In this document: positions 1 through 64,000 of the stretch, in pieces
Position numbering within the stretch: position 1 is the stretch's first letter
Layout of the letters: each line of letters starts with the position of its first letter
Assembly: GCA_022769125.1 (NCBI GenBank)
Contig: JALEKN010000035.1
Span: forward strand, 1-64,000
Source of the DNA: Agathobacter sp.
GTDB lineage: Bacteria; Bacillota; Clostridia; Lachnospirales; Lachnospiraceae
Direction of reading: 5' to 3'
Length of the DNA: 64,000 nt
The notes under the pieces: generated by a model
Database searches by the model: none
Told to the model about the DNA's origin: nothing
Seen by the model: the letters and a program-made list of their open reading frames with translations, nothing else
Program-made: the position numbers and the translations under genes

Positions 1-1
1 C

Positions 2-70
2 AAGACTGTCGGCGGTAAGACATTCTACTCCGGCTGGTCAGATTCTGTAATTGTAACCACAAAGAGATAA
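2..70 (+). CDS. C-terminal end of a secreted/surface protein (partial)
   Basis: Only the last 22 residues are in the window; the gene begins upstream. The tail contains GGKTFYSGWS and ends VTTKR, which resembles the final strands of a fibronectin type III or similar beta-sandwich repeat, often found at the C-terminus of clostridial surface proteins. The frame is open from the first base and stops with TAA at 68-70, followed by a good terminator. The fold assignment is an inference from a short fragment. Confidence 0.5.
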   Translation, partial: KTVGGKTFYSGWSDSVIVTTKR

Positions 71-88
71 AAGTGTGATAGAATAGTA

Positions 89-127
89 TCGCCAGCCATC
101 CATGATGGGATGACTGGCGATATTTTT
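89..127 (+). terminator. Rho-independent terminator of the upstream gene
   Basis: A 12-13 bp stem (TCGCCAG..CATCC against GGATG.CTGGCGA, one G-T wobble) at 89-120 is followed by TATTTTTG at 121-128. It separates the partial surface-protein gene from the ligase gene at 171. Confidence 0.8.
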
Positions 128-170
128 GCTTATGGGAGAAATCTCCCGGTCAAAACAGTTAGGAGTTCAT

Positions 171-1631
171 ATGAAGAAGCTACAAGAATCAAGTGCAAAG
201 TGTTTTATTGCATATATGTGTCTGGTATTTCCCCTCTTTTTTCACAACAATTATATAGACATTATGCAGGCAAAGAGGCTGGCTTTTCTATTTGGTGGAA
301 TGACCTTTGTGATCGCTATGGCGATATTCGGGCTGATCGATCATTTTTCTTCAAAAAACAAAACGCCGGTGCAGCGACGGGGGTATGAGTGTCTGCTGCC
401 TGTGGCTTTTTTAATTTCCTGGGGGATATCGTTTGGACTTAGTATCGATAAGTCAGAGGCATTCTGGGGATATGGGGCAAAATGCACAGGCTTATTAGTA
501 TATGTAGTAGGATTATTGTGCGCGTATCTTCTTTGGAAGCATCTGACATGGACACCGATCCTTACATGGACGTTCCTGTTTGGATCAGGGATTGTCAGTA
601 TACTTCAGATCTTAAACCGTTGGGGGATTGATCCATTTGGAATGTATAGTAACCTGATCGAAGAGGAGAAGCCTATTTTTATCAGTACGATCGGTCAGGT
701 CAATTATAATGCTGCGTTTAATTGTCTGATCATAGCTGTACTATTGGTATTGTTTATGCTGTGCGAGGAACTGTTTTCAAAGATTGTTTTTGCAGTGGCA
801 TTGTTGATAGCATATGCAGGCGGTATCTGCTGCTGCTCAGATAGCATATATCTTGCATGGATCGTAATGTTTTATACACTTCTCATTTATGTTTGCGCAC
901 ATCCTAAGAAGTGGTTCAGGCTTGTAGCGGCGTTGCTTCTTTTGGATGCAGCGGTATTTGGAGTGTGGATCTGCTGGAGCTATATCCGGCAAGTGCGTTT
1001 TTGGGGAATATCGGCGCTTCTATTTCAGATGAAGCTGCATTGGGGACTTACGATCCTGCTGTGGATTTTTATTCTGGTTGGCTCTCTCGTATGGTGGAAG
1101 GGGAGCAAAATATGGAAGCAATTTTGCATTGCTCTTATGGTTGTTTTGCCCGTGACAATGGTTGGCGTATTTAAATGGACAATTTATAGCTGGCAGATTG
1201 CCAGTGAGGTGAGCTGGACAGGGACACGTTTTCAGATCTGGGAAAAATCCTGGAGGACATTTACAAATGCTCCATTGCCAAACAAACTATTTGGCTATGG
1301 ATTCAACAATGCCCAACAAGCACTTGCTGTAGCAGGAGAGAGCCAGCTTGGAGGGGAAATCATACAGGATGCGCACAATATTTTCTTAAATTCACTTTTG
1401 ACATCGGGAGTCGTGGGGACGATCCTTATGGCAGGATTTCTTATTGGGCTTCTTGTGAAATGCATTCGGTTAACCGAGAAAAGGAATGTTGCGCTGTTTG
1501 GGTGTATGATTGTTGTAACGTATTTTACACAGGGAATGCTGAATGGACCACAGATATTGACAGAGCCGGTGTATATGGTGGCATTTGGAGTTGTGGCAGG
1601 AATTGTTAAAGGGAAAAAAGAACGAAATTAG
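171..1631 (+). CDS. O-antigen ligase/polymerase-like polytopic membrane protein (Wzy/WaaL family)
   Basis: A 486-residue, very hydrophobic protein with about ten to twelve predicted membrane helices. Near the C-terminus it has DAHNIFLNSLLTSGVVGT, the H-N-x-x-L-x-x-L-x-x-x-G pattern of the Wzy_C/O-antigen ligase superfamily, preceded by the long extracellular loop these enzymes carry. In a Gram-positive cell it would polymerise or transfer a lipid-linked surface glycan on the outer face of the membrane. The start at 171 is chosen because AGGAG (161-165) sits 5 bases upstream; an in-frame ATG at 126 lies in the tail of the preceding terminator. Downstream glycosyltransferases and nucleotide-sugar genes support a polysaccharide role. 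Whether it is a polymerase or a ligase cannot be decided from sequence alone. Confidence 0.8.
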   Translation: MKKLQESSAKCFIAYMCLVFPLFFHNNYIDIMQAKRLAFLFGGMTFVIAMAIFGLIDHFSSKNKTPVQRRGYECLLPVAFLISWGISFGLSIDKSEAFWGYGAKCTGLLVYVVGLLCAYLLWKHLTWTPILTWTFLFGSGIVSILQILNRWGIDPFGMYSNLIEEEKPIFISTIGQVNYNAAFNCLIIAVLLVLFMLCEELFSKIVFAVALLIAYAGGICCCSDSIYLAWIVMFYTLLIYVCAHPKKWFRLVAALLLLDAAVFGVWICWSYIRQVRFWGISALLFQMKLHWGLTILLWIFILVGSLVWWKGSKIWKQFCIALMVVLPVTMVGVFKWTIYSWQIASEVSWTGTRFQIWEKSWRTFTNAPLPNKLFGYGFNNAQQALAVAGESQLGGEIIQDAHNIFLNSLLTSGVVGTILMAGFLIGLLVKCIRLTEKRNVALFGCMIVVTYFTQGMLNGPQILTEPVYMVAFGVVAGIVKGKKERN

Positions 1632-1685
1632 AAAAGTGATATTTATGGTATCATCAAACAGTTTTCTTTTGAATATCGAGTGCTC

Positions 1686-1718
1686 TTGACATTTTTTACG
1701 CTTTTTTATAGCTATAAT
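1686..1718 (+). promoter_or_regulatory. Possible promoter of the ATPase/TOPRIM pair
   Basis: TATAAT at 1713-1718 is a perfect -10 box; a perfect TTGACA lies at 1686-1691, but the 21-base spacing is long, so the -35 may be another sequence. A start site near 1725 would place the ATG at 1717 outside the message and favour the start at 1804. Confidence 0.35.
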
Positions 1719-1803
1719 GTTGCAAAAAGGTAGGGATAAGTGTAAAATGAAAAGAGAAATTAGTTCGGGAAAACTGAACAAATATACAAAAGAGGACAAT
1801 GCC

Positions 1804-2937
1804 ATGATTATAATGGATCTAAAAATAGATAATTTTTTTGCATTTAAGGAATTTCATATGAATATGGCATATCCTAAGAAAATTGTTAATTCATATATTC
1901 CAAATGAGCATTTATGGGGGCGGGATAATTTCCGATATAAGAAAGTCAATATTTTAATGGGTGGAAATGCAACTGGAAAAACTTCTATCGGGAAAATGCT
2001 GATGGCTATCTGCAATTTTATTGAAAGAGATGATATGCATGGGCTGTTAGATAGAATTACCGATGTAAATAGAGATGCTACTATTTCGATGGATTTTGTC
2101 GGTGATGAATTCGTAATGTACCGTTTGGACATTAAAGTAAAGCTTTCGGATAAGAATGAAACAACTCCGCAGATTGTGGCTTGCAAGAGGGAAGTCTTTA
2201 TTAATGAAAAAGATCGTTATGAAACTTGTGCGCAGAAGATTGATCAGATACCATTGGAGTACAAGGAGAATTATAGGGATGAAATAGATGAGATAGAGCC
2301 GATTGGATGGATGTTTACATATCCATCGGATACGAGTGATAAAAGAGCAAAATTCCCTGATGATGCATCTTTTGTCAAGGTGTTAGATTATACACTTCGC
2401 TCGTTGGATCCGTCAATTATTCAAGTGGATAAATCCAAGGAGGTCAATAATACATATATCATCCATTTAGACTCCGGCGATTTGTTGGTACAAAATGGAG
2501 AGGTTATCAGAAAAAATATTTTGTCGAGTGGAACGAAGGCGGGAATTGATATTGCTAGCCTGATCTTTTCAATTTACAAAGGAGAATGCGGATTTTATTA
2601 TTGTGATGAGAAATTTTCATATATACATAGTGAATTGGAAAAAGCATTTTTGGCTACGATGATTCATGGACTAAAAAATAATGAACAACTATTTTTTACA
2701 ACGCATAATTCTGATATTTTGGATTTGCCATTGCCAAAACATTCGTTTACTTTTTTAAAAAAGGAAATGTGTGATAGAGAACAATTTATTAAGTGTGTCT
2801 ATGCATCAGACTATTTAAAACGGAGTACAGATTCTGTACGGAGAGCAGTTGATAATGATCTATTTTCCATAGCGCCGGGGGTTGAATTGGTATATAAAAT
2901 TGCAGAAATAGAGGAATTTGCACAAGAGGAAGGTTAA
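1804..2937 (+). CDS. ABC/SMC-type AAA ATPase (AAA_15/OLD-like), candidate defence ATPase
   Basis: A 377-residue protein opening with LKIDNFFAFKEF, the typical first strand of RecF/SMC-like ATPases. Visible motifs: Walker A GGNATGKTS at 53-61, an ABC-like signature LSSGTKAG at 240-247, a Walker B-type acidic pair DE at 268-269 and the switch histidine in TTHNSDIL at about 301. This set is typical of the AAA_15/AAA_21 ATPases found in OLD, RloA, PARIS (AriA), Gabija and Septu-like systems. The start at 1804 is supported by AGAGGA 7 bases upstream; an in-frame ATG at 1717 overlaps a -10 box. The stop codon overlaps the start of the next gene (TAATG), so the two are translationally coupled. Base composition is visibly AT-richer than the neighbours, suggesting acquisition. 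I cannot assign it to a named system. Confidence 0.75.
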   Translation: MIIMDLKIDNFFAFKEFHMNMAYPKKIVNSYIPNEHLWGRDNFRYKKVNILMGGNATGKTSIGKMLMAICNFIERDDMHGLLDRITDVNRDATISMDFVGDEFVMYRLDIKVKLSDKNETTPQIVACKREVFINEKDRYETCAQKIDQIPLEYKENYRDEIDEIEPIGWMFTYPSDTSDKRAKFPDDASFVKVLDYTLRSLDPSIIQVDKSKEVNNTYIIHLDSGDLLVQNGEVIRKNILSSGTKAGIDIASLIFSIYKGECGFYYCDEKFSYIHSELEKAFLATMIHGLKNNEQLFFTTHNSDILDLPLPKHSFTFLKKEMCDREQFIKCVYASDYLKRSTDSVRRAVDNDLFSIAPGVELVYKIAEIEEFAQEEG

Positions 2938-3449
2938 TGGGAAAAAAGGGGATACGTTATTTTCAATATTTCGTTGAGGGGGAAGATGAAAAGAAACTGA
3001 TTGACACGCTCAAAAGTGACATGGAATTAGTTAAGCCGGGAAAGGTTCAGGTCTTTAATTGTGTGAGGGACAGGCTTACACAATTTAGACTTTTGAATCT
3101 CAAAGATGGAACTGCAGCTGTGCTGGTTTTTGATACGGATGCAGGCAGTTTGGAAATCCTAGAGGAAAATGTCAGGCTGCTTCGCGAACAAAGCAACATA
3201 TCAGATGTTATTTGTGTTATGCAGGTTAAAAATTTGGAAGAAGAGTTAGTGCGGGCATGCAGATTGAAACAAATCAAAGAACTATTGGGGGTGGAGTCAA
3301 ACAGCGAATATAAGAGAGCCTTTATTAAAGAGAAAAATCTTGGAAAAAAGTTGATAGAAAAAGGTTTTGACATGACCTTGTTTTGGTGTAGGCAGGATAA
3401 CGGTATTTATAAGTCGATTCCTAATGAAGCTCAGAAAGTAAAAAAATGA
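2937..3449 (+). CDS. Small TOPRIM/RloB-like protein, partner of the upstream ATPase
   Basis: A 170-residue protein starting within the stop codon of the ATPase gene. It begins with FQYFVEGEDEKKLI, an acidic first motif (E14/E16) like that of TOPRIM domains, and then has VFDTDAGS with D66 and D68, resembling the DxD motif of TOPRIM nucleases and RloB-like proteins. It is shorter than the DUF4435/AriB nucleases (around 300 residues) and closer to RloB length. By analogy with split OLD, RloAB and PARIS pairs it would be the effector nuclease or its regulator, gated by the ATPase. The catalytic role is inferred; the sequence shows only the motif spacing and the coupled gene order. A terminator at 3470 closes the two-gene unit. 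Confidence 0.65.
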   Translation: MGKKGIRYFQYFVEGEDEKKLIDTLKSDMELVKPGKVQVFNCVRDRLTQFRLLNLKDGTAAVLVFDTDAGSLEILEENVRLLREQSNISDVICVMQVKNLEEELVRACRLKQIKELLGVESNSEYKRAFIKEKNLGKKLIEKGFDMTLFWCRQDNGIYKSIPNEAQKVKK

Positions 3450-3469
3450 AAGGAAGAAAGAATTAGAGA

Positions 3470-3506
3470 TAGACAATGTTGCTATGGCGCATTGTCTATT
3501 TTTTTA
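3470..3506 (+). terminator. Rho-independent terminator after the ATPase/TOPRIM pair
   Basis: Perfect 9 bp stem TAGACAATG / CATTGTCTA (3470-3478 and 3490-3498) with an 11-base loop, followed by a run of T to 3505. Confidence 0.85.
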
Positions 3507-3570
3507 TTTCATGATAGAATATAGTAATATGACTTATGCAAAGAATTAGGTTTTTTCGGAGGAATAATAC

Positions 3571-4638
3571 ATGGAAAAAATATTGATCGGTGGCGCAGGC
3601 GGCGCACCTTCCGAGGGTGTGATCAACTCATTGCTGCTTAGTGACAAGAAGGAAGAGATCATCGGAATGGGTTCCATCCCTTCAGATCTTGCGATGTCTG
3701 CGGCGAAGCGGCGCTATGTTGTGCCATATGCCAACACCGCAGAATATAAGGACGAGCTGATGAAAGTTCTCGCGGCAGAAAAGCCGGGACTCATTCATTT
3801 CCAGAACGACTTGGAGATTTACTACGCTTCTCTGATCCGTGATGACATCATGGGGGCAGGAACCAGAGTCTTTATGCCGCGCCATGAAGTAATTGACACT
3901 TGTGTCAGCAAATGGAAATCATGGAACGCATTCAAGAAAGCCGGAATAACAGTCCCTGAAAATCAGTTCATCAATGATGAAAGTGATCTGAAGCGGGCAT
4001 TTGCAGAACTTGGTGATAGTGATGGAAAGATATGGCTCAGAGCCAACGATATGGGTGGTGGTGGAATGGGCTCCATCCCAACCAACGATTATGCTATGGC
4101 GAAGGCGTGGATCGACCGCTACAACGGCTGGGGAGATTTTATCGCGGCACAGATGCTGACCTCCCAGACTATCACATGGCTTTCCATCTGGTGGGAGGGC
4201 GAGCTTGTTGTTGCCCAGACGAGAAAGAGAACCGGATGGATTCACGGCAACCGTTCCGCATCCGGGGTGACCGGTGTGACAAAGGTCGGAACGACCTGCA
4301 GCGATGATGTGGTAACAGATATTGCAATCAAGACGGTAAAAGCAGTTGATGATAAGCCACACGGAATTTTCGGAGTGGATTTTGCTTACGATACCAATGG
4401 CGTTCCGAATCCGACAGAGATCAATATTTCCAGGTTCTTTACAACAGTGCTGTTCTTCACAAAGGCAGGACTTAATATGCCTGTCATCTTCAAGGATCTG
4501 GCACTGTATAACGAGATGCCAAAGCTGGAAAAGAAGATTAACCCGCTTCCGGATGGATTGATGTGGCTGCGCGCGATGGATCATGAGCCAATGCTTGTGA
4601 CTGATGAACAGATGCGTGAACGGATTATCACATTGTAG
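3571..4638 (+). CDS. ATP-grasp domain ligase
   Basis: A 355-residue soluble protein. The N-terminal third is a nucleotide-fold pre-domain (KILIGGAGGAPSEGVINSL). The ATP-grasp core follows, with a glycine-rich loop in RANDMGGGGMGSIPT and a metal-binding signature near the end (GVDFAYDT followed by PTEINISRF), as in carbamoyl-phosphate-synthetase-like carboxylate-amine ligases. Family members use ATP to activate a carboxylate for attack by an amine or similar nucleophile; the substrate here is unknown. It lies 11 bases upstream of a fucosyltransferase and in line with polysaccharide genes, so an inferred role is adding an amino-acid or other acyl group to a glycan precursor. A GGAGGA site 7 bases upstream supports the start. 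Family confidence is high, specific function low. Confidence 0.75.
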   Translation: MEKILIGGAGGAPSEGVINSLLLSDKKEEIIGMGSIPSDLAMSAAKRRYVVPYANTAEYKDELMKVLAAEKPGLIHFQNDLEIYYASLIRDDIMGAGTRVFMPRHEVIDTCVSKWKSWNAFKKAGITVPENQFINDESDLKRAFAELGDSDGKIWLRANDMGGGGMGSIPTNDYAMAKAWIDRYNGWGDFIAAQMLTSQTITWLSIWWEGELVVAQTRKRTGWIHGNRSASGVTGVTKVGTTCSDDVVTDIAIKTVKAVDDKPHGIFGVDFAYDTNGVPNPTEINISRFFTTVLFFTKAGLNMPVIFKDLALYNEMPKLEKKINPLPDGLMWLRAMDHEPMLVTDEQMRERIITL

Positions 4639-4649
4639 AGAGGAAGCAT

Positions 4650-5624
4650 ATGGTTATTCTTACACTTGGTGGTGGATTGGGCAACCAGATGTTCCAATAT
4701 GCTTTTGCAAGAAAATTGCAGATTGTTTGTGGTGATGATGGAATCCGCCTTGCAGACTATCATTTAAAAAATACGGTTAACCGTGCAGATATGCTCTTTC
4801 ATCTGAATGTGTCAGATAATTGCAAGCCATGTGACAGGACACAGGAACAGATGACGGAAAACTTTCAGGAGCCGCTTTTGCGTCGGGTAAGTTTCCTGAA
4901 GAAGATCGCACGCAAATGCAAGGTGCTTCGGCGCCTTCCGGGCAGATATGTGTGTAAGCTGTCCGACAAGGGTTTCTTTACAACAGAAGAGACTTATCTG
5001 GCACAGGACTATAAGGGAGTGACTGTCTGTGAGGATGGCAGCTGGCAGATTTCGGAGCGGCTTCGTGCGGAAGGGAATAAGTTCGTGGAGGGCAATTTTC
5101 AGACTTGGGAATATTGGAGAGATATGGAACCGTTACTGCGGGAGGAGTTACGTGTAAAGACAACCCCTTCGGAGGCAAATCAGGAATGGATCAGCCGGAT
5201 GCAGGAGACGGAATCTGTTTGTGTGCATATCCGCAGAGGCGATTATCTGGCACCGGAGTATGCGCACCTGAATGTGTGCGACCAGAGCTACTATGCGCGC
5301 GCGATGGAGAGCATCCGCAGGCAGAAGGCAGATGCTGTGTTTTACATCTTTTCCAATGACCACAAGGAACTTACCTGGATACAGGAGCATTACGATTTCT
5401 CCGGATACCGTGTGGTTTATGTAGACATGGACAATCCGGATTATGAAGAACTTAGGCTGATGTATAGCTGCAAGCATTTTATCATCTCCAACAGTACATT
5501 TAGCTGGTGGGGACAGTTTTTGTGCGATAATCCGGACAAGATTGTGATTGCGCCGGATAAATGGAACAGACAGTGTGATGCGACGGGCATCTATATGCCG
5601 GAATGGCAGCTGATAAGGGTGTGA
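4650..5624 (+). CDS. GT11 family alpha-1,2-fucosyltransferase
   Basis: A 324-residue protein with the GT11 hallmarks: an N-terminal GGGLGNQMFQYAFARKL, the donor-binding HIRRGDYL at 193-200, and the C-terminal ISNSTFSWWGQFL. GT11 enzymes transfer L-fucose from GDP-fucose to galactose-type acceptors in alpha-1,2 linkage. No signal peptide or membrane segment is visible, so it probably works on a lipid-linked intermediate at the inner face of the membrane. GDP-fucose could be supplied by Fkp (10389) and by Gmd/Fcl (15737, 16883) in this window. It follows the ATP-grasp gene closely and precedes a GT2 enzyme, consistent with one operon. Confidence 0.92.
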   Translation: MVILTLGGGLGNQMFQYAFARKLQIVCGDDGIRLADYHLKNTVNRADMLFHLNVSDNCKPCDRTQEQMTENFQEPLLRRVSFLKKIARKCKVLRRLPGRYVCKLSDKGFFTTEETYLAQDYKGVTVCEDGSWQISERLRAEGNKFVEGNFQTWEYWRDMEPLLREELRVKTTPSEANQEWISRMQETESVCVHIRRGDYLAPEYAHLNVCDQSYYARAMESIRRQKADAVFYIFSNDHKELTWIQEHYDFSGYRVVYVDMDNPDYEELRLMYSCKHFIISNSTFSWWGQFLCDNPDKIVIAPDKWNRQCDATGIYMPEWQLIRV

Positions 5625-5704
5625 GCGCCAAAGTATACAGAATGCCGGAAGAAAAAACATCGGACAGAGGCGAAAAGGCTGTCAGCAGATAGAAAGAGAG
5701 TAAA

Positions 5705-6874
5705 ATGGTTAGTGTTGTAGTACCGGTATATAATGGGGAACATTTTATAAAACGGATCTATGATCAGATATGCGTTGCAGCACAGATGCTTCCGAAGAAT
5801 GCAGGTGGAGTGGAGATCCTGTTCATAAATGACGGATCTACAGACGCAAGCGGCAATATGCTGGAAGCGCTGGCAAAACAGGATGAGCGTGTGCATTGTG
5901 TCTCAAAGACAAACGGTGGAATTGCAGACGCGCGAAATGCCGGACTTGATCAGGCACGGGGCGAGTACATCTGTTTTGTGGATCAGGATGATTTCATGAG
6001 GCCGGATATGCTATCCGTGTTATATAAGGATGTTGCGGCGAATGAGGCAGACTTCGTGCAGGCAGCGGCGGACAGTATCCGTGAGAATGTTGCAGATAGT
6101 GTTTGTGGTGGGAAAACGGCTGGCAATGCCTGCAAGTCCCGGGCAGATGACCAGGAGCAATCCGCAAAATACATTTCCCGCGGGGATGAAGCGTATCCGC
6201 ATTATATTCAGACTCTTGTAATGCGTGGGCTTGTTGATTATCCGGACTGCAAGATTACCGGCTCTGTGTGGTGCTGCATGTTCCGGACAGACTTTCTAAG
6301 GGAAAATAATATCTCATTCTATCGGTTCTGTGACTATGAGGATGATTGGATATTCCTGACGCTGGCATTGGTGCAGGCAGAGCGCTTCTGCGTGGAGAAA
6401 AAGACGGTGTACACATGGAATATCCGGGAGGATTCCGAAAGCCACAACCGCAAAGTGAATGATCGGTATCTGGATGACTTTTACGAGAAGCATAAGCTTC
6501 TTAGAGCTTTTTTCTGGGAGGCACTAAAAAATGCCAATCTGGATGCTGCAATGGAGGAGCGTTTCGGATGCGAATTGCAGAAGCAGGCACTTCTGTGGTC
6601 TCTGTCGAATGAGACGGGACGGGGAATCTCAAAACATACAGCAGATGAGAGCATTGACACCCTAAAGAAGGTTGTCGCGAAGGAGAAGGAGGATGGGATC
6701 TATCGGAAACTCAATCGTTTTCCTCTATATATCAGCGTCGCGGGAAGCCATGGAATAAAGAGAGTCTATTATACATGGCGGGACAAGCTGCTTACATTCC
6801 TGCTGCTGCATAGGCAGGTCGGGGCGGCCGTATTCTTAAACCGCAGGCTCCTGCACGGAAGATGGCATATATAA
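5705..6874 (+). CDS. GT2 family glycosyltransferase
   Basis: A 389-residue GT-A fold enzyme. It begins with VSVVVPVYNGE, then ILFINDGSTDASG (nucleotide-binding DGSTD), NGGIADARNAGLDQARGEY and the metal-binding FVDQDDF, all standard GT2 motifs. The C-terminal 150 residues are basic and aromatic and may associate with the membrane peripherally. It would transfer one sugar of the repeat unit from a nucleotide sugar; donor and linkage are not predictable. The 80 bases separating it from the fucosyltransferase contain a ribosome site (AGAGAG) but no terminator. Confidence 0.88.
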   Translation: MVSVVVPVYNGEHFIKRIYDQICVAAQMLPKNAGGVEILFINDGSTDASGNMLEALAKQDERVHCVSKTNGGIADARNAGLDQARGEYICFVDQDDFMRPDMLSVLYKDVAANEADFVQAAADSIRENVADSVCGGKTAGNACKSRADDQEQSAKYISRGDEAYPHYIQTLVMRGLVDYPDCKITGSVWCCMFRTDFLRENNISFYRFCDYEDDWIFLTLALVQAERFCVEKKTVYTWNIREDSESHNRKVNDRYLDDFYEKHKLLRAFFWEALKNANLDAAMEERFGCELQKQALLWSLSNETGRGISKHTADESIDTLKKVVAKEKEDGIYRKLNRFPLYISVAGSHGIKRVYYTWRDKLLTFLLLHRQVGAAVFLNRRLLHGRWHI

Positions 6875-6915
6875 ATAGAAAAGCCACATAATACAGTTAT
6901 GAAACGGGGTATAAT

Positions 6916-8160
6916 ATGAACAAGACAATAGCGATAGCCGGAACCGGCTATGTGGGATTATCAAATGCCGTCCTTTTGGCACAGCATAATAAGGTCTACG
7001 CGGTGGACATCATTCCGGAAAAAGTGGATCTGATCAATCAGAAGAAGTCGCCAATCGTGGATGCGGAGATAGAAGATTATCTTACAAACAAGGAATTGGA
7101 TCTGACTGCGACAACAGACGCAAGACTTGCATACAGCAATGCGGAGTTTGTCGTGATCGCAGCACCGACGAACTATGACAGCAAGAAAAACTTTTTTGAT
7201 ACTTCGGCTGTGGAGGCGGTAATCGAACTTGTACTGCAGTATAATCCGGATGCCGCAATGATCATCAAATCAACAATCCCGGTCGGATATACAACGACTG
7301 TCCGCAAAAAGTACAACTGCAACAACATCTTTTTCAGCCCGGAGTTCCTTCGTGAGGGAAGAGCATTGTATGACAATCTGTATCCTTCGCGCATTATCGT
7401 GGGAACAGATTTAGAGGATGAGAAGCAGACAGACAAGGCAAGAGAATTTGCTGGCCTTTTGCAGGAGGGGGCGATCAAGCAGGATATTCCGACTCTGATC
7501 ATGGGAAGAACGGAAGCAGAGGCGGTTAAGCTTTTTGCCAACACATACCTTGCACTGCGTGTCAGCTATTTCAATGAGCTGGATACGTATGCGGAGATGA
7601 AGGGCTTGAATACGAAGCAGATCATCGAGGGCGTCAGCTTAGATCCGCGTATTGGCGACCATTACAACAATCCATCCTTCGGATATGGCGGCTACTGTCT
7701 GCCAAAGGACACGAAACAGCTTCTGGCAAATTATTCGGATGTGCCACAGAACCTGATCGAGGCGATTGTCAATGCCAACCGCACCAGAAAGGATTTCATT
7801 GCTGACCGGGTGCTGCAGCAGGCGGGATATTATAGTTATGCGGAAGATAACGCTTATGACGCAGGAAAAGAGCGCCATGTTGTGGTTGGCGTTTACCGAC
7901 TTACCATGAAGTCGAATTCCGACAATTTCCGGCAGAGCAGTATTCAGGGAATCATGAAGCGGATCAAGGCAAAAGGCGCAACGGTCATTATCTTTGAGCC
8001 AACCCTTGAAAATGGGACAACATTCTTTGGAAGCGAGGTTGTCAATGACCTTGATTCCTTTAAAAAACGCTGTGATGCGATCATTGCGAACCGCTATGAC
8101 AACTGCCTGGATGATGTGAAGGAAAAGGTCTACACCAGAGACATTTTCAGGCGGGATTAA
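6916..8160 (+). CDS. ugd: UDP-glucose 6-dehydrogenase
   Basis: A 414-residue nucleotide-sugar dehydrogenase. The N-terminal Rossmann motif [11 protein letters not shown] binds NAD. The catalytic cysteine is C261 in [14 protein letters not shown], and a C-terminal UDP-binding domain follows. It oxidises UDP-glucose twice to UDP-glucuronate, giving an acidic sugar for the surface glycan. Other members of the family use UDP-ManNAc or GDP-mannose, but length and motif spacing fit the shorter UDP-glucose type. The region before the start is GGGG-rich but lacks a strong AGGAGG site. A terminator-like hairpin follows at 8176. Confidence 0.9.
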
Positions 8161-8175
8161 GCGAAAAGTTTTTTC

Positions 8176-8202
8176 AAAAAGGATTGCATATGTATCCTTT
8201 TT
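8176..8202 (+). terminator. Terminator-like hairpin after ugd
   Basis: AAAAAGGAT (8176-8184) pairs with ATCCTTTTT (8194-8202) around a 9-base loop; the T run is the distal stem arm. Confidence 0.6.
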
Positions 8203-8284
8203 GGGGTAATATTCTTCCATAAACAGATTTTCCGACAGAGAGGTCTTGTTTATTCAAAAAACGATACTAAAATACTACAAAAGA

Positions 8285-8327
8285 TTGACACCTGTCGATG
8301 TGCAATATATATTAAAATTGTCGACAG
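8285..8327 (+). promoter_or_regulatory. Promoter and probable operator of the BlaI/BlaR-like pair
   Basis: TTGACA (8285-8290), a 17-base spacer and TATATT (8308-8313) form a near-consensus promoter. A perfect 7 bp inverted repeat, CTGTCGA (8292-8298) and TCGACAG (8321-8327), brackets the -10 box and is a good candidate for the site bound by the repressor encoded just downstream. The position of the promoter also rules out the longer reading frame beginning at 8246. Confidence 0.65.
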
Positions 8328-8347
8328 ATAACAAAGTGAGGTGCCTT

Positions 8348-8740
8348 ATGAGGGAACAGTTATTAGGAAGAGAGATCAGTGGTTGTGAGACTCTCATTAT
8401 GAAAATTGTGTGGGATTCCAAGGAGGATATTTCTACACCAGATTTGATCGAAGCGCTTCGCGTTCGGTTTGGCAAGGACTACGCTCGTACAACAGTAGTT
8501 ACCTTTTTACAGAGACTTGCAAAGAAAGGCTTTGTAAAGATCTACCGGAAGGGAAGAGTGGCATATGTACACGCACTTAAGTCAGAGAAGGAGTATACAA
8601 CAAAGTTCCTGAACGAAGCAGAAGATTTCTGGTTCGAAGGTGATTCATCCAATTTGATGGCTGCATTGTGCGATACAAAGAAGCTGTCCAAGGAAGAAAT
8701 TGGACGAATCAGGGAGTTATTGAATGGGTTGGACGATTGA
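8348..8740 (+). CDS. BlaI/MecI/CopY family transcriptional repressor
   Basis: A 130-residue winged-helix protein. MREQLLGREISGCETLIMKIVWDS begins the family's first helix, DYARTTVVTFLQRLAKKGFV is its recognition helix and wing region, and an acidic C-terminal dimerisation region follows. BlaI-type repressors bind palindromic operators and are inactivated by proteolysis triggered by a partner sensor protease. That partner is the next gene, overlapping by 17 bases. GAGGTG 5 bases upstream and a promoter at 8285-8313 fix the start at 8348. The effector is probably not a beta-lactam, given the partner's sensor domain. Confidence 0.88.
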   Translation: MREQLLGREISGCETLIMKIVWDSKEDISTPDLIEALRVRFGKDYARTTVVTFLQRLAKKGFVKIYRKGRVAYVHALKSEKEYTTKFLNEAEDFWFEGDSSNLMAALCDTKKLSKEEIGRIRELLNGLDD

Positions 8741-10109
8741 GCTAACGTCTGCAATTCTGCTTACATCGGTAACAGGTTCCATTCTGTTTTTGGGATGGTA
8801 CGTAATTGCATTTGTATTGGATCGGATGGGATTTGTTAACATCATATATCAGGCAATGAAAGTGGTGATGCCGTTTTGGATGTTTCCGCTATCATTTCTG
8901 ATCCTCGTGATGGATAATCTTTCCTATAATACGTGGGGCGGTTTCCTGTTTAACTATACGCCGTTTGCTGCAAAGATGTGTCTTTTGTTCAGCGTGGCGT
9001 GGATGGCGGGAGCATTTCACTACATAGGCAAGTACATCATAGAGGTTATGACCATCAAATCCAGATATCAGAATGCTGAGTTTGTGAATGGACCATGCTG
9101 GCATTGTTTTGAAGACGCATGTGAATGTCATGAATTAGATGCACATGCCTTTCGCGTAGTGTATAGCAGCTGGGACAGCAGTCCGAAGATATTCGGGCTG
9201 CTTCACCCAACGGTAGTACTGCCGAGAGATATCTATACGGAGAATGAGTTGGAAGTCATCTATACGCATGAACTGACGCATTACCAGCAGAAGGTATTAC
9301 GGTTAAAGCATTTGACGGCGATTGCTTATGCAATCAATTTCGCGAATCCTCTGATATGGCTATTCGGGAATAATGTGCGGAATTGGGGCGAGTTCGCCTG
9401 CGACAATACTTCATTGATTCATGTTGGTGGTGTACGCTATTATTTTGAGACACTGCTTGCACTTCAGGCAGGCGGCGAAGAGCGTGAGATGTTGCGAGCC
9501 AATCTGGTTGGAAAACCATGCGACTTGGAAGCCCGGATTATCAGGATGAAAAGGAGCGATCGTAATATGAGTATGAAGAAAAAAGTTTTGGCGGCAATAA
9601 CAATTACGACAATGACAATAGTCAGCACAATATCCGTATCCGCTGCAACGATCGGCGCCGCAAATGCATATATGCATTTGTATGATGCCACGGTAGTGGA
9701 AGAAGCGGTTGCAGAGCCTTTAACGATCGAGAGTGATGGTGTGATACTTTATACCGCATCAGGCTTGGATGAGGGCTTCATAGAGGAAGAGGGAGAAGTA
9801 ATTGAGACCTACGGAGCGCGGACTTCTGCAGTGTTTGAATGGGAAATCTCGAAAAACCGTTCAAAGAAGACTCCGGGGTTCTCTGTAACCTCAGGTCAGA
9901 CCATAACAGTTATGGTTGTAAGCAACCCGACGGATGCCGTCATCCATATGGGAATCATCAGACCGGACGGCTCAAGATTGTATCGGGAAGGAACCGGAAC
10001 ATTTTTGCAGGCATTCCCGACATACGCGGATGGCACATACAATGTATATGTGCAGAATCTGAGTGATGGTTCAATTTCTGTTAATGGTTCATATACGGTC
10101 ACTGACTAA
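8724..10109 (+). CDS. BlaR1/MecR1-like M56 sensor metalloprotease with a non-penicillin-binding ectodomain
   Basis: A 461-residue membrane protein. Three helices are visible in the first 110 residues; the M56 peptidase domain has the zinc motif HELTH at 182-186 and a downstream GEFACDN; a fourth helix (about 285-305, AAITITTMTIVSTISVSA) leads to a roughly 155-residue extracellular part. In BlaR1 that part is a penicillin-binding transpeptidase fold with SxxK. Here it is shorter and looks like a compact beta-sandwich (SVTSGQTITVMVVSNPTD, YADGTYNVYVQNLSDGS) with no SxxK/SxN/KTG set. The protein probably senses another envelope signal and cleaves the BlaI-like repressor on activation. Position inside a polysaccharide locus suggests a wall-related cue, which is inference. 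Confidence 0.8.
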   Translation: MGWTIELTSAILLTSVTGSILFLGWYVIAFVLDRMGFVNIIYQAMKVVMPFWMFPLSFLILVMDNLSYNTWGGFLFNYTPFAAKMCLLFSVAWMAGAFHYIGKYIIEVMTIKSRYQNAEFVNGPCWHCFEDACECHELDAHAFRVVYSSWDSSPKIFGLLHPTVVLPRDIYTENELEVIYTHELTHYQQKVLRLKHLTAIAYAINFANPLIWLFGNNVRNWGEFACDNTSLIHVGGVRYYFETLLALQAGGEEREMLRANLVGKPCDLEARIIRMKRSDRNMSMKKKVLAAITITTMTIVSTISVSAATIGAANAYMHLYDATVVEEAVAEPLTIESDGVILYTASGLDEGFIEEEGEVIETYGARTSAVFEWEISKNRSKKTPGFSVTSGQTITVMVVSNPTDAVIHMGIIRPDGSRLYREGTGTFLQAFPTYADGTYNVYVQNLSDGSISVNGSYTVTD

Positions 10110-10168
10110 TATTACATATAATTCCATAAGGAATTGATTACAATTTATTTGAATAGTTGAGCTTTTTA

Positions 10169-10199
10169 AGGGTCCGGCAGCTGCCGGACTCTTTTTTTT
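10169..10199 (+). terminator. Rho-independent terminator after the BlaR-like gene
   Basis: Perfect stem GTCCGGCAG / CTGCCGGAC (10172-10189), extended by A/G-T pairs, followed by CTTTTTTTT. Confidence 0.9.
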
Positions 10200-10301
10200 G
10201 CTATATGAGCTCCGACTTTTGACATCTGGCTCCAATACGAACCAGCAAACGAATAAGATAAGAATGCTCCGCAGGGATGTGGGTATTTACCGGAATCCGG
10301 T

Positions 10302-10330
10302 TTGACACTGCAAAAACAGAATGTTAACAT
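10302..10330 (+). promoter_or_regulatory. Promoter of the fkp-fucU unit
   Basis: TTGACA (10302-10307), 17-base spacer, TAACAT (10325-10330). It starts a message well upstream of the AGGAAAG ribosome site at 10381, supporting the ATG at 10389. Confidence 0.65.
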
Positions 10331-10388
10331 ATGGATATCAGTTTATTTTGGGGGAGGCGGACATTGTTCCGCTCTTACGGAGGAAAGT

Positions 10389-13300
10389 ATGGGAACACCA
10401 ACGATAAATTATAAAAAGATGAGTTCGCTGTTTTTGCAGCAGTCCTATCTGGATTCGTGGGAAGATTACTGCAGAAGCATTCATCAGACGAACTTTACCA
10501 AATGGGATTATGTGATCCTTACTGCGTCAAATGAGGCGCAGGCAGGGGCATTCCGTATGCAGATTGACGAGAGGCTAAAGCAGCATCTTCTTCCGGCATC
10601 GACAACCTATGCGGTGATTCCGGACCCGGAGGGAAAGCGTGTCGGCTCCGGCGGTGCCACCTTTAATGTCATACGCTATCTTGCGAAGGAGAGCGACGGC
10701 CAATCCGTGTTTGAGGGAAAGAGGATTCTTGTGATCCACTCCGGCGGCGACAGCAAGAGAGTCCCGCAGTATTCCGCTATCGGGAAACTGTTTTCGCCAG
10801 TTCCGAGAGAACTGCCGGATGGAAGAGGCTCTACCTTGTTTGATGAGTTTATTATCGGAATGTCCGGCGTGCCATCCCGCATCCGGGAGGGAATGCTGGT
10901 GCTGTCAGGGGACGTACTCCTTTTATTCAATCCGCTGCAGATAGACGGGCAGCTGAATGGAGCTGCGGCAATCTCCATCAAGGAGCCGGTTGAGATCGGA
11001 AAGGATCATGGCGTATTCTTAAATGATGGCAATGGACAGGTTAAGCACTTCCTGCACAAGCAGACGGTAGAGAGCCTCCGGAGAATCGGCGCTGTCAATG
11101 AGCATGGGGCAGTCGATCTGGATACTGGTGCGATTTTGATGGATGTTAATCTGCTGAATGCATTGTATGGTCTGATCTCTACGGACGGGAAGCTCGACGA
11201 GGAGAAGTTTGCAGCATTTGTAAACGACAGGGCGAGGATCAGCTTCTACGGGGATCTGCTGTATCCACTCGCGGGAGCGTCAACGCTTGAGCAGTATTAT
11301 AAGGAAAAGCCCGAGGGCGATTATACAGAGGAACTGCATGACTGCCGGACCAAAATCTGGGAGGCAACCGCACCATTTTCGATGAAGCTGATCTGTCTTT
11401 CCCCGGCAAAATTTATCCACTTCGGAACGACACATGAACTGCTGTCCCTTGTGACGCAGGAACTTGATGAATACGAGTTCCTGAATTGGAAATCCAAGGT
11501 GGCGACAACCGGGGGCGGCGAAAGCCGCTTTGCGGCATATAATTCTTATATCGGACATCGTGCCGCCATTTCGGAGGGAGCATATATCGAGGACAGCTAT
11601 GTGCTGGATGAATCGACAGTAGGAACCGGAAGCATATTGTCCAATGTCAAGCTCAGAAACGTCGATATTCCGGCAGACGTGGTCGTACACGGGATACCGC
11701 TTCTGGGCGGAAAATATGTGACACGTATCTATGGAGTGCAGGACAATCCCAAGGCAGCAGTAAAGGACTGCGCACCGTTTCTTGGCTCAACGCTGCCGGA
11801 TATGATGCGCTGCATGGAACTGTCGGACAATGATCTGTGGGAAGGAAGCGGGGCGGATACAAGGGCACTGTGGGATGCAAAACTTTATCCGGTGTGTGAC
11901 ACAGAGGCTGAGTCCGTTGCGTGGGCTCTAAAACTTTACGAGCTGGTCTGCAAAACAAATGCTAAGAATCCAAATCCGGTGAAGGAGAAAATGACTGCCG
12001 GGAAATCCACGCTGCGCGATGAGTGGCTTGCAATGCCACGTATGAGCCTGTGTGAAAGCTACAACTGCGCGGATATGGAGAAGGTGCTTTTCTATCAGTC
12101 TGATCTTGAGAACCGCATCCGGTGCCACGAATTTACGGAGCGGCTGCTTGCAGGAGAGTACTATAAGGATGCATTCCGAGTCTTCGGTACGAGAGGGATT
12201 ACAGAGGGAATCTACCGAACATTGATGCAGGATGCAAAGGATATGGAGTTTTCTGCCAAAATCCGTATCTACTACGCAGTTGCGGAGTATATGAAGGATC
12301 GGGATCTTATTTTCGATGGACAGAACTATGAGTATCCGCAGCAGTGCTGTTTCGGGGAAATACGGGATGTCGTATATGAACAGGCGGTAAAGAAGCTTCC
12401 GGATTCAAAAGACTACCATATCGCGAAGAATGAGGTACATGTTGAACTTCCGGTGCGTGTCAATTGGGGCGGAGGCTGGACGGACACACCGCCGTACTGC
12501 AATGAAAATGGCGGAACGGTGCTGAATGCGGCAATCAGTTTAAACGGCATACTTCCGATCCAGATTACGGTGCGCCGTCTGGATGAATATGTGGTGGAGT
12601 TTGAAAGCCAGGACATCGGAGTCCATGGCGTGATTCACACCAGAGAAGAAATCCTGTCCTGCCACGATCCATATGATCCGTTTGCGCTGCACAAGGCTGC
12701 GCTGATCGCATGTGGAATTGTGACACCGGAGGACACAGAAGAGAGCCTGGAAGCAATCCTACAGCGAATCGGTGGGGGTATCTATCTGTCCACGCAGGTG
12801 GTCGGTATCCCAAAGGGTTCGGGACTTGGAACGAGCAGCATTCTTGCAGGGGCATGCGTGAAAGGTATTTTTTCTTTCCTTGGACAGAAAAAGAGCAATA
12901 ACGAGATCTATGAGATTGTTTTATGCATGGAACAGATCATGAGCACCGGTGGCGGCTGGCAGGATCAGGTCGGCGGGCTGACGAGCGGAATCAAGCTGAT
13001 CATAACTGATCCGGGTATGGAACAGAAAATCGATGTGTGGGAAGTTTCGGTGCCGGAGGCAGCAAAGAAGGAACTGCAGGAGCGGTTTGCCGTCATCTAT
13101 ACAGGGCAGAGGCGGCTTGCGAGAAATCTCCTGCGGGATGTGGTCGGCGGCTACATCGGCGCAAGACCGGAATCGGTACAGGCGCTCGAGGCGATGAAAC
13201 CGATGGCAGCCCTCATGGCGTTTTATCTGCAAAGAGGAGACATTGACGCATTTGCGCAGCTTTTAAATGAGCATTGGGAGCTTTCCCTGAAGCTTGACGC

Positions 13301-13502
13301 AGGCTCTACGAACCGTTGTATCGATCAGATTTTCCTGGCATGTGAGGACCTGATCGATGCCAGATTTATCGCGGGAGCAGGCGGTGGCGGCTTTTTAATG
13401 GTGATTTTAAAGAAGGGCGTGACAAAACAGATGCTGCATGAGAGATTGTCTGCAATCTTTCAGGATAGCGGCGTGGACGTCTGGGAGAGCGCATTCGTGT
13501 GA
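10389..13502 (+). CDS. fkp: Bifunctional L-fucokinase / fucose-1-phosphate guanylyltransferase (Fkp type)
   Basis: A 1037-residue two-domain enzyme. The N-terminal half is a fucose pyrophosphorylase-like nucleotidyltransferase with GKRVGSGGAT at 82-91 and a left-handed helix-like segment around residues 390-450. The C-terminal third is a GHMP kinase: substrate loop NWGGGWTDTPP from residue 692, ATP-binding PKGSGLGTSS (glycine loop 810-817) and motif 3 GAGGGGF at 996-1002. Fkp phosphorylates free L-fucose and converts Fuc-1-P plus GTP to GDP-fucose, a salvage route best known from Bacteroides. The start at 10389 follows GGAGGAAAG; an in-frame codon at 10302 overlaps the -35 box. The fucose mutarotase gene 78 bases downstream strongly supports fucose as substrate, though heptose or arabinose analogues cannot be fully excluded. 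Confidence 0.88.
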   Translation: MGTPTINYKKMSSLFLQQSYLDSWEDYCRSIHQTNFTKWDYVILTASNEAQAGAFRMQIDERLKQHLLPASTTYAVIPDPEGKRVGSGGATFNVIRYLAKESDGQSVFEGKRILVIHSGGDSKRVPQYSAIGKLFSPVPRELPDGRGSTLFDEFIIGMSGVPSRIREGMLVLSGDVLLLFNPLQIDGQLNGAAAISIKEPVEIGKDHGVFLNDGNGQVKHFLHKQTVESLRRIGAVNEHGAVDLDTGAILMDVNLLNALYGLISTDGKLDEEKFAAFVNDRARISFYGDLLYPLAGASTLEQYYKEKPEGDYTEELHDCRTKIWEATAPFSMKLICLSPAKFIHFGTTHELLSLVTQELDEYEFLNWKSKVATTGGGESRFAAYNSYIGHRAAISEGAYIEDSYVLDESTVGTGSILSNVKLRNVDIPADVVVHGIPLLGGKYVTRIYGVQDNPKAAVKDCAPFLGSTLPDMMRCMELSDNDLWEGSGADTRALWDAKLYPVCDTEAESVAWALKLYELVCKTNAKNPNPVKEKMTAGKSTLRDEWLAMPRMSLCESYNCADMEKVLFYQSDLENRIRCHEFTERLLAGEYYKDAFRVFGTRGITEGIYRTLMQDAKDMEFSAKIRIYYAVAEYMKDRDLIFDGQNYEYPQQCCFGEIRDVVYEQAVKKLPDSKDYHIAKNEVHVELPVRVNWGGGWTDTPPYCNENGGTVLNAAISLNGILPIQITVRRLDEYVVEFESQDIGVHGVIHTREEILSCHDPYDPFALHKAALIACGIVTPEDTEESLEAILQRIGGGIYLSTQVVGIPKGSGLGTSSILAGACVKGIFSFLGQKKSNNEIYEIVLCMEQIMSTGGGWQDQVGGLTSGIKLIITDPGMEQKIDVWEVSVPEAAKKELQERFAVIYTGQRRLARNLLRDVVGGYIGARPESVQALEAMKPMAALMAFYLQRGDIDAFAQLLNEHWELSLKLDAGSTNRCIDQIFLACEDLIDARFIAGAGGGGFLMVILKKGVTKQMLHERLSAIFQDSGVDVWESAFV

Positions 13503-13580
13503 CAGCAAAAGCCGTGATGCGAAATGGTGCATGGACAGACCGATGGATGTGCGTATTTACATAAGCGAAGGAGGATATGG

Positions 13581-14021
13581 ATGTTAAAAGGAGTTAGCAA
13601 GCTTTTGACAGGTGACTTGTTGAAAGCGTTATGTGATATGGGACATGGAGATGAGCTGGTTATTGCGGATGCCAACTTCCCGGCATATACCGTGGGGCAG
13701 CGCGTGATCTCCTACCCGGGAGTAGATGCAACAACGATTCTTAAGGAGATTGTAAAGCTGTTCCCGCTCGACCATGCGGTACAGGAGCCGGCGGTCGTGC
13801 TGGACCTGATTCCGGAGGATATTGCGCGTGGGTATACGCATGCAGATATCTGGGATGATTTTACGGAAATACTTCAGACAGAGTATGGGAAGGACAAGAA
13901 GCTTGCAGCCATGGAGCGCGAAAGCTTCTATGAGAGAAGCCGGAAAGCTTATCTGGTCATCCTTACGGGCGAGGAGCGCCTGTACGGGGATCTCCTTTTA
14001 GTCAAGGGTGTGGTAGAGTAG
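13581..14021 (+). CDS. fucU: L-fucose mutarotase (RbsD/FucU family)
   Basis: A 146-residue protein of the normal FucU length, with the family's catalytic-region signature DMGHGDELVIADANFPA near residues 17-33 and VLDLIPED in the middle. It interconverts alpha- and beta-L-fucose so that the anomer preferred by fucokinase is available. An AAGGAGG site at 13568-13574 is 6 bases from the start. It follows fkp in the same direction with no terminator between, so the pair forms a fucose salvage unit. RbsD homologues act on ribose; the FucU subgroup and the fkp neighbour make fucose far more likely. Confidence 0.9.
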   Translation: MLKGVSKLLTGDLLKALCDMGHGDELVIADANFPAYTVGQRVISYPGVDATTILKEIVKLFPLDHAVQEPAVVLDLIPEDIARGYTHADIWDDFTEILQTEYGKDKKLAAMERESFYERSRKAYLVILTGEERLYGDLLLVKGVVE

Positions 14022-14069
14022 AGCACCCGGCAGCCGTGGAGCGCAGACATGACCGGACAAGCATTCCGG

Positions 14070-14930
14070 TCACCACTGCCTGCGATACTCTCCGGGCGTA
14101 AGCCCCTCGACTTTTTTGAACATACGTGAAAAATATGCAGCGTCTCCCATACCACAGGAGGCGCTGATCGCGTCTAAGGGAGAATCTGTAAAGCGCAGGA
14201 GCTGCTTTGCCCGCGTGATGCGAAGCCCAAGCAGATAGCTGCCGGGGGTCACGCCAAACTGCTCCTTAAAGCTTCGCGTAAGATAGAACTTGTTGATATA
14301 AAAGCGTTCAGAGAGTTCATCAAGTGAAATCTTCTGGGTAAAATGGCTGTCGAGGTATTCCTTGATGAGGAGGAGATCCTGCTTTTTGCTCTTGGTGCGG
14401 CCGGCAGCTTCCGGATTCCAGCTCTCGCGCATCAACTGTGTCATAAGGACACAAAGCTTTTCGTTGAGCAGCATGTCCTTCACATAGTCCTCCGAGTTAG
14501 CAATCGAATAAATATCATCCAAAAGGGTAACATACGGAGTGATATCATCGGGACAAAATGCCGGATGCCCGCCCCGTTCCAGATATTTTTCGTAGATACT
14601 GTTCATGTTTGGACCATAAAAGTGAACCCATTTCAGCTGCCACAGATTCTGTTCGGTATGGTGCGAGTAGGCATTATGGCAGTCCAGAAATACGCAGTCT
14701 CCTGCACTTAGCGCATAGTTTTTTCCATTATAGTCGAGAGAACCGGAACCTGAGACAACAATAAAGAATAAATAGGATGCCAGATGTTCGCGGGCACTTG
14801 TGTGAGGCTTCTGCGCCTGAAGCGTGCCGGTTTCCTGCAGGTGAAACAGACTACTTCTGGCAAATGCAGACGGAGTATACAATATCCTCTTTGAACTAAC
14901 CAGATTTCCATGAAACAGAGAGTCATTCAT
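14070..14930 (-). CDS. AraC family transcriptional regulator with cupin sensor domain
   Basis: A 286-residue regulator. Residues 1-150 form a cupin-like sugar-sensing domain (SGSGSLDYNGKNYALSAGD). The last 100 hold the two AraC helix-turn-helix motifs, including ISLDELSERFYINKFYLTRSFK and ITRAKQLLRFTDSPLDAISASCGMGDAAYFSRMFK. It converges on fucU, and an 8 bp inverted repeat TGACCGGA/TCCGGTCA (14050-14072) lies at its 3' end. Only 28 bases separate its start from the large palindromic element at 14958, so its promoter must lie in or next to that element. It probably answers to a sugar, perhaps fucose, given the neighbours; this is not shown by the sequence. Confidence 0.88.
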   Translation of the reverse strand: MNDSLFHGNLVSSKRILYTPSAFARSSLFHLQETGTLQAQKPHTSAREHLASYLFFIVVSGSGSLDYNGKNYALSAGDCVFLDCHNAYSHHTEQNLWQLKWVHFYGPNMNSIYEKYLERGGHPAFCPDDITPYVTLLDDIYSIANSEDYVKDMLLNEKLCVLMTQLMRESWNPEAAGRTKSKKQDLLLIKEYLDSHFTQKISLDELSERFYINKFYLTRSFKEQFGVTPGSYLLGLRITRAKQLLRFTDSPLDAISASCGMGDAAYFSRMFKKVEGLTPGEYRRQW

Positions 14931-14957
14931 ACGACAGTCCCCTTTCTTTTACACGAT

Positions 14958-15520
14958 TGCCCGGCCCTCCGCCAACCTCTTTTAATATTCGCGAAACCCC
15001 ATGCTGCATCCCCCCGGTGCGTCCACCCCTTGGCAAAAAACACCACTTCAAATTGCGAAATTCTAATTCAACCGCTTCGGCGGTTCTTTTATCAGTTCTG
15101 TCTTCTATAGGTTTGAGCACTCCGGCCCGGCTGTTCGCGGTAGACGGACTTTTCTTCCGAGGGCTTTCGTGTCTCCCTTGGCGGGCGGGCCGAACAAAAT
15201 GGGAGCATGCTCCGATTGTTTGAGCTTACTATGTTTATATATAGAATACATAGAAAGCGAGTTTTGAGGGGCATGCTCCTAATAACAACTTTGTGAGGCC
15301 GCCCGCTTAGGGAGACTAGGAAGACCGACAGAAAAGTCTGCCTACCGTGATACAGTCGGGCACGGAGTGTCAAAGCCATATAAGACACAACCCGATCACC
15401 GTCGAAACGGTTGAAAGAATTTCTGCAATTTTTGTGGAATCGTTTTTTGCCAAGGGGTGGACGCACAGGGGGATGCAGCAGGATCTTCGCATATAGAAGA
15501 GGTTGGCGCCGCCGGGGCAT
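14958..15520. repeat. Large imperfect palindromic element, copy 1 (noncoding)
   Basis: The whole 0.56 kb folds on a centre near 15240. The outer arms match best: GCTGCATCCCCC..GTGCGTCCACCCCTTGGCAAAAAAC from 15003 is repeated in reverse complement up to about 15479, and weaker pairing extends to GCCCGGCC (14959) and GGCCGGGGC-like sequence at 15510-15520. Inside, stretches such as TCTCCCT..GCGGGCGG (15172-15190) recur inverted at 15298-15316, and GGAGCATGCTCC and GGGGCATGCTCC lie on either side of the centre. It has a homologue in reverse orientation at 24801-25330. Reading frames of 60-140 codons exist on both strands but follow the palindrome and lack ribosome sites. No flanking target duplication was seen. 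The 216 bases from its end to gmd hold nothing I recognise. Confidence 0.85.
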
Positions 15521-15736
15521 GGTAAGGTGTTAAGGAAAGGATATGTCATGTGGAGTGAAAAGTCAATATTGTACAATGGAATGCCAAGAAACACTATGGA
15601 AAAAGAAAGTAAGATGGTATAGAATATACAATATCGCAAGAGAATGACGGATTTGGCAGAGATAAGAAAATCTTGCAAAATAATACATTATGAGATGTCA
15701 GAGAACAAATAAAAGACAGATAAGGAGAACGATTAC

Positions 15737-16786
15737 ATGGCAAAAGTAGCATTGATTACAGGAATTACAGGACAGGACGGATCATACCTTGCAGAGTTTC
15801 TGCTGGAAAAGGGATATGAGGTACACGGAATCACAAGACGGGCATCCATCTCCAATACAGCACGTATCGATCATCTGATCGCGGAGCATGCGGTCACCCT
15901 GCATGACGGAGACCTCTCCGACTCATCATCACTGATCCGCATTATCGGGCTGGTACAGCCGGACGAGATCTATAATCTTGCGGCACAGTCACATGTGCAG
16001 GTATCCTTCGATGTCCCGGAATACTCCGGAGACGTAGATGCACTTGGTGTACTGCGTATTCTTGAAGCATGCCGCATCCTGGGACTGACTAAGAAAACAA
16101 AGGTATACCAGGCATCCACCTCAGAACTGTTCGGAAAGGTAGAAGAGGTTCCGCAGCGCGAGACAACACCATTCCACCCATACAGCCCATATGCAGTTGC
16201 AAAACAGTATGGCTTCTGGATTGTGAAGGAATACCGGGAAGCATACGGAATGTTTGCGGTAAACGGAATTCTCTTTAATCATGAGTCAGAGCGCCGTGGG
16301 GAGAATTTTGTTACCCGTAAGATCACACTTGCGGCAGGACGCATCGCGGAAGGAATTCAGGATCATCTGGAGCTTGGCAATATGAATTCCCTTCGTGACT
16401 GGGGATATGCAAAGGATTATGTTGAGTGCATGTGGATGATCCTTCAGCATGAGACACCGGAAGACTTCGTTATTGCTACCGGTGAGCAGCACACGGTACG
16501 TGATTTTACAGAGAAGGCCTTTGCTGCCAATGGTATTACAATTCGCTGGGAAGGAACCGGAATTGACGAGAAGGGATATGACGCAGCAACCGGAAAGATG
16601 CTTGTATGCGTAAACCCTGAGTGGTTCCGTCCGACCGATGTAGACAACCTGTGGGGAGATCCGACCAAGGCAAAGACCGTGCTGGGATGGAACCCGCAGA
16701 AGACTTCCTATGAGGAGCTGGTCCGTATCATGGCTGAGCATGACCGCGCTCTTGCAAAGAAAGAGGCAGCGGCAGTACGCGCATAG
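15737..16786 (+). CDS. gmd: GDP-mannose 4,6-dehydratase
   Basis: A 349-residue extended short-chain dehydrogenase. It has the NADP-binding loop [23 protein letters not shown], the Thr/Ser-Tyr-Lys catalytic set ([17 protein letters not shown]) and the family signature [17 protein letters not shown]. It converts GDP-D-mannose to GDP-4-keto-6-deoxy-D-mannose, the first step of de novo GDP-L-fucose synthesis. The start follows AAGGAGAA. Fcl and ManC follow in order, making a complete GDP-mannose to GDP-fucose branch. The palindromic element lies upstream, so this gene is the first of the bracketed block. Confidence 0.95.
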
Positions 16787-16882
16787 AAGTGAGCGAGAGT
16801 TAAAATCGATATTTGATGGAAGAAGGAGGCGTGCCGCTTCTGATGAAGATGCCGGCATGCCGTGCGAAAGAAGGATAAGAAA

Positions 16883-17827
16883 ATGATGGAAAAAAACGCG
16901 AAAATATATGTTGCAGGACATAGAGGAATGGTGGGCTCCGCAATCGTGCGATGCCTTGAAAAGCAGGGATACACCAATATCATAACCCGCACACACAAGG
17001 AGCTTGATCTGTGCAGACAGGATGCGGTGGAAGAATTTTTTGCAACGGAAAAGCCGGAATATGTATTTCTTGCGGCTGCAAAGGTAGGAGGAATCGTTGC
17101 AAACGCAGAGGCGCTTGCGGATTTCATGTATGAGAATATGATCCTGGAGATGAATGTCATTCATTCGGCATGGCAGAACGGCTGCAAGAAGCTGGAATTC
17201 CTAGGATCTTCCTGCATCTATCCGCGTATGGCACCGCAGCCGATGAAGGAGAGCTGTCTGCTTACCAGTGAGCTTGAAAAGACAAATGAGGCATATGCGC
17301 TTGCAAAAATCTCCGGCCTCAAGTATTGTGAGTTCTTGAACAAGCAGTATAAGACGGACTATATCAGCGTCATGCCGACGAACCTTTATGGACCGAACGA
17401 TAACTATCACCCGACTCACAGCCATGTACTTCCGGCCCTGATCCGCCGTTTCCATGAGGCGAAGGTCAATGGACTGCCTGAGGTTACCTGTTGGGGAGAT
17501 GGATCGCCGCTTCGCGAGTTCTTATATGTGGATGACCTTGCTGATTTGTGCGTATTTCTGATGAACAATTATTCCGGGGATGAGACAGTCAATGCAGGAA
17601 CCGGAAAAGAGCTTACCATCAAGGAACTTACTGAGCTTGTGGCAAAGGTGATCGGATATGAGGGAGAGATCAAATGGGATGCTTCCAAGCCAAACGGAAC
17701 ACCGAGAAAGCTTCTGGATGTGAGCAAGGCAGAGTCCCTGGGATGGCATTACAAGACGGAATTGGAAGAGGGAATCCGTCTTTCTTACGAAGATTTCTTA
17801 AACAACCCGATGCGCGCAGAACGCTAA
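16883..17827 (+). CDS. fcl: GDP-L-fucose synthase (3,5-epimerase/4-reductase)
   Basis: A 314-residue short-chain dehydrogenase with N-terminal VAGHRGMVGSAIVR, the FLGSSCIYPR segment and the catalytic YALAKISGLKYCE. These are diagnostic of GDP-fucose synthase (WcaG/Fcl), which epimerises C3 and C5 of GDP-4-keto-6-deoxymannose and reduces C4 with NADPH. A frame start at GTG 16862 is possible, but AAGGA at 16871 points to ATG 16883 (or 16886). The gene follows gmd by 96 bases and precedes manC by 19. Confidence 0.95.
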   Translation: MMEKNAKIYVAGHRGMVGSAIVRCLEKQGYTNIITRTHKELDLCRQDAVEEFFATEKPEYVFLAAAKVGGIVANAEALADFMYENMILEMNVIHSAWQNGCKKLEFLGSSCIYPRMAPQPMKESCLLTSELEKTNEAYALAKISGLKYCEFLNKQYKTDYISVMPTNLYGPNDNYHPTHSHVLPALIRRFHEAKVNGLPEVTCWGDGSPLREFLYVDDLADLCVFLMNNYSGDETVNAGTGKELTIKELTELVAKVIGYEGEIKWDASKPNGTPRKLLDVSKAESLGWHYKTELEEGIRLSYEDFLNNPMRAER

Positions 17828-17846
17828 GAAAGAAGAGGACAATTCT

Positions 17847-19172
17847 ATGAATATTGTGTTGCTTTCCGGAGGATCGGGAAAGCGGCTCTGGCCACTTTCA
17901 AACGATATCCGTTCGAAGCAGTTTATCAAGATATTTAAGGGAAAAGACGGCGAGTATGAATCCATGGTACAGCGTGTGTATCATCAGATAAAGTCAGTTG
18001 ACGATGACGCAACCGTGACGATCGCCACTTCCAAGAAACAGGTATCTGCGATCAATAACCAGCTGGGGGAGGGCGTCGGAATCTCAATCGAGCCATGCCG
18101 CCGCGACACATTTCCGGCAATCGCGCTTGCAACCGCATATCTGCATGATGTGCAGGGGGTACCGGAGAATGAGGCTGTTGTCGTATGCCCGGTTGATCCG
18201 TATGTCGAACGGGAATACTTTGAAGCTTTAAAAGAACTCGGACGCCTCGCGGCGGAGGGGACTGCCAACCTGACTCTCATGGGAATCGAACCAACTTATC
18301 CGAGTGAAAAGTATGGCTATATCATCCCGGAGTCAAAGGAGAATGTAAGCAAGGTTTCTACCTTCAAGGAAAAGCCGGATGTGGAGACTGCGAAGGATTA
18401 CATCGCAAGAGGTGCGCTGTGGAACGGCGGTGTCTTTGCGTACAAGATCAGTTATCTGCTGGATAAGGCGCATGAACTGATTGATTTTACCGATTATCAT
18501 GATCTATATGCAAAGTACGAATCTCTGGAAAAGATCAGCTTTGACTACGCGGTTGTTGAAAAGGAGAAAAGTATCGCGGTTATGCGATTCTCGGGTGAAT
18601 GGAAGGATCTTGGAACCTGGAATACGCTGACCGAGGCAATGGAGGAAGAATGCGTCGGTGATGCGACCTTAAATGACACTTGTGAGAATGTGAATGTCAT
18701 CAATGATCTGTCCATCCCGATTCTGTGCATGGGGTTAAAGAATGCTGTTGTCGCTGCAAGCCCGGAAGGTATTCTGGTGTCGGACAAAGAGCAATCCAGC
18801 TACATAAAGCCTTATGTGGACAAGCTGGACCAGCAGGTAATGTTTGCGGAAAAATCATGGGGAAGTTTTCTGGTACTTGATGTCGTGGATGAGAGCCTTA
18901 CGATCAAGGTTACGCTTAATCCGGGACACCGCATGAACTACCACAGCCATGAGCACCGCGACGAGGTGTGGACGGTTATCTCCGGAACAGGACGGACAGT
19001 TGTGGACGGTGTTGTAAGACGTGTGCGTCCGGGGGATGTCGTCTCTGTCATTGCAGGACAGAAGCACACAATCATAGCCGATTCCGAACTTCAGGTGGTT
19101 GAGGTGCAGCTTGGAAGCGAGATCAATGTGGCAGATAAGAAAAAGTTTGATTTTGATTTCGATGCAATGTAA
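17847..19172 (+). CDS. manC: Mannose-1-phosphate guanylyltransferase, probably with fused mannose-6-phosphate isomerase-type cupin
   Basis: A 441-residue type II enzyme. LSGGSGKRLWPLSND (residues 6-20) is the nucleotidyltransferase signature and GTWNTLTEAME lies in the middle. The last 110 residues are a cupin (GHRMNYHSHEHRDEVWTVISGTG) as in bifunctional ManC/AlgA. It makes GDP-mannose from Man-1-P and GTP, feeding gmd. The cupin histidines HSHEH are intact, so isomerase activity is plausible, though the domain is short. Man-1-P could come from the phosphohexomutase at 28396. Confidence 0.92.
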   Translation: MNIVLLSGGSGKRLWPLSNDIRSKQFIKIFKGKDGEYESMVQRVYHQIKSVDDDATVTIATSKKQVSAINNQLGEGVGISIEPCRRDTFPAIALATAYLHDVQGVPENEAVVVCPVDPYVEREYFEALKELGRLAAEGTANLTLMGIEPTYPSEKYGYIIPESKENVSKVSTFKEKPDVETAKDYIARGALWNGGVFAYKISYLLDKAHELIDFTDYHDLYAKYESLEKISFDYAVVEKEKSIAVMRFSGEWKDLGTWNTLTEAMEEECVGDATLNDTCENVNVINDLSIPILCMGLKNAVVAASPEGILVSDKEQSSYIKPYVDKLDQQVMFAEKSWGSFLVLDVVDESLTIKVTLNPGHRMNYHSHEHRDEVWTVISGTGRTVVDGVVRRVRPGDVVSVIAGQKHTIIADSELQVVEVQLGSEINVADKKKFDFDFDAM

Positions 19173-19235
19173 GTATTTATTTGACTTTTGCTTTCCGGCG
19201 TTGTAAAGTAAGCAAAGCGTGACTTGTCTGCACGG

Positions 19236-19256
19236 CCTGCAGCCCGCGGCTGCAGG
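19236..19256 (+). other. Intercistronic perfect hairpin between manC and gtrA-like gene
   Basis: CCTGCAGCC and GGCTGCAGG pair perfectly around a 3-base loop. There is no T run, so it is more likely an RNA-stability or attenuation element than a terminator. Confidence 0.5.
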
Positions 19257-19301
19257 TGAACAGATACGGACTACGCAAAAACAGATAAGGTGGATAATAC
19301 A

Positions 19302-19814
19302 TTGAGCAACTATACACAGCAGGAAAACGAAAAACGAACACTCGTTGACTGGTTCCGGGATTTTATAAAATTCTGGCCGTGGGCGCATGATATTTTTTGC
19401 AAATATGAGGAGATTCTGGTATATCTGGTTGTCGGAGTGCTTACGACCATAGTGTCATGGGTGGCATGCTTCGTGTCGGAGCGGTTTTTCTTAGACGCTT
19501 CCAACGGATTCCAGAACTTTTTGATCAATACGATCGGATGGGTAGTAGGTGTATGCTTCTCCTATCCGCTGAATCGCAGCTGGGTATTTAAGAGCCGCAA
19601 TCCAAAGGTTGCACAGGAATTTATGATGTTCGCATCCTCACGGCTTTCAACATGGCTTCTTGATATCGTGATCATGTGGCTGACCGTTAACATTTTCCAA
19701 TGGAATTACTGGGTATCCAAAATCTGCGTATCGGCAGTTGTGGTTACAATCTTAAATTATGTGTTCAGCAAAGTACTGATCTTCAATAAGAAAGATAAGA
19801 AAAATCAAAAATAG
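19302..19814 (+). CDS. GtrA-like small polytopic membrane protein
   Basis: A 170-residue protein with four membrane helices, beginning at about residue 38 (ILVYLVVGVLTTIVSWVACF) and including GWVVGVCFSYPLNRSWVFKS, the classic GtrA family sequence. GtrA proteins are proposed to flip or accompany lipid-linked sugars across the membrane. The start is taken as TTG 19302 because AAGGTGG (19287-19293) is placed correctly for it; a GTG at 19290 lies inside that ribosome site. It lies between the GDP-fucose and dTDP-rhamnose sets, followed by a strong terminator. Confidence 0.85.
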   Translation: MSNYTQQENEKRTLVDWFRDFIKFWPWAHDIFCKYEEILVYLVVGVLTTIVSWVACFVSERFFLDASNGFQNFLINTIGWVVGVCFSYPLNRSWVFKSRNPKVAQEFMMFASSRLSTWLLDIVIMWLTVNIFQWNYWVSKICVSAVVVTILNYVFSKVLIFNKKDKKNQK

Positions 19815-19878
19815 CAAAGAATCAGGGCGGCAGGTGCCATCGGCAGCCTGCTGCAGGAGAATGATTCAGTAGGCGGGA

Positions 19879-19919
19879 ACCACCGGACTCATGTATCAGG
19901 CATGACCGGTGGTTTTTTT
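19879..19919 (+). terminator. Rho-independent terminator after the gtrA-like gene
   Basis: ACCACCGG (19879-19886) pairs with CCGGTGGT (19906-19913), extended inward by TCATG/CATGA, then TTTTTTT. It separates the GDP-fucose operon from the rhamnose operon. Confidence 0.9.
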
Positions 19920-19938
19920 ACAATTTTAAAAATATATC

Positions 19939-19967
19939 TTGACTGACGTAACGTCACCCTTGATAAT
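19939..19967 (+). promoter_or_regulatory. Promoter of the rfb (rhamnose) operon with a palindromic operator in its spacer
   Basis: TTGACT (19939-19944), 17 bases, GATAAT (19962-19967). The spacer contains the perfect 13-base palindrome TGACGTAACGTCA (19944-19956), overlapping the last base of the -35 box. A protein bound there would compete with or reshape polymerase binding. Its binding protein is unknown. Confidence 0.6.
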
Positions 19968-20043
19968 ATACAGTTGTCGTATAGTACGTAATATATTGTA
20001 AAGGATATATAAATACATTTCATCCAGATGAAGGAGGATAAGA

Positions 20044-20940
20044 ATGAAAGGCATTATTCTGGCCGGAGGTTCCGGTACAAGACTTTATCCGCTTACCATG
20101 GTGACATCCAAGCAGCTTCTTCCAATCTATGATAAGCCGATGATCTATTATCCGTTGTCAGTACTTATGAACGCGGGAATCCGTGATATCCTGATCATTT
20201 CAACACCGCAGGATACTCCACGTTTCAAGGAACTTTTAAAGGATGGCAGCCAGTTCGGCGTGAATTTAAGCTATGCGGTACAGCCAAGTCCGGACGGACT
20301 CGCGCAGGCGTTTATCATCGGTGAGGAGTTTATCGGGGATGACACGGTTGCGATGGTGCTCGGAGACAACATCTTTGCGGGACATGGATTAAAGAAGAGA
20401 CTTCTGGCTGCTGTGGAGAATGCGAAGAGTGGAAAGGGCGCTACGGTATTCGGATACTATGTGGATGATCCGGAGCGTTTCGGCATCGTGGAGTTTGATG
20501 CGGCAGGAAAGGCAGTTTCCATTGAGGAGAAGCCAAAGCATCCGAAGAGCAATTACTGTGTGACCGGACTTTATTTCTATGACAACAAGGTCGTTGAGTA
20601 TGCAAAGAACCTAAAGCCATCCGAAAGAGGGGAACTCGAGATCACGGATTTGAACCGTATCTATTTAGAGCAGGGAATGCTCAACGTTGAGCTGCTCGGG
20701 CAGGGCTTTACATGGCTGGATACCGGAACACATGAGAGCCTGGTGGATGCAACCAACTTCGTAAAGACGGTCGAGACCCATCAGCACAGAAAAATCGCGT
20801 GTCTGGAGGAAATCGCTTACTTAAACGGATGGATTTCCAGAGAAGAGATGCAGCGCGTTTACGAGCTGTTGAAGAAGAATCAGTACGGACAATACTTAAA
20901 GGATGTATTGGACGGCAAATACAAAGAGAATTTATATTAA
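20044..20940 (+). CDS. rfbA: Glucose-1-phosphate thymidylyltransferase
   Basis: A 298-residue enzyme matching RmlA throughout: [29 protein letters not shown] (within residues 5-35), GDNIFAG and EKPKHPKSN. It makes dTDP-glucose from Glc-1-P and dTTP, the first rhamnose step. Glc-1-P can be provided by the phosphohexomutase at 28396. AAGGAGG lies just upstream of the start. First gene of rfbA-B-D-C, with its own promoter at 19939. Confidence 0.96.
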
Positions 20941-20959
20941 TAATGAGGAGAAGTAAAAG

Positions 20960-21979
20960 ATGACAATTATTGTTACCGGCGGAGCCGGATTTATCGGAAG
21001 TAACTTTGTTTTTCACATGCTTGACAAGTATCCGGATTACCGCATCGTCTGTCTGGATAAGCTGACTTATGCAGGCAATCTTTCTACATTGGCACCGGTC
21101 ATGGACAATCCACAGTTCCGCTTTGTAAAGGCGGATATCTGTGATCGTGAGGCAGTATATAAGCTGTTCGAGGAAGAACATCCGGATATCGTAGTCAATT
21201 TTGCGGCGGAGTCGCATGTTGACCGCTCAATTGAGAATCCGGAGATCTTTTTACAGACCAACATCATCGGTACCGCAACACTTATGGATGCATGCCGCAA
21301 GTACGGAATTACCCGTTATCATCAGGTCTCTACCGATGAAGTATACGGCGACCTTCCGCTTGACCGGCCGGATCTTTTCTTCACGGAGGAGACCCCGATC
21401 CATACCTCAAGCCCATACAGCTCTTCCAAGGCAGGTGCGGATCTTCTTGTATTGGCTTACCACAGAACCTATGGACTTCCGGTGACCATCAGCCGCTGCT
21501 CTAACAACTATGGCCCATACCATTTTCCGGAGAAACTGATTCCGCTTATGATCGCAAATGCACTCAACGACAAACCGCTTCCGGTATACGGAGAGGGATT
21601 AAATGTCCGTGACTGGCTCTACGTGGAGGATCACTGCAAGGCAATCGACCTTATCATCCACAAGGGACGTGTCGGTGAGGTTTACAACATCGGCGGACAT
21701 AACGAGATGAAGAATATTGATATTGTTAAGATCATCTGTAAGGAACTTGGTAAGCCGGAGAGCCTGATCACACATGTCGGAGACCGCAAGGGTCACGATA
21801 TGCGTTATGCAATTGATCCGACAAAGATCCACAATGAGCTTGGCTGGCTTCCGGAGACAAAGTTTGCTGACGGAATCAAGAAGACCATCCAGTGGTATCT
21901 GGACAACAAGGAGTGGTGGGAGACAATCATTTCCGGTGAGTACCAGAACTATTATGAGAAGATGTATGCAAATCGATAG
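20960..21979 (+). CDS. rfbB: dTDP-glucose 4,6-dehydratase
   Basis: A 339-residue extended short-chain dehydrogenase. Signature features are TGGAGFIGSNFV, the YAGNLSTL segment, the DEVYGD motif (STDEVYGDL) and catalytic YSSSKAGAD. It converts dTDP-glucose to dTDP-4-keto-6-deoxyglucose using bound NAD. It is 19 bases after rfbA and 15 before rfbD, so the operon is tight. Confidence 0.96.
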   Translation: MTIIVTGGAGFIGSNFVFHMLDKYPDYRIVCLDKLTYAGNLSTLAPVMDNPQFRFVKADICDREAVYKLFEEEHPDIVVNFAAESHVDRSIENPEIFLQTNIIGTATLMDACRKYGITRYHQVSTDEVYGDLPLDRPDLFFTEETPIHTSSPYSSSKAGADLLVLAYHRTYGLPVTISRCSNNYGPYHFPEKLIPLMIANALNDKPLPVYGEGLNVRDWLYVEDHCKAIDLIIHKGRVGEVYNIGGHNEMKNIDIVKIICKELGKPESLITHVGDRKGHDMRYAIDPTKIHNELGWLPETKFADGIKKTIQWYLDNKEWWETIISGEYQNYYEKMYANR

Positions 21980-21994
21980 GAAGCGGAGGACAGT

Positions 21995-22936
21995 ATGAAG
22001 GTTTTTGTTACGGGTGTCGCAGGACAGCTGGGACATGATGTGATGAATGAGCTTGCAAAGAGAGGTTATGAGGGAATCGGCAGCGACATTGCACCACAGT
22101 ACGGCGGGGCAATGGATGGAAGTGCTGTCACTTCCATGCCGTATGTATCACTTGACATCACAGATGCGGCCGCTGTGGAGCAGACTTTGGAGCAGCTACA
22201 TCCGGATGTTGTTGTCCACTGTGCGGCATGGACTGCGGTTGATCTTGCCGAGGATGCGGATAAGCAGGCGAAGGTGCGGGCAATCAATGTGGATGGAACT
22301 TCTTACATCGCAAAATGCTGTGCAAAGATAAATGCCAAAATGGTATATATCAGTACGGACTATGTATTTGATGGAAGAGGTGAGAAGCCTTGGAAGGCTG
22401 ACTGCAAGGATTACGCGCCGATCAACGTATACGGACAGTCAAAGCTTGATGGCGAGCTTGCAGTCGCGGCTGCTTTAGAGAAGTTCTTCATCGTGCGTAT
22501 CGCGTGGGTGTTCGGCACAAACGGAAAGAATTTTATCCGGACTATGTTAAATGTCGGTGCGACGCATGACAGACTGACTGTTGTGAATGACCAGATCGGA
22601 ACTCCGACATATACGTTTGACCTGGCAAGACTTCTGGTTGATATGATCGAGACAGAAAAGTATGGTTACTATCATGCGACTAACGAGGGCGGTTACATCA
22701 GCTGGTACGAATTCGCGAAGGAGATCTTCCGTCAGGCGGCAGAACTTGGACATACGGAATATGACGCACAGCATCTCCACGTAGCGGCGGTCTCTACAGC
22801 TGAGTATGGGGCTTCAAAGGCAGCCCGGCCATTCAACAGCAGATTGGATAAGAGCAAATTGACGGAAGCCGGATTTACGCTGCTTCCGACATGGCAGGAT
22901 GCACTTGCCAGATATTTAAAAGAAATCGATTTTTAA
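21995..22936 (+). CDS. rfbD: dTDP-4-dehydrorhamnose reductase
   Basis: A 313-residue short-chain reductase with VTGVAGQLGHDVMNEL at the N-terminus, VDLAEDADKQA, ISTDYVFDG and the catalytic YGQSKLDGE. It performs the last step, giving dTDP-L-rhamnose. Here the reductase gene precedes the epimerase gene, giving the order A-B-D-C. Confidence 0.95.
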   Translation: MKVFVTGVAGQLGHDVMNELAKRGYEGIGSDIAPQYGGAMDGSAVTSMPYVSLDITDAAAVEQTLEQLHPDVVVHCAAWTAVDLAEDADKQAKVRAINVDGTSYIAKCCAKINAKMVYISTDYVFDGRGEKPWKADCKDYAPINVYGQSKLDGELAVAAALEKFFIVRIAWVFGTNGKNFIRTMLNVGATHDRLTVVNDQIGTPTYTFDLARLLVDMIETEKYGYYHATNEGGYISWYEFAKEIFRQAAELGHTEYDAQHLHVAAVSTAEYGASKAARPFNSRLDKSKLTEAGFTLLPTWQDALARYLKEIDF

Positions 22937-22950
22937 AAGAGGGTAATCAG

Positions 22951-23562
22951 ATGGGACAGATTAAAGTTACGAAAAATGCCGGCGGAATCGAAGGGCTTTG
23001 TGTGATTGAACCAACCGTACATGGGGATTCCAGAGGATATTTTATGGAGACCTACAATCAGAACGACATGGCTGCAGAGGGGCTTGATATGGTATTTGTG
23101 CAGGATAACCAGTCATGTTCATCCAAGGGTGTGTTAAGAGGTCTGCATTTTCAGAAGGAGCATCCGCAGGGGAAGCTGATCCGTGTAGTAAACGGAAGCG
23201 TGTTTGATGTCGCTGTCGATCTGCGCAAGGACAGCAAGACCTACGGGAAATGGTTCGGAGATGTGTTTACGGCAGAAAATAAGAAACAGTTCTATATTCC
23301 GGAAGGGTTTGCACACGGCTTTTTAGTATTGTCCGATGTGGCAGAATTCTGTTATAAGTGTACAGACTTCTACCATCCGGGAGATGAGGGCGGCCTTGCA
23401 TGGAATGATCCGGAAATCGGGATCGAGTGGCCGCAGCTTGCCGGAGAATACAAGGGAACAGCATCTGCGGAAGGTTACACACTCTCCGATGGGACAGCGC
23501 TTAACTTAAGTGATAAGGATCAGCTCTGGAAAGGTCTGAAGGATACATTTTCCTTTTCTTAA
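22951..23562 (+). CDS. rfbC: dTDP-4-dehydrorhamnose 3,5-epimerase
   Basis: A 203-residue cupin-type epimerase. Visible family motifs are PTVHGDSRGYFMETYNQ, the active-site LRGLHFQ, VVNGSVFDVAVDLRKDS and IPEGFAHGFLVLSD. The start at 22951 follows AGAGGGTAATC; an extended frame from 22891 would overlap rfbD. The last four bases overlap the 3' end of the convergent MerR-methyltransferase gene, with no terminator visible between them. Confidence 0.94.
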   Translation: MGQIKVTKNAGGIEGLCVIEPTVHGDSRGYFMETYNQNDMAAEGLDMVFVQDNQSCSSKGVLRGLHFQKEHPQGKLIRVVNGSVFDVAVDLRKDSKTYGKWFGDVFTAENKKQFYIPEGFAHGFLVLSDVAEFCYKCTDFYHPGDEGGLAWNDPEIGIEWPQLAGEYKGTASAEGYTLSDGTALNLSDKDQLWKGLKDTFSFS

Positions 23563-24761
23563 GGAGTGCAGAGAAAAATACCGGCATCCTTTGTGATATG
23601 CATCGCCGGATGTACGCGTGCTGTCACATATTCACGGAAGTCGTGATACCTGTCTAACAGATATTGATTCTGGTTGCCGTGACAGGACAGAATATATTCA
23701 ATCAGTGGCTCTGCCTGACCGATGATGATTTCATCGTCGTACCGGCAGAGCTTTATTTGTGTAAAAACCTGCCGGAGAGCTGCCTCTCCATTTTCAAGTC
23801 CGAAATTGTCATACAGGACTTCATTGGAGAGAACAATGCGGTAATCAAAGCCCTGCACCAGTTCTGTGATCTCGCGCATATGGCGGCTTCCGTAAGTACT
23901 GCAGCAGAAGAGTCCGCCTGGCTTTAGCACGCGGCGTACCTCACGCAGGACAGCCGGAATATCTTGACAATAGAAGAGCACATGGTTCGCATAGACCAGA
24001 TCAAAGCTGGCATCCGGATAGGGAATGCTGTGACAATCAAAAGTCACAAAGGAGAACCGGTTGTATGGGTCAAAAAAGGAACGGCTTAGATCGCGGATGA
24101 TACCCTCCGAGATGTCGGATAGTGTGATATGGATATCCGGATATCCGGAAAGCAGGTCTGTATTTTCACTCCAGAGTGCTCCGTTTCCACAGCCGAGTTC
24201 AAGTATCTGTGCCTGCTCTGGCAAAGAGGCTGCGGTCATACTTTCTTTTAAAAGCCATGGGAACCAGCCTTGTGGATTGCGCGAGTAAGCACTGTGCAGC
24301 CGGATGCGGGCAGAAATATTGTTCGCATTTAAGTATTGGGACTTTAAACTTTTTTCCATACCTGTCAGGTGGATCAGATTAAGCATCTGGCTCCAGTCGG
24401 TGGAATCGCCGCTTTCGAGCTGGGCGACTGTCGTATCAATGGCGTCTGCTACCAGATGCATCTGCTCAATCCGGTCAAGAACCAGCTTTTTCTGCATGCG
24501 CAGGGTATTGCACAGATACACCGACCCCGGTTCCTCAATGGTCATCTCTTTGATATCATCTAAAGAAAATCCCAGATACTTGAGCAACAGGATCTGCTGG
24601 AGCTTTGCGAAGTCGCTGTCTGTATAGAACCGGCTTCCATTTGCATTTACATAAGATGGCTTCAATATATTCTGCTTATCATAATACCGTATCGTCCTTA
24701 TTGTCACGTGCGCCATCTTCGCAAACTCACCGGACGTATAATATTCTTTCTTCTTTTCCAT
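23559..24761 (-). CDS. MerR-type regulator fused to a SAM-dependent methyltransferase
   Basis: A 400-residue fusion. Residues 8-75 are a MerR winged helix (YTSGEFAKMAHVTIRTIRYYDKQNILKPS) and 80-120 a dimerising coiled coil. From about 150 on is a class I methyltransferase with motif I LELGCGNG (189-194 region), an acidic TLSDIS and VRRVLKPGGLFCCSTYG. MerR proteins bend promoter DNA in response to a ligand; in this fusion the catalytic domain replaces the usual small effector domain, so SAM or the methyl acceptor may be the signal. It converges on rfbC with a 4-base overlap, and its start lies 40 bases from the palindromic element at 24801. Target genes and substrate are unknown. Confidence 0.85.
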   Translation of the reverse strand: MEKKKEYYTSGEFAKMAHVTIRTIRYYDKQNILKPSYVNANGSRFYTDSDFAKLQQILLLKYLGFSLDDIKEMTIEEPGSVYLCNTLRMQKKLVLDRIEQMHLVADAIDTTVAQLESGDSTDWSQMLNLIHLTGMEKSLKSQYLNANNISARIRLHSAYSRNPQGWFPWLLKESMTAASLPEQAQILELGCGNGALWSENTDLLSGYPDIHITLSDISEGIIRDLSRSFFDPYNRFSFVTFDCHSIPYPDASFDLVYANHVLFYCQDIPAVLREVRRVLKPGGLFCCSTYGSRHMREITELVQGFDYRIVLSNEVLYDNFGLENGEAALRQVFTQIKLCRYDDEIIIGQAEPLIEYILSCHGNQNQYLLDRYHDFREYVTARVHPAMHITKDAGIFLCTP

Positions 24762-24800
24762 AAAATCTCCTCATCCCCCTAATGGCATACCCCACCACAG

Positions 24801-25330
24801 GACATTCCTCTGAATGCATCAACAAAGTCTCACGCTCCGGCCGTGCATCCTTCCAAAGCAAAAGCAATTCCACAAGAATTGTAGAAATTCTTTCAACCGT
24901 TTCTGCGGTGATAGGGTTGTGTCTTATATTGGCTTTGACACTCCGCACACGGCTGTTACACGGTAGACGGACTTTTCTGTCGGCCTTCCTAGTTTTTCTA
25001 AGGCAGGCGGCCTTGCGAAGTTGTTATTAGGAGCATGCGCCTCAAAACTCGCATTATAGTTATCCTATATAGCTGCATTGTGAGCTCAGACAGTCGCCGC
25101 ATGCTCCCATTTCGCGCGGCACGCCTGCCAAGAAAAACACGAAAGCCCTCAAAAGAAAAGTCCGTCTATCCGCGAACAGCCGGGCAGGAGTGTTCAAACC
25201 TATAGAAGACATAACTTATAAGAAAACCGCAGAACGGTTGAATTAGAATTTCACAATTTGCAGTGGTGCTTTTGCTTTGGAAGGATGCACGGCCGGAGCG
25301 TGAGGCTATATAGTATGTGGAAGGAATGTC
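24801..25330. repeat. Large imperfect palindromic element, copy 2 (noncoding, inverted relative to copy 1)
   Basis: A 0.53 kb palindrome centred near 25066. CTCACGCTCCGGCCGTGCAT and TCCTTCCAAAGCAAAAGCA (from 24829) recur as the reverse complement ending near 25305, and GACATTCCT (24801) matches AGGAATGTC (25322-25330). The left arm is homologous to the right arm of copy 1 and the right arm to its left arm (shared CAAATTG.GAAATTCTAATTC, GTCTTCTATAGGTTTGA, AGACGGACTTTTCT). The terminal 35-40 bases differ from copy 1 in both arms at once. It lies between the divergent merR fusion and the LCP gene. No ribosome site or coding signature is seen in its short reading frames, and no target duplication was found. 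Confidence 0.85.
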
Positions 25331-25393
25331 ACATGGCAGGGGCTGCGGTTGCGTGGGTGAAATGCCTGTATAGTATAGATTATAGCAAATGAA

Positions 25394-25422
25394 TTGCATA
25401 TTTCCAACAATTGTGCTAAAAT
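25394..25422 (+). promoter_or_regulatory. Promoter of the LCP gene
   Basis: TTGCAT (25394-25399), 17-base spacer, TAAAAT (25417-25422) preceded by TGC, an extended -10. It lies just outside the palindromic element. Confidence 0.7.
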
Positions 25423-25474
25423 GCGATTCGTGCCTAACAATATTCCTTAGTATGGATGAATGGAGGAATTACTG

Positions 25475-27025
25475 ATGAATAATCAGAACGATAAAGACAA
25501 TACTCAGAAAAAGAAAAAAATGACGATGTGGAAAGTATTCGCACTCTTTATCCTTGCAATTCAGGTGATCATGAGTGCAGGAGTATTTCTGGTAGTCGTA
25601 AAGCTTAATATGCTCCCGAACAGCTACCTCATCGCGATTGCATTTTTGCTACTGCTCTTGTTCTTCTTAAGCGATGTCCTTTTGGTATTATCGAAGAAAA
25701 AACGGAATAAGACAAAAACTTCACTGTATGTAAAGAGAGCACTCGGAGTGCTTCTGTCAGGATGTACCATTCTTGTATCCTTAACAGGCATCAATACGCT
25801 GTCGAAGCTTATGGCAACGCTCGACGGAGTATCTTCCGACACGATCATCGTGAAGGAAAAGACTGCGGTGTATGTCATGGCAGATGATCCGGCACAGAAT
25901 ATCAACGATGCTTCCGGCTATACCTTTGGTTATACCAGTACATATGACCATGACAATACCTTAAAGGCAATCGAGAAGGTAGAGGATGAGCTTGGACAGC
26001 AGATTAACCAGCAGGATTTTGATACTGTAGTGGATATGGTAGAGGCATTGTATGCCGGAAATGTCGGAGCAATTTTCTTAAATGAGAGTTACATCGATAT
26101 TCTTGAAGATATGGATGAGTTTGCAAACTTCTCCACGGATACAAGAGCAATTATTGTAAACGAGGTTGATGTAATACAGAAGGTTACCGACAGTGTATCC
26201 GATATTACCAAGGAGCCGTTTATCGTTTACTTAAGCGGATCCGATACGAGAAATACCACTCTTAGCAGTAAGACAAGAAGTGATGTCAACATTCTTGCAG
26301 TAGTAAATCCTCAGACAAAGCAGATCCTGCTTGTCAACACACCAAGAGATTATTACATTGACATTTCAGTTAGTGGATATACGCAGAAGGATAAGCTGAC
26401 ACACTGCGGTATTTATGGAATCGACTGCTCCATGGATACGCTCGGACATTTGTACGGTATTGATGTAAACTACTATCTGAAGATCAACTTTACCGGTTTT
26501 GAGACTTTGATTGATGCAATCGGCGGAATTGATATTGATGTCGATAAATCATTCACCAGTGTGGACGGATATCAGTATACCAAGGGTGAGACCCATATGA
26601 ATGGTAAGTATGCACTCAACTATGTCCGTGAGCGTCATGCATTCGGAGACGGGGACTTCGCAAGAGGAAGACACCAGATGCAGATGATCAAGGCGCTTGT
26701 CGCAAAGCTTACAAGCGGTGCGATCATTACCAATTATTCGGATATCATGAGCAGCCTTGAGGGCATGTTTGCAACAGATGTTACTACCACAGAGATGGGA
26801 GATCTTGTTAAGATGCAGCTCAGTGATGGCGGTACATGGAATGTACAGACCTTTGCGATGGATGGTGAGGGAAAGAAGCGCACCACCTACTCTATGCCAA
26901 AGACCAAGGCGTATGTCATGGAGCCGAACTTCGATTATGTTGAATATGCAAAACAGCTGATTCAAAAGGTTATGGATGGCGAGACTCTTACAGAGGATGA
27001 TATGAAATTTAAAAAGGCTGAGTAA
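25475..27025 (+). CDS. LytR-CpsA-Psr (LCP) family glycopolymer-peptidoglycan ligase
   Basis: A 516-residue membrane protein with N-terminal helices (about 20-40, 45-65 and 85-105), an extracellular accessory region and then the LCP domain. Key LCP residues are visible in RSDVNILAVVNPQTKQILLV, NTPRDYYIDI and YVRERHAFGDGDFARGRHQ (the arginines that bind the polyprenyl pyrophosphate). LCP enzymes attach undecaprenyl-linked polymers such as teichoic acids or capsules to peptidoglycan. GGAGG at 25462-25466 sets the start at 25475. Next to the glycan biosynthesis block it is the likely final attachment enzyme. Confidence 0.93.
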   Translation: MNNQNDKDNTQKKKKMTMWKVFALFILAIQVIMSAGVFLVVVKLNMLPNSYLIAIAFLLLLLFFLSDVLLVLSKKKRNKTKTSLYVKRALGVLLSGCTILVSLTGINTLSKLMATLDGVSSDTIIVKEKTAVYVMADDPAQNINDASGYTFGYTSTYDHDNTLKAIEKVEDELGQQINQQDFDTVVDMVEALYAGNVGAIFLNESYIDILEDMDEFANFSTDTRAIIVNEVDVIQKVTDSVSDITKEPFIVYLSGSDTRNTTLSSKTRSDVNILAVVNPQTKQILLVNTPRDYYIDISVSGYTQKDKLTHCGIYGIDCSMDTLGHLYGIDVNYYLKINFTGFETLIDAIGGIDIDVDKSFTSVDGYQYTKGETHMNGKYALNYVRERHAFGDGDFARGRHQMQMIKALVAKLTSGAIITNYSDIMSSLEGMFATDVTTTEMGDLVKMQLSDGGTWNVQTFAMDGEGKKRTTYSMPKTKAYVMEPNFDYVEYAKQLIQKVMDGETLTEDDMKFKKAE

Positions 27026-27029
27026 ATGA

Positions 27030-27069
27030 AATGTCCGCTCCGTGTTTAGCACGGGGCGGACATTTTTTT
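27030..27069 (+). terminator. Terminator shared by the LCP and convergent XRE genes
   Basis: AATGTCCGCTCCGTG pairs with CACGGGGCGGACATT (one G-T) around a 5-base loop, then T7. The upstream A-run also allows use from the other strand. Confidence 0.9.
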
Positions 27070-27086
27070 GAAAGTATAGATGGAAG

Positions 27087-27440
27087 TCAGACGTTATCCT
27101 TTTCGAGTCCAAGAATCCGGCATACAGCAACCTGTAAATCCGGGTGATTGCGGAACTCTTCAACAAGACGTTTTTCGAATGGGGTAATAACAAAGTTTTT
27201 GTTATCTACGGTTGGAATAAACGCGGAATTAATGTTGTTGATCTGGTAAATGTCGCACAATGCAAGGAGCTTCTGGGCGGGTGGGAGACATTGGCTGCTT
27301 TCCCAGCCGTAGATTGTCTTCGCGGCAACATGCATATCGTAGCGCTCCTCAAGCAAAACAGCTACCTGTGGGACAGATAATCCGATATGCTTGCGGTATT
27401 TTTTCAGTGTATCTCCAATTAATTCACTTTTCTTGTCCAT
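27087..27440 (-). CDS. XRE-family helix-turn-helix regulator
   Basis: A 117-residue protein. Residues 8-65 form a Cro/C1-type DNA-binding domain: LKKYRKHIGLSVPQVAVLLEE, then KTIYGWESSQCLPP. The C-terminal part (ITPFEKRLVEEFRNHPDLQVAVCRILGL) is a short helical segment common to this family in Clostridia and may dimerise. It converges on the LCP gene. No target can be named. Confidence 0.8.
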   Translation of the reverse strand: MDKKSELIGDTLKKYRKHIGLSVPQVAVLLEERYDMHVAAKTIYGWESSQCLPPAQKLLALCDIYQINNINSAFIPTVDNKNFVITPFEKRLVEEFRNHPDLQVAVCRILGLEKDNV

Positions 27441-27657
27441 ATGTGTACCTCTTTGGTATATATTAGTCCTTATTATATGAAAAATGTTAAATCGTATGTG
27501 CAGAATTCACAAGGCATTCTGAATATACGGGACAAAAATGAGAGTTTATTCTTATAATACGAGAATATAAAAGAAAAAACGGATGAATATCGGAGCGGCT
27601 GTAGAGAGAACCAAAACAACGATAGCTTTGACACGTGTGAAAGAAAGGCGTATTTTT

Positions 27658-27686
27658 TTGCATATCCACATTATTAGTGGTATAAT
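27658..27686 (+). promoter_or_regulatory. Promoter of the udk operon
   Basis: TTGCAT (27658-27663), 17 bases, TATAAT (27681-27686) with an upstream TGG, i.e. an extended -10. It lies inside a longer reading frame (from 27583) and supports the start at 27730. Confidence 0.75.
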
Positions 27687-27729
27687 GTGCCCGAAGACAA
27701 AAGCAAGCAACGGAAAAGAGGAAATTTTC

Positions 27730-28347
27730 ATGGAATGTACCATTATCGGAGTGGCCGGCGGAACCGGCTCTGGAAAATCTACATTTACCAACCGGCTGAA
27801 GGAAGAATTCAAAGATGCAATTTCAGTCATCTATTATGACAATTACTATAAAGCCCAGGATGATCTTCCGTTTGAAGAACGCAAAAAGGTCAATTATGAT
27901 GCGCCGGAATCGCTTGAGACGGAGCTTATGATTGAGCAGATCAAAGAGCTTAAAAGCGGAAAGGCTGTGGATTGCCCGGTTTATGATTATACGGTACACA
28001 ACCGTTCAAACAAGACGGTGCGGATTGAACCGAGGCGCGTGCTGATCATCGAGGGGATCCTTGCACTTGCAAGTGAGGAACTGCGTGATCTGATTGACAT
28101 TAAGGTGTTCGTGGAGGCAGATGCGGATGAGAGAATCTTAAGAAGAGTTGTCCGTGATGTCAAGGAGCGTGGGCGCGATGTTGAGGATATTGCGAAGCAG
28201 TATCTGACAACGGTTAAACCGATGCATTATCTGTATGTGGAACCAACAAAATATCTGGCTGACATTGTGATCAACAGTGGAATGAATGATGTCGCATTCG
28301 AACTTATGAAAGGAAAAATCAAAGAGATTTTAGTTTCCAATCCATAG
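27730..28347 (+). CDS. udk: Uridine kinase
   Basis: A 205-residue P-loop kinase with GGTGSGKST at 10-18, the YYDNYYKAQDDLPFEER segment and DYTVHNRSNKTV, matching bacterial Udk over its usual length. It phosphorylates uridine and cytidine with GTP or ATP in pyrimidine salvage. AGAGGA lies 7 bases before the ATG. The gene heads a same-strand series with phosphohexomutase, a UDP-sugar pyrophosphorylase and glmS, all linked to UDP-sugar supply. Confidence 0.94.
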   Translation: MECTIIGVAGGTGSGKSTFTNRLKEEFKDAISVIYYDNYYKAQDDLPFEERKKVNYDAPESLETELMIEQIKELKSGKAVDCPVYDYTVHNRSNKTVRIEPRRVLIIEGILALASEELRDLIDIKVFVEADADERILRRVVRDVKERGRDVEDIAKQYLTTVKPMHYLYVEPTKYLADIVINSGMNDVAFELMKGKIKEILVSNP

Positions 28348-28395
28348 GGAGTGTGTTAGAATACTGCATATATTAGATTGACAGGAGGAAAAATC

Positions 28396-30120
28396 ATGGA
28401 TTTTTATAGCGAATATAAAAAATGGTGCACAGATCCATACTTTGATGAGCAGACAAAGAAAGAACTTTTGGCGATTAAGGACGATGAGAAGGAAATCGAG
28501 GATCGTTTTTACCGTACCCTCGAATTTGGTACGGCAGGTCTGCGTGGCGTGATCGGTGCAGGAACCAACCGTATGAACATATATACTGTCCGTCAGGCAA
28601 CACAGGGACTGGCAAATTACATTCTTGCACAGGGAACCAAGGAGCGCGGAGTTGCGATTGCGCACGACTCACGCCTGATGCATGACGAATTTACCGATGC
28701 AGCAGCTCTTTGTCTGGCTGCAAACGGAATCAAAGCATATGTATTTCCTCAGCTTGCCCCGGTACCGGAGCTGTCTTATGCTGTACGCTCCCTGCATACC
28801 ATCGCAGGAATCGTGATCACTGCGAGCCACAATCCAAGAGAGTACAACGGATACAAGGTATATTGGGAGGATGGAGCACAGGTTACACCACCGCATGATA
28901 CCAATATCATGGCAGAGGTTGCCCAGGTGACTTCTTTTGACCAGGTAAAGACAATGGATAAGGACGCTGCGATTGCCGCAGGATTATATAATGTCATCCC
29001 GGATGAGATTGAGGAGGGATATTTCGCAGAACTGCGTAAGCTTTCCATCCATCCGGAGATCATCAAGGAGATGGCAAAGGAGATCAAGATCGTCTATACG
29101 CCGCTTCACGGAACAGGACTGCGCCCGGTTAAGAGAGTACTTAGCGATCTTGGATTTGAACATGTCTATATTGAGCCGCAGCAGGCAATTGCAGATGGCA
29201 ATTTCCCAACTGCACCATATCCAAACCCGGAGAATCCGGATGCATGGAAACTCGCCCTTGCTCTTGCAAAGGAAAAGGATGCGGACATTGTGCTTGCAAC
29301 AGACCCGGATGCAGACCGTCTCGGCGTTTACTGCAAGGATACGGCAACCGGGGAGTATGTTACCTTTACCGGCAACATGTCAGCAATGCTGATCGCAGAG
29401 TATATCTTAAGTGAGAAGACTAAGAATCATACGATGCCGGAAAAGCCGGCAATGGTTGAATCTATTGTATCAACCGATCTTGCAAAGGCAATCGCTAAGG
29501 CATACAATGTAGAACTTATTGAGGTGCTTACCGGATTTAAGTATATTGGAGAGAAGATGCTTGAGTTCGAGAAGACCGGATGCAACAATTATGTATTTGG
29601 AATGGAAGAAAGCTATGGATGCCTTCCGGGAACATATGCAAGAGACAAGGATGCTCCGGCAGCTGTGACCATGCTCTGTGAGGTAGCTGCATATTACAAG
29701 GCACAGGGAAAGACTCTGTGGGACGCAATGATCGACATTTATGAGAAGTATGGTTATTATCGTGAGGGTATTGCCACCATGACCTTAAAGGGAATCGACG
29801 GCGCAGCCCAGATCAAGGAGATCATGAGCCGGGCCAGAGGAACTGTTCCGAAGAAGGTTGGCGCATTTGATGTTATTGCTGTCCGTGATTACAAGGCGGA
29901 TACGAGAACAGATGTCAAGACAGGAGCAGTTACAGCAACCGGACTTCCGGAGTCAGATGTGCTCTATTATGAACTGAGTGACAATGCATGGTGCTGTGTC
30001 CGCCCATCCGGAACAGAGCCGAAGATCAAGTTCTACTGTGGCGTTAAGGGAACTTCTTTGGAAGAGGCAGATGCACAGCTTGAGGCGCTTAAGAAAGAAG
30101 TTCTTGCTATTTTTGAATAA
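28396..30120 (+). CDS. Phosphoglucomutase/phosphomannomutase (alpha-D-phosphohexomutase)
   Basis: A 574-residue enzyme of the PgcA-like size class. The phosphoserine loop is TASHNP with S144, the metal loop is DPDADRLG, the sugar-binding loop is GMEESYG and the phosphate-binding loop is RPSGTEPKIK near the C-terminus. It interconverts hexose 6- and 1-phosphates, so it can supply Glc-1-P for RfbA and UDP-glucose, and possibly Man-1-P for ManC, as no separate ManB is present here. AGGAGG precedes the ATG at 28396; a TTG at 28378 is in frame but lacks a site. Confidence 0.93.
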   Translation: MDFYSEYKKWCTDPYFDEQTKKELLAIKDDEKEIEDRFYRTLEFGTAGLRGVIGAGTNRMNIYTVRQATQGLANYILAQGTKERGVAIAHDSRLMHDEFTDAAALCLAANGIKAYVFPQLAPVPELSYAVRSLHTIAGIVITASHNPREYNGYKVYWEDGAQVTPPHDTNIMAEVAQVTSFDQVKTMDKDAAIAAGLYNVIPDEIEEGYFAELRKLSIHPEIIKEMAKEIKIVYTPLHGTGLRPVKRVLSDLGFEHVYIEPQQAIADGNFPTAPYPNPENPDAWKLALALAKEKDADIVLATDPDADRLGVYCKDTATGEYVTFTGNMSAMLIAEYILSEKTKNHTMPEKPAMVESIVSTDLAKAIAKAYNVELIEVLTGFKYIGEKMLEFEKTGCNNYVFGMEESYGCLPGTYARDKDAPAAVTMLCEVAAYYKAQGKTLWDAMIDIYEKYGYYREGIATMTLKGIDGAAQIKEIMSRARGTVPKKVGAFDVIAVRDYKADTRTDVKTGAVTATGLPESDVLYYELSDNAWCCVRPSGTEPKIKFYCGVKGTSLEEADAQLEALKKEVLAIFE

Positions 30121-30142
30121 GCAAAGGTAAGTGAAATAGTCT

Positions 30143-30343
30143 ATGATGAAGATTTTTATATGTCCGGACTGCGGGTGGATCCGGGTGGTCTCCCGCAGAA
30201 AGGATGTAGATTGCCACAAATGTGGGCGGCCGGACATGCGGCTGACGAGCCTCGAATGGGACAAATATGCTGATATGTCTGAAAAGGAGCGTCAGGATTA
30301 TGCGACCGGCTGGCTTTATATACACAACAGACAAAAAAATTAA
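30143..30343 (+). CDS. Small zinc-ribbon protein
   Basis: A 66-residue protein with two CxxC knuckles (CPDCGWIR and CHKCGRPD), an acidic middle and an amphipathic end (KERQDYATGWLYIHN). It probably binds one zinc ion. It fits exactly between the phosphohexomutase (22 bases) and the UDP-sugar pyrophosphorylase (15 bases) in the same direction, which supports translation despite a weak ribosome site (AGGTAAG). No function is known to me. Confidence 0.7.
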   Translation: MMKIFICPDCGWIRVVSRRKDVDCHKCGRPDMRLTSLEWDKYADMSEKERQDYATGWLYIHNRQKN

Positions 30344-30358
30344 CAGGGAGATTGCACA

Positions 30359-31567
30359 ATGAGAGCATCCGTCGAGCAGAATATCACTGCAACGAAACAG
30401 AAATATTTATCTGCTTTAGTGGGAAAAGACATTCCGGCTAAGCTGGAACAGCAGCTGGATGAAATGGATTGGAGTTATCTGAAACTGATTCACCAGAAAG
30501 AACAAAAGAGAGGAACTTTTGCACCGCTTGGAGCAATGGAGATCCCGGAGATCGAAGAAAAAAAGACCGGATTTACAAAGGTGGGAATGGATGCGATCAG
30601 GAACACAAAGGTAGGAGCCGTTCTTCTTGCCGGGGGTCAGGGAACCCGCCTTGGGTTTGACAAGGCGAAGGGTATGTTTAATATCGGAGTGACGAAGGAA
30701 CTGTATATATTTGAACAGCTGATCGCCAATCTGAAAAAGGTTACCACCGCCGCAAATGCATGGGTGCCGCTGTATATTATGACCAGTGACAAGAACGATG
30801 CACAGACGCGTGAATTCTTTGCAGAACATGACTATTTCGGGTATGATCTGGAGTATATCCGTTTCTTTGTGCAGGAGATGGTTCCGGCAGTTGATTTTGA
30901 CGGCAATGTCCTGATGGAATCTGAGGATTCCCTTGCAATGTCTCCGAATGGAAATGGCGGCTGGTTTAAGTCACTTGTGAAGGCCGGTCTTGATAAGGAC
31001 ATAAAAGCCAAGGGTATTGAGTGGCTGAATGTGTTTGCCGTGGATAATGTGCTGCAGCAGATTGCAGACCCGGTATTCATCGGTGCAACGATTGCATCCG
31101 GGTGTGTGAGCGGAGCAAAGGTTGTGCGAAAGACGAACCCGTATGAGCGTGTCGGGGCATTGTGCCTGGAGGATGGCAAGCCATCTATTGTCGAATACTA
31201 TGAGCTGACACCGGAGATGGCAGAGGCTGTCAATGAGAATGGCTCACTTCTGTATGGATTTGGAGTTATTCTAAATTATCTGTTCCGCCTTGATAAGCTG
31301 CTGGAGATTGAGAGCAAACAGCTCCCGCTTCACATCGTAGAGAAAAAGGTACCGTATCTGGATGAGAACGGGGTACTTCAGAAACCGGAGACCCCGAATG
31401 CATACAAGTTTGAGACGCTGATACTAGATATGATCTATATGATGGATAACTGTCTGTCATTTGAGGTTGTAAGAGAAAAGGAATTTGCACCGGTCAAGAA
31501 TGCAACCGGTGTGGATTCGGTGGAATCAGCGCGTGAATTGTTACAGAAGAACCATATTGTGATTTAG
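30359..31567 (+). CDS. UDP-N-acetylglucosamine/UDP-sugar pyrophosphorylase (UDPGP type I family)
   Basis: A 402-residue eukaryotic-type UDPGP family enzyme. The nucleotide-binding loop is VLLAGGQGTRLGFDKAKGMFNIG, followed by PLYIMTSDKND, SPNGNGGWFKSL and NVFAVDNVLQQIADPVF. The family uses UTP with GlcNAc-1-P, GalNAc-1-P or Glc-1-P; substrate preference cannot be read with certainty. The next gene, glmS, begins the amino-sugar pathway 19 bases later, which favours an N-acetylhexosamine role. Confidence 0.88.
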   Translation: MRASVEQNITATKQKYLSALVGKDIPAKLEQQLDEMDWSYLKLIHQKEQKRGTFAPLGAMEIPEIEEKKTGFTKVGMDAIRNTKVGAVLLAGGQGTRLGFDKAKGMFNIGVTKELYIFEQLIANLKKVTTAANAWVPLYIMTSDKNDAQTREFFAEHDYFGYDLEYIRFFVQEMVPAVDFDGNVLMESEDSLAMSPNGNGGWFKSLVKAGLDKDIKAKGIEWLNVFAVDNVLQQIADPVFIGATIASGCVSGAKVVRKTNPYERVGALCLEDGKPSIVEYYELTPEMAEAVNENGSLLYGFGVILNYLFRLDKLLEIESKQLPLHIVEKKVPYLDENGVLQKPETPNAYKFETLILDMIYMMDNCLSFEVVREKEFAPVKNATGVDSVESARELLQKNHIVI

Positions 31568-31586
31568 AGAGGAAGGACGCAAGAAT

Positions 31587-33422
31587 ATGTGCGGAATCGT
31601 TGGATATGTAGGAAGAAAACAGGCAGCCCCGATCCTGCTTGACGGATTGTCAAAGCTGGAGTACAGAGGTTATGATTCAGCGGGAATGGCTGTTTTCGAT
31701 GGAAAAAAGATTAATATCAAGAAAGCAACCGGGCGTCTGAAGGTCTTAAGTGAACTGACGCATGACGGTGAGACGATGCCGGGAACAATTGGTATCGGAC
31801 ATACAAGATGGGCGACACATGGCGAACCGTCCGATGTGAATGCACATCCGCATTTTAACAAGGATCAGACAATCGCTGTTGTTCACAACGGTATCATTGA
31901 AAACTATCTCAAGCTAAAGAATATTCTCCTGGAAAAGGGATATGAGTTCTGTTCAGAGACGGATACGGAAGTAGTGGCTCAGCTGCTTGATTACTATTAT
32001 AATAAGTACGATAAGGATCCGCTGACCGCTGTGACCAAGGTCATTCACCGCGTGGAGGGTTCCTATGCACTCGGTATCATTTTTGCGGATGACCCGGATT
32101 GCGTATATTCAGTCCGCAAGGACAGCCCGCTTATCGTAGGGCAGTCTGCGGAGGGAAATCTCATTGCATCCGATGTGCCGTCAGTACTGAAATATACCAG
32201 AGATGTATATTTTATTGATAATGAAGAAATTGCGCGTCTTTCTGAAGATAAGATTGAATTCTTTAATGTGGACGGGGAACCGATCACAAAGGAATCCAAG
32301 CATATCGATTGGGACATCAACGCTGCGGAGAAGAACGGCTATGAGCATTTTATGCTCAAGGAAATCTATGAGCAGCCGAAGGTTGTACGGGATACCATCA
32401 GTCCGAGAGTCCGCGATGGCAAGATTGAGATCGAAGAGCTTGGAATGACAGACGAAGAAATCCGTGCAATCAAGAGACTCTATATTGTTGCATGTGGCTC
32501 TGCATACCACACAGGTGTTACCAATAAATACGTGTTTGAGGGACTTGCAAGAATCCCGGTTGAAGTGGATGTGGCATCTGAGTTCCGCTACCGCAATCCG
32601 ATTCTGGAGAAGGATTCTTTGGTGATCATCATCAGCCAGTCAGGTGAGACCGCTGATTCCCTTGCTGCACTCCGCCTTGCGAAGGAACGTGGCTGCACAA
32701 CCCTTGGTATCGTAAACGTAGTAGGAAGCTCTATTGCGCGTGAAGCAGATAAAGTCATGTATACATGGGCGGGACCGGAGATTTCGGTTGCAACGACCAA
32801 AGCATACAGCTGTCAGCTTGTCGCTCTGTATCTGCTTGCACTCAAGTTCGCACATGCAAACGGACGGATCAATGATGAGGAACTGAAGTCATACCTGTTA
32901 GATTTAGAAAAATTACCAAACCAGATCGAGTCGCTGCTTGGCAATAAGGAGCGCATCCAGAAGTTTGCCAACCGCTATGTCGCTGCAAAGGATGTATTCT
33001 TTATTGGCCGGGGAATTGACTATGCGATTTCCCTTGAGGGTTCTCTTAAGTTAAAGGAAATCTCATATATCCATTCTGAGGCATACGCGGCAGGTGAATT
33101 AAAACACGGAACAATTTCCCTGATCGAGGAGGGCACGCTTGTTACCGCTGTTGTGACACAGGAGGAATTATATAAGAAGACCGTCAGCAATATCGTAGAG
33201 GTTAAGTCACGTGGTGCGTTTGTCCTTGCGGTTACCAATGATGACAATATTGATATTGAGAAGAATGTCGATTATGTAATCTATATTCCAAAGACCAACA
33301 AATATTTTACGAACTCCCTTGCAATTATTCCGTTGCAGCTATTCGGATATTATGTGTCCGTGGGAAAGGGTCTTGATGTGGATAAGCCGAGAAATCTGGC
33401 AAAGTCCGTTACCGTTGAGTAG
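31587..33422 (+). CDS. glmS: Glutamine-fructose-6-phosphate aminotransferase (isomerizing)
   Basis: A 611-residue enzyme of standard length. The N-terminal glutaminase starts MCGIVGYVG with the catalytic Cys2, and GHTRWATHGEPS and VVHNGIIENY follow. Two SIS domains bind the sugar phosphate (ISQSGETADS, GRGIDYAISLEGSLKLKE), and the C-terminus ends PRNLAKSVTVE. It makes glucosamine-6-phosphate for peptidoglycan and UDP-GlcNAc. AGAGGAAGG precedes the start. There is no room for a glmS ribozyme before it; the gap is 19 bases. Confidence 0.97.
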   Translation: MCGIVGYVGRKQAAPILLDGLSKLEYRGYDSAGMAVFDGKKINIKKATGRLKVLSELTHDGETMPGTIGIGHTRWATHGEPSDVNAHPHFNKDQTIAVVHNGIIENYLKLKNILLEKGYEFCSETDTEVVAQLLDYYYNKYDKDPLTAVTKVIHRVEGSYALGIIFADDPDCVYSVRKDSPLIVGQSAEGNLIASDVPSVLKYTRDVYFIDNEEIARLSEDKIEFFNVDGEPITKESKHIDWDINAAEKNGYEHFMLKEIYEQPKVVRDTISPRVRDGKIEIEELGMTDEEIRAIKRLYIVACGSAYHTGVTNKYVFEGLARIPVEVDVASEFRYRNPILEKDSLVIIISQSGETADSLAALRLAKERGCTTLGIVNVVGSSIAREADKVMYTWAGPEISVATTKAYSCQLVALYLLALKFAHANGRINDEELKSYLLDLEKLPNQIESLLGNKERIQKFANRYVAAKDVFFIGRGIDYAISLEGSLKLKEISYIHSEAYAAGELKHGTISLIEEGTLVTAVVTQEELYKKTVSNIVEVKSRGAFVLAVTNDDNIDIEKNVDYVIYIPKTNKYFTNSLAIIPLQLFGYYVSVGKGLDVDKPRNLAKSVTVE

Positions 33423-33442
33423 AAACATTTTAAATAAAATCT

Positions 33443-33495
33443 ATGCCTTTTTCCGCGCAGTTTATAAATGCATAAGGAAAAGGGCATATTTTTTT
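33443..33495 (+). terminator. Rho-independent terminator after glmS
   Basis: ATGCCTTTTTCC (33443-33454) pairs with GGAAAAGGGCAT (33476-33487) with one wobble, followed by ATTTTTTT. Confidence 0.85.
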
Positions 33496-33570
33496 AAAGA
33501 AATAAACACAATTTGAACACAAAATAAAGGTAGACTGCATAATAGAAAGAAAGGAAAGGGGCAATCAAAA

Positions 33571-35358
33571 ATGGATAACAACAATGAATTTGAATACAAT
33601 CAGGGAGCACAGAACAACACACAGGCTTCCGATACATCATCCGCAGTAAGCGGTGCAAATACAGCTTCTCCGTACACAAGCCCATACATCGGTACAAACG
33701 GACAGACGGGAACACAGAATGGCTATGCAGGCGCAGGCCAGCAGAATGCATATGGTCAGCAGAACAATTATCAGCAGAACGCTTCATATGCCCAGACGAA
33801 TGGCTATAGCCAGCAGACGTCTTACAATCAGGCAGGCGGCTATGCTTATAATCAGGCTGGCGGATACCAGAATGCATATGGTCAGCCAAACGGCTACAAT
33901 CAGCAGACGATGGGACAGGCAGCTCCAAAGATGAAAAAGCAGAAAGTTAAGAAGGCGAAAAAGCCGGACAGCTTTGGCGCAAAGCTTGGCAGATGCGCAG
34001 CAATTGCCCTTGTCTTCGGACTTGTTGGTGGAGGCGTTTTCACCGGCGTAAGCTATGCAGGCGTGAAGGCTCTTGGAATTGGGCAGTCAGTAAGCGCAAG
34101 TGCAGAAGCTTCTAACGGAAATTCAGCCAACGACTCAAAGTCACAGGCAAGCGCTTCGCAGACTTCAGCAAATGTAGATTCAACCGCAACAGGAAATGCA
34201 AAGGATCTGCTGGATGTGTCTGACATCGTAGATGAGGTTATGCCGGGCATTGTGGCAATTACCAATACTTCGACAGTGACATATCAGAGCTTTTTCGGTG
34301 GATATCAGCAGTATGAGTCCGAGAGCAGAGGCTCCGGTATTGTGATCAGTCAGGACTCCGATTATCTGTATATTGCAACCAATAACCATGTGGTATCAGG
34401 AGCTGAGACATTAAGCGTCCAGTTCTCAAATGATGCAACAGTTTCCGGAGAAATCCAGGGAACCTACGCGGCAAAGGATCTTGCAGTTGTAAAAGTTGCT
34501 TTGAAGGATATTGATTCTGATACATTGGCAACCATCCGCCAGATCACAATCGGGGATTCCGATTCACTTAAGGTTGGTGAAGGAACAATTGCGATCGGTA
34601 ACGCTCTTGGATACGGACAGTCAGTTACTACCGGTATTGTCAGCGCACTCAACCGTACAATTACTGTTCAGGATGAGTCTACCGGAGCAACCACAACCTG
34701 TGACGGACTGATCCAGACAGATGCTGCTATCAATCCTGGTAACAGTGGTGGAGCCCTCTTGAACGCACAAGGTGAGCTGATCGGAATTAACTCTGCAAAG
34801 TATTCTGATACAAGCGTAGAGGGTATCGGTTATGCGATTCCTATCACAGAAGCAATGGATATCATCAATTCACTGATTGCAGGTGAGAACCTCGAGAAGA
34901 CACAGACCGCTTATCTTGGAATTGGTGGTACGGACGTTTCCAGCGATGTGGCATCTGCATATGGAATCCCGCAGGGAGTCTATGTCAAGGCTGTATACGA
35001 GAAAACCGGAGCTGCAGACGCAGGTGTCTGCCAGGGCGATATCATTACAGCTATCGATGGCAAGGATATTACCGGAATGAGCGAACTGCAGAGTGCACTT
35101 GCAAACTATTCCGCAGGCGATACGGTAACACTTACTATCTGGCGTATGAACAATGGTTACCAGTCATTGGAGATTGATGTTACGCTGTCAGAGGCAAGTG
35201 CCCTTCAGAACGTACAGAACGGTGGCAACTCAAATGACAACGGAAACGCAGGCAATAATGGTAACTCAGGTAATAACGGAAATTCCGGAAACGGCAGCTC
35301 CAACGGACAGTCCGGCAACGATGGAGGCAGCAATTTCAGCTTCCCGTTCGGCTGGTAA
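33571..35358 (+). CDS. htrA: HtrA/DegP-like trypsin-fold serine protease with PDZ domain, membrane-anchored
   Basis: A 595-residue protein. Residues 1-120 are a cytoplasmic Gln/Asn/Gly/Tyr-rich tract with repeated NGY, QQN and NQAGGY units, followed by a lysine cluster. One membrane helix lies at about 145-165. The protease domain has the triad H273 (NNHVV), D303 (KDLAVVKV) and S392 (NPGNSGGALLN). A PDZ domain spans about 440-530, and the tail is rich in Asn/Gly/Ser. HtrA enzymes degrade or refold damaged proteins at the outer face of the membrane. The glutamine/tyrosine-rich N-terminus is longer than usual. AAAGGGG lies upstream of the ATG. Confidence 0.92.
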   Translation: MDNNNEFEYNQGAQNNTQASDTSSAVSGANTASPYTSPYIGTNGQTGTQNGYAGAGQQNAYGQQNNYQQNASYAQTNGYSQQTSYNQAGGYAYNQAGGYQNAYGQPNGYNQQTMGQAAPKMKKQKVKKAKKPDSFGAKLGRCAAIALVFGLVGGGVFTGVSYAGVKALGIGQSVSASAEASNGNSANDSKSQASASQTSANVDSTATGNAKDLLDVSDIVDEVMPGIVAITNTSTVTYQSFFGGYQQYESESRGSGIVISQDSDYLYIATNNHVVSGAETLSVQFSNDATVSGEIQGTYAAKDLAVVKVALKDIDSDTLATIRQITIGDSDSLKVGEGTIAIGNALGYGQSVTTGIVSALNRTITVQDESTGATTTCDGLIQTDAAINPGNSGGALLNAQGELIGINSAKYSDTSVEGIGYAIPITEAMDIINSLIAGENLEKTQTAYLGIGGTDVSSDVASAYGIPQGVYVKAVYEKTGAADAGVCQGDIITAIDGKDITGMSELQSALANYSAGDTVTLTIWRMNNGYQSLEIDVTLSEASALQNVQNGGNSNDNGNAGNNGNSGNNGNSGNGSSNGQSGNDGGSNFSFPFGW

Positions 35359-35411
35359 AAGATGGATATGCCGTGACAGTACGACAACATAATATAAATA
35401 TTATAAAGTAA

Positions 35412-35526
35412 AATAGGAAACCTCCTGCCAAAATATTTTAAAATCATTCGGGAAAAAGGTTACAAATTGTAGCGGATTTGCTATAATAAGCAGTAACACT
35501 TGAATGTTTGGCAGGAGGTTTCTATT
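35412..35526 (+). promoter_or_regulatory. Long inverted repeat that pairs with the carbamate kinase ribosome binding site
   Basis: AAACCTCCTGCCAAA (35418-35432) is the exact reverse complement of TTTGGCAGGAGGTTT (35507-35521); with one bulged base the match extends to AATAG/CTATT at the outer ends. The right arm contains the AGGAGG of the next gene. The arms are 74 bases apart, and the promoter at 35459-35487 lies between them, so a message started there lacks the left arm, whereas read-through from htrA would carry both. Confidence 0.75.
35459..35487 (+). promoter_or_regulatory. Promoter of carbamate kinase
   Basis: Extended -10 TGCTATAAT (35479-35487) with a weak -35 GTTACA (35459-35464) at 17 bases. 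Confidence 0.65.
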
Positions 35527-35529
35527 ACT

Positions 35530-36462
35530 ATGAGAAAAAAGAAAATCGTGATAGCTCTCGGACATGAAGCTCTTGGAAGTACACTTCCGCAGCAGCATGC
35601 GGCAGCAAAGCGGACAGCGAAGGCAGTTGCGGATTTTATTCGCGATGATTATCAGGTCGTGATCACACACAGCAATGGCCCGCAGGTTGGAATGATCCAT
35701 ACGGCAATGTCTGAGTTCTGCAGAATTTATCCGGAATATACAGCGACACCGACATCTGTCTGCTCTGCAATGAGTCAGGGCTACATTGGATATGATCTTC
35801 AGAATGCGATCCGCACGGAGCTTTTAAACAGAGGTATTTACAAGACCGTATCGACGGTTCTTACACAGGTTGTGGTTGATCCGTATGATGAGGCTTTTTA
35901 TCATCCGACAAAGGCAATCGGCCGTGTTATGACCAAAGAAGAAGCGGAAGAGGAAGAAAAGAAGGGCAACCATGTGACGGAGGTCGCCGACGGTTATCGC
36001 AGAATCGTTGCGGCACCAAAGCCGATGGATATTGTTGAGATTGATGCAATTCGTGCACTTTCGGATGCAGATCAGGTTGTAATCGCCTGCGGCGGTGGTG
36101 GAATCCCGGTTCTCGCCCAGGGTAACAATCTGCAGGGTGCAAGCGCGGTTATCGAGAAAGACCTTGCGGCTGGAAAGCTTGCAGAGCTTCTGGATGCTGA
36201 CATGCTTGTCATACTGACCAGCGTGGACAAGGTGTGCTTATCCTTCGGCAAGGAAGAGGAGACAAAGCTTGATACGCTTACGGTTTCCGAGGCGAAACAG
36301 TTTCTTGCAGACGGAGAGTTTGAGGCAGGCACGATGGCACCGAAGATCGAAGCCGCAATTGATTTTATCGGAGAGTCTGCAATACGTTCTGTCCTTATCA
36401 CAAAGCTGAACAAGGAGAATGAGGAAATCTCCGGAGGAATGGGAACTCTCATCAAAAAGTAA
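35530..36462 (+). CDS. arcC: Carbamate kinase
   Basis: A 310-residue amino-acid-kinase-fold enzyme of normal ArcC length. It starts KKKIVIALGHEALGSTLPQQ and has ITHSNGPQVGM, CACGGGGIPV-type sequence (VIACGGGGIPVL), EKDLAAGKLAELLDAD and a C-terminal GTLIKK. It transfers phosphate between carbamoyl phosphate and ADP, making ATP in arginine or purine/agmatine fermentation. No arginine deiminase or carbamoyltransferase genes are adjacent, so its carbamoyl-phosphate source is elsewhere. An AGGAGG lies 11 bases from the ATG, rather far, and inside the inverted repeat described at 35412. Confidence 0.93.
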   Translation: MRKKKIVIALGHEALGSTLPQQHAAAKRTAKAVADFIRDDYQVVITHSNGPQVGMIHTAMSEFCRIYPEYTATPTSVCSAMSQGYIGYDLQNAIRTELLNRGIYKTVSTVLTQVVVDPYDEAFYHPTKAIGRVMTKEEAEEEEKKGNHVTEVADGYRRIVAAPKPMDIVEIDAIRALSDADQVVIACGGGGIPVLAQGNNLQGASAVIEKDLAAGKLAELLDADMLVILTSVDKVCLSFGKEEETKLDTLTVSEAKQFLADGEFEAGTMAPKIEAAIDFIGESAIRSVLITKLNKENEEISGGMGTLIKK

Positions 36463-36517
36463 TTTTGCTTAAAAATCCATTATAAAAATTAGTAAAAAAG
36501 CATATTGCGAACAACCG

Positions 36518-36589
36518 GTTGCGCTATTAATATGGAACTATAGCTATGAAAGAGAATGTGACATAGTGGTAGGCCTTTTATAGCGCAAC
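36518..36589 (+). promoter_or_regulatory. Long two-tier hairpin upstream of the GH53 gene
   Basis: GTTGCGCTAT (36518-36527) and ATAGCGCAAC (36580-36589) pair perfectly; an inner, weaker pairing joins CTATAGCTATG (36538-36548) to CATAGTGGTAG (36562-36572). A short TTTT follows. It may terminate arcC transcripts or control the galactanase leader; the sequence does not decide between these. Confidence 0.5.
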
Positions 36590-36642
36590 TTTTGAGTTTA
36601 TAAGGCCAGAATACACGATGTCCAAAAGTGGAGGAAATAATT

Positions 36643-38796
36643 ATGAAGAGAAAATGCATAAGCATCCTGCTTGCAGCAACAATGACAGCAACGATTCTTT
36701 CCGGATGCGGCAAGGATGCGGGAGCGGACGCGGATGCTGTAAACAGTGAGGTGGCTACGGAGACACAGGCTGCCGATGCGGACAGTGAGGCCGGGGATAC
36801 ACAGACGGCAGATAGTCAGGCCGATGATACGCAGGCTGCGGATGAAGATCTGGCACAGGACCGGGAGAGAAGAACAGCACCATCAAATGGTGGACCGATT
36901 AGTGCGACATATACACCATCGCTTCCAACAGAGCAGGAGAATGCGGATATCTATGTTGAGAAGATTGACGGAATGCCGGATGATTTTATCAAAGGAATGG
37001 ATATCTCCAGCGTTCTTTCCGAGGAGGAGAGTGGTGTCGTATATTACAATGAGAATGGTGAGCAGGAAGATTTGTTCCAGCTGCTTTGCGATGCAGGAGT
37101 CAATTATATCCGCGCGCGAGTATGGAATGATCCGTTCGATGCGAAGGGGCATGGCTATGGTGGTGGTAACTGTGATGCAACTACAGCTGCTATTATTGGT
37201 GAACGTGCTGCGGAGTATGGAATGAAGCTCTGCGTGGATTTCCACTATTCCGATTTCTGGGCGGATCCAAGCAAACAGATGGTTCCAAAAGCATGGGAAG
37301 GAATGAGCGTTGAAGAGAAGGCAGGCGCCTTGTATGACTATACGGTCGAGAGCCTGAATACAATTATTGATGCGGGTGCCAACGTAGGAATGGTTCAGAT
37401 CGGTAACGAGATCAATAGCGGAATGTCCGGTGAGACTTCACTTTCTGCCAAGGTTGAGCTGTTAAAGTCGGCAAGCAAGGCGGTACGTGATGTTGCGGCG
37501 GCATGGAATCAGGATATCCAGATCGTTGTCCATTTTACAAACATAAATGATGCAAACAATATCATAAAGATTGCAGGGGAACTTCAGCAGGCAGAACTTG
37601 ATTATGATATCTTTGGGGTATCTTATTATAATTTCTGGCATGGAACGCAGGAGAACCTTACCGATGTGCTTAGCTCCCTTACAGAGACCTACGGGGTAAA
37701 GACCTGCGTTATGGAGACTTCTTATATGTTTACCGGCGAGGAGGGGGATGCTTCAAGCAACAGTGTGTCTGCAGCGGACGAGGTAGACGGCTATCCGGTT
37801 TCTGTTCAGGGTCAGGCAAATAATGTGCGCGACGTTATGGCAGCTACGGTTGCTGGTGGAGGAATCGGCGTGTTCTATTGGGAAGGTGCATGGACTCCGG
37901 TAGGAAGTGACCTTACATCCAATCAGGTGCTGTGGGAGACATATGGATCCGGATGGGCAAGCAGCTATGCCGCTGAGTACGATCCGAAAGATGCAGGACA
38001 GTACTATGGCGGATCATCCTGGGATAATCAGGCTTTCTTTGATTTCTCCGGAAAGAAGCTTCCTTCTTTGGATGTGTTTAAGTATGTGAACTATGGTGCC
38101 GTAGGAACCGGACTGGAGACACTTGGCGTTGAGAATGTTTCTTTGGAATATTCCATCGGGGATACGCTTGAGCTTCCGGATGGTGTTGCAGCATATTATA
38201 ACGATACCTCCTGCAAGGACCCGGCAGCTGTTACATGGGATGCAGACCAGCTTGCAGCGGTTGATATGAATACAGCAGGAACCTACACGGTGACAGGTAC
38301 TACGGACAATGGACTGACAACCGTAGCAACCATTAAGGTAATGAGTCAGAACCTGCTTAAAAACCCGGGGTTTGAGGATGCAGATACTTCTATGTGGGTT
38401 GTGACAGAGGAAACACCGGGAACCACAGATGTCCAGAACAAGGCTTCGGATGCACTTTCCGGAGACAATGCGTTCCATTTCTGGAGCGAGTCAGATATTT
38501 CATTTACCGTTGAACAGACGCTTACGGATCTTCCGGCCGGTACTTACGGAGCAAGCGTCAATATCCAGGGAGGGGATGTCGGAGATAACGCGGAATTCTA
38601 CCTTTATGTAAAGGTAGGCGACCTGATTTATGCTTCACCGAATACACAGCTGACAGGCTGGGTTGATTGGAAGACAATGTCCATCAAGGATATCGTGGTG
38701 GACGCAAATACGGATGTCGTGATCGGTGTGTCTGCAAAGGCCGCTCCGAAGGGCTGGGGAACCATCGATGACTTTGAATTTTTCCCACAGAACTAA
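36643..38796 (+). CDS. Lipoprotein endo-beta-1,4-galactanase (GH53) with Ig-like and CBM-like modules
   Basis: A 717-residue lipoprotein: signal peptide with lipobox LSGC (Cys22), then an Ala/Asp/Thr-rich linker to about 95. The GH53 catalytic domain has [23 protein letters not shown], acid/base E256 in GNEI and nucleophile E358 in METSY. After about residue 490 come a small Ig-like domain and a C-terminal carbohydrate-binding module (NLLKNPGFED..., resembling CBM61 seen in other galactanases). It cleaves beta-1,4-galactan side chains of pectin at the cell surface. GGAGG 8 bases upstream sets the start at 36643. A convergent AraC gene overlaps its last four bases and may regulate it. A second, larger GH53 begins at 60989. 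Confidence 0.92.
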   Translation: MKRKCISILLAATMTATILSGCGKDAGADADAVNSEVATETQAADADSEAGDTQTADSQADDTQAADEDLAQDRERRTAPSNGGPISATYTPSLPTEQENADIYVEKIDGMPDDFIKGMDISSVLSEEESGVVYYNENGEQEDLFQLLCDAGVNYIRARVWNDPFDAKGHGYGGGNCDATTAAIIGERAAEYGMKLCVDFHYSDFWADPSKQMVPKAWEGMSVEEKAGALYDYTVESLNTIIDAGANVGMVQIGNEINSGMSGETSLSAKVELLKSASKAVRDVAAAWNQDIQIVVHFTNINDANNIIKIAGELQQAELDYDIFGVSYYNFWHGTQENLTDVLSSLTETYGVKTCVMETSYMFTGEEGDASSNSVSAADEVDGYPVSVQGQANNVRDVMAATVAGGGIGVFYWEGAWTPVGSDLTSNQVLWETYGSGWASSYAAEYDPKDAGQYYGGSSWDNQAFFDFSGKKLPSLDVFKYVNYGAVGTGLETLGVENVSLEYSIGDTLELPDGVAAYYNDTSCKDPAAVTWDADQLAAVDMNTAGTYTVTGTTDNGLTTVATIKVMSQNLLKNPGFEDADTSMWVVTEETPGTTDVQNKASDALSGDNAFHFWSESDISFTVEQTLTDLPAGTYGASVNIQGGDVGDNAEFYLYVKVGDLIYASPNTQLTGWVDWKTMSIKDIVVDANTDVVIGVSAKAAPKGWGTIDDFEFFPQN

Positions 38797-39674
38797 TGCT
38801 TATGAAGGATGCGAAATTGCTTAGGAGTGATTTCGCGTCCTTTTTTAAATGATTTGATCATGTGGCTGCAATCTGTAAATCCTGTCTCCTGAGCAATGTA
38901 GTTCATATCAAAATCTGTAAATGTCAGAAATTCCTCTACCTTATACAGGCGCAGTTCCTCAATGTATTCCTTGCAGGACTTGCCGTATACGGAGAGGAAT
39001 TTTTTTGCAAAGTAGGAATAACTCATGCCGCAGGCGGTGGCAATGTCAACAACGGATATCTTCTGGGAAATATGCTCATCGATATACGCGGTGACGGTCG
39101 AAATGTCAAAACGTGTATCCTCCACATACAGATCCGCGCTGATGTGAAAGCCAAGCTCCATCCACACGCGAAGCATTCCCAGCAGGATCTGATGCAGTGT
39201 CGTCTGGATCTGCAGATCGTAACCGTAGTATTTATGTTCCATCTCCCAGATACAGTATTTCATGCTGGAAAAGGCGCCCATGCGGGCAACGCTTTCCTGG
39301 TCAAAAAAGAGCGGCATGCCATTGTGGAAAGCCGCTGCAAAAATACTCCGGAACTTTGGCGCGTAGTGCGGGGTAAGCTGCAGGCGGTTGATATCGAACT
39401 TGATCACGGCGTAAAGAGGTCTGGTCTTGGTGTCAGCCGGGGCATGCTCATAGATGGAATGAACCGCCTCCGGGGGAATGATGATGAGCTCCCCTTCGCG
39501 CAGGATATGATGCTCCTGCCCGACATAGACTTCAATCGCCCCCTGCTTGATGCACAGCAGCTCGGCATAGTAATGCCAATGTGGCTTGACCGGTAGAGGC
39601 AGGACGGCTGCATCGTACCAGAAACATTCGGCAGGGGTGTTCAGATAATCGCTTTCTTCTTTTAATACCGCCAT
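38793..39674 (-). CDS. AraC family transcriptional regulator with cupin domain
   Basis: A 293-residue regulator. The N-terminal cupin contains HWHYYAELLCIKQGAIEVYVGQE and GELIIIPPEAVHSI. Residues 195-290 carry the two helix-turn-helix motifs (ISVVDIATACGMSYSYFAKKFLSVYG and MNYIAQETGFTDCSHMIKSFKKGREITP). It converges on the GH53 galactanase with a 4-base overlap and is divergent from an ABC exporter. By position it may sense a galactan-derived sugar, but no operator could be identified. Confidence 0.88.
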   Translation of the reverse strand: MAVLKEESDYLNTPAECFWYDAAVLPLPVKPHWHYYAELLCIKQGAIEVYVGQEHHILREGELIIIPPEAVHSIYEHAPADTKTRPLYAVIKFDINRLQLTPHYAPKFRSIFAAAFHNGMPLFFDQESVARMGAFSSMKYCIWEMEHKYYGYDLQIQTTLHQILLGMLRVWMELGFHISADLYVEDTRFDISTVTAYIDEHISQKISVVDIATACGMSYSYFAKKFLSVYGKSCKEYIEELRLYKVEEFLTFTDFDMNYIAQETGFTDCSHMIKSFKKGREITPKQFRILHKH

Positions 39675-39832
39675 GTGTCTTCTCCAAAAGATGATAGATT
39701 TTTACAATTTTTTGCATAGAAAAATCATATCACATTTGCTTGCAAAGTGCTATTCTGACATTCGATTCGTTTGAAAAAAGTAAGATTTGGTATCGATATT
39801 TTTACGATGACAGACAAAGAGAGGGAGAAAGC

Positions 39833-41611
39833 ATGAAAGAAAAACAGTTTCCCAGAACAAAAATGCAATGGTTATGGGACAATATGGAGGGAATGCGTCT
39901 TATTTACGCTATTGCGATTTTGGGTACGATCGGGTATAACGTGTTGCAGCTTACCGTTCCGTATTTTTCACAGCAGATCGTCGATCTGTTTCTGACGGGC
40001 GAAGATGCGGCATATAACATGGCAAACCATAAAGATCTGTTTTACCAGCTGATCATTGCAATGATCGGTTTTACGCTGGTGCGTACCATCATGGTGTATC
40101 TTACATGTATGGGATATGAACACGTATCGCAGAAGGTCCTTTACCGGGTGCGAAATAAGCTCTTTGATAAAATCGAGCATCAGGATATGAAGTTCTATAA
40201 TACTTACCGGACGGGCGATCTGATGACCCGTGTAACAGGTGACCTTGATGCGGTACGCCATATGATAGCATGGGTAATCCGGATGATCATTGAATCATTT
40301 GCCCTGATGGGTGCCACCGCGGTTTACTTTTTGTATATGAATTGGAAACTTGCGCTCTGCCTGCTCGCAATCGCACCATTTATCTTTCTTGTCATCCGTC
40401 TGTTCCGCAACCGTGTGGCACCGATGCATGCCAGACTACGCGAGAAGCTTGCAGATATGAACACGGCAGCACAGGAAAATATTTCGGGAAACCGCGTGGT
40501 CAAGGCATTTGCCAGAGAAGAGTATGAGATGGAACGTTTCGATGCATGCAATACCGATTATGCAAAGACCAATAAGCAGACGGCATTCACATGGCTTCGG
40601 TACTTTCCTGTTATTGAAATCTGTGCCAACCTGCTGCCTGTAGTCCTGCTGCTGGTGGGCGGAATTTTCCTGATCAATGACGAATTGACGATGGGCGAGT
40701 ATGTTGCCTTCTCCGGTCTGACATGGGCACTAGCCAACCCAATGCGGCAGCTTGGCAATATCATGAATGAGTTTCAGCGGTTTTCAGCGGCTTCTACAAA
40801 GGTTATGGAGCTGTACTATTCAGAGCCGGAGATTAAGACCGGGGATGATGCGATTGACCATGAACAGCGTTTCAATGGAAAGGTTGAGTTTAGGAATGTA
40901 AGCTTCCAATATGATGACGGAATTCTTCCGGTACTGCGCGACATTTCCTTTACGGTGCTTCCGGGGGAGACGGTGGCAATCATGGGTGAGACCGGTTGCG
41001 GAAAAACCTCCCTGATCCAGCTGATCCCACGTTTTTATGAGCCGACGGAGGGAACTGTTCTTGTGGATGATATGGATATCCGCAGACTTAAGCTGGAACA
41101 GCTTCGCAGAAATATCGGACTGGCGACGCAGGATGTCCTGCTTTACTCCGATACAATTGACGGAAATATTGCATATGGAGACAGTCACCTTTCGCAGAAA
41201 GAGGTGGAACGTTTTGCAAAATTCTCTGCTGCATCGGAATTTATCGACCGGATGCCGGAGGGCTATGACACAATCGTCGGAGAGCGCGGCGTCGGACTTT
41301 CTGGTGGACAGAAACAGCGTATCAGCCTTGCAAGAGCACTTGCCGTAAAACCGGCAATCCTGATTTTGGACGATACGACTTCTGCGGTTGACATGGAGAC
41401 AGAGAAGCAGATTCAACAGAGCCTGCGCGAACTTGATTTTCCATGTACCAAGATCATCATTGCACAGCGCATTTCTACAACAAAAAATGCAGACCGCATT
41501 CTGGTATTGCAGGATGGACGGATCATCGAGAGTGGAAACCATGAACAGCTGATACAAAAACATGGATATTATTATGAGCTTGTAAAGCTCCAGACGGGTG
41601 AGGAGGTGTAA
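39833..41611 (+). CDS. ABC exporter half-transporter, degenerate-site subunit
   Basis: A 592-residue fused permease-ATPase: six helices in residues 20-320, then the nucleotide-binding domain with Walker A GETGCGKTS, Q-loop QDVL, signature LSGGQKQR and Walker B ILILDDTTSAVD. The residue after the Walker B aspartate is Asp instead of the catalytic Glu. In heterodimeric exporters such as TM287/288 and BmrCD this marks the subunit with the non-hydrolytic site. The start at 39833 follows AGGGAGAA. It is 5 bases upstream of its partner. Substrate is not predictable. Confidence 0.9.
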   Translation: MKEKQFPRTKMQWLWDNMEGMRLIYAIAILGTIGYNVLQLTVPYFSQQIVDLFLTGEDAAYNMANHKDLFYQLIIAMIGFTLVRTIMVYLTCMGYEHVSQKVLYRVRNKLFDKIEHQDMKFYNTYRTGDLMTRVTGDLDAVRHMIAWVIRMIIESFALMGATAVYFLYMNWKLALCLLAIAPFIFLVIRLFRNRVAPMHARLREKLADMNTAAQENISGNRVVKAFAREEYEMERFDACNTDYAKTNKQTAFTWLRYFPVIEICANLLPVVLLLVGGIFLINDELTMGEYVAFSGLTWALANPMRQLGNIMNEFQRFSAASTKVMELYYSEPEIKTGDDAIDHEQRFNGKVEFRNVSFQYDDGILPVLRDISFTVLPGETVAIMGETGCGKTSLIQLIPRFYEPTEGTVLVDDMDIRRLKLEQLRRNIGLATQDVLLYSDTIDGNIAYGDSHLSQKEVERFAKFSAASEFIDRMPEGYDTIVGERGVGLSGGQKQRISLARALAVKPAILILDDTTSAVDMETEKQIQQSLRELDFPCTKIIIAQRISTTKNADRILVLQDGRIIESGNHEQLIQKHGYYYELVKLQTGEEV

Positions 41612-41616
41612 TACAA

Positions 41617-43410
41617 ATGGCAAGACGGAATACATACAAGGAAGACGAAGTCTTAGAGACTCCTTTTGATGTGCGCCATTTGCTGCGCGCTTCTGTTTAT
41701 ATCAAAAAATATTGGAAAAAGATGCTGCTGGCGTTTGTTTTCAGCGCGATCGGAGGAATAGCGGGATTGTTTGCACCGATGATCATACAGCAGGCGCTTG
41801 ACATTGCGATTCCGCAGAAAAGCCTGCATATGCTGTATATGCTGGTCATTGCACTTGTTGTGATCTATCTGGTCAGTGTTATTTTTACCACTGTACGTTC
41901 TTATATTATGGTAAACGTCGGACAGGATATCATCTATGATATTCGAAAGGATCTGTTTAATCATCTTCAAATGCTGCCGTTTCAGTATTATGATGACAGG
42001 CCGCATGGAAAGATTTTGATCCGCGTGGTCAATTATGTTAATTCCGTATCGGATATGCTTTCGAACGGGCTTATCAATCTGGTTCTTGAAATATTGAACC
42101 TGGTCTTTATTGTTATTTTTATGTTTATTGTCGATGTCAAGCTCTCCCTTGTTGTAATGGCGGGAGTGCCGATACTGGCGGTATTCCTTTTCTGGATCAA
42201 GAATAAGCAGAGGAGAGCATGGCAGGCGGTTTCCAATAAGAATTCAAACCTGAATGCTTACCTGCAGGAAAATATTGTAGGCGCGCGTATCACGCAGATT
42301 TTCGCAAGAGAGGATGAAAATGCAGGAATTTTCCGAACATTGTCTGAACGGTGCCGGGATGCATGGATGTGGGCAGTCCGGTACAGCAATCTGGTCTGGC
42401 CGGGAATTGACAGTATCTCTGTATTTGTACGTGCAGCGATTTTTGTGTTTGGTCTTGTAATATTCGGACAGGGAAATGAGTCGCTCGGAACGATTGTTGC
42501 AATTTCCAGCTATGCATCACGTTTCTGGCAGCCGATTATGAACCTTGGCAATATTTTTAATAACTTTATCAACAATATTGCATACCTTGAGCGTATTTTC
42601 GAGACAATGGATGAGCCGGTCAGTGTTGCGGATGCAGAGGATGCGGTTGAACTTCCGCCAATCCGCGGTAAAGTAACGTTTGAGGACGTAAGTTTCGCTT
42701 ACGAGGAGGGAAAGCCGGTTCTTGATCATGTTTCTTTTGTGGTAAACCCCGGAGAGAGTGTTGCTCTCGTAGGTCCGACAGGAGCCGGAAAGAGTACAAT
42801 TGTGAATCTGATCTCACGTTTTTATAATGTTGGTGACGGAAGAGTACTGATCGATGATCATGATATTGCGGGGGTAACACTTCACTCCCTGCGCTCCCAG
42901 ATGGGAATCATGCTTCAGGACAGTTTTATCTTTTCCGGAACGATTGAGGATAATATCCGTTACGGAAAGCTGGATGCAACGGAAGAGGAGATTGCACGGG
43001 CAAGCAGGGTTGTCTGTGCGGATGAGTTTATCCGCAATATGCCGGATGGGTATAAGACAGAGGTAAGGGAACGTGGTGCGGTTCTTTCGCAGGGGCAGAA
43101 GCAGCTGATCTCTTTTGCACGGACGCTGTTGTCAGATCCTGCAATCTTAGTGCTGGATGAGGCCACCTCAAGCATTGATGTACAGACGGAGAAAGCACTT
43201 CAAAAGGGACTCGATGCACTTCTGGAGGGGAGAACTTCGTTCATCATTGCGCATCGTCTGTCTACGATTAAGAATTGCGACAAGATCATGTATGTTGATC
43301 AGGGGAAGATCATCGAGTGTGGAACACATGAGGAGTTAATGGAAATGCATGGGCATTACTATCACTTATACACTGCACAGATGGATGACATCAGTAAGAC
43401 CGAGGGTTGA
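41617..43410 (+). CDS. ABC exporter half-transporter, catalytic-site subunit
   Basis: A 597-residue partner of the preceding gene with the same domain order. Its Walker B is ILVLDEATSSID with the intact catalytic glutamate, Walker A is GPTGAGKST, and the signature is LSQGQKQL rather than LSGGQ. The consensus signature of the first subunit pairs with this subunit's Walker motifs to make the active site. Such pairs export drugs, lipids or peptides. The two genes are almost certainly co-translated. Confidence 0.9.
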   Translation: MARRNTYKEDEVLETPFDVRHLLRASVYIKKYWKKMLLAFVFSAIGGIAGLFAPMIIQQALDIAIPQKSLHMLYMLVIALVVIYLVSVIFTTVRSYIMVNVGQDIIYDIRKDLFNHLQMLPFQYYDDRPHGKILIRVVNYVNSVSDMLSNGLINLVLEILNLVFIVIFMFIVDVKLSLVVMAGVPILAVFLFWIKNKQRRAWQAVSNKNSNLNAYLQENIVGARITQIFAREDENAGIFRTLSERCRDAWMWAVRYSNLVWPGIDSISVFVRAAIFVFGLVIFGQGNESLGTIVAISSYASRFWQPIMNLGNIFNNFINNIAYLERIFETMDEPVSVADAEDAVELPPIRGKVTFEDVSFAYEEGKPVLDHVSFVVNPGESVALVGPTGAGKSTIVNLISRFYNVGDGRVLIDDHDIAGVTLHSLRSQMGIMLQDSFIFSGTIEDNIRYGKLDATEEEIARASRVVCADEFIRNMPDGYKTEVRERGAVLSQGQKQLISFARTLLSDPAILVLDEATSSIDVQTEKALQKGLDALLEGRTSFIIAHRLSTIKNCDKIMYVDQGKIIECGTHEELMEMHGHYYHLYTAQMDDISKTEG

Positions 43411-43435
43411 CTATTTTGTCTTGGTGTGATACCAT
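43407..43435 (+). promoter_or_regulatory. Possible promoter of the crotonase gene
   Basis: TTGACT (43407-43412), 17 bases, TACCAT (43430-43435). Both boxes are imperfect and the -35 overlaps the end of the ABC gene. Confidence 0.35.
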
Positions 43436-43485
43436 AATAATATCTGATTTGACAAAATTTTAACAATATTCAGGAGGTTACTTTG

Positions 43486-44289
43486 ATGAGCGAGCTTAAG
43501 AACTTGACACTTGAAGTTGCAGATGAGGTTGCAGTTCTTGCAATTTCCAGACCGGCAGCACTTAACGCATTAAACAGCGAGACTTTGGATGAATTGAACC
43601 AGGTTCTTACTGAGATTGAGGCAAGGGATGACGTAAAGGTATTGATTCTTACCGGTGGACCGGACAAGAAGGGTAATGAATTCAAGTCCTTCGTTGCAGG
43701 TGCTGACATTGCTGAGATGGTGAACTTCACCGCTCCGGAAGCAAGAGCGTTTGGTATCCGTGCATCTGTTCCATTCTTCAAGCTTATGAATATGCGCCAG
43801 GTAACGATTGCAGCAGTAAACGGCTTTGCACTTGGCGGTGGATGTGAGATCGCTATGGCTTGTGATATCCGCATTGCATCTGACAACGCTATCTTTGGAC
43901 AGCCGGAGACAGGCCTTGGAATTATCCCGGGATTTGGCGGAACACAGAGACTTGCCCGTCTGGTTGGAATGGGACGCGCAAAAGAGATGATCTTTACCTG
44001 TGATAATATCGATGCAAACGAAGCATATCGTATCGGTCTTGTAAATAAAGTAGTTGCAAAGGAAGAACTTATGGCAACTGCAAAGGCAATGGCTGCTAAG
44101 ATCATTTCCAAGGGAAGCTATGCTGTATCTGTTGCAAAGGCAGCAATCAACAATGGTTATGATATGGATATCAAGAACGCTGTTGAGATGGAAGCTAACC
44201 TCTTTGGCGTTGTGAATGATACACATGATAAGAAGGAAGGAATGGGAGCTTTCTTAGAGAAGAGAGCTGCTGAACTTACTGATTTCTAA
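43486..44289 (+). CDS. crt: Enoyl-CoA hydratase/crotonase (probable 3-hydroxybutyryl-CoA dehydratase)
   Basis: A 267-residue crotonase-fold enzyme with RPAALNALNSETLDEL, the oxyanion-hole FVAGADIAEM, FALGGGCEIAMACDIRIAS and PETGLGIIPGFGGTQRL, which contain the two glutamates needed for hydration. It matches clostridial Crt in length and motifs and would form crotonyl-CoA in butyrate synthesis. The usual thl/hbd/bcd/etf neighbours are absent here, so a separate acyl-CoA role is possible. AGGAGG at 43472 and ATG 43486 define the start. Its codon choice resembles that of a well-expressed gene. Confidence 0.9.
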   Translation: MSELKNLTLEVADEVAVLAISRPAALNALNSETLDELNQVLTEIEARDDVKVLILTGGPDKKGNEFKSFVAGADIAEMVNFTAPEARAFGIRASVPFFKLMNMRQVTIAAVNGFALGGGCEIAMACDIRIASDNAIFGQPETGLGIIPGFGGTQRLARLVGMGRAKEMIFTCDNIDANEAYRIGLVNKVVAKEELMATAKAMAAKIISKGSYAVSVAKAAINNGYDMDIKNAVEMEANLFGVVNDTHDKKEGMGAFLEKRAAELTDF

Positions 44290-44330
44290 TTGCAGATATA
44301 TGATATGTACTGTCAGGAATGACAGAATGA

Positions 44331-44362
44331 GGCGGTTGCACGGATCTTGTGCAGCCGCCTTT
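44331..44362 (+). terminator. Terminator hairpin between crt and the convergent ferritin-like gene
   Basis: GGCGGTTGCAC (44331-44341) pairs with GTGCAGCCGCC (44349-44359), one mismatch, followed by only TTT. Confidence 0.65.
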
Positions 44363-44366
44363 CATG

Positions 44367-44825
44367 TTACGCCATTCCGTTCACGGTCTTGTACTTGTAA
44401 AGCATTTCAGCGTGATTCTGCTCTTCAATCTGGATGTCTGCAAGGAGCTTGCGAAGCTTTGTGCTGGCAAAATTGAAAACATTGCTGTTATACTCGCCGG
44501 AAACGAGTTTTTCTGTTCCAATACAGTCGGTAGCTAAGAAAGCATCTGCCTTTTTATCGTCAGAATTGGTCATGCTGTCGTAGGTCGCGGTTGGATTGTA
44601 TTCACTTCCGTCAGAGTCATTACAATTGCAGGCCGGTACGGTTCCGCTTAACACCTGCCCTAAAGTATCGTAGTGGCGCTGCTCCTCCTTTTCCAAACGG
44701 GAAAAAAGCTCACGGAGCACAGGATCCTTGGCATCCTTGCCATAGCGCTTGTATTTTTCGATGCAGCTTTGTTCCTGTGTCTGTAAATCCTGGATTGTTG
44801 TCGTTTCTTTTTCGGATAATACCAT
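44367..44825 (-). CDS. Ferritin-like/CotF-type protein
   Basis: A 152-residue, mostly helical protein. The N-terminal helices contain LQTQEQSCIEKYKRYG and RLEKEEQRHYDTLGQVL, and the C-terminal helix has LADIQIEEQNHAEMLYKY. The two E-x-x-H-like motifs resemble the metal ligands of ferritin-like and spore-coat CotF-related proteins. The middle 55 residues are Asp/Ser/Thr-rich and probably loop out. AGAGGT is 6 bases upstream of the start. A role in oxidative stress, metal handling or the spore coat is possible; I cannot choose. Confidence 0.7.
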   Translation of the reverse strand: MVLSEKETTTIQDLQTQEQSCIEKYKRYGKDAKDPVLRELFSRLEKEEQRHYDTLGQVLSGTVPACNCNDSDGSEYNPTATYDSMTNSDDKKADAFLATDCIGTEKLVSGEYNSNVFNFASTKLRKLLADIQIEEQNHAEMLYKYKTVNGMA

Positions 44826-44873
44826 TGGGATACCTCTTTTCTATTTTTTTCATGATATAGTATTGCCACAGAT

Positions 44874-44902
44874 TTGGAAGTTTATACGAAGTATGATATA
44901 AT
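44874..44902 (+). promoter_or_regulatory. Promoter of the GH13 gene
   Basis: TTGGAA (44874-44879), 17 bases, TATAAT (44897-44902). Confidence 0.65.
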
Positions 44903-44994
44903 GTGCGCAAGCAACGAGCAGTGCAAATCGAACAGCGAAGCTTTTTGAGATGGGCACTGCGGAAATACAAAGAAGAAAAGCGAGGTAGTAAATA

Positions 44995-46305
44995 ATGTGG
45001 GCTTATGAGAGTGTTTTCTATCAGATATATCCGCTGGGATTTTGTGGAGCACCATTTGAAAATGATGGGGTACCGGCACATCGAATCCTGAAAGTGAATG
45101 ATTGGATCCCCCATATCAAGAAGCTGGGGGCGAATGCAATCTATTTTTCACCGGTGTTTGAATCCGATACACATGGATATAACACCAGGGATTATACCAA
45201 GATCGATACAAGGCTTGGAACAAACGAAGATTTTGCCATGGTTTGCAAGAATTTGTCCGAGGCGGGAATCAAGGTTGTGCTGGATGGCGTGTTCAACCAT
45301 GTCGGAAGAGGTTTCTGGGCGTTTCAGAATGTGCTGAAGAACCGGGAGTCATCTCCGTATGTGAATTGGTTTTCAAGAATTGCATTTGATGGCAATTCCA
45401 ATTACAACGATGGTTTATGGTATGAAGGCTGGGAAGGCAATTATGATCTTGTAAAACTGAATCTGCGGAATGAGGATGTTATCCAGCACATTTTTTCTGC
45501 TATCCGCGGCTGGGTGGAAGAATTTGATATTGACGGGCTGCGTCTGGATGTGGCGTATTGTCTCGACCATGATTTCTTAAGAAGGCTCCGGGCATTCTGT
45601 AATGAGTTAAAACCGGATTTTTTCCTTGTCGGGGAGACGCTGCACGGAGACTATAATCAGATCATGAATGACGGAATGCTTCATTCTGTGACGAATTATG
45701 AATGCTATAAGGGGCTGCATTCCAGCTTTAATTCCATGAATATGTTTGAAATCAATCACTCTCTGCTTAGACAGTTTGGACCAGAACAATGGACGCTTTA
45801 CAAAGGCAAGCATCTTCTTTCTTTTGTGGACAACCATGATGTGACACGGGTGGCAAGTATTTTAAACAACCCGGCACATTTGCCGCTGATTTATGCAATT
45901 GCATTCGGAATGCCGGGAATTCCGTGCGTGTACTATGGAAGTGAGTGGGGGGCTGCCGGACGCAAGGAGGAGGGCGATCCATCCCTCCGGTTATCCTATG
46001 ATAAGCCGGTCTGGAATGAACTGACCGATTGGATCAGCAGGCTTGCGAATGCAAAGAGAACTTCAAAAGCATTGCAGTACGGTGATTTCCGTTCCGTGGT
46101 ACTGACAAATGGTCAGTGTGTGTTCCGGAGAGAATGGGAGGGGGAAAAGGTATTTGTTGCAGTGAATGCGACAGAGAATCCATTCTTTGCAGGATTTGAT
46201 GCAGAAGGCGGTCATGCCGTGGATTTAATCACAAACGAAGAAATGCAGATTTCGGGTGGGTATGAACTTCCGGGATATAGCGCATACTTCTGGAAACTTA
46301 TATAG
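44995..46305 (+). CDS. Cytoplasmic GH13 alpha-amylase family glycosidase
   Basis: A 436-residue (beta/alpha)8 enzyme without a signal peptide. The GH13 regions are present: VVLDGVFNHVG, GLRLDVAY with nucleophile D185, LVGETL with acid/base E214 and FVDNHD with D279. A short C-terminal beta domain ends the protein. It would act on imported maltodextrins or related alpha-glucans; the small size and N-terminal YESVFYQIYPLGFCG are seen in intracellular maltogenic or neopullulanase-like enzymes. The exact linkage is uncertain. MutY starts 12 bases after it. Confidence 0.9.
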   Translation: MWAYESVFYQIYPLGFCGAPFENDGVPAHRILKVNDWIPHIKKLGANAIYFSPVFESDTHGYNTRDYTKIDTRLGTNEDFAMVCKNLSEAGIKVVLDGVFNHVGRGFWAFQNVLKNRESSPYVNWFSRIAFDGNSNYNDGLWYEGWEGNYDLVKLNLRNEDVIQHIFSAIRGWVEEFDIDGLRLDVAYCLDHDFLRRLRAFCNELKPDFFLVGETLHGDYNQIMNDGMLHSVTNYECYKGLHSSFNSMNMFEINHSLLRQFGPEQWTLYKGKHLLSFVDNHDVTRVASILNNPAHLPLIYAIAFGMPGIPCVYYGSEWGAAGRKEEGDPSLRLSYDKPVWNELTDWISRLANAKRTSKALQYGDFRSVVLTNGQCVFRREWEGEKVFVAVNATENPFFAGFDAEGGHAVDLITNEEMQISGGYELPGYSAYFWKLI

Positions 46306-46317
46306 ATTGGAATTGAT

Positions 46318-47424
46318 ATGCTGGATGATTTTGCACTTGAAGAACTAATTGAACCGCTTCAGACATGGTTTGCCGGGAATGCACGCGTGCTTCCGTGGAG
46401 GGAGAATCCGAACCCTTATTATGTCTGGATTTCTGAGATTATGCTGCAGCAGACCCGGGTTGAGGCGGTCAAACCGTATTTCGAACGTTTTATCGCAGAA
46501 CTGCCGGATGTAAAAGCACTTGCTGCATGTCCGGAGGATAAGCTGCTGAAGCTTTGGGAGGGGCTAGGTTATTACAACAGAGTCCGTAATTTAAATATTG
46601 CGGCAAAGCAGATTGTCACAGAATATGACTGTGTTATGCCGGATAGGTATGAAGAACTTCTCAAACTCAAGGGGATCGGGCATTATACGGCAGGAGCGAT
46701 TGCATCTATTGCTTTCGGACAGCCGGTGCCTGCAGTAGACGGAAATGTTCTGCGCGTCATTTCGCGTGTGACGGCAGATGATTCTGATATTATGAAGCAA
46801 TCTGTCCGCAGCCACATGGAGGAATGCCTGCGGGAACTGATGGGGACATATGCAGAACAGGGGGTGCTGAAACCATCGGTATTTAATCAGGCTCTGATGG
46901 AGCTGGGGGCGATGGTCTGTCTGCCCAATGGGCAGCCACATTGCAAAGAATGTCCATGGCAGACGCTCTGCATTGCCCGCAGGGAAAACCGGATTGCAGA
47001 ACTTCCTGTCAAGACAAAGGCGAAAGAACGCCGCATAGAGCACCGAACCGTATTTGTAATCCGGGACGGAGAGCGTGTGATTCTTGGAAAACGTCCGAAA
47101 AAAGGACTTCTTGCCGGATTATATGAATTCCCTAATGTTGTTGGAAATCTGAGTCAAAAGGAAGCACTTGGTTATTTAAAAAAACAGGGATATTCTCCAA
47201 TCCGCATTCTGCCGCTTCCAGAGGCAAAACATATTTTTTCCCATGTGGAGTGGCACATGATCGGATATCTTGTGACGGTTTCTGAGCTTGATGCGGCAGA
47301 AGTGCCGGATGAGGTAAAAAAGCAGCAGTTTATGGTGGAGGTCGAAGATGCGGTAAACAACTATGCAATCCCGACCGCCTTTTCCCGGTATGCGGCATAT
47401 ATGAATATTCCACTTGGAAAATAG
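46318..47424 (+). CDS. mutY: A/G-specific adenine DNA glycosylase
   Basis: A 368-residue base-excision enzyme with catalytic E40 (ISEIMLQQTRVE), the helix-hairpin-helix LLKLKGIGHYTAGAIA and D141 in PAVDGNVLRV. The iron-sulfur cysteines are C201, C209, C212 and C218, with seven residues between the first two. A C-terminal NUDIX-like domain (KGLLAGLYEFPNV) recognises 8-oxoguanine. It removes adenine mispaired with 8-oxoG. It follows the amylase gene by 12 bases and ends at a strong terminator. Confidence 0.95.
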   Translation: MLDDFALEELIEPLQTWFAGNARVLPWRENPNPYYVWISEIMLQQTRVEAVKPYFERFIAELPDVKALAACPEDKLLKLWEGLGYYNRVRNLNIAAKQIVTEYDCVMPDRYEELLKLKGIGHYTAGAIASIAFGQPVPAVDGNVLRVISRVTADDSDIMKQSVRSHMEECLRELMGTYAEQGVLKPSVFNQALMELGAMVCLPNGQPHCKECPWQTLCIARRENRIAELPVKTKAKERRIEHRTVFVIRDGERVILGKRPKKGLLAGLYEFPNVVGNLSQKEALGYLKKQGYSPIRILPLPEAKHIFSHVEWHMIGYLVTVSELDAAEVPDEVKKQQFMVEVEDAVNNYAIPTAFSRYAAYMNIPLGK

Positions 47425-47443
47425 AAAATGGATATCATAACGC

Positions 47444-47477
47444 AAAATAGCTGAGGCAGTAAGCCTCAGCTATTTTT
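47444..47477 (+). terminator. Bidirectional terminator between mutY and the GH94 gene
   Basis: AAAATAGCTGAGGC and GCCTCAGCTATTTT pair perfectly around AGTAA, with A and T runs on each side, so it can serve both converging genes. Confidence 0.92.
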
Positions 47478-47502
47478 ATGGAGAAAACGATGAAGAATTG
47501 AT

Positions 47503-49956
47503 TTAACCCATGATGGCTTCAACGGTTACTTCAGAACCGGATACCATCTTAACCGGAATGACGTTGCCTTCAACAGGCGTGCCATTGACGGTAAGGGACT
47601 TGATGCCTTTTTCTACATGATCAGGATTCTTGACGGTGATGTGGTATGTCACACCGCGGAAGTCTCGCTTTGCCTCGAAACCATCTAATGTAGAAGGAAT
47701 ACAAGGATCTACTGCAAGACCATCATAATCCGGACGGATTCCGAGAATATACTGTGATACATCAAGGAAGGTCCATGCAGCAGTTCCTGTCAGCCAGCTG
47801 TTCTTGGCTTCACCGAAGTTCGGTGCATCTTTTCCGGCAATCATCTGTGAGTATACATATGGCTCGGTGCGGTGAATCTCGCTGATGTCCTCAATATATG
47901 CCGGACATGTGCGGGTATATACCTGCCAAGCACGGTTACCACGACCAATGACGGTTTCTGCAATGGAAATCCATGGATTGTTATGGCAGAAGATTCCGGC
48001 ATTCTCTTTATATCCTGGTGGATAAGAAGAAATCTCACCAAGTTCAACGTGATATCTATGGTATGGCGGCTGGAGAAGTACGATGCCGTATTTGGTATCC
48101 AGATACTTCTCAACGGACTGCATGGACTTTAAGCAGTAGCCTTCGTCTTTACCAATCTCTGCCATTACGCAGAAGCCCTGTGGCTCAATAAAGATTTTGC
48201 CGTCTTCGCATTCCTTGGAACCAATCTTGTTCTTGTAATGATCGTATGCGCGGAGGAACCATTCGCCGTCCCATCCTGCATCCATAACGGTGGCACTCAT
48301 CTTGTCAATTTCTTTCTGCGCCTGTGCTGCCTCCTCGTCTAATCCGCGATGCTTGCAAATCTCAACGTAATCTTTGCCGTATTTTACGAACATTCCGGCA
48401 ATGAAAACAGATTCAGCATTTGGTCCTTCGGATGGACCGAAGGTCTGGAAAGATTCACCCGGCTCCTCGGAGAAACAGTTTAAGTTCAGGCAGTCATTCC
48501 AATCGGCACGTCCAATCTGTGGAAGACCGTGAGGACCGATGTGGTTGACGGTGTAATTGAAGGAGCGGCGTAAGTGCTCCATAAAATCAGTTGCTTTGGA
48601 CTCATCATTATCATATGGTGTGATCTCATCGAGAATGCTGTAATCGCCGGTTTCTTTTATGTAGGCAGCGGTTCCGGCAATCAGCCACAACGGATCATCA
48701 TTGAAACCGCTTCCGATGTCAGCGTTGCCCTTCTTGGTCAGAGGCTGATACTGATGATAAGCGGATCCATCCTCAAACTGTGTGGATGCAATGTCAAGAA
48801 TTCTCTGTCTTGCACGGTCCGGAATCAGGTGAACAAAGCCGAGCAGATCCTGGCAGGAATCTCTAAATCCCATACCACGACCGATTCCGGATTCAAAATA
48901 GGAAGCGGAGCGGCTCATGTTAAAGGTTACCATACACTGGTACTGGTGCCATACATTGACCATACGGTCGAGCTTCTCTTCGGAAGACTTGACGGTAAAG
49001 TGGGAGAGAAGGCCATCCCAATAATCCTTTAATGCTGCGAGTGCGGCATCTGCCTTCTCGGTAGTGTTGTAGCGCTCAAGCATTGCATCGGCAGGCGCAC
49101 GGTTGATTACGCCTTCCTCCGGACGGCCGATCCATTTCTCGGCAACCGGATTCTCAACATAGCCAAGAACAAATACGAATGTCTTGCTCTCGCCCGGTGC
49201 AAGTGATACGCAAAGCTGATGGGAACCAACAGGAGCCCAGCCGCTGGCAACGGAATTCTTGGAAGTTCCGGTTACGACAACTTCAGGAGCGCTATTCTCA
49301 CCATAAGCACCAAGGAAAGAATCTCTGTCTGTGTCAAATCCGGCAACCGGAGCATTGACAGCATAGACAGCGTAATGGTTGCGGCGCTCGCGGTACTCTG
49401 TCTTGTGGAAGAGCTGTGAGCCGTCTGCATGGATCTCTACTTCGCCGGTAGAGAAGTTACGCTGGAAGTTGGTCATATCGTCCATTGCGTTCCACAGACA
49501 GAATTCCACATAGGAAAATACCTGAAATTCCTTTGGGGCATCAGAGTTATTTGTCAGGGTAAGCTTGTTGATCTCACAGGTGTCACCCATCGGGACGAAA
49601 TCAGTCAGCTGCGCGGTCAGACCATTCTTGCTGCCAGTAAACTGGGAGTATCCCATACCGTGACGGCACTCGTAGGAATCAAGCTCTGTCTTGGTTGGCA
49701 TCCAGCCCGGATTCCAGATGGTGTTTCCTTCTTTAATATAGTAGTAATGACCGTTGCTATCGTAAGGTACATTGTTGTAACGATAACGGGTCAGGCGGAG
49801 AAGCTTCGCATCCTTATAGAAGCTGTATCCACCACAGGTGTTTGAAACCAGGGAAAAGAAATCCTCGCATCCGAGATAATTGATCCATGGAAGCGGAGTC
49901 TTTGGGGATGTGATGACGTATTCCTTATTGGCGTCATCAAAAAATCCAAATTTCAT
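47503..49956 (-). CDS. GH94 cellobiose phosphorylase
   Basis: An 817-residue cytoplasmic enzyme matching GH94 cellobiose phosphorylases along its length, starting [21 protein letters not shown]. The catalytic region is [11 protein letters not shown] with the general acid D488 in [15 protein letters not shown] precedes it, and [14 protein letters not shown] and [18 protein letters not shown] follow. It phosphorolyses cellobiose to Glc-1-P and glucose, saving ATP. No signal peptide. AGGAGGG lies just before the ATG. It is divergent from a LacI regulator, with matching operators between, and the LacI-side operon encodes a sugar importer, which together support cellobiose use. Related cellodextrin or laminaribiose phosphorylases share the fold. 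Confidence 0.93.
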
Positions 49957-49991
49957 GTTTAGGCCCTCCTAAATTATTTTAGATACACGTC

Positions 49992-50005
49992 CGAAAACGT
50001 TTAAG
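49992..50005. promoter_or_regulatory. LacI-type operator O1
   Basis: CGAAAACGTTTAAG, a half-palindromic LacI/GalR-family site, lying just downstream of the predicted GH94 transcription start, where bound repressor would block elongation. Confidence 0.65.
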
Positions 50006-50024
50006 TAACTTTATCTTGACTATA

Positions 50025-50053
50025 AGTATATCTGCGAAAAGCAAAAAAAGCAA
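50025..50053 (-). promoter_or_regulatory. Promoter of the GH94 gene
   Basis: On the minus strand, TTGCTT (50053-50048), 17 bases, TATACT (50030-50025). Confidence 0.65.
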
Positions 50054-50054
50054 G

Positions 50055-50068
50055 CGAAAACGTTGAAA
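50055..50068. promoter_or_regulatory. LacI-type operator O2
   Basis: CGAAAACGTTGAAA, one base from the -35 box of the GH94 promoter, so repressor bound here would hinder polymerase. Confidence 0.65.
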
Positions 50069-50113
50069 ATAGGCGCTTTTGGCATATTGTACAAAAATGG
50101 AAAATGTTTTTGG

Positions 50114-50127
50114 ATAAAACGATTAAG
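50114..50127. promoter_or_regulatory. LacI-type operator O3 (weaker)
   Basis: ATAAAACGATTAAG shares AAAACGATTAAG with O5. It lies midway between the divergent promoters and could support looping. Confidence 0.45.
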
Positions 50128-50149
50128 TACGAAAAATTACGGAAAATTA

Positions 50150-50163
50150 CGAAAACGTTTTAG
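50150..50163. promoter_or_regulatory. LacI-type operator O4
   Basis: CGAAAACGTTTTAG, next to the related A-rich repeats TACGAAAAATTACG and TACGGAAAATTACG at 50128-50150. Confidence 0.55.
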
Positions 50164-50241
50164 CGTACGAAAAATCTAGAGGAAAATTGCACAAAAATGC
50201 ATATGCGAATATATGAAATTAGACGAAATGACGAAAAAACC

Positions 50242-50270
50242 TTGAAAAATGTTTCGGAAAGGAGTATTGT
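50242..50270 (+). promoter_or_regulatory. Promoter of the LacI regulator gene
   Basis: TTGAAA (50242-50247), 17 bases, TATTGT (50265-50270). Operator O5 covers the expected start site near 50277, indicating autorepression. Confidence 0.6.
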
Positions 50271-50277
50271 AATCTCA

Positions 50278-50291
50278 CGAAAACGATTAAG
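50278..50291. promoter_or_regulatory. LacI-type operator O5
   Basis: CGAAAACGATTAAG, overlapping the predicted lacI transcription start. Confidence 0.65.
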
Positions 50292-50326
50292 CAATCGGTT
50301 CGGAACGCATATGTGAGGGAAAGGTT

Positions 50327-51337
50327 ATGGTCTCTTTAAAAGATATCGCAGCTGCCTGTGAGGTATCGACAGCGACAGTCAGCAAGGCGTTACGTGATCA
50401 AAATGACATAAGTGAAGAGACAAGGGAGCGCATCAAACAGATGGCTGACCGGATGGGGTATTTCCCAAATGCGGCAGCGAGAGCACTTAAGACGAACGAG
50501 TCAAAGAACCTCGGTGTCCTATATGAAGAGGATGCGGGTAAGGGCCTTACCCATGAATATTTCTCAGGAGTCCTTCAAGGCTTCAAGATGCAGGCAGAGG
50601 AATTGGGATATGACATTACCTTTATTAATACGCATCGCGGCAAACAGGGAATGTCTTATCTGGAACATTGCAGGTACCGGAATTTCGCAGGAGTAGTTAT
50701 TGTATGTGCTACTTATTCGGATCCGGAAGTACTCGAACTGCTAAACAGCGATTTTCCGACGGTGACAATCGATTTCGTACACCACAACTGCACAGCTGTT
50801 ATTTCCAATAATGTGCAGGGAATGCGGGAACTGATCGAATACATTATGGATATGGGCCATAAGAGAATTGCTTACATCCACGGACAGAATTATTCGGCAG
50901 TGACAAAGGAACGCGTTGCTGCTTTCTATCAGGTGATGGAAGAACATAATCTGACAGTCAATGATTCCTATATTAAAGAAGGGCTTTACCTCGAACCGGA
51001 GGTGGCAGAGCAGAGAACAAAGGAACTTCTGCAATTGCCAAAGCCGCCAAGCTGTATCATTTATCCGGATGACACAGCATTGATAGGCGGACTGAATGCC
51101 ATACGGGAGATGGAACTTCGCATTCCGGATGATATTTCGGTGGCGGGATATGATGGGACACAGTATTCCCAGATGCTATATCCAAAGGTCACAACAATCC
51201 AACAGGATACAAGTCGGATCGGCAAAGAAGCAGCAAGCCGTCTGATCAGTATTATAGAAAAACCTAAGACAGCACTTATGGAACGGGTGATTGTCGAGGG
51301 AATCCTGATCAAGGGTCAATCCGTTGGCAGGATATAA
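50327..51337 (+). CDS. LacI/GalR family transcriptional regulator
   Basis: A 336-residue regulator. Residues 3-55 are the LacI helix-turn-helix and hinge (SLKDIAAACEVSTATVSKALRDQNDISEETRERIKQMADRMGY). The remainder is a periplasmic-binding-like effector domain (ISVAGYDGTQYSQMLYPKVTTIQQD). It would bind the five CGAAAACG-type sites in the region before it and release them on binding a sugar, probably cellobiose or a derivative. The divergent GH94 gene and downstream importer are the likely regulon. AGGGAAAGG precedes the ATG. No promoter of its own was found for the importer 76 bases downstream, so the two may be co-transcribed. Confidence 0.92.
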   Translation: MVSLKDIAAACEVSTATVSKALRDQNDISEETRERIKQMADRMGYFPNAAARALKTNESKNLGVLYEEDAGKGLTHEYFSGVLQGFKMQAEELGYDITFINTHRGKQGMSYLEHCRYRNFAGVVIVCATYSDPEVLELLNSDFPTVTIDFVHHNCTAVISNNVQGMRELIEYIMDMGHKRIAYIHGQNYSAVTKERVAAFYQVMEEHNLTVNDSYIKEGLYLEPEVAEQRTKELLQLPKPPSCIIYPDDTALIGGLNAIREMELRIPDDISVAGYDGTQYSQMLYPKVTTIQQDTSRIGKEAASRLISIIEKPKTALMERVIVEGILIKGQSVGRI

Positions 51338-51413
51338 GTAACCTGGCTCCCCGGGTAACCGGAGAACCAAATCTTAAAAAAGCCGAGAGGCAAAATAAGG
51401 AGGAGGATTTTCA

Positions 51414-52874
51414 ATGAAAAAGAAAATCGTAAGCACATTATTGTGCGCAGCAATGGCAGCTACAATGTTAGCTGGATGTGGTAGCAATGGAGATGCTGGT
51501 ACCGATGCAGGAACAGATGCAAACACCAGCACAGATGCTGGTACCGATGCAGGAACAGATGCCGGCACAGATGCAGGAACAGACGCTGGTTCTGATGCTG
51601 ATGCAGGAAGCGATGTTTCATATGCAGGAAATATCTCTATTATGCACTTCTCAACTTCAGAAGAGTCTGAGGGAAATGGTGGATCTGATGGATTCAGAAC
51701 ATGCCTTGCTAAGTGGCAGGAAGAGAATCCGAACATTACTCTTGATGAGACCGTTCTTGCAAACGGCGACTACAAGACCCAGATCGCTACACTTGCAGCA
51801 GCAGATGATCTCCCGGATGTATTCCTTCTTCAGGGTATGAACACCATTAGCTGGGCAGCTCAGGGACTTGTTTATGATCTGACAGACTCTATTACGTCTT
51901 CACCATACGCTGATCTGTATAACATGGACTACTTAGTACCATTTACAGCAGATGGCAAGTATTATGCTTATCCTGCATTGACAGGTGGTACATGTACCGT
52001 TGTTGTTTATGACCAGTCTATGTGGCAGGCAGCTGGATATGATTCATTCCCAACTACTTGGGCAGATGTTGAAGCAGCAGATGCTTACTTCAATGATCAG
52101 GGTATCGATACATTAGCATTTGGTAACCAGGGACAGTGGAACCTGAACTCTTGCTTCGTATCCTGCTTAGGATATCAGTACACCGGAACCGAATGGTTCT
52201 CTAACATCATCGCTGGTAACGGAGAGGCAGCTTTCACAGATCCTGAGTTCGTTGCAGCTTTGACTGAGACACAGCGTCTGTTCCATGACACTGACCTGTT
52301 CAACAAGGATTTCAACGCATTGACCAACGAAGATGCACGTGAGCGTTACATCTCTGGTGACTGCGCAGCTTATATCTGTGGTAACTGGGATGTTTCTTAC
52401 ATCCAGGCTACTTTGAAGGATTCTGATCCGGATAAGTACAACAACACCAAGTTTGCTGTACTTCCACAGGCTGCAGATGCAACAAAGTATGAGAAGTTCC
52501 AGAATATCGGTCTTGGATATGGTGTAGCTATCAGCTCTAAGGTTGCTGATGATCCAGAGAAGCTTGCTGCTTGTATCGATCTTGCACAGTACTTAACCGG
52601 TACCGAGTTCTCTAACTACGTTGGTGAGAACTATGCACTTGGCGGATTCTGCGGATCTAGCTTCGATCTTTCTAAGTTCGATCAGTTTACACAGGATTTC
52701 TACAACTACTCTTATGTTGACAATAAGGGATGTGAAATCTACGACTCTTATGTAGATGGTTCTGTATGGTCTGTATTAAATACAGAGATGCAGGAGATGG
52801 TAAATGGTGATAAGGATCCTGCTACCGTAGCTGCTGATACTCAGGCTGCTTACGAGGCATATCTTGCACAGTAA
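51414..52874 (+). CDS. Sugar ABC transporter substrate-binding lipoprotein
   Basis: A 486-residue lipoprotein: signal peptide with lipobox LAGC (Cys22), then about 40 residues of Asp-Ala-Gly-Thr repeats forming a flexible tether. The mature family 1-type solute-binding fold follows ([36 protein letters not shown], then aromatic residues likely to stack on sugar rings). It would capture oligosaccharides, probably cello-oligosaccharides, for the two permeases downstream. GGAGGAGG lies upstream. Codon choice changes to T-ending forms, as in highly expressed genes. Hairpins separate it from the permease genes. Confidence 0.92.
51492..51614 (+). repeat. In-frame Asp-Ala-Gly-Thr repeat tract in the binding protein
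   Basis: Roughly nine copies of a 12-base unit (GATGCAGGAACA / GATGCTGGTACC variants) encode DAGT, drifting to [10 protein letters not shown] and [11 protein letters not shown]. Alternating synonymous units suggest expansion in pairs. It encodes the linker between the lipid anchor and the binding domain. Confidence 0.85.
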
Positions 52875-52895
52875 TTTTACTTAAAAGAATATATA

Positions 52896-52920
52896 CCGTC
52901 CGGACAATATGTCCGGACGG
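52896..52920 (+). other. Intercistronic stem-loop after the binding-protein gene
   Basis: CCGTCCGGACA and TGTCCGGACGG pair perfectly around a 3-base loop, without a T run. Such hairpins often protect the abundant binding-protein transcript from 3' decay. Confidence 0.7.
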
Positions 52921-52928
52921 TTATATAA

Positions 52929-52961
52929 AACGAAGCAAAGCGTTGGCTTCGTTATTTTTTT
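52929..52961 (+). terminator. Terminator (probably partial) between binding protein and permeases
   Basis: AACGAAGC (52929-52936) pairs with GCTTCGTT (52946-52953), then ATTTTTTT. Since no promoter is evident before the permease genes, it likely allows read-through and lowers permease levels. Confidence 0.75.
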
Positions 52962-53010
52962 AAAAGCCTTTTTTACGGAATGATGTACAACTTGAACGGG
53001 AGGCAATGTT

Positions 53011-53991
53011 ATGCTGAAATCGATTAAACCAAAGAAATGGGTAATAGCTGCATATTTGTTTATACCGGTTGCACTTTACATATTTACAGTATTTGCACCA
53101 TTAGTAGCAGCTTTGTTTTACAGCTTTTTCGACTGGAAGGGTGGTCCTACCAAGACTTTCAGCGGAATAGCAAATTATATAGCGTTATTTCATGATGCAG
53201 AATTCTGGGCTTCCTTTAGACATAATATTTTTCTGGTAGTTGCTTGTATTATTGGACAGATTGGAATTGCGTTTATTATGGTTATGCTTGTCAATTCCAA
53301 GTTAGCAAAAGCGAAAGGTATCCATAGAACATTCGGATTTTTCCCAAGCACAATATCAGCAGTCTGCATTGGTTATATCTGGATGATGATCTATGATTAT
53401 AATAAAGGATTGTTGAACTGGTTCCTAGATGCAATTGGAAAAGGCGATGCAAAGAAAGTATGGTTGAATGAACCTGGCTTGATCATGCTTCTGGTTGCCA
53501 TTCCATTGATCTGGCAGTTCATTGGTTACTATATGGTAATTCTTTTATCAGCGGTATCTTCCATCAGCACAGAAGTGTTGGAGTCAGCTGAGATTGATGG
53601 CGCGACAGGCTTCCAGCGTGCCCGCTATATCGTATTGCCACTTGTAAAGAATACCATTTTGGTTTGTATCACATTATGTATCGCCGGAAACATGAAAGCA
53701 TTTGATAACATTTACGTTATGACAAAGGGTGGACCGGGATATTCTTCCATGGTTATGGCGATGTACGGATACAAAGTGTCATTTGAACAGTCCAACTTAG
53801 GATATGGTTCATGTATTTCCGTAGGAATCTTCGTATTGTCACTTGCAGTTATCGGTGGTTCACAGGCTCTCCTTAAGTACCTTACCACAGATAAGTATGA
53901 CAGAGATGAGCAGAAACGTCTGAACCAGATCGAGAAAGAGAGAAGACAGGCTGTTAAGGTGCGTAAGAAGGGGGGAGCTTTAAATGTCTAA
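53011..53991 (+). CDS. Sugar ABC transporter permease, MalF-like
   Basis: A 326-residue inner membrane protein with six helices. It has the EAA-loop sequence ESAEIDGATGFQRARYIVLPLV of binding-protein-dependent sugar permeases, which docks on the ATPase. The C-terminal 35 residues are basic and charged. It overlaps the next gene by 8 bases. Confidence 0.92.
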   Translation: MLKSIKPKKWVIAAYLFIPVALYIFTVFAPLVAALFYSFFDWKGGPTKTFSGIANYIALFHDAEFWASFRHNIFLVVACIIGQIGIAFIMVMLVNSKLAKAKGIHRTFGFFPSTISAVCIGYIWMMIYDYNKGLLNWFLDAIGKGDAKKVWLNEPGLIMLLVAIPLIWQFIGYYMVILLSAVSSISTEVLESAEIDGATGFQRARYIVLPLVKNTILVCITLCIAGNMKAFDNIYVMTKGGPGYSSMVMAMYGYKVSFEQSNLGYGSCISVGIFVLSLAVIGGSQALLKYLTTDKYDRDEQKRLNQIEKERRQAVKVRKKGGALNV

Positions 53992-54868
53992 AGATGTTGT
54001 GATGAAACCAGTTGAGAGCAAATCAACAGGTAAGACGATAAAGAAAGGCATCCTCGGAGTTATCATCAATGCTATTTTGATCATATTCTCTGCATCATGT
54101 ATTTTCCCATTGGTGTGGATGCTGTATTCTTCTCTGAAAGAAAAGAGAGTTTTCAACGCAGATATCATTGGATTGCCAACCAATCCAACCATAGAGAATT
54201 ACAGAAAGATCTTATCCAACAAGGATTTTAATATTCTGTCAACCATGTGGAACAGTCTTCGCACCACAGTTATCTCAGTTATTTTGATCGTTTTGATTGC
54301 ATTCATTGTTGGATACATTCTTGCAAGAATTGATTTTGCACTGAATAAACCATTATATGTTATGTTCCTGATGGGTATGTTGATTCCAATCCATTCTTTG
54401 ATGGTTCCAATCTACATTATCTTTTCAAAGACAAACTTATCAAACCATTGGTTTACATTGTTGTTCCCATACGTTGCATTCGCTCTGCCGATGTCGATAT
54501 TCCTCGTACAAGGATATGTAAAAGGCATACCGGTAGAATTGGAAGAGGCAGCTGCAATTGATGGCTCTTCTTTCTCAAAGACAATGTTTGGAATCATCTT
54601 ACCAGTTTGTAAGCCGATTTTGGTTACCGTAGCGATCATCAATGTATTTAGCTGCTGGAATGAATTCTCATTCGCATTGATCCTTTTGAAGGACAGATTA
54701 CTTTACACGGTTCCTCTTGGATTAAAGCAGTTTACCGGACAGTTCAATGCCGATTATCCGAAGATCATGGCTGCAATGCTGCTTACCATGTCCCCGGTTG
54801 TTGTATTCTACTTCGCATTTAGCAAGCAGATTATCAAGGGAATGGTTGCCGGTGCAGTAAAAGGTTAA
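53984..54868 (+). CDS. Sugar ABC transporter permease, MalG-like
   Basis: A 294-residue partner permease with six helices and the EAA loop ELEEAAAIDGSSFSKTMFGIILPVC. It forms the channel with the MalF-like protein. No ATPase gene follows; Firmicutes often share one MsmX/MsmK-type ATPase among several such importers, and I infer that here. A strong terminator follows at 54918. Confidence 0.92.
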   Translation: MSKDVVMKPVESKSTGKTIKKGILGVIINAILIIFSASCIFPLVWMLYSSLKEKRVFNADIIGLPTNPTIENYRKILSNKDFNILSTMWNSLRTTVISVILIVLIAFIVGYILARIDFALNKPLYVMFLMGMLIPIHSLMVPIYIIFSKTNLSNHWFTLLFPYVAFALPMSIFLVQGYVKGIPVELEEAAAIDGSSFSKTMFGIILPVCKPILVTVAIINVFSCWNEFSFALILLKDRLLYTVPLGLKQFTGQFNADYPKIMAAMLLTMSPVVVFYFAFSKQIIKGMVAGAVKG

Positions 54869-54917
54869 TAAAGTATTCTTCAAGATAATATTTCTTTTCA
54901 TTTTTCCTCAAACAGAC

Positions 54918-54948
54918 AAAAACCCTTCGCTTTTAGCGAAGGGTTTTT
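54918..54948 (+). terminator. Rho-independent terminator of the importer operon
   Basis: AAAAACCCTTCGC and GCGAAGGGTTTTT pair perfectly around TTTTA. Confidence 0.93.
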
Positions 54949-55133
54949 GCGTTAGAACAATCATGGCATGTCGTATGAAATATTCTGACCAAATCTTACA
55001 AAATTCGACATAAATGTCAAAAAAGAGCGAAAGATTTTCAGTATTTAAAGGCGAAAAATGTGGAATGGTTCATAAAAATATGATATAGTAAAAATCGAAT
55101 TTTATCTCTGTAGTTATAATTTGGAGGTCATTT

Positions 55134-56936
55134 ATGAACGAGAATGTATTAAGAAAACGAAATGAAATACCAGTTGAAGATACCTGGTGTATGGAAGATA
55201 TGTATGCGACGGATGAACTGTGGGAAGAGGAGCAGCAAAAGCTTGAGAATCTGGCAGATGAGGTTGCTGCTTATAAGGGAACACTCGCAAAGAGTGGGGC
55301 AAGTCTTCTTGGATTTTTTAAAAAAGGTGATGAAATTGCATATTACAGGTCGCGTGTCATTGTGTATGCAAATCAGCGGAACCATCAGGATACCGCTGTT
55401 TCCAAGTATCAGGGGTATGTTGCAAAAGCAGAACATGCTGCGGTTAAAGTGGCTGCTGCAATGTCTTTTGCAAAACCGGAAATCCTTGCAATCCCGGAAT
55501 CCCGTTTACAGGAGATGATGGAGGAGGAACCGGGACTTAAGAAATATGAGCGTCGGTTGAAGGAAATTTTACGGGCGAAGCCTCATACACTTTCAGAAGC
55601 GGAGGAGAAGCTTGTCGCAATGGCAGGAGAGGCACTTAGCGGCGCTGAGAATACGTTTTCCATGCTAAATAATGCTGATATTAAGTTCCCGACGATCCGC
55701 GATGTGGAAGGAAAACGCATCCCGCTTACGAACGGCAACTTTGTCGTATTAGAGAAGAGCAAGGACCGCAGCCTGCGTAAACAGGCATTTGAGGGCCTGT
55801 ATCATACATATGAGCGGTTGGGAAATACGATTGCTTCCATTTATCTGAATCAGGTAAACGCAAATGAATTCTACGCTGCTGCTGCAAAATACCCAAGTGC
55901 ACGCGCCATGTTTATGGATGAGGGAAATATCCCTGAAACAGTATATGATAGTCTGATCGAAGCCGTGCATGCACATCTTCCGGCGGTACACCGCTATGTG
56001 GGACTGCGCAAACAGCTGCTCGGCGTGGAAAAGCTTCATATGTATGATGTATACGTGCCGATCGTTGAGAGCGTGGAGCATAAATACACCTTTGAAGAGG
56101 CAAAGGAGATTGTCTTAAAGGCACTTGCACCGATGGGAGAGGAATATGTTTCTATCCTGAAGGAAGGATTTGACAATCGCTGGATTGATGTATATCAGAA
56201 TGAGAACAAGCGTACCGGTGCATATTCATGGGGTGCATATGGAACACATCCGTATGTCCTTCTGAATTTCCAGGGAGATCTGGACAGTGTGTTTACATTG
56301 GCACATGAAATGGGACATGCAATCCATACCTATTATTCCAATAAGACGCAGGATATCACGTATTCTTCTTATCTGATTTTTGTTGCTGAGGTTGCTTCTA
56401 CCTGCAATGAATCCCTGCTCATGCATTATCTGCTTGAGAATACAACAGATCCGAAGGAACGCAGATACCTGATCAATCATTTCCTTGAGTCTTTCCGTGC
56501 AACTGTATATCGCCAGACAATGTTTGCGGAATTTGAAAAGATCGTACATGAAAGGAAGGAGGCCGGCGAACCTCTTACCAAGGAAGTCTTAAATCAGATT
56601 TACCATGACCTGGTTGCACTTTACTTTGGACCGGAAATGGTTGTGGACGAGGAAATTGACTGCGAGTGGATGAAGATTCCGCATTTTTATACTTCTTTCT
56701 ATGTATATCAGTACGCAACCGGATATTCTGCGGCAACCGCTTTTTCAAAGAAAATTCTTAAAGAGGGGAAGAGTGCGGTTGACCAATATGTCGGTAATTT
56801 CCTATGCGGCGGATGCTCTAAGGATCCGATTGACCTGCTGAAGGCGGCGGGTGTCGATATGAGCACGCCAAAGCCGGTCGAAGATGCACTGTCTGTATTC
56901 GAAGAGTATCTTAAGATGTTTGAACAGCAGATGTAA
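55134..56936 (+). CDS. pepF: Oligoendopeptidase F (M3B metallopeptidase)
   Basis: A 600-residue cytoplasmic enzyme with the zinc motif HEMGH at 391-395 inside [17 protein letters not shown] and a third ligand in the following [10 protein letters not shown]. This is the normal PepF length. It cleaves peptides of roughly 7-17 residues in protein turnover. GGAGG precedes the ATG. A TATAGT box at 55084-55089 could be the -10, but no convincing -35 was found. The gene stands alone between two non-coding gaps. Confidence 0.95.
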
Positions 56937-56971
56937 CTATATCTATAAAAATTAAATGGAGGGAAGCAGTT

Positions 56972-58435
56972 ATGGATTTACAGACAAGACAGTTACAAGA
57001 CAAGAACCGCATCGGAAGCATCGGTGCAATTGTTATCTCATCGGTAATTCTTATTATGGCATTGCTTGGGTTTGTGTATGGAAGCGGAACGCATCTGGTT
57101 GTACGTGCGGCTGTGGCGGGCGCTGTAATTCTGATAAATGCAGTGTGTGGCAGAATTATGAAGTCCAGCCCGAATTATGTACACGTATGCAGTTATTCAC
57201 TGCTTGCCGTTTATATCACTACCGCAGTGACGGCACGGTCACTTGTGATGATGACGATCCTGTACAGTATCGCAATTCTGCTGATGGCATATGCAAGCTT
57301 AAAAATTGCTTACGAGGGTGCAATTGCAGCCTTGATCGGTCTGACTATCAGCGCAGGGATGCTGCTTAAGATGGGGCTGACCAATGCCACTGAGGTTGTA
57401 ATGGTGGGATTGTTTGCAATCTGCGCTTGTATTCTTGAAGTTATCATTACCAAAATGCTGATCAAGCATACAGATGAGAATGTAGCGGCTGCACAATCTG
57501 CTGCAGATGTTCAGATTAAAACCTCCACGGAGGTGGTTCGTCTGGCAGAGGAGCTGAATCAGAAGTTCGTTGAGGCCCAGGGCGTTTCTTCCACATTAAA
57601 TGATGCCATGCAGTCCAGCCACAATTCCGTTTCTGAGATTTCAGACAGCACGAAACTGACGGCGGAGGCAATCGAGCGTCAGACAACCCAGACTTCGGAT
57701 ATTTATCAGAGCATTCAGGAAGTTGGCAGGGAAGCACAGGCAATCAGCGAGATTTCGGACCGGACGAATGAAACGATCAACGAGGGAGTTGCGTTGATTG
57801 CAAAACTGAAGGAGCAGGCTGCCGGTGTCGCAAAGATCAATACAGAGACGAAAGTAACCACAGAGGCACTTAACGTCAGCATCCGCGATGTTCAGGCAAT
57901 TACGGAGACAATTCTCGGTATTTCGAGCCAGACCAATTTACTGGCTCTCAATGCGTCTATTGAAGCAGCAAGAGCAGGGGAAGCCGGAAAGGGCTTCGCC
58001 GTTGTTGCGGATGAGATAAGAAGCCTCTCTGAGGGAACCCGGCAGGCAACCGAGAAGATTTCCGAGATTATTGCAAGACTGACTAAGGATGCACAGAGTG
58101 CGGCAGACAGTATGATGCAGTCTGCTGAATATGCGCAGAAACAGAATGATCTGATCGAAGAGACCGGGGCAAAGCTTGCGGATATGCAGGCAGAGACAGA
58201 TGAACTGCATAGAGGAGTCGTTCAGGTAAATGGTGCTGTACAGAAGGTAGTTGAGGCCAATACCATTATTATGGAAAGTGTGACAAATCTTTCTGCTACA
58301 AGCGAGGAAGTGGCTGCCTCAAGCGAGACAATGTTACAGATCAGCGATTCTTCCATGAGCGCATTGGAAAATATGAATGGTGTTCTTGCGGAGATCAGCA
58401 GGATTTCACACAATATGGAAGAAGCTGCAAAATAG
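56972..58435 (+). CDS. Methyl-accepting chemotaxis protein without a large external sensor domain
   Basis: A 487-residue receptor. The first 170 residues contain about six membrane helices ([17 protein letters not shown] onward) with only short loops. A coiled-coil signalling domain follows, with the conserved tip [39 protein letters not shown]. The tip binds CheW and CheA to control the flagellar motor. With no large extracellular domain, it probably senses a membrane or intracellular signal. No HAMP domain is obvious. GGAGGG upstream supports the start at 56972. Confidence 0.92.
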
Positions 58436-58523
58436 CGGCACAGTGAGCCAGAAACATATGTTGCTGTGCAATCTTGCAGGTGTTTACAGTTTTTAGATTT
58501 TTTACTATGAGAATGGAGTACAA

Positions 58524-58988
58524 ATGGATAGAATTAAGAGTTTTGAAATCAATCACAATATCTTAGAGCCTGGATTTTATATTTCCAGAGAAGACGCAGA
58601 TATTATCACTTATGACCTTCGCACAAGAAAACCAAATGCCGGTGATTATATGAGCAATCTTGCAATGCATTCCGTAGAGCATATGTTTGCAACGTTTGTG
58701 CGCAATTCCGAGATTGCATCGGATGTTGTGTACTTTGGACCGATGGGCTGTCAGACAGGTTTTTATCTGCTTGTCCGCAACCAGAAGCCGTCAGCGGTGT
58801 TTGAAATTACAAAAAGAATTTTAAAGCAGATTCTGGATTATGAGGGACCGGTCTTTGGTGCGTCTGCAATTGAATGTGGCAATTATCGTAACCTTGATCT
58901 TGCAGCTGCAAAGGAAGAGTGCAGGGCGTATCTTGCGGTTTTAGAGAATCAGACAAATATGGAATTTACATACCCGAAGGAGGATTAA
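58524..58988 (+). CDS. luxS: S-ribosylhomocysteine lyase
   Basis: A 154-residue LuxS with metal ligands H49 and H53 in HSVEH and C118 in IECGN. It splits S-ribosylhomocysteine into homocysteine and DPD, the precursor of autoinducer-2. The gene producing its substrate follows three bases later. A GCACAG/CTGTGC hairpin in the upstream gap (58438-58470) may end the chemotaxis message. No S-box or other methionine riboswitch was recognised in the 88-base leader. Confidence 0.96.
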   Translation: MDRIKSFEINHNILEPGFYISREDADIITYDLRTRKPNAGDYMSNLAMHSVEHMFATFVRNSEIASDVVYFGPMGCQTGFYLLVRNQKPSAVFEITKRILKQILDYEGPVFGASAIECGNYRNLDLAAAKEECRAYLAVLENQTNMEFTYPKED

Positions 58989-58991
58989 CAA

Positions 58992-59690
58992 ATGAAAATC
59001 GGCGTTATCGGCGCTATGCAGATGGAAGTAGACAATTTAAAAGAAGCATTGGAGGATACCTCTACCCGTACATATAGCGGAGTGGAATACGTATGTGGCA
59101 GGATTGGTGATACGGAAGTGGTCGCAGCTGTTTGCGGAATTGGAAAAGTATTCGCCGCAATATGTACGGAGGCGATGATCTTAGAGTTCCATGTGGATAT
59201 GGTGATCAATATCGGTGTGGCAGGCGCACTTACCAGAGATCTAGGGGTACTTGATGTCGCTGTGGCAAAGAATGTGGTACAGCATGATATGGATACTTCA
59301 CCGCTTGGCGATCCGTATGGCTTGATTTCAGGAATCAATGAGATTTTGCTTCCGGCAAATCCGTCTATGTGCAGTCTTCTCGGGGAATGCTTAAAGGACA
59401 AGGGCGTTCACTATTTGACAGGAACGATTGCTTCCGGAGATCAATTCGTGGCAACGGAAGAGAAGAAAGAATGGATCCGAAGCCATTTTGAGGCGATTGC
59501 CGCTGAGATGGAGGGCGCGAGTATCGGTCAGGTATGCTACATTAACAAGGTTCCATTCGCAATCTTACGCTCTATCTCTGACAGCGAGGGAGGCGCGATG
59601 GATTACCAGACATTTGCAGAGAAAGCGGCAATCCTTTCCATTGAGGTTGTAATCGAGTTTATCAACCGTGCAGGAGAGCTGCAGTTATAA
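58992..59690 (+). CDS. mtnN: 5'-methylthioadenosine/S-adenosylhomocysteine nucleosidase
   Basis: A 232-residue enzyme starting MKIGVIGAMQMEVDNLKEAL, with NIGVAGAL, the active-site AAEMEGASIGQVC and SISDSEGG. It hydrolyses SAH and MTA, giving the S-ribosylhomocysteine used by LuxS. The two genes are 3 bases apart, forming a compact activated-methyl-cycle/AI-2 operon. Confidence 0.96.
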   Translation: MKIGVIGAMQMEVDNLKEALEDTSTRTYSGVEYVCGRIGDTEVVAAVCGIGKVFAAICTEAMILEFHVDMVINIGVAGALTRDLGVLDVAVAKNVVQHDMDTSPLGDPYGLISGINEILLPANPSMCSLLGECLKDKGVHYLTGTIASGDQFVATEEKKEWIRSHFEAIAAEMEGASIGQVCYINKVPFAILRSISDSEGGAMDYQTFAEKAAILSIEVVIEFINRAGELQL

Positions 59691-59748
59691 AACGGAATGC
59701 GCATACGGAGGTCTGCATAAGATGTAAAAAAGCTTTGTGCAGGTAAGT

Positions 59749-60588
59749 ATGAAATATGTTCATTATGTAAAAAGAATACAGAAGAAAGTAAAGGAGCTGC
59801 AAAGAAAGCCAACTGCGAAAGCATTCGTGGTGGTTCTTTTCTTAAGTCTGCTCCTTTTTGCTTTTCTGATAAAGGATTCTACGGGGAACGGTACATATCT
59901 GGCTACGGCGGCTAACATTGGGGCAGACAGTTCCTATGGAGACCGGGAACTGCCAATCTATTGTGTGGATACGACAGAGAACAAGGTGGCACTCAGCTTT
60001 GATGCAGCATGGGGAGCAGAAGATTTTGAACGGATTATGGAGACGTTGGATAAGCATAATGTTAAGGTTACGTTCTTTATGACAGGCGGCTGGGTGGAAA
60101 CTTATCCGGACTGCGTAAAGGAGCTGGTTGAGAGAGGACATGATCTTGGCAATCATAGCGAGCATCATTATGATATGACTTCCCTCTCAAAGGATGAGCA
60201 GGCAGATGAACTGCAGAAGGTGCATAATCGTGTCAGGGAATTGACCGGTTATGAGATGTATCTGTTCCGCCCGCCATATGGCGCGTACTGTAATTCACTT
60301 ATTAATACTGCATATTCTATCGGTTATTATCCGATTCAGTGGTCGGTGGATTCTCTCGACTGGAAAGACTATGGTGTGGATTCCATCATCAATACAGTAT
60401 GCGATCACAAGGCACTTGGTCCCGGCGCGATCATCCTCTGCCACAACGGCGCAAAATATACGGCTGATGCACTAGATGCAATGCTGACCAGCCTGGAAGA
60501 AAAGGGCTACCAGATCGTTCCGATATCGGAACTTATCATGAAAACCAACTACCACATGGACGTAACCGGCAAACAGATAGCTAACTAG
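59749..60588 (+). CDS. Polysaccharide deacetylase (NodB domain, PdaB-like)
   Basis: A 279-residue type II membrane protein: one N-terminal helix (VVVLFLSLLLFAFLI) and an extracellular NodB domain. Motif 1 is SFDAAWG, a TFDDG variant seen in sporulation deacetylases; metal motif 2 is NHSEHH and motif 3 RPPYG. It would remove acetyl or N-acetyl groups from peptidoglycan or another surface glycan. The PdaB-like first motif suggests a sporulation or cortex role. The start is uncertain: ATG 59749 with AGGTAAG is preferred over GTG 59737. Confidence 0.88.
   Translation: MKYVHYVKRIQKKVKELQRKPTAKAFVVVLFLSLLLFAFLIKDSTGNGTYLATAANIGADSSYGDRELPIYCVDTTENKVALSFDAAWGAEDFERIMETLDKHNVKVTFFMTGGWVETYPDCVKELVERGHDLGNHSEHHYDMTSLSKDEQADELQKVHNRVRELTGYEMYLFRPPYGAYCNSLINTAYSIGYYPIQWSVDSLDWKDYGVDSIINTVCDHKALGPGAIILCHNGAKYTADALDAMLTSLEEKGYQIVPISELIMKTNYHMDVTGKQIAN

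Positions 60589-64000
<3,412 letters not shown>

Follow-up and report, generated by a model that had tools for sequence, protein, structure and literature searches.

Two long palindromes beside a nucleotide-sugar gene block are members of a dispersed foldback repeat family in Agathobacter

Introduction

Bacterial MITEs, as described for TIMEs (PMC4133298) and MITEAba12 (PMC6382973), are short, multi-copy, intergenic inverted-repeat elements that are presumably moved in trans. The family reported here resembles them in these respects; unlike the elements in those descriptions, it is palindromic over its whole length and its arms are mostly copy-specific, and neither a parent transposase nor a consistent target duplication was found among its matches in the source genome and in a complete relative. 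Long inverted arms that make up most of the element, another property of the family, are described for the eukaryotic foldback transposons Galileo (PMC3573991) and Tetris (PMC4079207); the likeness is to their descriptions only, and the present family differs in being bacterial, 0.6 kb long and without a known coding relative. REP and REPIN hairpins, presented together with RAYT transposases (PMC3116915, PMC2817692), are likewise scattered intergenic palindromes, but this family is far longer, and the sole Y1 gene of its genome has unrelated borders of its own.

A fourth point of comparison is template-switch mutation at quasipalindromes (PMC7202029, PMC8794818, PMC8604942). According to these accounts, template switching homogenises the arms of inverted repeats and inverts spacers (PMC8604942), and it creates and maintains hairpins (PMC8794818). 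Arm homogenisation, multi-base changes in both arms and inversion of the spacer all have counterparts here, although those papers deal with reporters in E. coli, RNA genes and the coding DNA of yeast, whereas here template switching would act on a mobile 0.6-kb family with many replicate copies. In the literature on palindromic, foldback and MITE-like repeats and on this bacterial group, covered at the level of titles and with few subscription papers, we found no account of the family, which adds a repeat to a group of gut bacteria.

Results and discussion

Two inverted relatives in the window

The window, a 64,000-nucleotide stretch of an Agathobacter genome (the source genome, G000), contains a fucose/rhamnose block with a palindrome on either side. 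A palindrome detector run on this 64-kb window made exactly two calls, copy 1 (14958-15520) and copy 2 (24801-25330), and none in five triplet-shuffles of it. The palindromes and the genes beside them are as follows.

14070..14930, minus strand: AraC-type regulator gene, so named in a preliminary description of the window; start codon 28 bp from copy 1
14958..15035, plus strand: left outer arm of copy 1, copy-specific, pairing with 15448-15522
15036..15447, plus strand: core of copy 1 (family copy L001), the conserved 412-bp core
15448..15522, plus strand: right outer arm of copy 1, copy-specific, mirroring the left arm
15737..16786, plus strand: gmd-like gene flanking copy 1
23559..24761, minus strand: fusion of a MerR-type regulator with a methyltransferase-like portion, from the translation read by eye
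24801..24859, minus strand: outer arm of copy 2 on the MerR side, copy-specific
24860..25273, minus strand: core of copy 2 (family copy L006), 85% identical to that of copy 1
25274..25330, minus strand: outer arm of copy 2 on the LytR-like side

Both copies fold end to end, at -341.5 kcal/mol for copy 1 (z -26.5) and -298.9 kcal/mol for copy 2 (z -23.9). The preliminary description had called them near-complete palindromes; they are real but imperfect, with self-identities of 73% over 539 bp and 72% over 482 bp. It had also aligned their arms in opposite orientation, and this inverted homology holds as collinear segments of 39-166 nt at 82-92% identity, with 85% identity across the core; beyond the core, the two copies have no arm sequence in common (extension score 2; z -0.2). 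Within each copy the outermost arm pairs are 97-98% complementary (15011-15041/15442-15472 in copy 1; 24826-24866/25267-25307 in copy 2, the latter 98% over 41 nt), and 89 of 118 columns outside the core of copy 1 are palindromic. Arm similarity reaches z 16.3 within copy 1 and 15.3 within copy 2, against at most 1.6 and 0.9, respectively, between copies. The spacings of 28 bp (AraC) and 40 bp (MerR) from element to start codon agree with the open reading frames, and the names given to the genes between the elements are compatible with their translations as judged by eye.

A family dispersed in the source genome and in relatives

The same ~412-bp core occurs at about 27 places in the source genome, as 18 long and nine short or partial copies; the core of copy 2, for example, is 92% identical to that of a copy at G000:C34:88069. 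Pairwise identity among the long-copy cores is 63-94%, and an alignment of 17 of the 18 long copies, on which the arm statistics also rest, shows that the core sequence is kept among copies, bulges included (L019 was omitted because its left core arm differs). Gene context was resolved for 25 of 26 copies in the source genome, the partial copy at G000:C20:11403-11549 lying outside this analysis, and for 29 of 30 copies in the complete relative (G034); in the source-genome analysis, ORFs were dropped when their overlap with an element exceeded 60 bp, and a copy was called intergenic when the flanking ORFs end outside it. Three of the 25 source-genome copies, including both in the window, lie between divergent genes.

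Nucleotide BLAST with the core matched one of 62 genus genomes, from the same species, a family-level BLAST matched one of 397 genomes, the source genome itself, and a nucleotide pattern scan gave no match in genome contigs outside the species. Plasmid and phage sets yielded no relatives of the element; a single pattern match on a viral contig, inside an apparent coding stretch, was set aside as chance. A palindrome scan of 400 kb sampled from relatives, followed by profile searches, revealed homologues that the BLAST and pattern scans had missed. In G034, a ~600-bp version is present in at least 40 copies, several of them 92-96% alike (40 of 101 candidates were scored), and further homologues are present in G074, G075, G076, G079 and Roseburia faecis. 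The best E-values of the source-genome profile, each calculated for its own target set, were 3.6e-13 in G034, 2.4e-18 in G074, 1.4e-9 in G079, 1.6e-4 in G076 and 5.9e-7 in R. faecis M72. As judged from these sequence matches, the foldback repeat, of ~0.55-0.6 kb, occurs in several species of the genus. The preliminary description had proposed a MITE-like or structured repeat family, and since homologues do exist beyond these loci, its mobile-repeat reading stands.

The elements have the makings of a MITE. Their terminal inverted repeats extend over nearly the whole element, so that long inverted arms cover most of it, as in a foldback element; they are dispersed in several copies; and they are small, with copy 1 at ~560-580 bp by comparison with empty sites and the G034 elements, which share the ends GGAACTGCCGCAATAAGCATA, at ~600-640 bp. 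MITEs have a size limit of about 600 bp. The elements of this family are also non-coding: stop-free runs average 104 codons, compared with 78 in shuffles (shuffle 95% value 119), in differing frames, and core length differs from that of copy 1 by a non-multiple of three in 8 of 17 copies. A long minus-strand frame of copy 1, uninterrupted in several copies, was rejected as coding, its variability being flat across codon positions (0.118, 0.138 and 0.127). By eye, TA stands beside both ends of some G034 copies, with no consistent target-site duplication. No autonomous relative was seen among the source-genome matches, and no separated end pair encloses a gene among the 40 of 101 G034 candidates that were scored.

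At the AraC-gmd locus, three of the 62 genus genomes (G063, G031 and G077) have AraC and gmd genes that diverge without an intervening element, at a spacing of 170-181 bp compared with 821-831 bp here; 27 genomes have gmd without an AraC neighbour. The right edge of the additional sequence is marked by a stretch shared with these relatives:

15558..15574, no strand assigned: host sequence AAAAGTCAATATTGTAC, common to G063, G031 and G077, at the right edge of the insertion

Relative to the element-free locus of these genomes, copy 1 is an insertion.

Arms that change together

The outer arms, ~60-90 bp long, mirror each other within a copy and mostly differ between copies. Across 17 source-genome copies, within-copy arm similarity has a mean z of 12.6 (minimum 7.7), while the mean over the 136 between-copy pairs is 0.75; arm similarity does not correlate with core identity (rho 0.01, p 0.90). 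The exceptions that share arms are L007, L008 and L009 (z 8.9-11.4) and five other pairs (z 4.0-5.5). Taken together, the 17 copies have longest exact runs that exceed those in column shuffles (Fisher p 3e-7), with 7 of 17 below 0.05 on their own. More diverged copies do not have longer arms (rho -0.13, p 0.62).

The two arms also change in a coordinated way. In the source-genome core, changes on both sides have given 145 cells a different Watson-Crick pair, and 233 cells break one. In G034, where statistics rest on 30 of the at least 40 copies and on a near-full-length subset of 20, 39 of 196 pairs (230 cells) are double-changed, a level reached in none of 500 shuffles and compared with 6-11 pairs in slid controls. 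Many of the 39, however, reflect one split of the copies into two groups (columns divided 10:10), and pair types are no more numerous than in shuffles (90 vs 89.6). The G034 ends come in two variants, A and B, and 17 of 20 copies have one of each (8 AB, 9 BA), with one BB and two without a call, the ends being cut by alignment columns; the core is found both ways round with respect to the ends. In L019, at least 32 nt of the left core arm are an exact inversion of the right one.

These patterns are probably best explained by a dispersed, MITE-like foldback repeat that is moved in trans and whose arms are homogenised by template switching. Copies would be spread by an enzyme acting in trans; at a resident hairpin, replication would switch templates between the arms, copying one onto the other, so that the palindrome is maintained while its sequence drifts, and sometimes inverting the interior. 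Occasional copying of adjacent host DNA across the element might lengthen the arms. This account leaves the conservation of the core against the variability of the arms unexplained.

The same double changes could come from compensatory selection, as they would if the elements were structured RNAs, leaders or small RNA genes with a long rod-like stem whose arms covary under selected pairing. We regard this as unlikely. The very strong folds of both window copies, the compensatory changes in G034 and the conserved core with its bulges speak for it, but no match to an Rfam model reached the gathering threshold in the six sources searched, the only match near the window copies being a sub-threshold miRNA (E 0.43), and the occurrence of the core in both orientations with respect to the ends also speaks against it. 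The wobble counts point both ways. With pairs defined by RNAalifold, G-T exceeds A-C among the G034 deviations, at 30 against 7 in the core, 63 against 10 in the arm block and 34 against 20 at the ends. Pooled unbiased G034 counts show the excess too, whether made by cell (157 vs 111, p 0.006) or by pair (74 vs 47, p 0.018); an earlier count in the source-genome core gave 99 vs 75 (p 0.08). Unbiased counts are, however, even in the source-genome core (71/68) and outer arms (53/56), and within the two G034 groups (49/55 and 61/43) neither shows a G-T preference at p<0.05. Because these within-group counts lack a G-U preference, we favour arm-to-arm copying at the DNA level, which would fit template switching, over RNA selection, neither being proven by the sequences compared.

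It also seems improbable that insertion takes place at the tips of hairpins already present, the outer arms being the pre-existing target palindrome. One G034 locus looks like this: L155/L175 (C1:96813-97403) sits at the tip of an older copy, with matches to element halves on either side, and its flanks, when joined, form a long hairpin whose loop contains the junction. This is, however, the only one of 30 G034 copies examined with element halves on both sides, and flank z exceeds 3.5 in just 2 of 19 near-full-length copies (L175, 7.2; L187, 6.3). In the source genome, the outer arms of the 17 copies are unlike the core (1 of 34 arms at p <0.05), so they were rejected as arms of older elements, their resemblance to it being no greater than chance; a genome-wide search with the left arm of L007 found, apart from that arm and its partner, only two weak stretches, of which one lies in L008.

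Selection for bidirectional terminators or insulators between genes, as what keeps the palindromes, is a reading we doubt slightly more. In G034, copies are enriched between convergent genes, where 17 of 29 lie, compared with 40 of 328 neighbouring gene pairs (Fisher p 4e-8; with only the 154 pairs separated by 50 bp or more as background, p 2e-6), and L015 carries the same terminator-like hairpin on both arms, at a score reached by 0 of 4000 random segments. Tolerance of insertions accounts equally well for the G034 bias, however, and the source genome lacks it (4 of 25, p 0.5), both window copies lying between divergent genes.

REP/REPIN-type mobilisation by the genome's single Y1 (RAYT-like) transposase, a 255-aa ORF with the only PF01797 match, is very unlikely: the gene has other repeats, GGGGACGTTCC and GGAACGTCCCC, at its borders, no family copy lies within 1.5 kb of it, and its 1.5-kb flanks contain just 16-19-nt family matches (E 0.014-0.048). 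The elements are, moreover, many times longer than a REP.

Hardly credible is the preliminary proposal that the elements are paired boundaries at which the nucleotide-sugar block is exchanged or inverted, or bidirectional promoters: the copies do stand in opposite orientation on its two sides, and four promoter-like sites surround copy 1 (1.6 +/- 1.1 in shuffles), but the ~27 copies are scattered, the AraC-gmd pair is element-free in three relatives, few copies separate divergent genes, and most sites lie outside the elements (two of the four in the gmd leader; around copy 2, two overlapping sites vs 1.5 +/- 1.2 in shuffles, both outside). The repeat probably neither marks nor moves the fucose/rhamnose block.

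Extension into host DNA

Compensatory change is often taken as a mark of functional RNA; if the template-switching reading is true, compensatory-looking change can arise without RNA selection. Dozens of related long hairpin insertions, with arms that change in concert, offer a natural replicate experiment on how palindromes are kept up and grow in living genomes. A bolder version, which we consider possible though doubtful, is that the family has no fixed arms: its members would be self-extending palindromes, in which template switching copies even host terminators and leaders from side to side, and its identity would consist of the core plus mirror symmetry. Two candidates for copied host flanks, the coding tail of an ABC-F gene at L015 (451 of 4000 random segments) and a terminator tail at L178 (515 of 4000), were not significant and were rejected. 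A third lies beside copy 1:

15527..15557, plus strand: possible inverted, diverged copy of the AraC leader and start codon (14923-14954), from local alignment

Its score of 13, at positions picked post hoc, was reached by 3 of 4000 random segments, and with narrower pieces by 2 of 4000; a window test did not exceed the 95th percentile, and the stretch is also alignable to the relatives' sequence, which makes the empty-site alignment ambiguous. Copying of the AraC leader across copy 1 is therefore suggestive only. The same flank-copying test at copy 2 gave a score reached by 15 of 4000 random segments.

Dispersed palindromic repeats in the window and its host genome

Both palindromes noticed in the preliminary description exist as it described them, and each folds over its full length at an energy far lower than that of shuffled sequence. 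They were the only long palindromes reported in the 64-kb window by our detector, which overlooks short family members and is not exhaustive; five triplet-shuffles of the window returned none. The two copies consist of a conserved core of ~412 bp, placed as follows, and of mirrored outer arms.

14958-15520: palindrome, copy 1
15036-15447 (+): core of copy 1
24801-25330: palindrome, copy 2
24860-25273 (-): core of copy 2

The homology in opposite orientation that had been claimed for the pair holds for the cores, which are 85% identical, and fails for the near-perfect outer arms, which differ between the copies.

When copy 1 was compared by BLAST with the window's own assembly (G000; 2.75 Mb, 68 contigs), the 46 resulting rows, which we grouped ourselves, corresponded to 18 long copies, among them the two of the window, plus 9 that are short or partial and lack the middle or an arm. 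The window pair thus flanks the fucose/rhamnose nucleotide-sugar block as two of many. Cores of the long copies are 63-94% identical pairwise. The surroundings of 26 copies were read, with ORFs overlapping an element by >60 bp left out; the 25 with resolved context lie between 18 tandem, 4 convergent and 3 divergent gene pairs, and the window's copies are two of the three divergent cases. None of the flanking ORFs so retained reaches into an element, except for slight overlaps at L002 and L013.

At G000:C50:16832-18594, a gene that by eye reads as lactate/malate dehydrogenase-like lies between two related members of the family (L011 and L020) that are oppositely oriented, one with its middle deleted. 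A truncated copy near 49.8 kb of G000:C7 (L027) adjoins a different hairpin, GTGATGGCTATTGCACATTTTCCCGCTTAGCCATCAC, repeated four times in tandem.

An element-free site in relatives

In 3 of 62 genus genomes an AraC-type gene lies next to gmd and diverges from it, the arrangement of the window, but with a spacing by alignment ends of 170-181 bp versus 821-831 bp in the window. In these relatives a common AAAAGTCAAT motif comes within some 25-60 bp after the AraC leader, and in the window the element sits between leader and motif. This comparison of sites is most simply read as insertion of copy 1 in the window's lineage, which may have separated AraC from its ancestral promoter region. A promoter-like TTGACT-17-TATCCT at 15538-15566 (-), on the gmd side, points leftward across copy 1 to AraC. 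In 27 other genus genomes only the gmd/fcl part was matched among the four candidates scored per genome, a depth at which an AraC neighbour could be missed. On the other side of the block, MerR-like and LytR-like genes were adjacent as in the window in none of the genomes searched. Given the dispersed copies and the element-free AraC-gmd neighbours, the proposal that the palindromes border a sugar cassette was abandoned: they are real, dispersed, inserted repeats.

Relatives of the family

By nucleotide search the core appeared confined to the species (1/62 genus genomes, 1/397 family genomes), and plasmid and phage records gave no match. Among 400 kb sampled from the complete relative G034, the detector found seven long palindromes, all mutually homologous; 399 kb of another genus genome, G026, held one, matching none of the seven. 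The G034 element, ~600 bp and present in at least 40 copies, matches 5/62 genus genomes by sequence (G034, G074, G075, G076 and G079), and G000 is not among them. Profile searches extended the family beyond the host: the G000 profile gave best E-values of 3.6e-13 for G034 elements, 2.4e-18 for G074, 1.4e-9 for G079, 1.6e-4 for G076 and 5.9e-7 for Roseburia faecis M72, with a weak match in G026 (0.0022); G075 was matched by the G034 profile only. Profiles join the G000 and G034 families. In 1.34 Mb of sequence, made up of 80 named loci obtained with a Lachnospiraceae-type query, the detector reported nine palindromes, and the R. faecis one alone matches the profiles.

Mirrored arms are mostly specific to each copy

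A foldback, MITE-like repeat is of a known kind; what would surprise a specialist is that its mirrored arms are copy-specific and independent of the core. Across 17 long G000 copies (136 pairs; L019 left out), outer arms mirror each other within every copy, with z from 7.7 to 16.9 and averaging 12.6; between copies z averages 0.75. Some copies do have arms in common, namely L007/L008/L009 (three pairs, z 8.9-11.4) and five other pairs (4.0-5.5). Arm similarity is unrelated to core similarity (rho 0.01, p 0.90, 136 pairs); L009 and L010, for example, have cores 94% identical and an arm z of only 1.2. Symmetry is significant to ~90 nt past the core, where the 95th percentile is exceeded by 16/17, 12/17 and 7/17 copies in consecutive windows of 30 nt, and nothing consistent was found further out (p 0.28, 0.03, 0.10 and 0.89; 17 copies). 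Exact arm runs exceed column-shuffle lengths (Fisher p 3e-7), individually in 7/17 copies. L019 is unlike the other copies in that its left core arm exactly mirrors the right one for at least 32 nt.

In G034, 20 near-full-length copies of the 30 fetched fall into two groups that have ends and core in common; the block separating ends from core differs between the groups in each of the two arms. Change of both partners affected 39/196 stem pairs (230 cells), a value reached in 0/500 shuffles; sliding the partner left 6-11, and the number of pair types was not above shuffles. Many of these double changes come from the single split between the groups. End variants A and B lie on opposite arms in 17/20 copies (8 AB and 9 BA; one is BB and two lack assignment), so the interior occurs both ways round with respect to the ends. 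Mirrored host flanks are rare, exceeding z 3.5 at 2/19 near-full-length copies, one of them L155/L175, which is nested in the apex of an older copy. The long arms are therefore not a general property of the target; they are part of the inserted unit or a product of events after insertion. Copies L171-L200 strongly prefer gaps between convergent genes (17/29 versus 40/328 neighbouring gene pairs), a preference absent among G000 copies. An insertion of 31 bp, itself containing a small hairpin, lies at one and the same position in three G034 copies (L177, L179 and L180).

Selection on RNA pairing is an unlikely source of the arm covariation. Pairing of RNA from one strand, if selected, should leave more G-T than A-C cells, and with pairs defined by consensus Watson-Crick complementarity the G000 core shows no such excess (71 vs 68); the two G034 groups gave 49 vs 55 and 61 vs 43, and the G000 outer arms 53 vs 56. 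G-T cells do predominate when the G000 core is counted per copy (99 vs 75, p 0.08), in the pooled G034 count, which is dominated by the between-group split (157 vs 111), and in G034 pairs defined by RNAalifold, which are selected with wobble permitted (30 vs 7 for the core and 63 vs 10 for the arm block). No Rfam family matches the repeat, and there is no sign of coding: open frames vary among copies and variability is flat across codon positions.

A possible origin of the arms

We propose that a foldback repeat would be dispersed by an enzyme and that, once inserted, its hairpin would provoke template switching in replication. Two papers report that template switching homogenises inverted-repeat arms and inverts the spacer (PMC8604942), and that it creates and keeps hairpins (PMC8794818); the reported effects are the patterns seen in this family. 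The single Y1 transposase match of G000 (IS200-like, 255 aa; locus L080, G000:C11:48640-48978, at 1102-1869 (-)) was considered as the mobiliser and shows no link to the family: its gene is bordered on both sides by other repeats, of the GCGCCCTTTGACACA type, and by GGGGACGTTCC-type ends.

Copying of host flank into the arms failed at two further places tested and is suggestive at the window's copies, where 3/4000 (copy 1) and 15/4000 (copy 2) random segments scored as high. It is best supported at L015, which carries on both arms a terminator-like hairpin, probably the host gene's own terminator, whose score was equalled by 0/4000 random segments.
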